Assembly: GCA_003550305.1 (NCBI GenBank)
Contig: QKYT01000102.1
Location: 188,051 to 252,050, forward strand
Reading direction: 5' to 3'
DNA from: Glomus cerebriforme
Lineage: Eukaryota > Glomeromycota > Glomeromycetes > Glomerales > Glomeraceae
Length of the DNA: 64,000 nucleotides
In this document: piece after piece, positions 1 through 64,000 of the stretch
Layout: every line of letters begins with the position of its first letter
Numbering within the stretch: the stretch's first letter is position 1
Notes under the pieces: model-generated
Told to the model about the DNA's origin: nothing
What the model saw: the letters and a program-made list of their open reading frames with translations, nothing else
Databases searched by the model: none
Made by a program: the position numbers and the translations under genes

Positions 1-1085
1 ATAAATTAGCCACAATAATTAATAAAAAATTACATATAGTGTATACTCTACCCTTAACTAAAAAATATCTTATATTTCAAAAATCAGAAAGATTAGATTA
101 ATAGTTGTTGAGAAATCTGCCTTTGAATATCATTAAAATTCAGTAAAAATGATGGTTTACATATGAAATTTGCAAAAATTTATTATTTTTAAGTAATAAT
201 TTCTTAATAATTGCTGATTCAATCCTTTTGATATTTGAGACATAAGCTATTCTTTAGTTAAAGAATCAATTTTTAACATTTATTTTACTATAATTGTACT
301 GGTTAAAAAGTCAAAAAATTTTCATTTTAAAAATTAAATATTTCTGCAGTATTTTACTATCAATTAAGTGAAAAATTACTTCTAAATAGTTTTTTACATC
401 TCAAATTTAAAATAAATGTAAAATTTTATTAAAATCCATTTTTTTTTTAATTTTTAGGGTGGTCGGATACTTTTGACCAGGAAGTGTACATATTACTGTT
501 AATAATGATTAACAAAAAACTTTTTTACTGAATAATATATTTGCAAATATAGTTCAAGTATCTGATTTACAACAATTAGCTAATATATCTACAAATATGA
601 CTTAAGTATCTGTTTTACAATTACTAGTTAATAATCAGATTTTATTACTAGTTAATATATTATTATTTGTTATAACTGATTCATTAACTGCAATAATAAC
701 TTAATAACCTAATAATATAATTACATTATTTTTACTTTTATACAAATAATAACTACTGTATTTTTATTAAACAATTTAGCAGCTTTTATAGCTCTAAGTA
801 AATGATGTAAGTTTACTTTATATTTTATTACTTTTTTTTATATACAGTATATATATAAGATGATTACTTCTACTAATATATTCTTTTATTGTTTAAAAAA
901 TCTTCTAGTTAATCTTTTATTAATGAATATAAAATACTTTTTTATATGAATTTAAAAACTAACACTACAATTAATTCTTGTATTAGCCCAAAATTATAAA
1001 GGCTAAAGTTAATTTGCATTAAATTTGTAAATAATCATATATTGTGAATATTACTTAAAAATTATATTTCAAATATTATTTTTAT
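1..1085. other. AT-rich intergenic region
   Basis: No gene is seen. The stretch is extremely AT-rich with no sustained open frame. The segment near 457-490, with the words GGTCGGATACTTTTGACCA, is GC-richer than its surroundings and resembles the end of a Tc1/mariner-type element. No matching inverted partner was found in this window. Confidence 0.5.
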
Positions 1086-1272
1086 GGGTCTAGATCATTT
1101 CACTGATAGATATTTCATTAACAATCATTTTATCAACAATATGCAGTATAATATATAATTATATTGGCTAGAGTTTTATTATAATATGGGCTGAGTGTTT
1201 AACTGTTACACTTAGTGTTGTCAGTGAAATGATTGTTGGTGAAATGTCTGTTGGTAAAATGAATGTGATCCT
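1086..1272. mobile_element. MITE-like inverted-repeat element
   Basis: The left side (about 1090-1140) and the reverse complement of the right side (about 1212-1270) share the series GATCA...CATTTCAC...CAACAATCATTT, so the roughly 190-bp unit folds on itself. Short words of the type CATTTCACCAACAAT recur within each arm. It has no coding capacity. This fits a small non-autonomous DNA transposon, but target duplications are unclear in the AT-rich flanks and no family is recognised. Confidence 0.4.
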
Positions 1273-1374
1273 ATTTTTTAATGGTTAAACATTATGTCAA
1301 ACTTAATGTTAATCATACAGAGTATTATAATAATAAAATTACTAGTGATAAATGAAATGATTGGTAATATTATA

Positions 1375-1580
1375 GGCTAATTTGAATTTGTCAAATCAAA
1401 TCAAATTTGAATCAAAGTTAAATCAAATATCAAATATTTGTTAAATTAACCAATTAATTTACTAAAAAATTTTTAATTCAAATCAAATTAAATTCAAATT
1501 AAATAAAAAAAAAGCTAATTTGAATTTGCAAATTCAAATCAAATTTAAATTGAATGTCAAATGTCAAATCAAATTGCGTA
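1375..1580. repeat. Degenerate AAATCAAAT-type repeat tract
   Basis: Reiterated words built from CAAAT, AAATCAAAT and AATTTGAATTTG run through this stretch and include complementary copies, so local hairpins can form. It is a low-complexity minisatellite-like tract, bounded by ordinary AT-rich sequence. No gene is seen between here and the retroposon at 1911. Confidence 0.45.
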
Positions 1581-1891
1581 TCTCTAGTGACATACTATTT
1601 TTGTGGATTTGCATGAATTGAATCAAAAAACAGTTGATATAAATATTATACTTGAAGATGGAATAACATTTGCAAAAGAAATAAATACTGTATTAGAATT
1701 TTTATAATAAAAATGATAATATAATAAATATAGTTTAATGTTGCTAAAGTACTAGTTATAAATGTAATAATAAATGCAATTACTAGGTAAAATCATAAAA
1801 CTAGTATTATTTTAAATCAAGTATGATACAATTATAAAATATTTTAATTAGTTTTTTAAATAATATTTGTGATATATTTTTTAAAATAAAA

Positions 1892-1910
1892 TCAATATGT
1901 AAAATATATT
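1892..1910. repeat. Left target-site duplication of retroposon copy 1
   Basis: TCAATATGTAAAATATATT occurs here and again, exactly, at 2939-2957, immediately flanking the poly(T)-started segment 1911-2938. A 19-bp perfect direct repeat next to a poly(A)/poly(T) end is the mark of target-primed reverse transcription. Confidence 0.75.
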
Positions 1911-2938
1911 TTTTTTTGAAAACGCACTGAATCATGAACTTTATTCTGTAAATCAGTGGACAATGCCCGGTATACAATAACAAATAAAATTAAATAGCTC
2001 AGAGAAAGACCTCTAACTAAATGGAAAATCCCAATGCGTTGCACTTACGTAGCATGAGTTCTCAGAGTGAGGACTGAAAGCAAGGCCTCCTTAGATATTA
2101 GTATGCTCTGATTCTCCCTCACACCCCAGTACTAGCACCAAATAAAGTAATTCTTTCAATCAGTCCTCCCAAATCTCCCCACAAACACTATGGGTCTTCT
2201 AATTAGTACGATTTGTTATAATAGTACCACCTATCGTAAGAGAATTTATAGAAGCCGGCTACTAGTACCAACCTCTAAAAAGAAAGAAAAACTAATCTAC
2301 TACTAAAACTAAAAGATACAAGAAAGAAATTAAACCTACTTTAACCTCTCAACTTCTCTAACACAACCAGTAGTTGTCACCCTAACGGATATTACAAACG
2401 AATCGAGTCGACTGCTTATATTGATACGTCCGAAGGCCATCACACCCTACTTAGTCTACCTACATGACATAAGAGTCGCCGCGCCATAGTAGGTGTAATT
2501 CCTGAAATAAGCCAATTCCTCATAGCCTAGAGACGTCCTTAACTTTGCTCCAGAGAATCGAGACGACTACTTACCCAAAACTTTTATGGACCACCTTCTC
2601 TAACCCTATCGAAGAATCTTTATTCTTGATTTACCTATTGCAGAAAAAATAACATCTTGCTCCCAGCACTCTCAAACTAATTCTACCTAATTAACATATC
2701 CAACTGTGTCACCCAACATTTTCTGCACCATTTTATACTTTTTATTAATTTTTCTATTCAACTACAATGACATCACCTTAAGGGGCAAAAATAGGGATCA
2801 CTACTGTGAAACAAAAATCAGGGAATGTATTACAATAAGAGAACCAATTATCAACAGATGATCGACTGCAACTTTTCTTTCCAAAACTTCTTCAGAGAAA
2901 TGGGCATAGGGATCAGCAGGGAGAGTTACTCCCAATTC
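1911..2938 (-). mobile_element. Poly(A)-tailed non-LTR retroposon, copy 1
   Basis: Read on the minus strand, this roughly 1.03-kb unit ends with a polyadenylation signal (AATAAA in the string CAGAATAAAGTTCATGAT), about 20 nt of sequence, then an A run (the T run at 1911-1917). It is flanked by a perfect 19-bp duplication (1892-1910 and 2939-2957). A diverged copy in the opposite orientation occupies 16188-17198. No open frame survives. It could be a LINE 3' end, a SINE-like element or a retroposed transcript; the family is not recognised. Its 5' end differs from copy 2 and may be truncated. The exact duplication and fewer C-to-T differences suggest that it is the younger copy. Confidence 0.7.
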
Positions 2939-2957
2939 TCAATATGTAAAATATATT
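2939..2957. repeat. Right target-site duplication of retroposon copy 1
   Basis: Exact second copy of the 19-bp repeat at 1892-1910, starting directly after the 5' end of the minus-strand retroposon. Confidence 0.75.
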
Positions 2958-2976
2958 ATAGAATAATTAATAATAA

Positions 2977-2991
2977 TTATTATTAATATTA
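2977..2991. repeat. Left target-site duplication of retroposon copy 2
   Basis: TTATTATTAATATTA here recurs exactly at 17200-17214, directly after the poly(A) of retroposon copy 2. The pair brackets the interrupted element and everything inserted into it. The words are AT-rich and partly repetitive, so a chance match is possible, but both sit exactly at the boundaries expected. Confidence 0.55.
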
Positions 2992-3278
2992 GGCCTAGCA
3001 CGAAGTTCCTTTAGAAGTTAAGCAGCTTTTTGCAGAGTTGACGCATGGGTTTGGTTCAGCAGGGAAAGGCTTTTCTGACGTATAAATTTGGTGAAAATTT
3101 TCTTAAAATAATTTTAAATTTTGTTTTTGGTGGTAAAAAAATGAAAGGACATCAAGAATTTCAGGCTCGTGAAGACAAATACCAAACTGGCTTTAGGTTT
3201 TCTGTATATCACTATATCAAGTCTGCTAACCTTGGCTGCAGATTTAAAAGAACTACTGTGGAGTGGTTTCTCTGATGG
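2992..3278 (+). mobile_element. 5' part of retroposon copy 2, split by the Gypsy insertion
   Basis: This GC-richer segment runs from the end of the 15-bp duplication to the first base of the 5' LTR. By position it is the 5' part of the retroposon whose 3' part resumes at 16188. It contains an open stretch (about 3045-3275, 76 codons) that stops just before the LTR and may be a leftover of an element ORF; no domain is recognised. Copy 1 is not clearly similar over this part, so continuity rests mainly on the flanking duplications. Confidence 0.5.
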
Positions 3279-4207
3279 TGTAGCCAAAGTTATAGCATAG
3301 ATCACGAAAATATTACAGTTAATAATAATATTTATAGTATAATAATTAACATTTATATTTAAATAGTTTATTTATAGTTTAATTTATTTATTTATAGTTT
3401 AATTAGTTTGATTTATTTATCCGTAATTGTATTTTTTATTTAACAATTAGCCTTTTTTTTCTCATAAATTTGAAAACTATGACTAAAGAAGGAATCAATT
3501 GGGTTAAATATTCATTTTTATGATAAAGTATAAAAGAACCTTGTGTTTCTAGTGCATTTATGCAAAAAACTTGTTTATCTAAATAACTTGCCAGTATAGT
3601 TTAGTTTATTAACACGTGATTTAGCATGTGACTTAACACATAATTAGAACATTGTAGAACATTGTAGAACATTATAAAGAATTATAGGATTATAGGAAAA
3701 GAGTCATTGCAGATCATTTAATGGAGGAATACAATTACATCATAAAGGGATAATTTATTTATAATTTAGTAAAACATATAGAAATAAGAGAAAGAATGAA
3801 ATAAATGAAGTATTACAATTAGTTAATGAAATATAGTTTAGTAAAATGTAAAAAGTTATTTAAACCAAAGGATTTTCCTTTTGTAAATTTTTAGCATTTT
3901 AACTCAAGAAAAATAAAAATAAAAATATTAATATTGATTTATTAAAGGTTATTTTGAATATGCTCATTGTTCACTTGAGAATTGGTTAATATTAATATTA
4001 AATATTAAAAGAATAAAAATGAAATATGGGGAAATTATTTAAGTTTAATTATTTAATGAAGAAACATTTAATGTAAGGAAAATTATCACAGTTTGAAAGT
4101 TAAATTTAAAAATTATAAAGAAACAATAAAATTATTAAGATTTAAACCAAGCATATTTTAAATGGAAAATTAATTCTTATAAGGATAAGTGGCAGTTATC
4201 CGTTGCA
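3279..4207 (+). repeat. 5' LTR of Ty3/Gypsy retrotransposon
   Basis: A 929-bp LTR beginning TGTAGCC and ending TTGCA, the usual TG...CA form. It matches 15410-16187 along its length with substitutions and indels. It carries about 175 bp (roughly 3420-3594) missing from the 3' LTR, including a TATA-like TATAAAAG at 3529-3536 that probably is the element's promoter. The four bases before it (ATGG, 3275-3278) match the four after the 3' LTR, a probable short target duplication. LTR divergence means that the insertion is not recent. Confidence 0.85.
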
Positions 4208-5708
4208 ATATGATGTATGCTCCGAGAAAGAAAATAATTCTTGGTGGAATCATTCTGACTATCTTCATATAGTTGGGTACCTTTTGTAGTATTTCTTGAG
4301 AATCTGAACTTGGGAAATAAAAGGATTTCTTGGTAAAATCATGAGAATAAAAATAAATAAAGGATTGAGTAAGATTTATCAAAAGAAAATTATTATAAGA
4401 GAGATTTCTGTGTATTGTGATCAGAAAATAGACTAAGGTTTTAATAAAAAATTCTGAAAAAATAATAAAAAGAAATGAAATTTATTATAAGAAAGTTTTT
4501 CTGTGTATTATAATGAAGAAATGCTGTTAATCTTCAGCATGAATAAAAAGAATGAAAATAAATAAAGAAAAAGGTCTTAAAGTACCTATAAACTGACTGA
4601 AATAAAAGATTTTTTGGTGAAATCATAATTATAACAATAAAAGAAAAAGGGTTTAAAGTACCTGTAAACTGAATGAAATAAGGATTAAGTAGGATCTATC
4701 AAGAGATATTAAAATAATAATAAATAAACTAAGGTTGTATGAAAAATCCAAAAATTAAAAGAAATGATAGTAGTTTAATCACCAGCAGAAATGTTAATAA
4801 AACATTGTCTTTAGGCAAGAACCTCATATATGAAACTAATGTATGAGAAGTAATTGATTATCTTAATAGTGCATGGTTATTTGGGTTACTTAAATAAAAT
4901 AAAATAAAAAAAAAGGGTTTAAAGTACCTATAAACTAAATAAATGAGGGTTAAGTAAGGTTTATCAAAAGATATTTAGATTGTATGAAAGGTCCTAAGAA
5001 TAAAATGAAATGAAAATAAAGAAAGTAAACCGTATTAGGATTTCATGGTTAGAATAAGAAAATTATTAGCTGAAGAGCTTATAAACTATAAAAATTTGAC
5101 AAGCGATTAGTTCGTATTATAAAGTCATAAATGTAAAAAGTTATAAATAAATTTGGCAGAATTAGGAATGAAAAGTTATAAAAAGATATAAAAAGAGTTA
5201 TAAATAGAATTAGTGGAACTATGAGTAAAAATTGTAAACTTAGGAAAAAGAAATTAATAATTACAAAAAATGAGGAATATAATAAGAGAAATATCAGTAA
5301 AAAATTTGATAATAAAATGTAAAAGAAAATTAATGTAATAGAAGAAATTGTAAGAAAATTATAAAATAAATAAAGGAAATTACGAAGGAAAATAAAGAAA
5401 TTAAATGATATAAGAAGGAAATTAAAGAATTAATGACAGAATTAAAAGAAAGATGAAAAAGAAAATGAAGAACGAAAAGGTCGATGGAAGAAAAATAAGA
5501 AGAAAATGACGTAAAGTCACGTGAAAGAAAATCATGTGATTAAAAATAAAAATGTATAAATAGGGTTGTTGACTTGAGTACATAGGAAATATAAAATTTT
5601 CAAAATTAAAAAAAAAAAAGAAGAAATAAAAATTAAAATATAAAATTAAAGAATTTATGGATATAAGGGGAAGATAATAAAAGAATTGAAGAAATAAAAA
5701 TAGAAAAT
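4208..5708 (+). repeat. Gypsy 5' leader with repeated blocks
   Basis: This 1.5-kb untranslated leader is A/G-rich and lacks a credible ORF. Two words recur: one around TTTAAAGTACCTATAAACT (about 4575, 4651 and 4918) and one around GGATTAAGTAGGATCTATC or close variants (about 4361, 4682 and 4947). The spacing suggests two or three degenerate copies of an 80-250-bp block. They could act in packaging or translation, or simply be expansion; nothing in the sequence decides. Long minus-strand open frames here are compositional artefacts. Confidence 0.5.
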
Positions 5709-6458
5709 TTGGAGATTGAATTGATTGATGAAAAAAAAGTAAAAAATTATGAAAGAATAATAGAAGGAATAAAACAATATTTGTTAAATATTGGAAAAGA
5801 ATGGCAAAATAGTGATGAAGAAATAACAGAGGAACATAACAAAGAAAATAATGAAGGGGAATCAAATATGCAAGAAGAAGAATTGATAAATGAAAATAAA
5901 GAAGAAAGTGAAACGAAAATAGAACAAATAAAAACAAGTAAAAGAAAAAGAGAAAATGATCAAGAAATCATTAAAAACAAGAGACAGAAGAAAGAATCTA
6001 AAGGATTTAATAGAATATATGAAGAATTAAATAATAATGAAAATTGAGTGATAGAAATAAATGAAGATGAAGAAAATACCAATAATGGGATAGAAGAACT
6101 AGCACAAAGAATATTGAAAATAGAAAAAAGAACTATTAGGAATTGGTATAGGATTGGAAAAGATTTCAAAGAAGAAATAAATAGAATTAAGGAATAAGAA
6201 GGAAATAGAATGAGAAAAAAAGAAATGAAAAATAAAGTTAAGGAAATATTAGTGGATGAAATAATGGAAAAAGTAAGGAATGAAATAAGTAGAGAATCAA
6301 TAAAGCATAGGATTAGAAAAGCAGAAAGAATATATGAAATATTTAATAAAGTAGGAGAGGATAAAATGAATAAAATAGTAATAAGTATAGTGAAAGATTT
6401 TAGAAAATTAACTGTTGAAGAGAAAGATAAGATAATAGAAGAATTTAGCAAAAAGTAA
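5709..6458 (+). pseudogene. Gypsy ORF A, Lys/Glu-rich protein with NLS-like cluster (broken)
   Basis: One reading frame spans this interval, cut by TGA at 6045-6047 and TAA at 6195-6197. The first 112 codons are acidic and then basic, with a bipartite NLS-like cluster (SKRKR ... KNKRQKK, residues about 78-95). The downstream part is helical, Lys/Glu/Ile-rich and coiled-coil-like. No known retroelement domain is recognised. It lies ahead of all canonical genes, where most Gypsy elements have only leader. Both stops could be C-to-T changes of Arg/Gln codons. A nuclear or nucleic-acid role is only suggested by the basic cluster. Confidence 0.55.
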
Positions 6459-6556
6459 AAAGAAATAATGTTTAAAATTAAAATATAAAAAGAAACGAAA
6501 CTTGTATCATAAAAGAAATATAAGGTGTATTTATACTTTTAAGAGTTGTATAAATA

Positions 6557-6778
6557 ATGAAAATGGATAAACAAATTGAAGTTACTCAAAGATTTAATAA
6601 AGTATTAAAAGAAATAAGAAAATTAATAGATGAATTAAAGGATAAACCAAAGGAAAATAAGTTAACTATAAGAGTATCAATAATAGAATTGGAAGGAATT
6701 AGAGAAATAATGAAAGATAAAAGAGATAAAAAGTATTCAATATTAAGGAAAGAATGGTTAAAAACATTTAAAAATTAA
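6557..6778 (+). pseudogene. Gypsy small ORF, 73 codons, unknown
   Basis: A short intact frame starting at ATG 6557 encodes a basic, helical, Lys/Glu/Ile-rich polypeptide resembling ORF A in composition but in another frame. It may be a fragment of the same 5' coding block separated by decay, or chance openness in A-rich sequence. No motif is recognised. The following 376 bp (6779-7154) show no sustained frame. Confidence 0.3.
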
Positions 6779-7154
6779 GAATTAGTATGATAAAGAAGGA
6801 ATTTAGTGATTAAGATAAGAGAATAAATAGTTAAATTAAATTAGAAATAATTGAGAAATATTCAGATAAAAAGGAATAAAGGATAAATATTTGTCCGAAA
6901 AGACGTTAAACTAATTGTAAAAGGATGAATAAAGGAAATTATGTTATAAATAATAGAATATTATGAAATAATAAAATACAATAAAGATGTGAAAATGTAT
7001 GAAAATTGTCAAGAAATAAAAGGAATTATAAAAGTGAATAAAAGAAATGATAAATGAATAATCGTTATATAAACGAAAAATATAAATAAAAAGGAAAATA
7101 CAAAGTAGAATCATTTTGCGAATAAATGAATAAAGTAAGATAAATTGAATTAAA

Positions 7155-8405
7155 ATGTCTGATATATACAAAGATTTAGAAAGGAATAAGGCATTACATG
7201 AGAAAGAAAAGCATGAGGAAAATGGAAAAAGATATAAGTAGATCCTTCATGTTTAAAATGTTACAAAGTAAAAGAAAGGACAGAACTGGAGTGGTTCAAG
7301 AAATTTTGGAGAATCTTTCGGAAAGTAATACTAGAGGCAATAGATTATAATAGGAATACTATTGAAAAGTTAGCAGGGTATATAAGATTAACAAGGAAAA
7401 ATAGAGAAAAGAAATATATATTTGACTGAAAGAAAAGACAAGAAGAATTAGCGAGCGTTATGGAAAAAGGAGAAAAGTTATTAGATGTAATTGTGATATC
7501 GATAAGGTACAGAAATAAATCAGATTACAAGAAAATAGGGATTGTATTAGTAATAAAAATAATCTGTGAGCACTATATGTTTAATAAAAATGATAATTTA
7601 ATAATAAGGGAAAAAGAAACAGAAGAAAATTTATTAGGAAATAGAAAATTATTAAAATATGGGTATATTATAGAAGATGACGAAGTAGATAGGAGATTTG
7701 TGAAATTAGAAGAATGGCTTAGAGAAAAAGAAATAGCAATTATGGATATAGGACATGATACTATGAGCCATTTCAAAGAAATGTTACATATGGAAGAAAG
7801 TATAGCTAATGAAGAAAGTAGAGATACAGTTAGGAAATTTCAGAAAAGTTTAACGTATCGATGGTGGGATAGTAAATATCAATAATCATGGAAAAATATT
7901 GATTTGACAAATAAAATACAGAAATAATAAGAAAAATAGTTGAAGAAAAAAGTTTTGTAAGAGAATATGAAGATGTAGAAGAATTGGAAAGTTCAGAAGA
8001 GAAAGTGAATTGGGACAAGTAGAGAAATTAATTAAAGAATGGAAAGGAGAAGAAGATATAAGAACAATAGGAAAAATAAATTTAATGTTAGAAAAAGAAT
8101 ATGAATTAGAAGAAATAGAAAGGAACGAATTAATAAGAAATGTATTAATAGATAATGAAGTAGATATTCAAGAGTTAAAAAGGAAATTAGAGGATGGAAA
8201 GTTACCATTAAGAGTAAAAGGAAAAATGACTTTAAAAAACAAAGATGATGATGAAAGAGAAAAAGAGATAATCATTGCAGAAAAATGGAGAGAAAAAGGA
8301 CATATTAGTATTACCATTGCCAAAATAAAAAGATTATTAAGATTAGGATATGATGAATCCAGAGTAGAAAATGATATAGAATTGATAAATAGTGTAAGTA
8401 CGTAA
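7155..8405 (+). pseudogene. Gypsy ORF B, unknown protein with CLKC motif (frameshifted)
   Basis: A coding-like block moves through three frames: 7155-7238, then 7241-7885, about 7921-8000, and 8010-8405. Stops at 7235 (TAA), 7426 (TGA) and 7883 (TAA) interrupt it. An early CLKCYKVKERTELEWF segment (from about 7250) has a CxxC pair and Trp residues, possibly half of a zinc site. Later parts are charged, Leu/Ile/Glu-rich and helical. Continuity across frame changes suggests one ancestral ORF, perhaps continuous with the Cys-rich block that follows. No homologous family is recognised. Confidence 0.45.
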
Positions 8406-8443
8406 GATATAGAAATTTATTAGATGACGAACTTAAAATTAAA

Positions 8444-9469
8444 TTGAATGAATTAGATGATGAAACAGAAACTGAGAAAAGATTGAAAGGATTAGAGAGG
8501 ATAAATGAAAGTTTAGGAGTTAATATTACTGAGGAAGAATTAGTAAGATTAATAAAAATGGAATTTAAAAATGTTGATATCATAAATAAGGAATTTATAA
8601 AATTATTCCAAGAAAATAAGAATGAAAAAGAGGAAAATATAAAAGAAATATTAGATGAATATTTGAGAAAACAAATAGAAATAGGAGAATTGAGTAAAAA
8701 GGAAGAAAAAAAGAAAGAAAAATATTTGGGATGTCCAGGATACAGTTGTAGTGAATATGCATATTTCAGAACACCAAAATATTTTTAAGGAGAAATGACT
8801 CAAGAAAAGAAATGTGTAAAATGTGATTGGAAAATACCAAGAGTTGGTGGAAAAATAAGACAAGCAATGGAAGAACATTGTGAAAAATGCCATTTAGGAA
8901 AAAGAACATTTGAAGGATGTGAAATGTGTGAAAAACCATAAAAAGAATGTAAATGTTTATACAGAGAACATGGATAAGAATGTATAGAAATAGAATGTAT
9001 ATGGGTAATAAGAGATGAATATGAAGAATTCAGTAAAAGGGAAGAATCATTTAAAAAAGAAATAAGAGAAGGAGAATATTTTTGGAATGGAGAAAAATAT
9101 GAGAAAATAAAAGCAATTATAACTGAAGATATAGATGAATGGATAAGAGAAAACATGGAAAGCTTTGGAATGAAAGATAATGATAAAGAAGAAAATTTAG
9201 AATGTAAAATATGTGGAAATAAGGGATATAATGAAGAAAATTGTGTAAAAAAGAAAGGAAAAAGATTTCAAGATAGAAAAGAAATAGATTATTGGGAAGA
9301 AAATATTGAGGACGAAAAGGATGATACAGATAATTCAGAGAAAATTGGAGAAATTCTAAGTCCAGGAGAACATGAAGAATGGAATGAAAATATTGAAAAT
9401 ATAAATGAAAATGAAATTGAAGATGAATTACAAAATATTATAAATACAGGATGTTTTGGCCTATCTTAA
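8444..9469 (+). pseudogene. Gypsy ORF C, Cys-rich zinc-ribbon-like region in frame with Gag
   Basis: One frame, the same one as Gag, broken by TAA at 8786, 8939, 8975 and 9467. After a charged helical N-terminal part it has clustered Cys pairs: CPGYSC (about 8738), CVKC (about 8814), HCEKCH (about 8878), CEMC (about 8921), CKCLY (about 8951), and CKICGNKGYNEENC near 9201. The spacing resembles one or more zinc ribbons, the last being knuckle-like. A highly acidic segment leads into Gag. Canonical Ty3/Gypsy elements have nothing comparable upstream of Gag. It may act as an extra nucleic-acid-binding part of the polyprotein; this is inference. Confidence 0.5.
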
Positions 9470-11713
9470 AATTCAGAATTGAATAGTTTATTATTAAATT
9501 TTGAAAATTCTGATATCGAAAATGAATTATCTGATTACAATTTACAAGAATTATTTCAAGAAAATACAATATTGAATATGGCAACTAAAGATCAAGTAGC
9601 AAGACTTTTGGAAAAAGCAACGGGATTACCTGATGGAACATTAAACAATGTTTTAGCATCAGGAGAAAGTATGGCAGATAGTATTGCAAATGCAGGGAAT
9701 GAAACCGGTATAGTAAATATGCTATCTTTTAATGAAAGAGAAGATGAAGGTGTTAGTGATTGGGTAAGAAAGTTTGAAGTAGTATTTACGGTAATGGAAA
9801 AAGCAGCAGGAACTAATGATACAAGACAAGCAGTATATGCGGCATCATGTTTGAATGGCATAGCATTACAATGGTATAATGAAATGAAAGAGGCGAATGC
9901 AGGAAATTTAGTAAATTGGGCAAATAATAATAATGATAATGATTTGAAACATAGAATTAAAGAAAGATTTACTAGAGAAGATGTTAGAAAAAGAAAAATG
10001 ATAGAATTAGCAAGAATGAAGCAAGAAAAAAATGAGAGTATTGAAGATTATATTAGGAGATTTAGAGCAGTATTAAGAATAGCAACTAGAGGACACGTAT
10101 TAGATAATATGTACCAAGTAAATTATTTTATTCAAGGATTAGAACCTATATTAGGATATCAAGTTAGGAAAACTAATCCAGCAAATTTAAATAATGCAAT
10201 TGATAAAGCAAGAAAGGAAGAGGAATCTAGAAATGAATTAATAATGAAAATAACAAGGTTAGATAAAGGACAAACAGGACAAGAAAGAAGTATGGAAGAA
10301 ATTTTAAATGAAGAAACAAATAAATATAAGAAAACAAATCTAATCGCCAAAGAATTACAGAATAAAGAAGTTAAAAATGATGAAATGAATAATTTGATTA
10401 ATAGAATGAAAAGAATGGAAGCACATATGATGAGAATAAGTGAAAATAATAGAAAGCCAATGAGAAATAATAATGTTGATTGGAGTAAAATGACTTGTTA
10501 TAGATGTGAAAAACAAGAACACACTGCAAATGTTTGTAAGGAAAATCAAAGAGGAATGAATAGAAGAAACAACCAAGTCAATTATATGGATGAAGAGTAT
10601 TATGATGAAGAATATAATGTTTATAATATGGAATGTGAAGATTACAATGAATATGACAGGTATAATGAATATGAATATGATGAATACAATGCCTATGAAA
10701 TGGAAAATGAAGATTATGTTAAAGAAAATAATATATATCCAGTATCAACTAGAAGAAGTAAAAGAAATAAAGATAAAGTTATGAATGATGAAAGGGAAAG
10801 AAGAAGAAATGTACAATGGCAATAACAATAACAAAAAGCTTAAACGGAAAGAAAAGGGTTCACACCAGAACAATTATAAAAGGAAAAGGAAATAAGAAGA
10901 AGAAATAATGTATATCAAAATTGTGATCAAAATGGACATTTTACTAAAGAATGTACAAATGAGAAAGTAAGGATAAATTGTAGAGTACCAAATACTGAGA
11001 AATTTGATCCAGTTAAAGGAATAATGAATGTATCAATAGCAATGATATGGGGACAATATATAAGAGAAAAACCTAATGTAGCAAGAAAATTAAGGAATGG
11101 TTTGAAGTATTGACTACACTCGGGAGAAATAAAGAATATTAATCAGGAAAAAAGGACACAAGCAACCAGATGTAATGTAATTGTTAAGGGAAAAATGATA
11201 AGAGCATTAGTAAATATAGGAGCAGGACCATCAGCAATATCTAATATATTAAGGAAAGAGTTAAATATACCAATAATTAAGAAAAGTAATATCATATTAA
11301 TGATAATAGATGGTAAAAGTATAGCATTATTGGGAATAGCAGAAATAGAAATAGAAATCGATGTAGATTTAGGAATAATGTTAGAAGTGGAAGTGATCGA
11401 TTCAAGACAGAAAGATTTGATATTAGGAACCGATTTGTTAAAATATGGAATAATAGATATGAGAGAAGGAATGTTAACTATAAAATTAGACAATGAAACT
11501 TATGAAATACCAATTGATTATAAAGGAAGAAAAGAAGTTACTTTTGAAGAATCAGAAAGTGAGACTGAATCTGATACAGATGTAGAAAAAGAAAATGATA
11601 GTATCAGTGATTCCAATGAGGAATCAGAGAATGAATATGAAAATACAGAGAAAGAAGAAATATTTTCCTTTGTGGAAAATACTGAAAAGAAAAGGAAAAA
11701 TAAAGTAAAATGA
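9470..11713 (+). pseudogene. gag-pr: Gypsy Gag-protease polyprotein (broken)
   Basis: The frame continues from ORF C; an internal ATG at 9578 is the likeliest Gag start. The retrotransposon Gag core (about 9700-10250) has the typical ALQWYNEM segment and IEDYIRRFR helix. A CCHC knuckle follows at 10496-10537 (C-x2-C-x4-H-x4-C), then a Tyr/Asp/Glu-rich tail. A second knuckle at 10913-10954 has Tyr for its first Cys. Stops cluster at 10823-10875, plus TGA near 11114. Protease lies at about 11160-11510; its active-site triad reads N-I-G-A (11213-11224) instead of D-T-G-A, so it is inactive. An acidic tail ends at TGA 11711, overlapping the pol ATG as ATGA. Confidence 0.85.
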
Positions 11714-14204
11714 GTAGTCTTGGCCTGAAAGAGAAAGAGATGATAAAGATGCCAAAAGAAAGTAAAGAAGAAAAATTTGAAAAGAAAACATATTTGGGAG
11801 AAATGAGTAATGAAAGGAAAGAAATGTTTAAAGAATTAGTAAAAGAATATGAAGATATATTTGAATATGATGAAGAAAAATTGGGAAGAGTTAACAAAGT
11901 TAAACATAATATTGAGATCAAAGAAAATCAAGAACCAATAGCATAGAAAAGATATAGAAAAACTGATGAAAAAGGAAAATTTATAAAAAAAGAAGTTGAT
12001 CAGTTATTAGAAATGGGTAAAATAAGGAAATCATGAAGTCCATGGGTATCTCCAGTAACATTAGCAGGAAAAAAAAATGGAAATTATAGATTTTGTATTG
12101 ATTATAGGAAATTAAATAATGTAACTAAGTTGGATGCGTACTAATTACCAAAAATTGATGAATTATTAGAAAAATTTAGAAAAGGAAATTGGTTTACAAG
12201 TCTAGATTTAGCAGCAGGATATCATCAAGTAGAAATGGCAGAAGAAGATAAGAAAAAGACAGCATTTATATGTTCACAAGGATTATATGAATATAATATT
12301 ATGCCATTTGGATTAAAGAATGCATTGGAAACATTTCAGAGATTAATGGATGAAATATTAGAAGAATATATTGGAGAATTTGTTACAATGTATTTAGATA
12401 ATATAATGATCTACTCAAGAGATTTTAGGAAATATTTAGAATATGTTGATAAAATATTGAATAAATTAAGAGAGAATAACATGATTGCAAAATTGAAGAA
12501 ATGTCAATTTGGATTGAGAAATATAAACTTTTTAGGACACATAGTAGGAAAAGATGGTTTAAGATCAGATGAGAAAAAGGTTGAAAAGATAAAGAATATA
12601 AGAAACTAAAGATTGTTACAAAAGTAAGATCATTTTTAGGATTATGTTCATATTATAGAAGATTTATAAAGGATTTTGCAAGAATTGCAAAACCTTTACA
12701 TAATTTAACAAGAAAGGATAAAGAATTTGAATGGAAAGAAGAGTAACAGGAAGCATTTGACATATTAAGAGTAAAATTAACAGAGAAACTAATTCTAGTG
12801 TATCCAAATTTTGATAAGGAATTTATGTTAATAACGGATGGATCTAAGATAGGATTAGGAGTAGTATTAGCTCAAATGAATGAAGAAAATAAAGAAGTTG
12901 TAATAGTGTATAGGAGTAGAAGTACAGTTGGAGTAGAAAAGAATTATCTGATAACAGAATTGGAATGTTTAGCTGTATTTTGGAGAATAAAGCATTTTCA
13001 GAAATATCTAGTAGGAAGAAAATTTACTGTAATAACAGATCATGCAGCTTTGAAAGGATTAACAGATGTGAAAGAACAGATAGGGAGAAGAGTAAGATGG
13101 GTAACGAAATTACAACAGTTTGATTTTAAAATAGTTCACAGAAGTGGAAAGGAAATAAAGAATACAGATGCATTATCAAGATTGAAATTTGAAGAAAAAG
13201 TTATAAAAGGAAGTCTTAAAGACTTAAATCAGGAAATAAATAAAATGGATTATAATAAAGAAAAGAAATTAAGATATGTTAAATCAGGAAGTAAATGGTT
13301 TGATGCCAAAAGATTTAAAGGAAGATGGGATGATATAAAATATTTTAATGATAAGGAAGCAGTATTATTAGATTTAGAAAACGAAATAGAGAAAGAATTG
13401 TTAAAGAAATTAGGAAGGAAAAATAAACCACAAGTTATTATTATTGATGGAGTAGATGGTATAGAAAAATCTACTGTAGTAGAAAATATAATTAAACAAT
13501 TGGAAAAAAAAGGATTAAAAGTAAAATTTAACACATTTAAAAGAAGAAGAAATGATGATGAAAGATTTAAAGAACTATCGAAAAAGTATGAATAGTTATT
13601 TAGAAAATAAGTTGTAGAAGAAATTAATAGGAGAATAGTAGAATTTACAGATGAGAATGTAGTAATATTAGATAAATCACCGTATTGTGAATATTTTTAT
13701 CAGAAAACTGAGAGTTTTGATAGAGGATATATTAGTCCATATGGGAATCATAAGATGGAGAAAGAAATATTTAAATATAAAGAAATTATAGATAATGCAA
13801 TAGTAATTTTCTTAGAAAATAAAGAATGTTGGAATAATTATATAGGAAGAGAAACTAAGAAAAGTAGTGGAGAACATAAAGCATCTTATGAAACATTGAA
13901 TGAAAAAGAATATATGGATATGATTAAAATGTTTAAGGAACATTAGAATATTTATGAGAATGAAGGAAAATACAGAAAAGTAGAAATCAAAAATAATAAC
14001 AAAAGTTGGGAAAAGTATATAAACAAATCAAAAGATTGCTAAAAGAACAAAATGACTACTGAAAATATTGGATTAGAAATATACATATTTATTATACACG
14101 AAAATATAAGTTATCATTGTATATTATTTGAAGATAAAGAATTGAAGTTTATTTTACCTTTTGAAATAGAACTAGAAAATATATTAAGGAATGGAAGAGA
14201 ATAA
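11710..14204 (+). pseudogene. pol: Gypsy Pol: RT, RNase H and thymidylate-kinase-like domain (broken)
   Basis: Starts at ATG 11710 inside the ATGA overlap. RT occupies about 11940-12640: SLDLAAGYHQ (near 12200) keeps the first catalytic Asp, but the YxDD box reads YLDN (12391-12402), removing one. Stops lie at 11944, 12034 and 12142, and a frameshift near 12606 precedes the RSFLGLCSYYRRF segment. RNase H (about 12820-13190) keeps LITDGS, TELEC and ITDHAAL acidic residues. Downstream, in the same frame, comes a P-loop kinase (about 13425-14050): GVDGIEKST at 13449-13475 and DKSPYCEYFYQ at 13671-13703, matching the Walker A and DR(Y/S)...YQ motifs of thymidylate/deoxynucleotide kinases. Stops at 12744, 13593, 13608, 13944 and 14040. 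Confidence 0.88.
13425..14050 (+). pseudogene. Thymidylate/dNMP-kinase-like domain inside Gypsy Pol
   Basis: A beta strand (PQVIIIDG) leads into GVDGIEKST; in the family the sixth P-loop position is Gly, here Glu (13464-13466), with Lys and Ser/Thr kept. EKKGLKVKFNTFKRRR resembles the beta2 region carrying the substrate-site Arg. VVILDKSPYCEYFYQ corresponds to the DR(Y/S) motif with Lys in place of Arg, followed by the conserved YQ. NAIVIFLEN fits the beta4 strand, followed by a lid-like basic segment (GRETKKSSGEHK). About 200 residues, the usual length for the family. The host CDC8 at 31005-31946 has clearly different motif residues, so this is not a recent local capture. It would supply dTTP precursor or other dNDPs for reverse transcription; that role is inference. 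Confidence 0.72.
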
Positions 14205-15378
14205 ATATAATGAAATAGTTAAAAATATAGATAAAGAACAAAATTATAGAATTAAAGATAGTTTATTATATAGGATAAAAGATAACAAGAATTTAAGAGT
14301 GATTAAGAAATGGGAATTTGAAGGATTAATGTATATTGTACATGATCATGAATTATTAGAACATTTTGGAATTGAAGTAACATATGGAAGAATTAAAGAC
14401 AAATATTACTGGGAAGGAATGAGACGAGATATAGAAATATATGTTAAATCATGCGATAATTGTCAAAGAAGAGGAAAACTGATTGGAAAACATGAATTGA
14501 ATATAATCAAAGTTAAGGAACTATTTTACCAGATTGGAATTGATGTAGTAGGATCATTACCGATAACAGAAAGGAAAAATAGATACATTGTTACAGCGAT
14601 AGATTATTTTACTAAATGGCCAGAAGTTAGAGTATTAGAAACAGCTGACGCTAAAGGAATTGTAAGATTTATTTATGAAGATATAATATATAGGCACGGA
14701 TGTCCAAAGAAAATATTAAGTGATAGAGGAAGTTATTTCAATAATGAATTAGTAAGATTGTTAATGAAAGAATTTCAGATAAAACATAATTTTTTAACAT
14801 CATATCATCCAAAAACAAATGAATTAATTGAAAGATTTAATAAGACGTTATGTGAATCATTAGCAAAGTTGAATAAAATTGAAGATTGGGATCTAAAAAT
14901 ACCAGGAGTTCTATTCGCATATTGAACCAAAAAGAATGATTCAACAAAAATAGAATTAGAATATCTAATGTATGGGAGACAAATGAAAATACTACTAAAT
15001 TTGAAAGATAGAGAAATTACTATGATAGATAGAATCAACGGATTAATCGAAGAATTACCAAAAATTAGGAACTAAGCCAGGGAAAATATCAAGAAATCTC
15101 AAGATAAACAGAAATTATATCACGATAAGAAAAATAAGTTAAAGAAGAAATTTCAGATAGGAGATAAAGTATTGTATTACAATGCAGCAAAAGAAAAACA
15201 ATGGTCTGGAAAACTAGAAGAAAAATGGAAAGGATCTTATTATATACATGAAACAATTTCCAAAGGATCATATAAGATTAAAACTATAGAAGGAAAGATA
15301 TTGAAAATACTAGTAAATGGTGAATTGTTGAAAGAATATATAGATAAATTGAATTTTGAAGTTATAGTTCAAATTTGA
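14191..15378 (+). pseudogene. int: Gypsy integrase (broken)
   Basis: Begins at ATG 14191, overlapping the end of the preceding frame (TAA 14202-14204) in a shifted frame. The H-H-C-C zinc domain lies at about 14341-14465 (HDHELLEHFG ... CDNCQ). The core keeps the three acidic residues: D in QIGIDVVG (about 14540), D in LSDRG (about 14720), E in LIERFNKTL (about 14828). LFAY is followed by TGA at 14923 where the family has Arg (AYRT), and TAA lies near 15073. The C-terminal GPY/F-type module (IGDKVLYY ... WKGSYYI) has Ser for the Pro of GPY. No chromodomain is visible. The frame ends at TGA 15376-15378, just before the polypurine tract. Confidence 0.88.
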
Positions 15379-15393
15379 AGGGACTCAAATTTT

Positions 15394-15408
15394 AAAGCAA
15401 AGGAAAAA
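15394..15408 (+). other. Polypurine tract
   Basis: AAAGCAAAGGAAAAA, nearly all purine, ends two bases before the 3' LTR. This is the expected position for the primer of plus-strand DNA synthesis. The whole element is purine-rich, so composition alone is weak evidence; the position carries the call. Confidence 0.55.
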
Positions 15409-15409
15409 C

Positions 15410-16187
15410 TGTAGCTAAAGTTATAGCATAGATCACGAAAAGATTACAGTTAGTAATAATATTTATAGTATAATAATTAACATTTATATTTTAAATAGTT
15501 TATTTATAGTTTAATTTATTTATTTATAGTTTGATTTATTTATAGTTTAGTTTATTAACACGTGATTTAACGCGTGACTTAACACATGATTAGAACATTG
15601 TAGAACATTATAAAGAATTATAGGATTGTAGGAAAAGAGAATAGATAATGGAAAATTATGATGATCGGCATAATTAATTATGAGTCATTGCAGATCATTT
15701 AATAGAGGAGTACAATTACATTATAAAGGGGTAATTTATTTATAGTTTAGTGAAACATATAGAAATAAGAGAAAGAATGAAAGAAATGAAGTATTATAAA
15801 TAGTTAGTAAAACATAGTTTAGTGAAATGTAAAGTTATTTAAACCAAAGGATTTTCCTTTTGTAAAATTTTTAGCTTTTTAGCTCAAGAAAAATAAAAAT
15901 AAAAATATTAATATTGATTCATTAAAGATTATTTTAAATATGCTCATTGTTTACTTGAGAATTGGTTAATATTAATATTAAATATTAAAAGAATAAAAAT
16001 GAAATATGAGAAAATTATCCAAGTTTAATTATTTAATGAAGAGACATTTAATGTAAGAGAAATTATCACAGTTTGAAAGTTAAATTTAAAAATTATAAAG
16101 AAACAATGATATTATTAAAATTTAAACCAAGCATATTTTAAATGGAAAATTAATTCTTGTAAAGATAAGTAGCAGTTATCCATTACA
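15410..16187 (+). repeat. 3' LTR of Ty3/Gypsy retrotransposon
   Basis: A 778-bp LTR beginning TGTAGCT and ending TTACA, homologous to 3279-4207. It lacks the roughly 175-bp TATA-containing segment of the 5' LTR and has about 43 bp (about 15639-15681) that the 5' LTR lacks. It is followed by ATGG (16188-16191), matching the four bases before the 5' LTR. Confidence 0.85.
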
Positions 16188-17198
16188 ATGGGAGATGGGG
16201 AGGTACTTGAATTTTTGATTGACAGCCAATCATCTGTTGATGATTAGTTTTCTTATTGTTACATTTTTCTTGGTTTTTGTTTTACAGTGGTGATCCCTAT
16301 TTTTGTCTCTTAAGGTGATATTATTAGTTATTGAATAGAAAATTAAATAAAAAGAATAAAAGGGTGCGAAAGATGTTAGGTGCGTATTTGGATATGTTAA
16401 TTGGGTAGAATTAGTTTGGGTGTACAGAAGCAAGGCTATTATCTTTTTGCAATAGGTATATCAAGGATGAAGATTCTTCGATAAGGTCAGAGAAGATGGT
16501 TCAAAAAGTTTTGGGTAAGTAGTCGTCTCGATTTACTGGAACATGTTAGGATGTCTTTGGGCCGTGAGGAATTGGCTTATTTTGGGAAGATCTCACTAGA
16601 TTAGCATCGGGTTCTATTTGGCATGGATTCAAATAGATAGATTGGCAAGATATCAGGTGATAGTCTTTAGACAAAACAGTATAAGCAGTCGACTCGATTC
16701 ATTTGGAGCATCTGTTAGGACGACCTGTGAATTGTACTAAACCTGGTAGGATAGTTGTAAAGGTAGAAGTAGGTTTAGTTTCTTTTTTGTATTTTTAGTT
16801 TTAGTATTAGATAGTTTACCTTTCTTTCTGAATGTTGGTACTAATAGCTGGTATCTATAAATTCTTTTACAAAAGAGCAATAACTTTTATAACAAATCAT
16901 ATTAATTTGAAGACTCAATGAGATTGTGGGAAGATTTAGGAGGACTGATTAAAAGGTTTTTTATTTAGTACTAGCATTGGAATATGGGAAAGATTCAGAG
17001 TATATTAACTATCTAAAGAGGGTCTTGCTTCAGTCCCTACTCTGAGAACTTATGTTACGTAAGTGCGACATGCTGAAATTTTTTATTAGTTAGAAGTTTT
17101 ATATCTGAGCTATATAATTTTATTTGCTATTGTATTCTGGATATTGCCTATTGATTTACAGAATAAAGTTCATGATTTAGCACGTCTTCAAAAAAAAA
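16188..17198 (+). mobile_element. 3' part of poly(A) retroposon copy 2
   Basis: From about 16210 this is the inverted homologue of 1911-2870. It ends with AATAAA (17162-17167), a short spacer and an A run (about 17190-17198), then the 15-bp duplication at 17200-17214. Together with 2992-3278 it makes a roughly 1.3-kb element interrupted by the Gypsy insertion. No open frame is present. Relative to copy 1 it shows many T-for-C and A-for-G differences, in line with greater age or stronger deamination. Confidence 0.7.
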
Positions 17199-17199
17199 G

Positions 17200-17214
17200 T
17201 TATTATTAATATTA
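17200..17214. repeat. Right target-site duplication of retroposon copy 2
   Basis: Exact match to 2977-2991, directly after the poly(A) tail. Together the two repeats mark the outer limits of the nested insertion. Confidence 0.55.
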
Positions 17215-18638
17215 TGTTTTATATAACTAAATGATAATTATTATTAATAATTTTTTTTTATATTTTTATATTTTTTTTATATAAAATTAATTAATAATAA
17301 TATATTAAATATAATATTATAATAAAATTAATATTATTTAAATATATTTATTTATAATACTTTTATATATTATTATTATATATAAAAATTGAAAATAATT
17401 ATTTGGTACTTTAAGCAAAGTTATAAAGTAGGTAAAAAAATATATAATAAATAATCTTTTAAGATCATATAATATGTTTAGTTATTATTTATTTATTAAT
17501 TTCATTAATTTTCATTAATTTTTTAATTTTAGTTAAGTATTTATAATTCTGACTAAATTATGTGAAGTACATTGAATGTAAAGTATACTATTTAATAAAA
17601 TAATTCTTAATATTATAAAAAAATTAATAAATTATTATTAAAATTTTATTATAAAATATTATTGATATTTAAAAATTTTTAATTGGTTTAATTAATTAAA
17701 ATAATTAAAAAATTAATAGTTAACTATTAACTATATTTTAATTAAATAATAAAATACTAATATTTATTAAAAATAAATTGGATTAGTTTTAATTAAATAT
17801 TTTTTTAATTAATTTACTAATAAATACCTTTTAATTTGAAGCAAATTTTCTTACTTTTTTTTTTATAAAATAAATTAATTAGAATTTATTTTTAATTTAA
17901 ATTATATGAAAAATTTCAAGATTTGTATATTATTTATTTAATAAGAAATATTCTTATTTTATTAAATTAATACTTATTTTTATTATTAAAATTTATAATA
18001 ATTTTACTGATAAACTTTAGTTCAAAATATGACTTATTTTGTGAATTAATAATATTCTGTAATAATTGCAAATTTTTTTATATTAAAAATTAAAGATAAT
18101 TAAAATCTCTTTAATAATATTAGTTATCTTAAAAAATATCTGGAACCTTAAATATTTATAACATATAATAAAATAAAAGATTTTTTTTCTTTTTTTGAAA
18201 TCCAATATTAACTTTTTAAATTAAATGTATAAGTATTTTAAACCTTTCACATAATGAAAAATACTTATTTTGGAAAGAGTAACTACTTTCTAAGCAAGGA
18301 TACTGCTTTGAAAATTAATGGCCAATAAATAAATCACGAATCTTTGATGTTAACCAATCACAATACAATTATATTTGCAGCTATAATTACATCATTACAT
18401 CATTTACGCTATGCTAGTACGCGTCTTAACGTCTTATATAGTAATGTACCATAGTTAATGTATTACTAACCAAAACGGAAATCACATAAATTGTGACCAG
18501 ATCACGAAAAAATGCCGAATCAAATCTGATACGCGATTTTTTGTTCAAAAGTATAAAAAAAAAAAAGTAAATCATTTCTTAAGTCTGAAAGTTCACTTTT
18601 GCAATAACACCAATTTCTTTTTAACTTACATTTAAAAA
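17215..18638. other. AT-rich intergenic region upstream of ISWI
   Basis: Very AT-rich from 17215 to about 18240 with no open frames. Composition becomes more balanced after about 18280, which probably marks the promoter and 5' UTR of the ISWI gene. No TATA box or other site can be assigned with confidence. Confidence 0.4.
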
Positions 18639-23795
<5,157 letters not shown>

Positions 23796-24084
23796 TGATT
23801 ACTTTAGTTTATAATACTTACATAATACATTAATATAGTTACTATCGTAATAATAATATTTGGCATTTGAAAAAGAGTTAGAGATGAATGAAAATTATTT
23901 TTGATTACAATAAATAATAAATATGAACGAAAAAAATATCATAAAAAAAAGAATAAATTTAGTTTTAACAAATCATTTTTTTTCAATTATCAAAATTAAG
24001 TGAAAATAATAATATTTGTATAAATATTAAAATAATGTGTGAAAATATTTAACAAGATTTTTTCACAAAATTAAAATAAAAATG
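23796..24084. other. Convergent 3' intergenic region
   Basis: Tail-to-tail spacer between ISWI (+) and PAN3 (-), AT-rich. AATAAA-type words (near 23909 and 23951) may serve as polyadenylation signals. Nothing else is seen. Confidence 0.4.
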
Positions 24085-27000
24085 TCATTTCCTTGATAAA
24101 TCTCTAAATGCTGAATCAATACAATTTTTTATCTCTTTATAAGAAACAATTAAACATGATTGTTCATCTCTTGAAATTAACATTATTCTTTCATCAACAC
24201 CAGCATCCAACTAAAGTACAATTTATACATTAAAAAGTTTTTTTTTTACAAGTATTTGTTACATAATTCAATTAATTAATAGAGTTCAAATTAATAATAC
24301 TTTAATAAAAAATTTATGATAAATACAATTAAATAAACAACATATAATAACTTACCTTATTTAAACACATTAATACATGAGCCATATCAACTACAGGATA
24401 ACCATTTTCATCTACTTGATGAAATACATAATCCCTGAATAATTTAATTAAATATCGATCTCCAGTCTCTGACCAACTTGGATCCATATCAAATCTGTTA
24501 AAAAGAAAAAATATAAATAAATCTTGTCCACCTTATTAAACAAAAACACAAATAAATAAAACATACTCGGGACGTTCGTTAATAAATCCAAATTTACATA
24601 ACAATCTTACTAATCTTCCATTTTCTAATTCTTGACTTAATTCGCTTCCCAAAAAATCATTATAACTAAAAAGAAATAATTAATTAAGGAAAAAAAAAAT
24701 AAAGCTCAAACACAAAAAAAGTTATATATTTACTGATGAACACTATTAATTTCATGTAATATTCGAGGTCCGATCATAGCTATAACTTTATCCACAGATT
24801 TCGTTGGTGTTGGTTTATTTAATAAATATAATATAACATTCTTAAAATCGGGCGAATAATGTCGAGAAATGTAATCAATCGATTTCGGTAAATTAAGAAC
24901 GGATGAAAGTGAATTACACGCAAGTGAAATAATTAATTGACCAAAATGTAAAAGATCTTCTTGCTAATAAATGTAATGATTTGATTAGTTATAAATAATT
25001 CTTTAAACCATGAATCAAATTACCAATAAAAATTTTCGAGACACGTAACTTGAAAATGGAGGATATTTTTTCCACCATCAAAAGTCAACATATCCATTAT
25101 ACCACAGCAATTTATTCGTATTCTAATTTAACTAAAGTTAATAATTTAAAATTGAAGACGTTAAAAACCTTAATAATTAACCGATCATACCGATTTTTAT
25201 TTGTCGATAAAATTTTTGTAGGTTCAATCATTCGCGCTGCCAATCCCGAAGAGTGTATCGTCTTAATTGCAGAAGCCAATTGCGTTATATAACTCCACAA
25301 AATTGTTTCAGGAACAATTGCACCAGTCCCACCACCCTGAGGGAGATTAGTGGCTTGCAATGAAGATGAAAAATGTCTGTCGAAAAGAGTCTTTGATAAA
25401 GGATGATAATCATATACAAAAACAATAGCTTTTATACAATCAATTAGATTCATTAATATACCGAATATTCTGCCATATCGAAATATATGTTTTGAAATAC
25501 TACTCACAATGATCACCAAAGGCCTTAGTAGTAAATGCTTCACGTATAGAAACAATATTTGCATGTCTAATCCGTCGCCAATTTTCTATTGTTGACATTG
25601 CTACTTCATTTGTTAAACGAAAACCTATTCATATTAATAGTAATAACAGAATTAACATATGTTAAGCAAAATAAGTTAGGAGTTTGACCAACTTACCCTC
25701 AATGCGTCTTAAACAATAAACGCGACCGTCAACACTACAAACTGATTTATATACCCAACTTGGATATCCAAAGATCTTTATTGATTTCTCTTGGCGTTGA
25801 TCAAGTGGATATAAGGAATGATAAACATGAAGCTCTTCCGGTAAATTAAAATCTTTCGCTACAGAATACAAGTTTATAAGGTGAAAAGAAACTAACCCAC
25901 TTTTTTTAAAAAAATGCTTAAATAATAATCGGTACAACATTCGTTACCATTCACTGTTTTCAAAATAGCTTCATTCTTTCGTTGTAATTCTTCACGTAAA
26001 TGATCCGACATAAAAAATGAATGAATTGTCTTCTGATGTGGATGCAAATTGGATACATGCGGTAGGGGTGATGTATAAAGATGGTATTGTAACTACGAAA
26101 AAATTTTTTGAAATTCAATTTCAGTCATATATCGAGACTTTTGATAAGAAAATCAAATTACCGCATTAATGTTCATGATAATTATCGTACTGGCTGAGGC
26201 AATAAAGCCTGCTGGGACTGATATAAAAATGGATCCAAACGGTGTGAAGTCGTAAAATAGCTCGTATTATTCATATGATGATGTGACGATACTTCCGGTA
26301 TCGAATTTTCATTAGCTGCAAAATTTGTTGCCTAAACATAACGCGTCAAAAATTAAAAAGAAATAAGTTTAAATATCTAAAAAAAAAAAAAAGAAATCCA
26401 TCAAATTATAATTGTAGCTAACATTGGCGTTAAGTCCTAATGAAGCAAATGAATTGGCAAGCGCATTTAAACCATGATTTCCAGGTGACAAGAGAAAAGG
26501 GGTTGAAGGAGGCACAGGAGGATAAAATCCCATAGTCTGTTCGTATAATATCATTCTTTAGAATGAAAATAAAATTGCGACTAAGTATGTTTTCAACTAA
26601 GAATTATTAAACAGAAAAAAATAGAAAAATATTTGGTAAATCATGTACTCATTATCATACTCTTGTTCTCCAGAATCATAATAATGTTTCTGCTGAGGGG
26701 AACCTTGCAGAGACACATAAATGGATATGAATTAAATGATTAAACTATAATTATTAATCACACAAAGGTATATAAATACTTACCTGGTGTGCTCGTAGGT
26801 GTTACGGGAGTTTCTTCAGGAGTATTTACTTTTAATAAACATATTTCAGTATAAGCCTAATATGCCTAATACTTTTACAGTGAATTTAATACAACAGTAT
26901 ATCAAACCTTGAGTGCTTTTAGGAATAAATGGTGGCGCATTTACAACCTCCGGCGAAATGGATGAAAGTAATACGGAAGGTTTGAACACTGGAGAATTAA

Positions 27001-27592
27001 CACTTAATTTCGACTTATTACTGATAAATCATAAGAAATAAATTAATCCTTATTTTTGAAAACAAATATCAAAAATCATTTGGATCACTTACGTTTCTGG
27101 ACTGTTCGGAGGTGATGTCGATTTTCCCTACAAATAAAATAAAAAGATGTAATTTATTACAATACAGATTGAATTAAGGTTAAAGAGTTACAACTATACA
27201 AGATCAATAAGAAAGCGTGTCACTTTGTCATTACGTTAAATTTTCGACATATTGACATTGCTTCTAAAGATCGCTCAATTTAACTTACTAAGTCGTGATT
27301 AAACTCACAACCTTTTCCTTCATATTTACAGTATCCATGTATAATTAAATTCTTACAAGTTCGCGTTTTGGAATTTGCTGTTAAATCTATAACGAGAATT
27401 TAAACAAAGTAGAATAAGGTACAATAAATGTAACATAGGCTCGATGGACAAGTGCGAAACACGTTAGATCTTAAAAGTGGAAAAAATACTTTTGGAAGAA
27501 GGTGGACTTTTAGGAGTTTCTTTTTCGGAAGTAGGTGCAACAATTGGGATCGCGGATGACCCTGACGGGGCTGGAATTGAGAATGAAGACAT
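24085..27592 (-). CDS. PAN3: PAN3, regulatory subunit of the PAN2-PAN3 deadenylase
   Basis: A multi-exon gene for the subunit that brings PAN2 to poly(A)-binding protein for mRNA tail shortening in the cytoplasm. Exon 1 (27490-27592) starts at ATG 27592. A later exon (about 27297-27357) encodes a CCCH zinc finger ([21 protein letters not shown]). A Pro-rich linker has [12 protein letters not shown] (about 26500). The pseudokinase includes [15 protein letters not shown] and [23 protein letters not shown] (about 25720-25840), and [21 protein letters not shown] (about 25220-25290). The C-terminal knob ends [17 protein letters not shown] ... [12 protein letters not shown] before TGA 24085-24087. 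This order is exactly that of PAN3. It is divergent from the exonuclease gene at 28183. Confidence 0.93.
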
Positions 27593-28182
27593 TGACAAAA
27601 ACTAAGGAAATCCTAAGCGCGAACTAATGCGAATATGACAATAATAAAGAAACTGAAACCCGAATCTGAACAAACTTTATTTCAAGTACCAGTTAACAAT
27701 TAGGAGGTATGGTTGTAGACCTTTAACCTAAACCGGATGTACGAGATGGATTGGTTTGTGTAACATTTATCTGAAAAGGCGGGGATGATTTATTCATAAT
27801 TTCATAATTTCCATTTTCAAAAGCCATAAGCCTATATATAAAACAAATATTTTCTTTTATGAAATTCTTAACCTTAATTTTTATATATTATTATAAAGAC
27901 AGGATAAAAGTTAATTTTAGACATAGGATTTTCCTTATAGAATTAAATATAATTTTAAGCTCATTAGGATTAATTACTTTAAAATTTATTAATTATTTTT
28001 TTTCCCTTGATATTCAGAAATTTCCGGTTTCAGTGATATTATACCGATATCCAATCCGAAAATTTATTTTTAAAGGGTTTAACGTAGAAATGTTTTCTTA
28101 GTGACAAGAATCTATACGTTTGTTATTAAGAGTAAACTCAAATTTTTTTGATATAGTAAGGCGAAGGGAAAAGAAGGCTAGG
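27593..28182. promoter_or_regulatory. Divergent promoter region PAN3 / exonuclease gene
   Basis: 590 bp between two head-to-head starts. On the minus strand an ATG near 27828 opens a 34-codon frame (MAFENGNYEIMNKS...) ending near 27724, upstream of the PAN3 start; it could be an upstream ORF in the PAN3 leader. No TATA box is assigned. Confidence 0.4.
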
Positions 28183-30318
28183 ATGTCGATTACTCCAAAT
28201 GTCCATTGTCCTGGTATCGATTACCTTGTGGTGATTGATTTCGAAGCCACTTGTGACGAGAATAACGCAAATCCACAAACTATACAAGTGACAAAGGTAC
28301 TACAAAAACAAAGTAAATTTTTTGTAAGCTCGTGTTTACTTTTCTGTCGGATTTACGGTTGGCTTCGGTGCTCGTACGCGTTCTCAAACCGTGTCCTGAT
28401 ATTATATTTGTCTTTTTGTTCCTCAAGAAAGTTTACATTTTAATGAGATTTATTACATGGTTTGCAAACGTTGTTGGCTTGCTTCTTTACTAGGAAACGG
28501 CAGAAATCATAGAATTTGCCTGGGTAATTGTTGATACCAGCACTTTGGAAGTGGTTAGTATTGAATTATTTTACTTTATGTATCAGGAAAACGTGTATTT
28601 TTATTAGAAATCAAAAAGTTGGGGGATCTTTTCAAATTTGGCGCAATTCAATCATAATAATAAACATATAGGTGTATCAACACACTCAATATGTCAAACC
28701 AGAAGCTACTCCTTTGACTCCTTTTTGCACCAGTCTAACCAAAATAACTTGGGAAAAACTCGAAACCGCGGGTACTTTACAAGATGCCATCACCGCTTTG
28801 GATGACTATATTCAGAATTACATCATCGCAAATAATAAGACGTTTTGTTTTTGCACACACGGAGCATGGGACCTCAGGATCCAATTACCCAGAGAGGCGA
28901 GGGATAAACATATCGAACTGCCTCCTTACCTAGCACATTGTAGAATGTTTGACTTAAAACAAGAATATCAAAGGTGGCAAGTACATCATCCAGATGTAAT
29001 ATTAAAGAGTCATTCTTTAAATGAAATGTGCGTTGCCTTTGAATTACAAGTGGTGGGTCAACCGCATTCGGGAATTGGGGATTCACTTACTATGGTTAAT
29101 ATTATTCGATACTTTTGCTCTTTCGGCCACCCTGATGTATTTGTTAACCCAATTGACACCAATGCGGATTTGAACCAATTTAAAAAAGAAGAATCTAAAG
29201 TGATTCATTTGGCGGGTTTACCATACGATGTTACACAACCTGAATTAGAGGCATGGTTTTCAGGTAAGGGTGTTAGACCAACTGTATTATGGATGATTCG
29301 TACACCTGATCATCAGAAACCAAGTGGCTCTGGGTTTGGGATCTTTGCGACACATGAAGACGCAATGGCTTGTTTAGAGATGAATGGGAGAACTTTAGGA
29401 GATAGAGCTATAGAAGTAAGTCCAAGTAGTGAAAGGGTTATTGAAGCGGCCGGCGCTATATTGGCATCATTTCCGGTATGTAAATATATATTTTTTGATT
29501 ATATTCAAATGCATTAATTATACATATCGGTAAATGCCAATTTATATTTGCCTTTTTTTCTCACCTTTTTTTTTTATTTCGTTAATCGGTGAAAGATGGC
29601 CAAAAATCGTCTTCGACCAGGTGATTGGGTCTGTCCAGCTTGTCAATTTCATAACTTTGCCTCTAGGAGAACATGTTTTAAATGCAATGCTATGAACCCA
29701 AATCCTTCTTCCGTACATGGAACACCTCCAAATTTTACATTAGGGGATTGGATGTGTCCGAATCCTCAATGTAATTTTCATAATTACGCATCTAGAACTC
29801 AGTGTTTAAGATGCGGAACATTCAAACCTCAGGGAATGTATGGTCCACCACCGTCAAATATGTCTTTTCGTCCTGGAGATTGGATTTGTCCAAATCCAAA
29901 TTGTGCATTTCAAAATTTCGCTTCTAGAACTGTTTGCATGCGGTGTAATACCACAAATCATAATCATATCGGATATGATGCATATGGGAATCTTACACAG
30001 GATCAAGGGGGTTATACTAGTAATGTTAGCCATGGGTCTTCATCTCCTGCTCCAGCACCTTTTCGGCCAGGAGATTGGTACTGTCCAAGTTGTAACACTC
30101 ATAATTTCGCTTCAAGATTCCAATGTATTCGCTGTGCAATAAACAAACCTCCTCAGGTTGCTGGTAATGTTGCTGTTACAGCTAACATGAAACCTGGTGA
30201 TTGGTTATGTGGTAATGAAATGTGCGGATATCATAATTTTGCAAAAAGAACTCATTGTGCAAAATGCGGTATGCCAAATAATTCTACAGTGGGTGGAGAG
30301 AATGGGTTTCAACAATAA
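28183..30318 (+). CDS. ERI1-type exonuclease with RRM and RanBP2 zinc fingers (Nrp1-like)
   Basis: Four exons: 28183-28296, 28494-28553, 28672-29475, 29596-30318. The first three encode a DEDDh 3'-5' exonuclease domain: DFEATCDE (Asp and Glu), FAWV, HGAWDL (Asp) and HSGIGD with the expected H-x4-D spacing, so the catalytic set looks complete. An RRM follows (about 29190-29430; VIHLAGLPYD ... GSGFGIFATHEDA). Exon 4 holds five RanBP2-type fingers (PGDWxCP ... NFASRxxCxRC) of 30-40 residues each, a form that binds single-stranded RNA. The order resembles yeast Nrp1 and related fungal proteins. A role in RNA processing or ribonucleoprotein granules is inferred from the domains. ATG 28183 directly precedes the exonuclease domain. 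Confidence 0.87.
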
Positions 30319-31004
30319 TGGCATTTAATTACAGTTATGTTATATATATTAAATTTATGGTCTTATATAATGTGTTGATTTATTTATGTTTTTTCTTTCT
30401 TATAAAAATGTATTATTTTATTGTGTATGAAAAGTTTATTAGAAAAATTATTGATTTATTGTGACGCGTTAAGACAACTGTATGTTAAAGGAAAATGCGG
30501 ACGCTTTCAACAATTTTAATTTGGAGAAACACGATTGATGATTAGTTTTCTTCTATTATTTTTTTCTTCTTGTTTTTTTTTTTACAAAATCTTTGATTTT
30601 TTTTTTTTTTTTTTTTTTTTTTTACCTTTTAAATATTTCTATTGATTTTTCTTTGCGCCATACCTTTTATTTTTTTTAAAGATTATATTTAACCCTATTC
30701 AAATTCGTGGAGAAATTATTATTAACGGCGCAGTCATTTTGTTTATATCATTTTACTTTTTTTCTTTAATTTACATGCTCTAAAGAGCTTAAAAGAATTC
30801 ATTACTGCATCTTTTATTCGTCATGTGTTATGGGGGGAAAGGATAGCATTGTTTCGTGTTTTATTATTATATGAACAAAATATGAAAATCAGATATTATT
30901 TCAGTTGTTTGTGAGTGGAATAAATCAAGTTTTTTATTTTAAAAACGATAAATTTAACTTGATTCTATTTTTTTTTCTTGATTTCTATTATTGTCTTCAG
31001 GAAT
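30319..31004. other. Convergent intergenic region with long T tract
   Basis: Spacer between two convergent genes. It contains an uninterrupted T run of about 25 (about 30598-30622) and shorter T runs. No gene is recognised; the open frame near 30905-31117 is AT-rich and overlaps the CDC8 3' end on the other strand. Confidence 0.4.
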
Positions 31005-31946
31005 TTAAGAAGTTGCTTTCCACAAATCTTCTTTTAAAGGTAATTGACTACATTTTTCAATTAGTTTTAAAGAATATTCTACAATTCGTTTATGTAACAA
31101 TTCAACAGATTGATTAGCATTTAAAATTCTCCATAAAGAATCCTTATCACTATCTTTTTCTTTTAACATATAAAATATTTTACGGACTTTTTCCTGTAAG
31201 GATTTTTTTTCATAGCGTTCCTCACCAAATCCCCCTCTTTTCTCGGCTTCTTCAGCAGTTAAATCCATAAAAAATATTACATCTGGGCTTAACAATCCTA
31301 TATCTGGCGAACAACACCAATTTAAATCCAACCCCTAATAAATTATTATTTATTTATTTGGTTTTTTTTTAAAAAAAAAAAAAGATTTAGAGGAAGACAA
31401 AATAGAAAAGTTAAGAAAAAAGTTTTTTTTTTTTTTTTTTTTTTTTACCTTGGCGGCTGAATACGAAACACCGGAATACGCATATCTATCCACAATCAAT
31501 GTTTTTCCGCTAAGTAGTAAATTTTTCATGGCTTTCCTATAACAAATAAATTTGATTTGTTTAATTATTTACACTTAAAGAAAATTTTTGTTACAAACTT
31601 ACATACGCTCCCATCTATTCACAGAAAATAACAAATGAATTGCTTTATCATCTAACTCGTACTCATTTGCTAAATACGCGTTAATAATTTGCCCAATTTT
31701 CGTTTTTCGATCTAAAAAAAAATTTTTTATATTATAGATAATTAAAATAATATTGTAAACACGTTATTCGTTGCTTTCTCAATATATACCAGGAAACTTC
31801 AAAAGTTCAACGGAATGCCCATTATTTCTTAAATATTCAAAAAGTTTATTAGCTTGTGTTGATTTCCCTGCTTTATCACACCCTTCGAAAAGAATAAAAG
31901 CTCCACGTTTTTTAATATTGATTATGTCGCTATTTACTAAAGCCAT
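31005..31946 (-). CDS. CDC8: Thymidylate kinase
   Basis: Phosphorylates dTMP to dTDP for DNA synthesis. Four exons, the first (31790-31946) starting at ATG 31946. Exon 1 has the P-loop FEGCDKAGKST. Exon 2 (about 31607-31711) has DRKTKIGQIINAYL and LLFSVNRWE. Exon 3 has LIVDRYAYSGVSYS, the DRY motif with the Ser and Tyr typical of eukaryotic TMPK. Exon 4 has DLNWC, the LSPDVIFFMDL strand and a lid-like RGGFGEERYEKKSLQEKVRKIF, ending at TAA 31005. About 210 residues, the normal size. The exon 2/3 junction was set by frame and could be off by a few codons. It is unlike the kinase-like domain at 13425-14050. Confidence 0.93.
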
Positions 31947-33330
31947 TTTTTTCAAAGTTAAAAAAATTTCCCCAAAGAAAAAATTTACGTGCTTGTCGAA
32001 TCATATTATCGTGATATATTATTTATAGTTATAAAAAAAACGAAACGAAAACATTAGTCTTACACGTCTCTGACTCTATGCTGCTTTTATAGGTAATCGC
32101 GTGCGATAATGATTACTTTAAATTTATTTATATTGTTATACAGCAAATTTTATAAAATAATAAATATATATAAAAATATATATAGTGATTATTTTTTAAT
32201 ATATTCTGATTTCTGATAATATCCAATTCAGTTGAAACAAATCATGTTTATACCTAATATGGAATGACATTATGTATATATTTTATCAAAAAATATTTCG
32301 ATATGTTGAATTTCGGCAAATTTTTTTTTTTATCGATTTATTACCTGTATAAAAAAAATATCATACTTGAGGATCAATTTCTTTTTTTATCCATATCGCA
32401 TCTAATTGAAATTCAACATATCAAGAAGTTTCAAATTCTTGTATTTCAGACTTCTTTCGCATTCTTAAACGTAAATCTTCTAATATCATATTCTTCACAA
32501 TTTGTTTTTGAATGACATTCCAAAAATTTTAAGTTTTTTTTAAGGTCCACGGATAAAGGAAAAGAGTAACGTTTCATCAGTTTACCAGAAATACCAAAAA
32601 ATAAAAAACCATTAAAAAATTATAACGACACAACAAAGCCAAGTAGAAAGAGTCAACCGAACGAAGTAGGTTGTATAAAAAAATAAAAAACAAATAAAAT
32701 TGAACCGAAATTGAATAAAGGATGAAGGCACAATAAAAAAATTAAGTCGTAAAAATAAGCACAAGAGACAAACCGACCTCGTGTCTCTATGAATGATTCC
32801 TTTTTTAAACAAAAAAAAAAAGAATCCATTAAATCGAAACTCATCGACTTGCCTATTAGTTGCTTATCGTCATCGACTCAACTCAAAAAAAAAAAAGAAA
32901 AGAAAAAAAATTTCAAATTCTACAATTTCGATCGGAATCATTCCTGAAAAATATAATTGTTGATATCGTATACAAATGATAATTCATCTAATCCAGAATC
33001 GATTCATATTCTTCTACATTTTAGGTTGTGCTGGGTGAAGTTTCTGCTAAATCTCAAAAAAAAATAAGTATATATATATAATAATATGTTTATCGCTCAT
33101 GGGTAATGTGATTTTTGCAATCTGCAATTTGCTGTCTAATAATCTTCTAATTCGAAATTCCTCTCAAATACATTCTTCCAATTCCATTAAATTCCACAAT
33201 ATACAGAATTAATTCCAAATATAAGTAAGATTCCATGAAAATTATTGTTCCATAATTTTTTAAAAAATTCCAATAATCGATATTCTGCATCTAAAATCCC
33301 AACTAGAATCCCTCATAAGCCTATTACAAT
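31947..33330. other. Intergenic region between CDC8 and SR-like gene
   Basis: AT-rich; it holds the CDC8 promoter at the left and probably the 3' UTR of the SR-like gene at the right. Open frames in 32264-32844 are on both strands, lack splice support and resemble no protein. Nothing further is seen. Confidence 0.4.
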
Positions 33331-34546
33331 TCATCGACGGTAAGGACTGGGAGAACGACCACCTGTTCTGTAGTTTGGACTAAAAGCACGCAACCCAAGA
33401 GGCGAAGCACCGCGTCCATCTAAATATAAAAATCATGATAATTAATGATCAACTTTATTTCTTAAACAAAGAAAATAATTTTTAAAATTTATAATTTACA
33501 TACAAGGATCTGCTGAGCGACTGTATAAGTTATATTAATTGGCAATAATATAAAAATAATATTTAATATTATAAATTCTCATTCCAAAAATAATAAGTTT
33601 CAATTACTTTCAGACATACCCGTAATCATTAGGAGCACCACCATACTTTTCTCTACGATGTTGGTCTTTTTTACCAAGACCAATGTCCCTATAAATGAAA
33701 CCGTTACAAATAAATAAATTTACAAAATTGTCTACGATAAGAAAATGAATTAATAAACAATACCAATCCAGTTTTAGTCGACGACCCTCAACATTGGTAC
33801 CATTGTATTTGTCGAATGCATCTTCGGCATCTCTTCTGTCCTCAAATTCAACAAAAGCAAACCTTTCAGATAAAAAAAAATATATATATATATTAAATCG
33901 AAACAGTTAAATTATAACGTTTATAAAGGATTGAAACAAATCATAATCATTATTTTACCCTTTGTTCCTTCCAGTATAATGATCAATCTGAACTGTTACT
34001 TTTCGTAAACGACCATACCGCTCAAACATGTCAGCTACGTCTTGCTCACGAAAAGCATATGGAAGGTTACCCACATAAAGTGTGGTAGAGTCACGTCTTT
34101 CTTTGTCTGACCCACTATTGAAATTATTATTAATATTAACTGAAAGTATTTAATAAAATAAAATAAAAAAAATATACTTACCGATCAATTGGTTTGCTCC
34201 TTCTTGGAGGACCCCTTCTTTCAGAAGTATACGAAGGATAATCACGATAACCCCTTTCTTCTCTATAACCGCCGCCTCTACCACCGTACCCACGATCGTA
34301 TCTGTCTTCTCTAGTATAACGATCTTCCCTATATCTATCTTCTCTTCCTTCTCTTCCATTACGATAACCTCTAGGAGAAGGACTTCTTCTTCTAGGAGAA
34401 TAAGAACGTCTGTAACCAGCTCCGGCGCGAGGTGACAAAGAACGTTCTTTTCGAGAGCTGTAAGGATGATTATTGCTACTAGATGAAATCTCTTGAGGTG
34501 GAGGAGGAACGGAATCTGAACGAGGATTTCCGTTTTGTTGATCCAT
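33331..34546 (-). CDS. SR-like RNA-binding protein (RS region plus one RRM)
   Basis: Starts at ATG 34546. The first exon encodes an Arg/Ser/Tyr/Gly-rich region with SRKERSLSPR, SYSPRRRSPSPR, repeated REDRY units and GGRGGG. The next exons encode one RRM: TLYVGNLPYAFREQDVADMF (RNP2) and KGFAFVEFEDRRDAEDAF (RNP1), about 33790-34110. The RRM ends GRRLKLDWDIGLGKKDQHRR. The tail has GGRSPSPYRR just before TGA 33331-33333. RS repeats on both sides of an RRM suggest a splicing or mRNA-export factor regulated by SR kinases in the nucleus. The precise orthologue is uncertain; Tra2-like or Npl3-like roles are possible. Confidence 0.82.
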
Positions 34547-36128
34547 TTTATAAAAGAAATTTCTTATGTATTACGCAAGTACTGTAAAAACACAGCTGTC
34601 ACTTATTTTTTATAAAACTTTCTCAGAAAACTAGTGGCAAACTTGAAGAACTTAAAGACAAGATAGAAGGGTTTTATAATGAAGTAATTTTCTGAATGAC
34701 ACTCTTATCCGAACTTATTAACAAATATAGTGTTGACGTGTCCAAATTTGGCTAATCAGTTTATTATTGGCTGACAGAAATTGTATGTGCTCCCAACAAT
34801 CGACTTTGTATTCTTTCATTTCTTTGTATTCCGTTTCATCGGACTTTATTAGAAAAAAATCCGGACATAAGATTATTATTATTATTATCGGGTTGGATTT
34901 TTAATGGTAACGACAAATTCTTAAAATCAAGAGATATGAACGGAAAAGGAAATTAGTAAGATAAAATCCGCAAATATCAAGACTTTGGATTTATCTGTTT
35001 CGGAATTTATATTTAGAAATATTCTAGTTATGATTTTTTTTAGTGTATTTGAAATTTTAAACTTTCCCTTTGGATTGAAAAATTAAGTTCAGTATTATTA
35101 AGGCCAACTATGTTAGTAATTTCTTTTTAACTATTCCCAGGCTTTCTGCAATTCTATCTTAGTATTATCTATTACCTCTTTATATTTTGGCTCTTGATAA
35201 AGTTGTTCCTTTAATAAATTTCTTCCAACTTCGTTTCACTTATAGTTTCGAAAATAATTTATGTTATTTGATTAGTCTACCATTTCCTGGATCGGGAAGA
35301 AGGATTTTTTTTTTGATTTCAGCTCTTTCTTTTATCCTAAAATCAAAAAGTGTATATCAATTTTTCCCTTCCCTTACTTATATATTCTTGAAGTTTATTA
35401 TATTGTGTTATCAATTTTATTAATGCTTTTTGCCAGGAATTCCATACCGAATACTTTCTAGTAATTTAATTAATTCTTTCGTTTGTCTTCTAGCATCTTC
35501 ATAGCATGTTTATCTTCAAGCATATTAAAAAAATAATTGTCAGTCTTTATCATTATCAGTTGTTGAGAGATTGTTTCGAGAACTAATGCCAATGGTAATA
35601 ATACAAGGTTATATGTTATATAGCCTTTTATCAACCATCAAGAACAATTTCTTTAATTGTTTACCTTAGAGTATTGTATTTTTTCAATATTAATGCTTTA
35701 ATTTAACTCTTCTACTTGGTGAAATGATTATATTTTTTAATTTAAATGTCAAATATATACACCATGTTATTTCCTTTTATATGTTTATCATGATTGCAAC
35801 ATCTTTTTTTTTTGTCTTTCTGCTAAAACACAGCAGATTATCTAACGTAACACAATACGTTTTCACTAACTATTATAAATAAATTATGTCAAATTTTTTC
35901 AAAAAATTCTTTCGAATATGCATTTTGAAAGACATATAACTTTTTGGATTCGGCTAAGCATTTTGGTAGTAGTTTATCAAAATCGGGTATAGTTATAAAA
36001 ATATTAAAGAAAATAATTTTAGACGCCCGATACTTTACCTATTTTAGAGATGCTCCTATGACTGAGCTTTTTTTTATTTTGTCTATTGAGTTGTTGATTT
36101 AATTCTTCCAAAATTCGATATAATAAAA
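34547..36128. other. Intergenic region, possible decayed coding remnant
   Basis: The divergent promoters of the SR-like and Tps3-like genes occupy the ends. On the minus strand from about 36120 down to 35100, pieces of protein-like frame (ILEELNQQLNRQNKKK; LIKLLESIRYGIPGKK) are broken by many stops and frame changes. They may be a decayed transposon or host pseudogene. No family is recognised. Confidence 0.3.
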
Positions 36129-39100
36129 ATGACACCGCCTTTGAGTATTCATAGAGTTGTAGTTGTTTCTCTTTTTCTTCCATATACTGTTGCTTTTGAT
36201 ATTGGTAAAGATAAAGAATTTAAGTACTCTCGTCCGGTTGATATCAATTTGACCTTGCCGAAGCCAAACTTAATTGAAGGATTGGCGGCTAAGCGCGCGG
36301 ACGGGCCTGCTACACCAGTTCAACAAGTCGAGGATCCTATCAATAAGCTCTTTCCTTCAAAAGTGCCTACTACTCCACAAACTTCAACTGGTTTTACACA
36401 GCCTCGTAGTCGCGCTCAAAAGTCAGGGATAGATAATAAGAAATTACCGACTCCTTCTATTTCGTCTTTTAGTCGGAAAAGGCGTGTTTCAATAGATAGT
36501 TCAAATATTTTCGCTGAAGCCCCTTGGACAATTGAGCCTTGTACACAAGGCAATATTGGTTTACAAAATGCTATAAATTCTGTTGCGCATAACTTTACCA
36601 AACGCGTCTGGGTAGGAACTCTTGGCATGCCTACGGACGCGCTCACAGATAAGACACGTGTCGATATTCGTGGCAAATTGATGACAGAATATGATTCTAT
36701 TCCTGTAATCGTCGCAGATCATGATTTTGAAGGACATTATAATCAGTTTTGTAAGCAAGTACGTATGTTCTTATCCTTGTGAAAATTTGGTGTTTTGCAA
36801 TAAAAATTTAATTATATTAAAAAACGTATATATCAGGTTCTCTGGCCTACTTTTCATTATGTTCTTCCAGATAATCCAAAGAACCAACTTCAGGAAGATG
36901 AAGATACTTCATGGAAACATTATGTTGCACTCAATCAACACTTTGCTGACACCATTTTCGAGAATTACCAACCTGGCGACATAAGTAGGCAAAAGAATTT
37001 GTTTAAAGCAAAGTCATTATGGTATATTTAGTTTACATCGATTATTCTAATTCATACCATATAATTCATATTTAGTTTGGGTCAACGATTATCATTTATT
37101 GTTGGTTCCAGGGATGATTCGTAAAAAACTTCCAAACGCGATGGTTGGATTTTTCCTTCATATTCCTTTTCCTAGTTCGGAAATATTTAGGTGCTTACCT
37201 GGTATGCGCATATTATATTGTATTTGAATTGTTTGAATAGGAGTATATTTCAATAAATATATTAATCTTGTAAAATAATTTAAAGTGCGCAAAGAATTAC
37301 TTGAAGGAGTACTTGGCGCAGATCTAATTGGATTCCAGGTACAACTTTTTCTGAATTGTCATTAATAATTGACTTCTGTATTAAAACTTAACTTTAAATC
37401 GACCTTATTATTATCTACAGACCTATTCTTTTGCTCGCCATTTCCTTCAGACTTGTTCCCGAATTTTATCATCAATATTAGAGACTACTCCTAAAGGAAT
37501 TCAACTTGAAAATAACTTTGTATCTGTTGGTATTTTTCCAATTGGTATGTATAACATTTATATGATTAGGAATTTGATTTATCCATTTTATGAAACAACT
37601 TTAATTAAATTTATGTCATTTATATTATCTGCAAGGAATTGATATTCAAGCATTGAACGATAAAAGGTTCAAGAAGCGTGTTTATTTTGGTATAATTTAA
37701 AGAAAGATTTTCTAATCTTAATAACTTAATTTGGTAAATAGGAAAGATCCGGAAGTGCTTGAATGGATTGAAGTACTCAGAGAAAAATATAATGGCAAAA
37801 AGCTAGTTGTTGCACGTGACAAGTTGGATTATGTTAAAGGAGTCCGTCAAAAGATGTTGGCTTTTGAAACCTTCCTCACGATGCATCCCGAATGGCAAGG
37901 AAAGGTAGGCGATTCGATAATTTTGTAAAAGATTCATTCGTGTTGCTTATTTAATTTATTATAATAGGTGGTTTTAATTCAAGTAGCACTTTCTACAACT
38001 GAACAAAATGAACTGCAAAGTCAAGTATCGGATGTAGTTTCCAGGATTAATTCTAAGTTCAGTAATCTTGCGTATCAGCCAGTCGTGTATCTTCATAAAG
38101 ATATTACTTTTAGTCAATATCTGGCGCTCCTTTCGACGGCTGATGTGTGTCTTATAACTTCATTACGCGACGGAATGAATTTGACATCACACGAATACGT
38201 GGTTTGTCAAGAGAAAAATCATCGGCCATTAATTCTTAGTGAGGTGAAATTTAATTTAGAAATGTCTATTGTAAAAATATTTGTAAATCCTAATATAATT
38301 TAAAAATTAGTTTGCTGGAACTTATGGGAGTTTCGGTGCTGCTATACGTATTAATCCATGGGATTATCGAGTAAGTCCTAAATTTATATTATAAACTAAT
38401 AGCATTTATACTTATGATATTTTAAATTGAAAAATTGAAAAGGAATGTGCCGAAGCTATTCATGAAGCTTTAATTATAAGCGACGAAGAGGCTACAACAA
38501 GATGGGAGGTTTGTAATACCTTGAAAAATAATTTTTGTCGATAAATTCTAATTCATTTTATTTTAAATTTAGGAATTATATGCGTATGCATCTTTGAATA
38601 GTGCTCAACATTGGACTGAAAATTTTGTATCAGAACTTGAAAAGGTCCACAGTGATATGCAGAGGCGGTTTTCCATTCATATTCCTCATTTGAACCCAAG
38701 ATCGTTTTTGAGAGACTTCAGGAATTCTCAAAAGAGATTGTAATTATAATATTAATAATTGTTCATTACATAAATATTTCTATCCTAAATTTTCACGTGT
38801 ATTGTTTAATTAGGTTTTTGTTAGATTATGATGGTACACTCGCGGCATATGAAAAGGCTCCGAACACCAATAATTCAACAAAACGGCTCGTCGATCTTTT
38901 AACCAGACTTACAAGTGATTCGCGTAACGTGGTATATGTAATGAGTGGAAGAACTTCTGAAAATTTAGAAAAACAATTAGGCGAAGTGCCTAATCTAGGA
39001 ATGAGGCAAGCATTTAAACAGATTTATTTTGGTTCAGTCTCAAATACAAGAATATAATTTTTTTTTTAAAAAAATAAATAAATAAATAAAGTGCCGAAAA

Positions 39101-39942
39101 TGGTTCATATTTGAAGTTAATTGGTGGTAAATGGGAAAATTTATTTACTGATTTGGATATGAGTTGGAAGGATCAAGTGAATGAGGTAATAAATGTGAAT
39201 TTGAAATGTTATCAGTTATGGAAATGATACATCTCAATTATAATGTAGATATTTGAGTATTATACGGAAAGAACGCCAGGATCTCTTATAGAAAAAAAGA
39301 ATTTATCAATAGTTTGGGTATGTATGTTTTAAGCACAAATTCCGGTTTATTGTTTATTACTAATATTTAGTATATATTCGTAGCACTATCGTACAGCCGA
39401 TAATTCTAATTATGGGTAAAAATTAATTAGATATCTTTTTGCAATTATTTAAATTATTTATTACTTTTGAATTCTTTATAACTTTGCATATATTTTCATT
39501 AAAGTGCTTGGCAAGCTGCTGAATGTCAGAATCATATTCAAGATGCATTGGGATCAACATATCCAATTCATGCAATTGCTGGAAATAAAAACATTGAGGT
39601 TATGCCACGTAATATCAGCAAATCTGTTGCTATTAGACAAATTCTCACAACAATTGAACCAGACTTTATTCTTTGTATGGGAGACGATCGAACAGATGAA
39701 GATATGTTTGATTTTGTCAATAAGTTGGACAATGTTAAAACAGCAATAACTTGCACAGTTGGATCGAAAAGTAGTGAGGCAAAATGGTTTGTTAGTGGAG
39801 TATTAAGGTAATTATTTATTTCTAAATTGCTATTTTGTTATTTTGTTTTAAACTTTATATATAATTAAATTTTTTTTTTTATATTTTATAATATCTATAA
39901 AGTGTGTTAAGTAGTTTAGAGATATTAGCTAGTAATGATTAA
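36129..39942 (+). CDS. TPS3: Trehalose synthase complex subunit, Tps3/Tsl1-like
   Basis: A large multi-exon gene. The N-terminal VVVVSLFLPYTVAFD, followed by a low-complexity Pro/Ser/Lys linker, is the hallmark of the fungal regulatory subunits Tsl1/Tps3. A GT20 synthase-like domain follows: RVWVGTLGMPTDAL (about 36600), HDFEGHYNQFCKQ, VNDYHLLLVPG (about 37085), VARDKLDYVKG (about 37810), SLRDGMNLTSHEY (about 38160). The C-terminal HAD phosphatase domain keeps FLLDYDGTLA (about 38815) and MGDDRTDEDMF (about 39678), so both catalytic Asp motifs are present. The protein would act with Tps1 and Tps2 in cytosolic trehalose synthesis. One intron (39006-39091) uses a GC-AG splice pair. The last exon (39901-39942) ends at TAA. 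Tps2 remains an alternative, but the N-terminus argues against it. Confidence 0.88.
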
Positions 39943-40029
39943 TGTTTGGTCTTTAAAAAAAAGGTTCGACTATTTCATTGTTTATTTATTTATTTATTTT
40001 TTTTTAAGTAAATAATATAATAAATTTGG
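39943..40029. other. Short convergent spacer
   Basis: Only 87 bp separate the stop codons of the Tps3-like gene and mL60, so their 3' UTRs probably overlap. Confidence 0.5.
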
Positions 40030-40491
40030 CTAGAAACCGGAAGGAGTCGTCCTTATAGTAACTTTAGTGAATTTTGGTACTTTGTGTAGAGATTTTCTAT
40101 AGCCCTTATGTTTCTTACTAAAAACAGTATATTTATCTCGAGGAGTCATTTCTGATTCTTTTGGTAATGAACGAGCGTAATCCTATTAGTAAAATAAAAT
40201 TATTAGAGAGAAACGTAAAAAAAAAAAAAAATACTAAAACTAAAAGTATTGAAATCGACCTACCAAAGCTTTACATTTAACACCTGATTTATTTACAGCT
40301 TCAATAACAGCGTCAACAGCCCTTAAGCGTTTGCGTACGTTGGCTTTACGTGTTCTACTCATTTTCGAAGGATTTTTCCTAATTAAAAAGGAAGTTGGCT
40401 AAATTGGTATCGTTACTGTAAAGTGAAAAGTATATTACCATAGTAAACCACCGCAAGTTATCATTGTTGCCCTGAATGCTCCGAACATCAT
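40030..40491 (-). CDS. MRPL31: Mitochondrial large-subunit ribosomal protein mL60 (MRPL31)
   Basis: Three exons encode about 105 residues, the normal size for this fungal-specific mitoribosomal protein. Exon 1 (from ATG 40491) reads MMFGAFRATMITCGGLLW. Exon 2 has KNPSKMSRTRKANVRKRLR and VDAVIEAVNKSG. Exon 3 has LPKESEMTPRDKYTVFSKKH and GYRKSLHKVPKFTK, then the stop at 40030-40032. These segments match the family consensus closely, including the basic N-terminal half and the EM-PRDKYT motif. An ATG repeated at 40488 is an equally possible start. Divergent from the membrane protein gene at 40647. Confidence 0.92.
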
Positions 40492-40646
40492 TCAATTGAC
40501 AAAAAAAAAAACAAAAATTTCTTATCAATAATTTATATCAATGTTACACGTGTATATCACGCCAATAAATAAATCATTTGTTCGTTAAAAAAAAATATCA
40601 CATTCTTTGATTCTTCCTTTCCAACTCGGAAAAATAATATAATAAA
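40492..40646. promoter_or_regulatory. Shared divergent promoter, mL60 / membrane protein
   Basis: 155 bp between head-to-head start codons, AT-rich with an A tract near 40500 and another near 40587. No TATA element is assigned. Confidence 0.4.
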
Positions 40647-41702
40647 ATGATTAATTCAGATTTAATTAGATTATTAATTCTTATATCACTTCCGTTCCTT
40701 ATAGACAAGGGGCGTGAATTTATGAGGCAGAGAGCATTAAACTTACAAAAGCCTAAAAGAAATAAATCAAAATTTGATTATTTTATAATAATTTTGTTAT
40801 TAAGTAATAGTTTATTACAAGCTTACTTTGCTATTTTTTTAAAATCACCAAATATATATAGAGATACTGGAGTCCCTTTAAAAATGTCGACGAGTATATT
40901 AAGAACGATATTTACGAAAAATAATGAGAATGATATAAATAAAACTACTTTTAACGATAAAGAACAAACCTTATTAAAGAAATTAGAACCTTATGAAAAT
41001 AGGTTAATATATGTAACATATGGAGAGGAAGCATTACTTGAATGTTCATATTGCGATAATTTAACAGATTATTTAATGTTTATTATACCTAATATTGCTT
41101 GGTCTTACGTTATTATGACAAGTATACTTGGAATATCAACAATGTTAAAACGTAAATCACATTGGAGAACTTATGGAATAATTTGGTTGGCTGGTGGCGG
41201 ATTTTTAGAATTATATACATTCTCATCAGTAGATTTTTCTAATCTCGATAGTGGAGGAAATACGGAATTTCTTTATTGTACAATTGAATTTTATAGAAGG
41301 TTATCATTTTCTATATTATCATTAGCAATATTATTTCTCGACAAAATTGATGAAAGAAATAATTTCGAAATAATAAATGATATGAAAAGAACTTTGGAAT
41401 CAATCATTTATAGAGGTAAAGCTTTAAACTTACAACGTACAAGTATATTAAGAGATTCTAATTTAAGAAGATTATTTGTTGAATTTTATAAGAGAGTTGA
41501 AATGGATGATAACACTATTTCATTAGATTCTGAATATAAAGCAGCTAAAAATAAAGCTTTATCAAAATTAAATGTAGAAAATTTGGTGAAAGAAGCTGAA
41601 CTTTATGTTGATGATATTACTAAATTAAAAGAATTAGGTTCTGATACTGATTTAGCTGGTAGATTTTATATCAAAGACAAAGAGATCTTAAAGGTTTACT
41701 AA
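40647..41702 (+). CDS. Conserved-looking fungal membrane protein, unknown function
   Basis: An intronless frame of 351 residues. Hydrophobic segments lie at about residues 5-20, 43-66 (FDYFIIILLLSNSLLQAYF), 142-165 (YLMFIIPNIAWSYVIM), 175-192 and 217-233. A Lys/Glu-rich cytosolic-type C-terminal domain of about 110 residues contains predicted helices. A loop near residue 128 has the pair CSYC. Layout and size recall uncharacterised ascomycete ER or nuclear-envelope membrane proteins, but no family motif is certain. Absence of introns is unlike its neighbours. ATG 40647 is the first ATG of the frame. Confidence 0.75.
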   Translation: MINSDLIRLLILISLPFLIDKGREFMRQRALNLQKPKRNKSKFDYFIIILLLSNSLLQAYFAIFLKSPNIYRDTGVPLKMSTSILRTIFTKNNENDINKTTFNDKEQTLLKKLEPYENRLIYVTYGEEALLECSYCDNLTDYLMFIIPNIAWSYVIMTSILGISTMLKRKSHWRTYGIIWLAGGGFLELYTFSSVDFSNLDSGGNTEFLYCTIEFYRRLSFSILSLAILFLDKIDERNNFEIINDMKRTLESIIYRGKALNLQRTSILRDSNLRRLFVEFYKRVEMDDNTISLDSEYKAAKNKALSKLNVENLVKEAELYVDDITKLKELGSDTDLAGRFYIKDKEILKVY

Positions 41703-41994
41703 TGTATCTAGGAAATTATATAATAAAATAATTTATCAATTTTTATAATCGAGAAGAATGTAAGAAAGATCCGACTTAATTTCAGTAAACGGTATATTCA
41801 GAATTTTAAAATTTTAAAATTTACAGATATTGGTTTTGGGTTTATTTTTGCATTTTTTTTTAAGTTGAATAAAAAATCATAAATCCTTATAAATATAAAC
41901 ATAAGTTTTAGTACATAAAAAAAAAAAAAATAATAATATATAAAAAATTTTCACAAAGTATAAAAACGTAAATTCATTATTGAATTTTCAAATA

Positions 41995-44900
41995 TTAACA
42001 TAGGGAGGGTACTTTGTATTTCTTTAAAGCTTTACTACATAATTTCAAAGCATCCTTATACCGGCCATACAAATCCGTAGATTCTTCAATATATTCAGTA
42101 TTTTTAAATGATGATTCTTTAGGTTGAGTATATTCTTTAAATAAATTATCTATCAACTTTTGTTGTTCCTCAGAAAATTCATCATCAAATTTCTCTAACG
42201 TTTCTTCAAATTCATGTCTAAACTGTTTAAATAGGTCATCTTCTGCACAATTTGATGCTCCAATGTAACGCACAATATATTGTAAAATTTGTAATCCATC
42301 TTTTAATCCACGCGTCACATATGATTTACAACGAATTTTGCCAAGAAAACCATCGTGTTCAACCTAAATAAAGGATAAGTTAAAAGAATAGAAATATATT
42401 TGAAACAAATATACTAGTTACAAACCTTTAAACACGCTCTAGCATAAGCATCAATTTCTTTTGAACGCTGTAATTTTTCTCCATTTAGTCTTACTGAATT
42501 TCCTCTATCTGTTACAGAAAGGTTATCGATCCAATCATTCTCTAGATCTATTGCATATTTGAAATATGCAAGCGCGTTTCTATATTCATCACTACTAACA
42601 CGTTCCAATCCTTCGGTAAAATACAAAGTTATCTCTTTATATTTATTAAAGAGTTCTACGTACTTTTTATAAATCGGATCATCTCGATATCTCGTATCCA
42701 GCGGAAGAGGGTCATCCCAAGACAACGTTGCCTAAAAATTGAGTTATAATTTTAATTTTGGGGTGTATAATACAAGCATTTAAAAGGACTTGTCAATTAG
42801 ATCATGTCAAACAAAAAATAATAAACTTACTGAATTATCGACATCGTAGTATTTACGTATTAGTGATTTAAACAAATCAACTTGTCCAAGTTTAATACAA
42901 AATATTTCGAATCTAGAAATGAATTAATAAATATTCGCATTAAATTTAGCTATTACTATATACATAATTCTATAATACAGGTAGATTATCTTACCTCAGG
43001 TTGATTATTGGATGAATAGATACTATATTTTTTTCCTGTTGTTCGGTAGTATCGATACTATACTGAATTTTATGATTAGTATGATTTTCACCATACGTAA
43101 TAGAATCGGAATTATACGCATTAGTTTCTCCGGAATCGCCCATAATAACATCCTGATCTGTTGAATTATAATCATTATAATTATCATCATCATTATTATA
43201 ATTACTATTATAATAATTATAATTATAATTATTATTATAATTATTATTATCATAATAATTATCGTTACTATTATAATCATTCCTATTATTATCCTGAGTT
43301 CGATATTCATTTGTTGATAATTCTTCGTCAAGCAAATGATTATCCTTTTTTACATATTCCTAAATAACAATAGTATAATTTTATGAATAATAACAAAAAA
43401 AAAAAAATCATTCAAGTATAAATATTAACGAACCTTAAGTGAAGAAGGAATTAAATCATTAATATTCGAAAAGTTGTAATCAATATCAGCATTAACATAA
43501 ATAAGAGAATAAACACTAGAATTCGCATGTAATCCTGACGTATCATTGAGTACTCGTTCTTCAAACGTCTACAATTGATTCAATAAATTGATTCAATAAA
43601 TGTATTTATTATTTTTAATGACATTTATAATTCAATCTCACCTCTTCAACCGTCGTATCAGAAAATTTCCACCAATTACCATCTTCATTGTTACTAGAAA
43701 TAGTTTCAGTTTTACTACCTTTAGATACCCATATATATGCATAATGTTGTTGTCTTTCAGACCCTAAAACAGCTTTTAGTCTATAAACAACTTTTTTCAT
43801 ATCTGGTGTATCAAATATATCTCTTATTTTCATATCTAACTCATCCTTTCTCTCTATAAGGTCTAAAATTGAAAGGAAAATTTGTTAAACTAATTAATTT
43901 AGTATTTTTTTTTAAACAAGAAAAGATATTACCTTTAAATTTCTGTTCAACTTTTTCTAAAATTCCTTCTAGAAAGGAACATGTTTTTTGTGCATCATCA
44001 TCCATAAAACCAATATTCCTTGCTTTATCACATTTACGACGAAAATATTCAATCGAACCTTTGAGTAAATCTAACCCATTATGTCTTCCCTAATGATAAA
44101 TTGAACATATAATTCAATGTTTAATTGATAAAAGACCATCCAATTACATTAACTACCTGATATTCTGTTATTCTCCTAATGGCATGATTTATTTTCTCGG
44201 ATTCTAATTTAAGACCCTCCAATTGATGCCATCGTTTCTCAATATCTTCAGCTCTATTTAACAAATATCGATCCATATATAATTCCTTATGAATATGAAA
44301 TCCTGGGTCTCCAGATATAAAATTACCATCGATGAAACTATCATGGTGTTTTAAAGTAAAAATCAAAATTTTTGCAAGATCAGAGAAAAAAACTTTCTGT
44401 AATGGCTCCGTTTTATATCGTACTATTTGATCAAAAGCAGCATAAACTGTATTACAATATGGAGTAATTTCTAAAGGGTTCATAATTAAACGTTAAGTCT
44501 AATATAGAAGTTCCGTGTGGTACAGTTCTAAATATTATTAATATTTATTTCAAAAGGATATAATACACAAAACGTCTTCATCTTTTTTTTCAGGTTGATA
44601 ATTATAATTCCTGTGAATTTCGTTTCTGCCAAGTGACTTCAACAATCTGAAAGTTAATTAAGACATTAGAGTCCGTCAATATAAGGAATATTATCAAAAA
44701 AGTATTATAAAAATAATTACCTGTCAAAAGGCATTATGTATTCAGACAAGGAGTCTGGAATTCCCGGATCAAGATCAATAAGGTCACGATACGCGGTTGA
44801 TTGAACAATCACATCAAGTATTTTAATAAAAAAATCTAAATTTAAGTTATAAGTGAATTGTCAATAAATTTAAAACGTTAATCATAATTTTAATTAATAA

Positions 44901-46538
44901 TACGGATAGTTAAATTAATTTTTTTATATAATTTAGACAATGGAGAGATTCAATTTATGAAAATACCTTGAACAGAAACATCATCCCATTTATTCCTATT
45001 TTCTTCGTAGGCTAAGGCATCTATTAATGAACTAGCGTCCCCATATACTCTTTGACTCAGAGATAAAAAACCAAAAAGCTTTTGAAATTCATGTATAACT
45101 ATAAATATATTTTTAATTATAAGTAGAACACCTAAACCTTTAAATTAAACGAATTAATTTTTACTCACATTTGGTATATGACCGAGTTTTAAATTCCGGA
45201 TAGTAATTATTAAAACCATATTCATTCGATAATCCTCGCGATTTTCCATTCCAATAACCTTTTACCTCACCCCAATCATCTCGAGTTGGTCGATATGCTA
45301 ATATAGCCGATCGAAATATTGGTATATGAAATAATGCTTGAAAAAATGGACCGGCACAACCATAATTCACATTTGATCTTAATCCAAGCGGACTTAAAAA
45401 TTGGGTTAAAAGAAACCGATTAAATTTAAATGTCTAAATGATAAAAAAATCAACGAATTTTTTTTTACAAATGCGTACGTTGTGTCGTCCAACTTCACAC
45501 GTTTCATTGGCTTTTCCCAATCCCAATTTAGATTATAATTGTCGTCAACGGATTGCGAATTACTACCATTCTAAATAAAAATCAATATTTATCATTGTTA
45601 TGAATTATTAATATAAAATTTCTAATTACCTTGTTGTATAGAACCATAGCCATATTGCTATTATCATCATTTCCAACAGCAGATGAAGGTCGAGATGATG
45701 ACTCAAGACTTTCATTTATTACTCTCTGTAAATCAGAATTGTTTTTATCATCTATATCTTTCAATGATGCATTAAGTGCACTTTTCAAATTTGTATCTTG
45801 TGTATCTAAAATATTTAATATGTAAGTTTATTTTAAAGAGAAAATCAACAAAAGAAGCCAAAAAGAATATTTATACCATTGTTTGTTAAATCAATCGGCG
45901 TTGTGTTATTATTCAAACCGAACGTGTCTAATTATATAATTAAATGTATAATAAAATTTATTATTTTTTATTTTTTTTTTATTTTTTTTTTTAAAAAAAA
46001 AACTTAAATTCATATTTTAATTAATTAATCCACCTGAATCATTGCGAGGGGTGGTAGAGTTCCAATCAGATATAGGTGTTACAGTGTTCATCTGAACAAT
46101 AAAAGAAATATAAAGTATAATTCGCATAATTCAAAAATAATAAGAATGAACTGGTAATGAAAAATACCGGATCATTATCATTGCTAAAAATATTTTGAAA
46201 ATAAAAATCCGCTGCACGATTTACATCGTTATTATATTTCTACGAATCGAAAAAAAAATAATTATTTAATGGCTTTTTAAACAATGAACGTGTGAGACAA
46301 TAATTCGCGTAAGAAACACTTATTATAGACTCACCAATAAGGCTTCCTGTGCTTTTTCTTCGTCAACACCCTGTATGAGAAGAGAAAAAAGGTTTGGTTA
46401 GCTTTTTTCCAGTATAGCTTACAACGAAGCTATCTGAAAGTTCGTAAAGTATTTCTTAAAGAAATGGATAAACGAAAAGTTTACCAGCTCTATAAGCTGG
46501 TGTAGTGCTTCTGGTGTAACGCTGGCATAATCTGTCAT
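41995..46538 (-). CDS. USP25/USP28- or Ubp2-like ubiquitin-specific protease
   Basis: A long multi-exon gene starting at ATG 46538 with a UBA domain (VTPEALHQLIELGVDEEKA ... DVNRAADFYFQ). A UIM-like helix follows (NNSDLQRVINESLESSS, about 45690). The catalytic Cys box is divergent: NVNYGCAGPFFQALFHIP (about 45330-45385) keeps the Cys. Further USP blocks include SLIDALAYEENRNKWDD, a long helical insert (about 44120-44480), YRLKAVLGSERQQHYAYIW (His box) and WWKFSDTTVEEV (about 43630-43800). A C-terminal helical region ends at TAA 41995-41997. UBA, UIM and a split catalytic domain match USP25/28 and yeast Ubp2. It would remove ubiquitin from substrates in cytosol or nucleus. An Asn/Tyr/Asp-rich stretch (about 43150-43300) comes from an AAT/ATT-type microsatellite. 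Confidence 0.83.
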
Positions 46539-47370
46539 TATTTAAAAATGTTCCTACAAGAAAAAAAATTCTTACAAAAAAAAAAAAAAAAAGACTTCGA
46601 TAAAGTAAACGCTAATATTTAACGTTAAGTGTTTTATAAGCGAAGAAGCGAAACTAAGTTTGATTCAAATTTCAATGAACAAAAATGAAGTTTTTTTTTT
46701 TAAAAAAAAAATTCTAACGTTGATGTTTAAACTCGTGTAACTTCGGAAAAACTGTCAATAGGCAGCTGCGGCCTGCGGCTACAAGAATTAATAAATGACA
46801 AAGCTTTAATTTGAGGTAAGAAGAAACAATATTAAAAGACCAAATATTTTTAATTTATAAAAATAATCAAAAGAAAAATGAAAAAAAAAAATACTACAGT
46901 ATTCCAAATAATCCCATCCTCCAAAATAAATTAAACGCGGTATTGCATTGGTTGAAACACACAAGAACAGTTTAATATAGAATGAGATAATAGAGTTAAT
47001 CAAAAAGGACAAGATTCCTTCCATCAATAATAATCGTCTGTTGCAATCGTTTGGTCGCCATTATTTCAAATAAAATTTTATTCATTATTTATTGTTTTAT
47101 AATTATATTGTCGTTTAAGCAGAGAGATAAAATTATCAGTAATTATATGTGTGGTAAATTATCTACGATGTAAGATAAAGAACGCGTCTCTACGTCAAGA
47201 AACACGTGTCCTTTTAAAATAAATATATAAAATGTTAGAAAATAATAAAAGATGTATTCTCACATTTCAAACAACTCATCAATGCTCATTCTACCTTCAT
47301 TCCGAAATAATGGATGAAGAAGAAATTGTATTAGAAGTATCAGACATTACATCGTTCGGTGAATATTTAG
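46539..47370. other. Intergenic region
   Basis: Between the deubiquitinase start and the homeobox gene 3' end, both on the minus strand. A short minus-strand frame begins ATGGCGACCAAACG near 47063 (about 21 codons) and another open stretch lies at 46806-47027; neither resembles a protein. Nothing else is seen. Confidence 0.35.
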
Positions 47371-48232
47371 TCAAATGTTGTTATTGTTGTTAGATGACGG
47401 CGTGGAACGTCGAAAATGATAAAGATAAGAATGATTCTTAACATGGTGAACATGATGTGAATCACAACATCTCAATGTACCAGGAAAGAAAGTTGTGATG
47501 AAAAAAGGATAATTTAACACTCTTGACATTTCTTGAGCTGCAGTTGTTGTAGGCTTAGATGTGGTGCAATAGTCAAATTTACGTGGATGTTGAGAGAATT
47601 TATTTAGATGATTGATAAATTGAGTAGAGCTTTTGGAACAATTGTTAGTGTGACATTTACGACTACCAAGTAAAACTTGTGGAACTACTAAATGCAACGG
47701 TGGAAGCGTGACATCTTCAGCTTCCGCGATATTTCTCAACGGAGGAAGTTTTAATGATGCAGAATTTGCCAAGTTACGTTGTCGCTGCATTGATAAACTT
47801 TGCTGTGATGGTAGAGAAACGTTAATTTCTTGACCAAGTGTTGATGATGATGGAATTCGTGGAATCTGCGATTGATTTTGGTTTGAATGATGATTTGTTG
47901 CTTGTTCTAAATGAGTTCTTTCCTCTTGTTTCCTTTTCGCTCTACGATTTTGAAACCTGATAAAAGAGAATGAGATTCAAAACACTCTCTCAGATATAAT
48001 GCGTTTAATATAAAAAACTTTACCAAATATGAACACTTTTGCTTGGCATGCCCAATTTTTGAGCGATTTTTTTTCTCATGTTTGAATCAGGAAAATCATC
48101 AATATTTTGAAAATAAGATTCAAGAAAATTAGATTGTATTGGAGTTGTACGATATCTTTGTTGTATATTTGAATTACATAACGAAATATTATTGACACAA
48201 TTCTCAGAAGTAGTAGAATTTATTTCGTTCAT
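47371..48232 (-). CDS. Homeodomain transcription factor
   Basis: Two exons; exon 1 runs from ATG 48232 to 48024 and exon 2 from about 47956 to TGA 47371. The homeodomain spans residues about 26-85: RYRTTPIQSNFLESYFQ (helix 1), NMRKKIAQKLG (helix 2), and SKSVHIWFQNRRAKRKQEE (recognition helix) with the WFQNRRAK signature; an intron splits the Trp codon. The remainder is Ser/Gln/Asn/His-rich and low in predicted structure, ending in an Asn run. It is probably a nuclear DNA-binding regulator of the fungal Yox1/Phx1 type; the targets cannot be told. Confidence 0.9.
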
Positions 48233-48853
48233 AATAAAACGAACCAAGAAAAGTAAATTACGAAATAAAAAGAGAAAAAATAATTGAATGTATATAATAT
48301 TATTTGTATCTTATTACATGGTTGCAAAATAACTAATTTATCATTTTTTTTTTTTAATAAATTAGACTTTTTATGCTTGTATACATGGCAATTTTGATTA
48401 ATTATAAATTAATAATAATAAGAAAAAAAAATTAAATATTAATAAATCGCGAAAATTAATCAAATAATTTAAATAATTCATTCATTCGATATAAGCGATT
48501 AAGAAGAGCGAGACATATGTAATGTCAAATCGCATTTTATTCTAAAGTAAATAATCTCTTACCTTATATCAATTTTATCAAACTTACAAAGATAAATAAT
48601 ACAATACATCGAATGGACAGAAAGAATCCATTCCAAGACATGAAAAAGAAACATTTTCACGCGTCTAAATTTCTTTCTTTTTTTTTTTGCGGCTATATTC
48701 TATTTTATTATTATGTATTTGTCATCATTCTTAACTGAATGACTGTCCCATCTAGATAATATTCTTTATTTTATTTTTATATTAACTTATTTTATTTCAA
48801 TATTTTAAAACTATTCGTCGTTTTTTTTCAATTTTTTTTTAAAAAACCCCTTT
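48233..48853. other. Intergenic region
   Basis: Promoter region of the homeobox gene and 3' flank of the SET gene. AT-rich with several T runs (48344-48354, 48820-48840). No gene is seen. Confidence 0.4.
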
Positions 48854-50072
48854 TTATAAAGATAGATCAAAAGGAAGAAACCCTTTACAATATTGACTTC
48901 CACATAAACATTTCTTTCTTTCTACGTTAATATTAATTTCTTGTATATCACTATTATCGTTCACGCCTCCAGCATAATCAAAAGATAATTCTTCATTTAC
49001 TCCAATATCTTTCTTTGCGAATAGGGCCGCTGTAGGAATTAAGGAATTTATTCTTGTGAGAAATATTTGTAAGTTTGGATCACACGAATGATTTATGAAT
49101 CTTCCTATATTGCCTATATGAATCGGATCTATATTCTACGAAAAATACGAGAATGTGCAAAGATTGGTATAAATTTAACACAAGAAATAGCAAGTGTTGA
49201 AACCTAATGTATGCTTACTGTTCTTAGAACTCGATCTTTCCTATATAAAAAAGAAAGTCTTATTTAGGATGTAACACATGTAACGCGAAAATAACTTAAA
49301 CGCGCATTATTCACACAATCACATATATAAATCACACTTACACGTGTTCTCTTAGACAAAGTATATAATTATCTTCATTTATTTCTTTCGCCATAATCCA
49401 TCTATGTTTAGCTTCATCAGTTTTTATAATTTCACCAGCATATTCGCAAACAAATTCACCTTTACGAATCCTACGTGTATGAGATCTTACACCCCATCCA
49501 CATCCCGAATCACTCTTAAAAATTTGCAAGGGTAAGGAAACTCCATGTTGTACTAACCGATTTGGACACTTGTCGGGAGAACATGAGCAATTTGAGTTAC
49601 ATTCGTATATCGAAATATTTGATGCAATGGAATTGGATTGAAGAAAAATTGGATTTAATCCGCGTGATATGTAAAAGAATCCTGTAAAAAAAAACGTATT
49701 GATATTTTAAGACGCATTAATCGATGAATAAGAAAATTTTTTCTACCATGAATAGATTTACATCCACAATCTTCAGATTTGCAATCGTCTTTGCAATCAC
49801 ATCCGTCATAATATGAACTGGAATCTGCGCCAGGAACTGTCACACAATTAACTACATACTAGCAAGAACGAATTTTTAAGATGAATGAAAATAGAATAAA
49901 TAAAAAAAATATATATTTTTTTTAATAAAAAAACTCTTACTTTATGAAATATATTCTGCAATTCTTCAAATTCTTTAATGTCATCATAAATTAATGAAAT
50001 AGGAAATTTTTCTAAGCCATTCGATATATCTTCAATTATTAATCTTCGATTCTCTTTAAGCGATCCCGTCAT
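48854..50072 (-). CDS. SUV39/Clr4-type SET-domain histone methyltransferase
   Basis: Several exons from ATG 50072. A short N-terminal part is followed by a Cys-rich pre-SET region (YYDGCDCKDDCKSEDCGC, about 49770-49830, and CNSNCSCSPDKCPNR, about 49560-49600). The SET domain has GCGWGVRSHTRRIRKGEFV, YAGEII and NYIL (about 49350-49500), then GRFINHSCDPNLQ (about 49090-49130; cofactor and pseudoknot motif) and ELSFDYAGG with the catalytic Tyr. The post-SET is KCLCGSQYCKGFLP, completing the zinc site. Pre-SET plus post-SET indicate H3K9 methylation and heterochromatin. No chromodomain is encoded, unlike fission-yeast Clr4. About 300 residues. It shares a 166-bp promoter region with YOS1. Confidence 0.9.
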
Positions 50073-50238
50073 GTTAAAAAAGAAAATGCGAAAAAACATA
50101 AATGACACGTGATGAAAATATAATTTATTGATCATAAACCAATAAATTATTCCCACATCAAATATATCACATGTAAACCCAAATTTTTACCTTCGTTCTA
50201 TTCGTTCTATTTTTAATATTTTTTAAAATATTTAAAAA
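50073..50238. promoter_or_regulatory. Shared divergent promoter, SET gene / YOS1
   Basis: 166 bp between head-to-head start codons. AT-rich, with a repeated TTCGTTCTATTCGTTCTAT pyrimidine-rich word near 50193-50211. No defined element can be assigned. Confidence 0.4.
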
Positions 50239-50716
50239 ATGGTGTTGTCTATTGGACAAATTATTTACGTTATTTTATTGGTAATAAATGCTATAGCAGT
50301 ATTAAATGAAGAACGATTTCTTGCACGAAGTAAGTTTTAAAAAGTTTAGAATAAAAACGCGATTTGAAAAACAAGCTAGAAATTAAACTCTGGTGAAAGT
50401 GGTTGAATTCTTTAATATGATCCGATCAATTTTCCATACTATATACTAATAATATGAATTCTCTTTACTATTAAAAGTTGGATTGGGTAGTCATCTAGAA
50501 CCAGGATATGGAGATGTAACATCATTCAAATCGAAGATTATAAATCTAATATCAGCAGTTAGAACTTTAATGAGGAGTGAGTAATATATATATTTCCATT
50601 TTATATATATTTTAATTTATGTAAAGAGTTGATTTATTTATTTTATTTTTTAATTAATAGTTCCTTTGATTGGTTTAAATATTTTAGTTATAATTTATGA
50701 AATATTGCTAGGTTAA
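50239..50716 (+). CDS. YOS1: Yos1/IER3IP1 ER-Golgi transport protein
   Basis: Three exons (50239-50329, 50478-50576, 50661-50716) encode about 81 residues. The N-terminus MVLSIGQIIYVILLVINAIA is a hydrophobic anchor followed by the near-invariant VLNEERFLAR. The middle has IGLGSHLEPGYGD and SFKSKIINLISAVRTLMR. The C-terminus IPLIGLNILVIIYEILLG is a second membrane segment. These are the defining features of Yos1, a partner of Yip1/Yif1 in COPII vesicle budding and fusion. Each intron falls within a codon, and the joined codons match the family. Confidence 0.95.
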
Positions 50717-51659
50717 TTGTGAATTTATTATTATTATTAATTGAAATTATCATTTTTAATACAATAATTTTTCTACTACAATCTCACAATATAAAAAAAT
50801 AATTTAAAATCAAGTAACGTATTTAATTAGGTTTTTTATCTATCAAATGTTAAGACTTGCTGAATAAAAAAAAAGATATGATATCCTGTACTTTTGAGAT
50901 TAAAAATGACTATATACATATACCGACCAAAAAAATGCAATCGTCAAACAATGCAAATAATGTATATGTTTTATTTTATTTTATTTTTTAATTAATTGTT
51001 TTTTTTTTTGAGATCCTATTGGCACGTAAAATGTTAGAATTATAAATTAAGATTAAAATTTTTGATGGAACTTAAAAGCTCATATTATCATATTATGAAA
51101 AATTTACCGGAAATTTCCGGAATTTATAAATGACGTCTGATTGGTTAAGCCATTCCAAATATTAATTAGTTTAACATGTAGGCAGAAAACGAGTTTTTAC
51201 AGAAAATACGCAAGTTTATTTAAGGCCGAGCCAAAAGATTTAAAATTTTAACCCGGCCGGGTCAAGTTTTTCAAAAAATCGGAGAAAATTTTTTACAATA
51301 TAATTTTTACCTCGTTGATTAACAAATACTTGAATAAACAATAATAATAGAAAAAAAATTGGGGAAATAAAAAGGGACAGCCAATTTAGTTAGGCTTGGT
51401 AAAATGGGTTTAAAAAGGGTTTCAAATGTTCTAAATGGGGGGGAACCAAATAAAAGGGGTGATGTGTTAAAACAAAGGGATGGAGAGAAAATAACAGGAA
51501 GCTGGAAGCATAATTTGAGTCAATTGGTTCTATCATGCGAAAACCATGATAGATTTGACCCGAATTTTTTGCAGAGTTACACTTCCATAACGGGTTGTGA
51601 GAAGGGAAGCGGAGCGGGATAGGGGATGGTGCACCAATCATGCTAAAAACAAGGTGAAA
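50717..51659. other. Intergenic region with GC-richer island
   Basis: AT-rich up to about 51180. From about 51220 to 51650 the base composition rises and open frames appear on both strands without protein-like character. The perfect 12-bp palindrome ACCCGGCCGGGT lies at 51251-51262. The island may be a decayed mobile element. Confidence 0.35.
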
Positions 51660-54600
51660 TTATTGACTTGCTAATTTAACCATCTGATTTACGATAGAAT
51701 TAAAGGTATTATTATTAATAGTTAAATATTTAATTAACCATAAACACAATACAAGTAATATATACCTCCTTAGCCCATCGAGTAACTTCTCTTGTGCCGT
51801 TAGGTAAGCTGCGATTTGTGCGACCTTCTTTCAATGCAGCACCAACAAATTCGACCCCGAACCATTGTTTGATTTGACCATTTTGGAAAGCTTCAGCCAA
51901 ATCACTAATTAATTGGGAAAAAAATGAGTTATATGCGTTATAAACATGAGATTGTAATAAAGTTTAATTAAAATACTGACCCAATTAGACCAATCATGCT
52001 ACGAACAATAATCTCTGATCTATCAGGATCATTCCAAGTCATACCCAAAAAACCAAAGATTTGTTCGATATAACGTAAAAGCAATTCAGCTGTAATGAAT
52101 TTACATAAAGTTAGATTTAATATTATATTTGGTTTATTTAACACAATAATTAGATATGATCATTCTTAACCTTTTTCACCGGACTTTAAACCCTGTACGA
52201 TACCAACATATGCTTCTAGTATGCCTTCACGTAATGCCATTACATAATCTATCATTTCATAATTAGCCTTCAAAAAAAAAATAAGTTAGCAATGTTTGAT
52301 ATAATTAAATGTCTAGTTAAATCAGAAAATCCGACTTACATCCTTGGCTGTACGCATTGTACTAGCTTGAGCAAGAACCATCATAACTACTTCTAAATAT
52401 ACTTCAAATTTTCCACCAATGGCGAGAGCAATATCACCAAAGCAAGATAATACTGCAGGTTTGGTGTTCCTGTTCAATATAGGACTCTAAAAAAAAATAA
52501 AATTAGGTCAGTATTATACAATGATAAAAATTTTTTTAAAAAATTAAAACTAATTACTTGAAGCATTTGTAATAACATATTCATAAATGTATCACAATAT
52601 GGTAATGATGCCTCTTGAAGAGCGCGACAAATATCACCGATAAGTCCAACAGCGATTGAACAAAGAGCGTATTCCTCATGATTCGCAAGTGCAGCGTAAA
52701 GGAATGGTGCGAAAGCATCAAGATATCTAACGAAATCAGCTTCCACAGCTATTAAATCATAATAAATTGTTAATATCCTAAAATTTAGTAAATATAAAAT
52801 TATACAACGAATAAATTGACATACCAGTAGTGATGGCACCTACAGCCAAGAATCCATCTTCCAATGTTGTAGAATGTTTTGTAGCAGATGTAAATAAAGA
52901 TAATAATGTGGTCATAATTCTGTCAGCAAATGGAATCACTTCCTTCTTCAATTTACGAATTATACTCTAAAAATAGAAACATAAATTAGTTTTTTTTTAA
53001 AAAAAAACTAATATATCCACAAAATTTTAATCTCGTAGTATCAACGGACCGTTAAAACATTGCAAAGATTTGATTGAAGTTCTGAATGAGCAAGACGTTC
53101 ATCACTGCCTACAATTTGATTCTAATATTTGTAAAATAAAATAACAAAACGTTATAAGTATAGAAAGTAGTATAAATGTAAAGTCTTTTATATAATATTC
53201 ATACCGCAGCTTGAATAGTAACATCTAATCTATCAAGTATAGTAACTGTCAACTTTTGGATAGTCGGGAAACAATCCTGATAAATAGGTTAAGGTTAAAT
53301 AATAAAATTGACAAATATAAACAAACAAGAAAAATACTATATTGTACCAATCATGATAATATTTACCAATGCAGCCCCTTGTACCAGGGTGGATATGCAT
53401 TCATAAGCCGATGTTCGCGAGTTAGATTCGTTGGTTGATCTTAAAGAAAATACATAAAAAAAATAGAACTTGCATGTCAAGAAAATACACACAATAAAAA
53501 AAAAATAAATGTCAATAAATACCTCTCGGTGGTTTCCATAAGAGCAGAAATGATTCCTTCAAAATACGGAGACAAGGAATAGGTTGGCGAAGGAGTTTCT
53601 CTACTACCAAACTGATCAGATAAACTCATCAAAGCCTTAAAATGTAAATATAAAGCAGTAAGTTATCTGACGGAAACACAATATTTACATTTGAATTTAT
53701 ATTTTCTTTTTGCATACCCAGCAACAATTTGAGACAATTCTTGGTGAATCCCTTAATCCTAGAACAAGTGCAGAGACAAGACTTTGAAGGTGATCATCTG
53801 GCTTAATACATTCAATTAGCAAATCTGAAACACGTCCAAGTGTCCAAGCTGTCGTGTCTTTAACTTGAGCTGAATTGTCTTTCATCATATCAATCAAGAC
53901 TGGTAAAGCTTGATTTACTAAGTTAGCTAACAACCTGTGATCAGGACCTTCTAAAATAGATCCAAAAGCCATAATGGCTGCTTCACGGTAACGCCAATCA
54001 GCATTACGAATATGGCTTTCTACAAACGGAATCACAGGTGCAACGATGGCATCTTCAACACACTGAGCCAAAAGTGATAAACAAGTTCCAGCGGCCATGG
54101 AAACATTCCAATCATCTTCATCCGCATCTTCATCCTGTATACAAGCGTATAATAAAATAAATAACTAATTACGTGATAATCAAATATATATAACAGAGAC
54201 ATACTTGTTTAGTGAGAAGCCAAAGTAAAACAGGTAATATTTCGGGAAGAGCGGCCTTTGCAAAGTTATGACTTAAGCGATCTGGAGTTTCACCTACTTC
54301 AGAAGCCTATTCCGATAAATAAATAAATATATATATTTAATTTAAAATTTTTTATAATTTGTTTACTGAATTATGATTGTAAACAGTTCGAACCTCTAAA
54401 GCCTCGTTGGCCAATTCGATTTCCTCATCACACACTGTCGACCAGAATTCGACAGCTTGCAAAGCAACCCTTTCGTCATCATTTTTCATTCCAAGGACAG
54501 TCAACTTAAATTATAATGAACCAGATAAGTCAATTAAGTAAAATAAAAATAATATAATATTAAATTGAAACAAAATACTTACACCAAACAAAGCTTTTTC

Positions 54601-56092
54601 CATATAAAATCTCATCTTATCATAATAAATCTGCATTATTCTAACCAAACATTCAAAAGCAGCAACTTGTACATTTACATCAGAACTTTGAGTGGCTTCA
54701 CACACAATTTGCATTATGTAATTACGTTCACCCTAATTTGTATTAATAAGTTTAAGCAACAATATTTTTTTGATAAAAATGAAATAATTAAAAAATCAAT
54801 TACCTCACGTTCAAAGTTATCACGTATAAACTCAAGTGAGTTATAAAGAGCATCAACGGCAGCTTTACGAACATCTTGACTTTGAAAATAAAAAAAATTG
54901 TAAATAAAAAAATTTCTTAAATAAAAATAATCAAATGGATAAATATATTGATATTCTTACTTGGGTTCCTCCTTCTTGGCACCCGATACAACTGCAGTAA
55001 GAATCGCTCCAGATTGAGGTGCTAAAATAATAGGATCCTAATGGCATAAAATATGATTCTTATTATTAGTTTGACGAAACGAGCAAAATTACTAAATAAA
55101 TAAACTTACAATTGATTCACAAATATAACCAATAGCAGTTAAAGTCGCTATCTTAAGATGACTATTGTCAGTTGATGTGACATTTTCTAACAAGATTTTC
55201 ATTAAATCTGGCCATTGATTATTATCTTGTGGAAGTTCAATGGCTCCAATTGCAGAAACAACCTATGAATATAAATAATCCCTTTAATTTTAAAGTTATT
55301 TTATTGTATCAAGTTATTCGATTACACGTACCTGCGCAGCTGTAGTTGCAGCCCTTGTATCTGGAGATGCCAATGTACTCAATATCTGTTAAATTAATTC
55401 AATTAAATATTATATTATATAAATATGATCAAGTACATAATCTACTCCGGTATGTGTATAAAGTTTAAAATACCGTTTGTTTAATTTGTTGTCTTGTTGC
55501 CTCATCTACTAATAACCATCTTTGTACCATTTCATTTCTTCTGGACGCCTCCTATAATATAGACGAAAAATAAAATTAATACAAATTTCATATAATATCT
55601 TTTAATATATTAGGAACAAAATTATAATGATCATTAAACACTCACCGATGAAGTTAGAGAATTTTTCAAAGCTATACCAGCCGCACTCCGAATAAACTGT
55701 TGCGACTGTTCATTGGCAAGCTCTTGACAGAGCATTGCCGCATACATAGGCTTAATTATTAAAAAGATGACAAATCAAATATGATCAGATATTTTTTCAA
55801 GATAAATCATAACGCGTTATAAAATATTTTATTATAAATCAGCAATTTATAATTACATAGTTGTTCGTCTCCGCCTGTTCGAGTTGTCTTTGAGCATCTT
55901 CACGAATCTTTTGGTCTATATACAAAAAGTTGATAATAAGTATAAATGAACAAAATTCAAGTTCTCCGAGATGCCAAGGCGCAGTTAATTACATATCAAA
56001 ATGCTGATATTCTATTAAACATAATTTTTGTAAAATAACAAAAGCTTACCTTCTGAAAGTGTGTTTGCTAAAAGTTCTCCAATGCCAAGCAT
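51660..56092 (-). CDS. KAP95: Importin subunit beta-1 (karyopherin beta)
   Basis: About 20 short exons encode a HEAT-repeat protein starting [14 protein letters not shown] at ATG 56092. Landmarks: QLANEQSQ-type segment and [12 protein letters not shown] (about 55660-55740), [21 protein letters not shown] (about 55490-55550), an AIGAIELPQ...WPDLM block (about 55200-55260), [19 protein letters not shown], the acidic loop DEDADEDDW (about 54110-54135; the importin-alpha/Ran contact), [17 protein letters not shown] (about 53950-53990), and WTLGRVSDL. The last small exon (about 51660-51687) gives MVKLASQ then TAA. It carries importin-alpha/NLS cargo through nuclear pores. Length fits the usual 860-880 residues. 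Confidence 0.93.
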
Positions 56093-56706
56093 CGTAAAGA
56101 ATGCAACTTTATTATAGTTTATTATATTGAAATCCAAAAAAAAAATAAATAAATAAATTATTTAAAGTTATGAATCTCTAATTTGAACTTGTTAAAAATG
56201 AACGTAAAATATGAAAAATGTTTTATATACTTTGTACTCTACAAGATCCAAATAAATGATCGCGCAAGAAGTAAAGGAGATATAAATAGTGATTTTTAAA
56301 AAGAGCTTTGAGCGAAAAAAAACGTTTTCTTTTACGATTTTTAGTGATTCTTCAATTTTCGCGTTAAACAAAATAGGTCTATTTTAGTCTTGTCATACAA
56401 CATGCAAAAGCCAGCCAGCTTTAACTTTAGTTTGAGGACTGAAAAAAAAAATTAGATCAACAAACTCAGTCAATTTTACAATTTTATGTCACTAAACAGG
56501 GCAGTCTAGATTGAAACTAGCGATCTGCGATCTATCCATTTTTCAGGTTAGGTATAAATTCAAAGAGAAATTTTCTTTTGATCCTTCTCTGACTCTCGTT
56601 ATTTTGAACAAGAGGTAAAGCATCCATTGAAAATAAGAGACTCTTTATTATAATAAGTTATTGAGTATAACTATTGTCTAATTAAAAAATAGATATTTGA
56701 TCAAAG
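56093..56706. promoter_or_regulatory. Divergent promoter region KAP95 / eL41
   Basis: 614 bp between head-to-head starts. The right half is less AT-rich and has pyrimidine-rich words before the eL41 ATG, as is common for ribosomal protein genes. No individual site is assigned. Confidence 0.4.
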
Positions 56707-56880
56707 ATGAGAGCAAAGTGGAAGAAAAAGCGAACTCGACGTCTTAAACGTAAGAGAAGAAAAATGCGTGCCCGCTCTAAGGTAAATACATTATTTATTC
56801 TATTATACTGTCCTGTCTTTTGATATTTTTACAATTGTATTTATTCTGAAACCAAAAAAAATGTGTTTTTTAAATAGTAA
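56707..56880 (+). CDS. RPL41: 60S ribosomal protein eL41
   Basis: Exon 1 (56707-56781) is exactly 75 nt and encodes 25 residues: MRAKWKKKRTRRLKRKRR then KMRARSK. This is the complete, almost entirely basic eL41 helix that bridges the two ribosomal subunits. The intron (56782-56877, GT...TAG) is followed by TAA at 56878-56880, so the second coding exon consists of the stop codon alone. If the intron were retained, translation would run on for 13 codons to a TGA. Too short for usual gene callers; sequence identity to the family makes the call firm. Confidence 0.95.
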
Positions 56881-57172
56881 ACTACTTCGGTGATCGAACG
56901 ATCATCTCTTAAAGAAACGGACATATTCTTTTTTTAACAAAAAAAAAAAATTTTATCTCGAATTTTCCAAATTCTCTAAATATTTCTTAATAATAAAAAA
57001 AAAGGATTTTAATATATCAAATTTTAAAACATCATTTTATTTTATTTTTTTATTTAAATATTTTTATTTGACATAAAATAATAAAATAATAATAATTAGG
57101 TCTAAGAAATTTTTCAAAAAAAAAAAATTTTTTTTTTTTGTGGGTAAATAATAATAATTTACAATTGATATT

Positions 57173-58066
57173 TTAATTTTTATTTTTATGAAGCTTCTGC
57201 GTTGGTATATTCAAATTTTGAAACAAAGTTTCATAAAACAATTTTTTTTCTGAAAGTTTATAAGAAGGATTTTGACCTATACCTTTTTTTAAAGAATTTG
57301 CTATATCGTTATCGAAATTAAATTTTTTTTGAATAGATTTTGGAAACGAAAGATAACGATCGTAGTCACCACCTTCCAATTCTAACCGTAATGCCTCTTT
57401 TTCCTCCTCTTGATTCTCTGAACTAAGTTGATCTAATTCATTTGTATTTGAATTGATGAAATCCGACCAATTAATATCTTGCGTCACAAAATCAGTTTGT
57501 TGCAATTGTCTTGTGCGATTATTTTTATTATTATTTTTTCGGGAAGACTGTTTAACTTGATATATAGAAGGTTCATGTTCTTTTTCAAATCGATTTTTTT
57601 GATTACCATTTAGTTCCATTTTCTTTTTGTGAACTCCTATATTAAGTTGATTACTTTGCAATTGTTGTTTATAATTAATATTTCTTTCGCGTCTTAATTG
57701 TGGTGAAGATAATTGACGCTCTTCGTACAATTGTTTAAGGGGTTCTTTTATTGGTTCAGCTAAAGATTGGAAAATTTTTTTACTTTCCTCCATCGCATCA
57801 TCAAATTGACCAGGTTGAACATTTATCTTTATCTTTGGTTCTGGATTAATATTCATCACTTGTCTATTTAATGAAATAGATTTTCCTCCAATAGTAACCT
57901 GATTCATTGAACCACGACCAAGTCCAGAACACGAGCTAGAAAATAAAGCATTTTGAGTAAAAGATGATGATGGAAAATTTAATGTTATAAGAACACCATG
58001 TGTACGCGTCGAATGCTGACTAAACGGGCGAAGCATCTTTACAGAAATAACCTTATGGATCACCAT
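57173..58066 (-). CDS. Hypothetical basic protein with mitochondrial-type N-terminus
   Basis: An intronless frame of 297 residues from ATG 58066. The first 60 residues are rich in Arg, Ser, Thr and hydrophobics and poor in acids (MLRPFSQHSTRTHG, SSSFTQNALFSSS), consistent with a mitochondrial presequence; a second ATG at residue 11 is possible. The rest is highly charged and Gln/Asn-rich, with LYEERQLSSPQLRRE and INWSDFI, and ends in a Lys-rich tail. No domain is recognised. A mitoribosome or mitochondrial RNA role would fit, but this is only a guess from composition. Confidence 0.6.
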   Translation of the reverse strand: MVIHKVISVKMLRPFSQHSTRTHGVLITLNFPSSSFTQNALFSSSCSGLGRGSMNQVTIGGKSISLNRQVMNINPEPKIKINVQPGQFDDAMEESKKIFQSLAEPIKEPLKQLYEERQLSSPQLRRERNINYKQQLQSNQLNIGVHKKKMELNGNQKNRFEKEHEPSIYQVKQSSRKNNNKNNRTRQLQQTDFVTQDINWSDFINSNTNELDQLSSENQEEEKEALRLELEGGDYDRYLSFPKSIQKKFNFDNDIANSLKKGIGQNPSYKLSEKKLFYETLFQNLNIPTQKLHKNKN

Positions 58067-58249
58067 TTATATAGATGAGGAAAAAAAAATTCATTTGAAC
58101 TTAAAATACTAAATTAGTTACATATTTTTGGACAAAATGTAACACCAAGCAGTTTTAAATTACCAAACAGAGAAAAAACCAACGGGAATAAATTATTAAC
58201 TAAAAAAACCGAACCATTTTTCTTTATACTGTAAAAAAAAAATCTTACA
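58067..58249. promoter_or_regulatory. Shared divergent promoter
   Basis: 183 bp between the hypothetical basic protein (-) and the STIMATE-like gene (+). AT-rich; no site assigned. Confidence 0.35.
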
Positions 58250-59347
58250 ATGAGGAAAAAAGTTGAACAATCACCACACGAACAAAATTGTGTTTTAGTT
58301 GATAATTTTGCGATCTTTGTTCAAGTCCTACTGGGAACAATTGCGTTCTCAACACTTATTTATAAAAGACATAGAGAGCGGCCACAGAGACAATTACAAA
58401 TATGGTACGTTGATGCGAACTGCTGCAAAACCACAATATAATAATTTTTATTTATTATAAATAGGTTTTACGATGTAAGCAAGCAATTACTAGGAGCAGG
58501 AATAGTGCATGGGTTGAATATAGTCGTCTCTTATATAGCAGGGTCAATCGATGGAGGAGGAGATACCAATCCTTGTGTATGGTAAGCACTAAGAGCTTTC
58601 TCTTTATTCCAAGTTTGATATGACCAACTTATTCCGATAATATCCTCCATTATTTCAGGTATTTTCTTAATATATTTATAGATTGTACTCTAGGAGTATT
58701 TATATTATATGTGCTTCTAAAGATAGTAGATTTCATAGTGGCCATTGCTTGCATAGAAGGTAAACTTTTATATCTCAATTTACAAATCTAATGTTGTGAT
58801 GTTAAATTTTCTTATTTTAAATTAATTAGGCATGAAGAGTGGAGATTATGGACATCCACCGAACGCGAATTGGTGGATAAGACAAATAGTGGCATTTATA
58901 TGTTGTTTATTTGTTATGAAAATAATAGTTGTGCTTATCTTTCGATTATGCCCATTTTTATTCGATGCGGGAGAATTTTTACTTGGATGGACATTATATA
59001 ATGCAAAATTACAAGTTGTATTTGTTATGCTAATAATTCCATTAGTTATGAACATTGTACAATTTTGGCTTGTTGATCAAGTTATAAAGAAAAAATTGGA
59101 AGGTGTTAAATTAGAAGATAATGATGATTTTGGTGATGAAGATGCATTCCTTTCGGAAGCACTAAGTGATGATGATGAAGAAATGGGTGGTAGTAGTATT
59201 AGCGTTTCTTCTAATACTGCTATACTTGCAAGGGAAGCCTTCTTAACTGATAAAGATATAAATGATAATAGTTCTGATATTTATATCGAATTACGAAAGA
59301 CTCCCGCTCCTTCTCAAGTAATAAGAAAAGATTACTTTGAAAAATAA
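58250..59347 (+). CDS. STIMATE/TMEM110-family membrane protein
   Basis: Four exons: 58250-58404, 58465-58581, 58659-58759, 58830-59347. The protein has five or so hydrophobic segments: NFAIFVQVLLGTIAFSTLIY, LGAGIVHGLNIVVSYIAG, FLNIFIDCTLGVFILYVLLK, IVAFICCLFVMKIIVVLIF and VVFVMLIIPLVMNIVQFWLV. The family signature includes YDVSKQLLGAGIVHGLN, CVWYFLN and GDYGHPPNANWWIRQ. The C-terminal tail is acidic (DDFGDEDAF, SDDDEE) with Ser clusters. Metazoan members sit in the ER and aid STIM1 at ER-plasma-membrane contacts; fungal members are often vacuolar or ER membrane proteins. The exact role here is inferred. Confidence 0.88.
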
Positions 59348-60516
59348 TGGTTTATACTACAAACAATTCAGGACATTTATACAGTACAATTTTATTAGCA
59401 TTTCTTTTACATTATAATTTTTTTTGCAAAATTTTTTTTGGATTATACATTACTATGAAGTAATGATTTTCCAATAAATATTTTGATCACTTATTTGTGT
59501 ATAATATATATTTTTTCTTTTTTTTTTTCTGGTAGATGTTAATTTTTTAATTTAATAACAATAAAATTTAATAATACATGGCTAACAATTTTTATTATTG
59601 TTAATTTTTACTTTAAAACAAAAAATATATTTAGACAACTTTATGGCAATCCATTTATTATTGTTAGAATTCATGTAAATATTAAATTTAGAAGTTTTAT
59701 CTTTCTACTTCCAGGTAAAATTTTTTCAACCAATAATATTTAAATAAGATTAATAAAAATGCTAAAATTTTGCTTTATTTCAAAATATTACCTAATATCA
59801 TTATATACATTTTTTTTTTTTTATTTTTTTTTTATCATTTTTATCTGTTAGCATTTTGATAATAATGTTATTAAAACTTTATTATAAAAAGTATTTTAAT
59901 AATGCAATATGATTAACTACAAAAATAATTCTACAGATTATTTTCTTAAATTCAATATTTTGAGTTTTATTATTTTTTTTTCTTTATAATTTGAAATAAG
60001 ATATTAATAAATTATAATTTATAATAAATTAAATCTAAATTTTTAATGTTAATAAATTTAATTCAATTAAATTAAATTCAAATCAGATTTGATAAATTTA
60101 AATTTAATTTAATGATCTAATTATTAGATAACTAAATTTTATATAATTAAAAAACTAACTTTTTTGAAAATGAATGAATATAATTACTTTTAAAATAAAA
60201 TAATCTATAATATATTTTTTATAAAAATATATTACTTATCACACATAAAAAAATCAAATTAAAATTATCAGAATAAAGCTTTTTATTAAAATTTTTTTAA
60301 ATAAAACTAGTTTGCTACCCATTGCTTTACAATGGGTTTTAGTTATAATTTTACTTATTGAATTTAATTTTAGGTTAAAATTCTATACTGATATTTTAAT
60401 TTTATTTATAATTTTAATTTCAGTCTGTATGCATATCAATTTTCTTTTTTGGAATTTTGTGTAATTTTATACTACCATTTGAACCAATTTTCATAAAAAA
60501 TAAAATTGTCTTTTTT
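59348..60516. other. AT-rich intergenic region
   Basis: No gene seen. At 60317-60337 the complementary words ACCCATTG and CAATGGGT, separated by a few bases, form a short hairpin; its flanks are pure AT. AT-rich low-complexity words (AAATTTAATTTAA type) fill about 60050-60110. Confidence 0.4.
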
Positions 60517-60940
60517 GGGATCGTCTAAAGCAGGGCAAATCATGTGATTTACAAAAATACAAATTTATAAATTATTTTTGAACTAAACATAATATAAACT
60601 TAAAAATTTTGGAGTAAGTGTATTTTAGCCTGCTCTATATATTTACTTAAGGAAATAAAATAGGTTAAAAATAATGGTTTTGACTTTACATATAGACAAA
60701 CGAACTTTGCTAATTATATCCAAAAATGGATAAATTAATTTTGACAAAAATGAAAAAAGTCAAATAAATTAAAAATAGTATTCATAACCTCATTTTGTGC
60801 TCTAAGTAAACTTGCAGAGCAGGCTAAAATACACCTATTATATATATTTTGAAAAGTTATATAAGTGGAGAAAAGTTTTATTTGGACAAGCAATTTTTTT
60901 TCAAAGTCACATGATTTGCCCCTGCTTTAGACATCCCCCT
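60517..60940. mobile_element. MITE-like element with terminal inverted repeats
   Basis: The left end (about 60518-60552, TCTAAAGCAGGGCAAATCAT) reappears inverted at the right end (about 60907-60937). A second paired block, GTGTATTTTAGCCTGCTCT with a following TTTACTTA, occurs at about 60618-60650 and inverted at 60803-60834. The roughly 420-bp unit has no ORF. Both edges are bordered by TTTTTTGG (60511-60518 and 60940-60947), a possible 8-bp target duplication, though T runs are common here. It is probably a non-autonomous DNA transposon of unrecognised superfamily. Confidence 0.6.
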
Positions 60941-62053
60941 TTTTTGGACTTTGTATAATGTAATGTGATTAAATTACACAACTTTAAAACATTTATTTTA
61001 TACAGTTACTCTAAATGTTACAAATTTTTTTAGTAAACATGTATAACCAAAATTCTATTTGTGATTATTGAAAAAAAAGTGTTATTAGTTGATGAAGAAA
61101 AAGTTTTTTTGATTCTTTTCAACTGCTTTAACATTTCAGTTAATTTGGCTATTACATGCAGAACAAAGTGTAAAATGTGTGGCAATTTCATATTCAACTT
61201 ATAACCATATTTTTGATTATTACATAAAAATGTATTTTTTGTTTTTTCATGTATTTTTTCAGGTCTGTAAATCAAATTTTGAAAATATAATACTTTAGAA
61301 CAATTATTTTTAGTTGGTTTAATATCTTTATTACAGTCACAATTATCTAATAAACACTTAATACAATAAATGCGTTTAACTTGTCAAAAAAAAAAATTAT
61401 CTAATATCAAATTTATACTATAATACATGCATATTTGACATATAAAACAGGTACCAATTCATAAGGAGAGGTTACATGATTAGTTAAGATTATATTATTA
61501 CATAAAATTTGAAATTTGAATTTTTTTGTTTATGTAATTTTGAAGATTACACCATTTTGAAAACTGTGATAAATGCTAATTTTGCTTAGTTATTATAGTA
61601 AAAAGTTTTGTTTAGAACAATTAGTAAAAAATTTTTTTAAATCTTATCTAGGTTAGAAAAAATGTTATTCAAATAATTAAATGCATTCTTTTGTGTTTAA
61701 AAGAAACAAATTTTCAAAATTTTAATGATTAATATTTAATCATATTTCTTACTAATCAAATTACCATTTTTGTGACGTGTTTTTTTAACTCTGGCCAAAA
61801 TTACAATTTTCAGCCGGAATTGAGAAGTGACAATCACCAGTTATTACTGGAGGTTTTTACTGTAGCAAAACCCTATAATTAAAAATGTAAAGGCTTTAAC
61901 TAATTTAGTCACCAGAAAATCTTTATATAAAAAAAAAACAGATAAATATAAACGCAGTCACATGAATGTAAAAGTTCCTGTTTACATACCACAATCCACC
62001 TTGCGCGATACAGGAATTAGAGCGTTTTTGTTCATTTTTAAGTTAAAAAAAAA
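60941..62053. other. AT-rich intergenic region upstream of RPB12
   Basis: No gene recognised. The open frame at 61030-61275 on the minus strand has no protein-like features. Composition becomes more balanced after about 61780, probably the RPB12 promoter and leader. Confidence 0.4.
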
Positions 62054-62500
62054 ATGAATAGAGAGCCATATCAAGGCCCACAAGGAGGTCCACCGCCACC
62101 TCCAGGTCCTATTAATCAAGCTACGCCAAGAGCAAGTGATGCTGCCGCTAAAATGTTATATAATTGCGCAGGTAATTGAATTTTGAGATTTACGATTAAA
62201 CCCTTTCCTTCTCTGTTTTCTCTGTATTAATTTTGGTTTTGGTGTTAATTTTATACTTTGATCTGAATAACTTTCCTTAAAAAGATTGTGGTGCAGAAAA
62301 TGAAATAAGACCAAAAGAACCTTTACGCTGTAAAGAATGTGGCCATAGAATTATGTATAAACAGAGAACAAAAAAGAGTAAGTCTCCTTTATTCCAGTCT
62401 TTTGATGTAATTTATTTAAATTATTCTTTACTTAATCATCTACTTAATCATCTTTAATTCGAATTTGTATAATAAAGTGGTCCAATTTGAAGCTCGTTAA
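62054..62500 (+). CDS. RPB12: RNA polymerase subunit RPABC4 (Rpb12)
   Basis: Three exons (62054-62171, 62285-62377, 62478-62500). A Gly/Pro-rich N-terminus ([12 protein letters not shown]) precedes the zinc ribbon: [20 protein letters not shown] followed by [15 protein letters not shown], i.e. C-x2-C ... C-x2-C, and the family's conserved C-terminus MVQFEAR. About 77 residues. It is a shared small subunit of RNA polymerases I, II and III. The last exon encodes only the C-terminal seven residues and the stop. Confidence 0.96.
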
Positions 62501-62816
62501 TAAATCATTATATTTTAGTTTTATTGTGTATTATAAGGATAATTCTGTAGTCTTTAATTTACTTCGATGCTTTTTTAGCATTACTTAACTTTGGATTAAT
62601 TAGTAATTAAAACTTTTAAACTTCTTATAATAAATTCCAATTAAATTAAAGCTTTAATTAAAATAAATTACATTTGTCTGTAAGCATTTATTTTTTTTTT
62701 TTTTTCCACAAAAAATTATCTTCTTACTAAGTAAAAAATACAGGATATAACTAGAAATAAAATGAGGATACAAACTAAAAGATTCTTATTTGTAAATAGC
62801 AAATTCTTTGTTTTAG
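62501..62816. other. Convergent 3' intergenic region
   Basis: 316 bp between the stops of RPB12 and the V-ATPase subunit gene, AT-rich with a T run at about 62691-62705. Nothing else is seen. Confidence 0.4.
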
Positions 62817-63886
62817 TTAACATTGGACGTCGCTACCACTTGCTTTGGTGTTTAGAATAAGACCTACGATTAAACCATAAAGACCCAATACTTCAGCGAA
62901 AATGAGAATAAGAATCTAGAAAGTAATAATTTATATCAGAATTCATTCTTTCCTTCAAAAAAAAAAAAAAAAAAAAAAGGAATTAAGAAAAATTTTTCGT
63001 TTAAATTACTTACCATACCGACAAACAATCTTGGTTGTTGTGCAGTAGCACGTACACCAGCATCACCAACTACGCCAATAGCAAATCCAGCTGCAAGACC
63101 AGCAAGACCGACACTTAGACCAGCTCCAAGTTGAATGAATCCACTAGAAAATACATTTTGTTAAAAAATAAAAATCACTTGCAACTACGAAAAGATCTTA
63201 AACATTAAATAAACTTACGTAAATAAGGCCATTTGTTGTTTGACTATATAAAACGCAATTAACATTAACAAATGTACCAATGTATATTATTCAACATTAA
63301 ATTCTATTAATTGCCAAAAAAAAAAAGATACTTACGACCATCAGAAATTAAGACAGATACGACCAATCCATAAATGCCAATAATACCAGCCATAACAATT
63401 GGTACAATGGCTTTCATAACTAAATCAGGACGCAAGACACCCATAGCCGATAACCCTGTTCCAGCTTTGGCTGTACCATATGCTGCTCCAAAGCCTTGAA
63501 ATTTTTTTTTTAAAATAAATTTAAATTAATGTATGATTTTAATAAACTTAATCTATCTATCGGAAGGGAAACGTGTAAAAATTTCGCATGTGATAAGCAA
63601 CCTAAACTAAATCTTGCATTACTCATGAAATAACAAATAATATTTATTGATTTTTTTTTTACTTATTAGCTATATCCTTATTTGAGATCTAAACATATAA
63701 ATTATATTCTTAAACCAGGAAACAAATTTACTTACAGGTAAATACAATTGCAGAAGTACATCCCAAGGCACCGAAGATTGGGGCATAGACAGGGCTATAA
63801 TTGTACAGTTTAATTAATTAGTTACTAAAAACAATATTACATCAATACAAATCTACCAACCAGTAATTTGGTGTTGTGTCACCCAT
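62817..63886 (-). CDS. VMA3: V-type proton ATPase proteolipid subunit c
   Basis: Several exons from ATG 63886 (MGDTTPN). The four membrane helices are visible: [17 protein letters not shown], with [20 protein letters not shown] in the first loop and helix; [40 protein letters not shown]; and [20 protein letters not shown], which carries the essential proton-binding Glu. [17 protein letters not shown] is the conserved cytosolic loop. It ends [13 protein letters not shown] at TAA 62817. The subunit forms the rotor ring of the vacuolar proton pump. Length is about 160 residues, normal for the family. Confidence 0.95.
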
Positions 63887-64000
63887 TTTTTAAGTATAGT
63901 TTTAAAAAAAGGATTAATAAACGTTAAAAAAGAAGTTCGAGTCGTGATAAGAGCTTAAGAAAGAAAAAAGTCAAATTGAAGAATAAAAATACACAAGCAA
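63887..64000. promoter_or_regulatory. Upstream region of VMA3
   Basis: The leader and proximal promoter of the V-ATPase subunit gene, cut by the window edge. No specific site is assigned. Confidence 0.35.

Follow-up and report, generated by a model that had tools for sequence, protein, structure and literature searches.

A clade of Ty3/Gypsy retrotransposons in the Glomeraceae has probably captured a nucleotide kinase of the TMPK/dNK superfamily, which is kept behind RNase H and just before the integrase and is predicted to supply dNTP precursors for reverse transcription. Evidence for the capture comes from the predicted fold of the domain, its place in Pol, the conservation of its P-loop and other motifs, purifying selection and the grouping of the associated integrases. 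In most forms the kinase appears to be the end of the RT–RNase H reading frame.

The window, a 64,000-nt stretch (G000:C17:188051–252050) of the 112.5-Mb assembly of Glomus cerebriforme, an arbuscular mycorrhizal fungus of the Glomeraceae, contains a Ty3/Gypsy LTR retrotransposon of 12.9 kb (Table 1). A target site duplication, ATGG, lies outside both LTRs (3275–3278 and 16188–16191). The LTRs are identical in 686 of 731 aligned columns (93.8%), by which measure the insertion is not recent. Transitions make up 39 of the 45 differences between them and could point to methylation-linked decay. The Ty3/Gypsy domain order of protease, reverse transcriptase (RT), RNase H and integrase is present (the protease below the Pfam cut-off), and the kinase is added to it; the integrase tail gives weak SH3-like matches only. 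Extra frames are found at 7971–9469, in the leader of approximately 5 kb between the 5' LTR and gag, and a Pfam search of these frames returned nothing better than E 0.03.

Table 1 Features of the kinase-bearing element, in positions of the window.
Feature	Positions	Strand	Evidence
5' LTR (TG...CA), 929 bp	3279..4207	+	Pairwise comparison with 3' LTR
gag frame (Retrotrans_gag, Ty3 capsid, weak CCHC zinc knuckle)	9470..10825	+	PF03732 E 3e-13, PF19259 E 5e-7
Aspartic protease region of pol	11114..11713	+	PF13975 E 7e-4 (below cut-off); dN/dS 0.31 on 11114–11503
Reverse transcriptase fragment	12145..12609	+	PF00078 E 7e-29
RNase H	12747..13190	+	PF17917 E 2e-32
N-terminal extension of kinase	13239..13421	+	Common to relatives with predicted start Met here; dN/dS 0.25
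TMPK/dNK-superfamily kinase domain, broken	13422..14062	+	Frame, profile matches, relatives
P-loop (Walker A) GVDGIEKST	13449..13475	+	Motif alignment with relatives
FNTFKRRR; Asn aligned with Glu of ETVxxW in host dNK-like gene	13527..13550	+	
DKSPYCEYFYQ, counterpart of DR(Y/H/S)	13671..13703	+	Lys in 99/99 relatives
LID-like basic RETKK	13848..13862	+	Arg in 104/105 relatives
50-aa ORF between kinase and integrase	14052..14204	+	pN/pS 0.44 over 9 copies, window included
Integrase (H2C2, rve core), broken in window copy	14191..15378	+	PF17921 E 8.5e-19, PF00665 E 1.7e-10
3' LTR (TG...CA), 778 bp	15410..16187	+	Pairwise comparison with 5' LTR

A preliminary description of this DNA had placed the P-loop in the frame of RNase H, and it does lie there, within a single open stretch of 282 aa (12747–13592). 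The DKSPYCEYFYQ motif, the strand that follows it and the basic RETKK segment also share the RNase H frame, as described, but are located beyond stops at 13593 and 13608. A further stop interrupts the kinase frame at 13944, and near the kinase end the window copy is one base shorter than the copies aligned with it; because this deficit comes first, the stop of the unshifted frame at 14040 lies behind the shift. In the Walker A motif of this copy, Glu replaces the Gly before Lys, and the pattern GxxGxGK[ST] is absent there. Given the in-frame stops and the one-base shift in the kinase, the window copy is a dead copy. The homologous region begins upstream of position 13425, where the kinase had originally been taken to start, with the extension running from about 13239.

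Membership of the nucleotide kinases (TMPK/dNK superfamily), as proposed in that description, is borne out by PHROG 761, a phage thymidylate kinase profile, by the Pfam Thymidylate_kin profile in four relatives, and by an AlphaFold model with its PDB matches. Over the 112.5-Mb genome, PHROG 761 gave 10 matches, comprising seven element copies (the window copy and six sisters), two host genes (CDC8 and a dNK-like gene) and one weak match; the window matched in this genome search at 13401–14003 (profile positions 10–200, E 1.8e-8). Against translated pieces, the same profile matched the window piece (E 8e-6; no match for the C-terminal piece) and a 167-aa piece of L031, the longest natural open fragment of a sister copy (E 1.4e-8), and the best value in the family is 2.5e-16. 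The match to Thymidylate_kin (PF02223, cut-off of 27 bits) was obtained in part: it exceeds the cut-off in P0022 (32.7 bits), P0125 (30.2), P0006 (28.9) and P0026 (28.6), and is below it or absent in the other members searched. Over the genome, PF02223 found CDC8 and a second host-type match at G000:C931:17803–18246 (62 bits with its neighbours), and among the element copies only that on C1013, below the cut-off. P-loop matches of the window and L031 pieces in Pfam are likewise below cut-off, and the best score for NCBIfam TIGR00041 is 32.9 against a cut-off of 83.25 bits. The predicted model has a kinase fold with PDB matches over the whole domain, in which dNK and TMPK folds tie, and the first Foldseek rows are dAK. 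Both profile matches and, for the predicted model, a structural match were found. A PDB sequence search is led by FtsY (E 9e-6), with TMK at only 0.16, and a single-sequence PDB search gave nothing significant (best E 0.58).

The pattern GxDGxGK[ST] is present in 77 of the 93 domain hits that cover the P-loop. Thymidylate kinases carry DR(Y/H); at this position the family has D-K-S, with Lys in 99 of 99. Deoxynucleoside kinases have a catalytic Glu in an EPV-type motif, together with (D/E)RS. An Asn, followed by F-K-R-R-R, is kept in 95 of 97 relatives where the host dNK-like gene has Glu, an alignment that rests on this one dNK-like gene.

The domain could instead be a deoxynucleoside kinase for deoxynucleoside salvage, akin to a dNK gene like that of the host. 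The host frame is unbroken and encodes 361 aa (L059:1078–2163, that is G000:C358:158552–159637; PF01712 E 6e-30). The element kinase aligns with this ORF (L059:1078–2160) in hhalign over 171 columns, part of the N-terminal extension included (probability 96.6, E 5.8e-10), and a search of the genome with P0013 finds, beyond the element copies, this ORF alone (E 1.5e-9, 29% identity). By comparison, E. coli Tmk aligns with the element kinase at the P-loop only, which makes a nucleoside kinase possible. The dAK rows at the head of the Foldseek results and the resemblance of D-K-S-x-Y to the (D/E)RS of dNKs point the same way. Against this, the replacement of the aligned Glu by Asn, with F-K-R-R-R next to it, affects nearly all relatives, and PF01712 remains under its cut-off in four members (14.8–18 of 27 bits); in a list of three members its best E is 1.6e-4 (bits not given). 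We consider a salvage kinase unlikely.

A non-metabolic role is quite improbable. The domain would then bind nucleotides or act as a P-loop NTPase, helping RT–RNase H to fold, working on the ends of nucleic acids or keeping RNase H and integrase at a distance from each other. Several unrelated P-loop families of Pfam do match about equally well, some above cut-off: KTI12 in 5 of 10 members, NB-ARC in P0001 and NPHP3_N in P0026, while P0006 also passes the cut-offs for MeaB, NTPase_1 and cobW. These non-kinase matches mostly cover the P-loop end, whereas the match to kinases spans the whole domain, and several active-site segments are conserved rather than the P-loop alone. Ty3 elements without the kinase exist in the genome, and the three examined (L065, L066 and L067) carry a different sequence at the site, as if inserts were tolerated there. 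However, the 264-aa relatives P0012, P0013, P0014, P0017 and P0018 are predicted to start at a Met of their own (upstream DNA not seen). In L065–L067, the sequence before the integrase contains Cys and His residues and, in all three, a stretch resembling HPxMxxxxLVNxxxWxEP.

The kinase segment is present in at least 13 loci of the G. cerebriforme genome, window included, and is thus no unique insertion, a possibility raised when the domain was first noticed. RNase H upstream and integrase downstream accompany it in nine of the 13 loci (window included), whereas only RNase H is present in two others, one of which lies at a contig end, and only integrase in the last two. The placement between RNase H and integrase recurs in proteins of other species, in agreement with the original account. 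An unbroken kinase frame is found in none of the 13 element copies in this genome. Ratios of dN/dS were calculated by the Nei–Gojobori method, with medians that omit the divergent copies L036 and L040, pairs of fewer than 30 codons and the integrase of a second element in L039. The median is 0.29 for the kinase (55 pairs), and elsewhere in Pol it is 0.31 for protease, 0.19 for RT, 0.30 for RNase H, 0.25 for the N-terminal extension and 0.33 for integrase. In the deep pair of the window copy and L036, the ratio of the kinase (dN 0.154, dS 0.99) is below those of protease, RT, RNase H, extension and integrase; in the deep pair with L040, its ratio of 0.30 exceeds that of integrase (0.21). The nearest copy, L030, differs from the window copy in the kinase with pN 0.046 and pS 0.045, that is, with no constraint, as decay after insertion would give. 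Overall, selection constrained the kinase about as strongly as the other parts of Pol for as long as the elements were active.

In a protein search with a sister fragment, 42 of 129 candidates matched at E <= 0.01, with identities of 46–86%. A profile search at E <= 10 matched 928 of 7611 candidates, and among the best 120 of these, SRP54/FtsY-type P-loop proteins begin at about E 4e-3; since such proteins take over near this value, the kinase family stands apart within the reach of that search. The kinase part of P0043 retrieved 65 of 2014 candidates, 26 of them with RNase H domains and six with integrase H2C2 in precomputed Pfam annotation. Species named as members are G. cerebriforme, Rhizophagus irregularis, R. 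clarus and R. diaphanus, and metagenomes also contribute. The architecture RT–RNase H–kinase is seen in P0123 of R. irregularis, P0135 and P0121 (the RNase H of P0121 being without a stretch), and RNase H–kinase in P0043 and P0046. An R. clarus gene model, P0126, joins RNase H, kinase and integrase (gene models may hide introns), and an R. irregularis gene model, P0125, joins kinase and integrase, with Thymidylate_kin, H2C2 and rve all above cut-off. The 264-aa form resembles the start of P0052, an R. clarus gene model that continues into integrase. Two proteins, P0129 and P0132, have the look of mosaics or of nested gene models.

An integrase tree was built from 27 rows, after three of the 30 gathered (L032, L040 and P0068, each of fewer than 120 residues) had been dropped. 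Its 15 kinase-bearing rows, from four species, lie on one side of a branch with support of 100/99. The 12 kinase-less rows were hand-picked from 116 integrase matches; kinase-less here means no kinase match nearby, although a truncated copy could conceal one. Gain and loss are not distinguished in this tree because it has no outgroup, and the simplest reading would be a single capture of the kinase before or during the spread of the elements in the sampled Glomeraceae. Trees of RNase H and kinase (16 proteins and the window copy) agree only in part, with an identity correlation of 0.38 over 136 pairs and the kinase more alike than RNase H in 61 of them. That a kinase gene of host or viral origin was inserted by chance into a single element, functionless for that element, is hardly credible: although all 13 copies here are broken, the segment occupies one shared place in at least 13 loci, in four species and in metagenomes, and purifying selection and the integrase tree contradict it. 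A unique insertion or pseudogene noise was rejected on the multiple loci, the selection and the integrase tree.

The integrase, originally described as continuing in the kinase frame, does not do so: the kinase ends in TGA, the 50-aa ORF follows, and the integrase ORF then begins at the ATG at 14191. In the reading frame used by the other copies, the kinase of the window copy ends at TGA 14060–14062, which overlaps an ATG, and the end of the 50-aa ORF (TAA 14202–14204) overlaps the integrase start (ATG 14191–14193). Two stop–start overlaps thus succeed each other, the second at 14191–14204. The 50-aa ORF between them shows conservation across copies. The kinase frame stops at one shared place in all 10 copies that cover it (window included), with TGA in eight and TAA in two, and an ATG overlaps the stop in seven of the 10. 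By eye, the C-terminus of the 50-aa ORF resembles the end of R. irregularis P0005, and inspection of the copy alignment across the kinase–integrase gap gave no convincing in-phase splice pair for an intron. We lean slightly towards one joint reading, in which a retrotransposon lineage with its own deoxynucleotide kinase in Pol would make part of its reverse-transcription substrate locally, with the integrase set apart in separate, overlapping small frames, and in which stop–start overlaps or splicing would keep enzyme supply and integration apart.

Reverse transcription by retroelements and retroviruses draws on the dNTP pools of the host, a dependence that hosts exploit; the hyphae and spores of the host fungi may be short of dNTPs. 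The captured kinase would be translated as the C-terminal part of an RT–RNase H polyprotein and, free or attached, would be held next to the reverse transcriptase. It would phosphorylate a deoxynucleotide with ATP, probably dNMP to dNDP, dNMP being the probable substrate because the carboxylate base of dNKs is a conserved Asn here and the acceptor site is rich in Lys and Arg. A host NDP kinase would complete the conversion of dNDP to dNTP, giving cDNA synthesis a ready source in those hyphae and spores where dNTP pools are low. A kinase selected inside Pol makes self-provisioning of reverse transcription by a retroelement directly testable.

The host CDC8 (window 31083–31889, minus strand) has different motif residues (DRYAYSG), as had been remarked, and was rejected as the source of the element kinase by motif comparison. 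The long N-terminal part of the host dNK-like frame aligns partly with the extension of the retroelement kinase. Pattern scans found no relatives in IMG/VR or in species-level prokaryote genomes. A tblastn search of phage records gave no match with P0022 and weak matches in seven records with P0013 (best E 8e-3), two annotated as FtsY and one as thymidylate kinase. A prokaryotic, phage or giant-virus donor was rejected on these pattern scans and the absent or weak phage matches.

In the open-access literature searched, no description of a nucleotide kinase in a Ty3/Gypsy Pol was found, and the accessible parts of PMC3248453, PMC2864245, PMC9289625, PMC8647823 and PMC11075540 hold none in an element; the word 'kinase' in the accessible text of PMC8647823 (10 times) and PMC11075540 (once) belongs to passages on gene families or protein kinases. 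Individual parts had been noticed before, as databases already label some proteins of the family 'thymidylate kinase-like', and the system is, as far as the searches go, apparently not described. Gene models of Rhizophagus with this label can be transposon parts. Compared with Tmk and CDC8 (PF02223, TIGR00041, PHROG 761), the element kinase has DKS for DR(Y/H), an N-terminal extension and a fusion to RNase H; compared with dCK, dGK and dAK (PF01712), it has Asn for the EPV-type Glu, together with FKRRR. In orchids, according to the accessible part of PMC9289625, a Gypsy lineage has likewise captured a catalytic domain, a 2-ODD (m6A demethylase-like) domain; there it is an extra ORF, with other chemistry and in plants, unlike the kinase in Pol. 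The nearest precedent is the dUTPase of other fungal Ty3 elements, reported in the accessible part of PMC2864245 for PosPlaTy3 of Postia placenta, with earlier reports from Phanerochaete and Tuber cited there. As in the present family, these are LTR elements whose Pol contains a captured enzyme of the dNTP pool. The dUTPases apparently go back to independent acquisitions, from different sources and at varied places in Pol (the N-terminus, the C-terminus or between PR and RT; accessible part of PMC2864245), whereas the enzyme captured here is a P-loop kinase located between RNase H and integrase.
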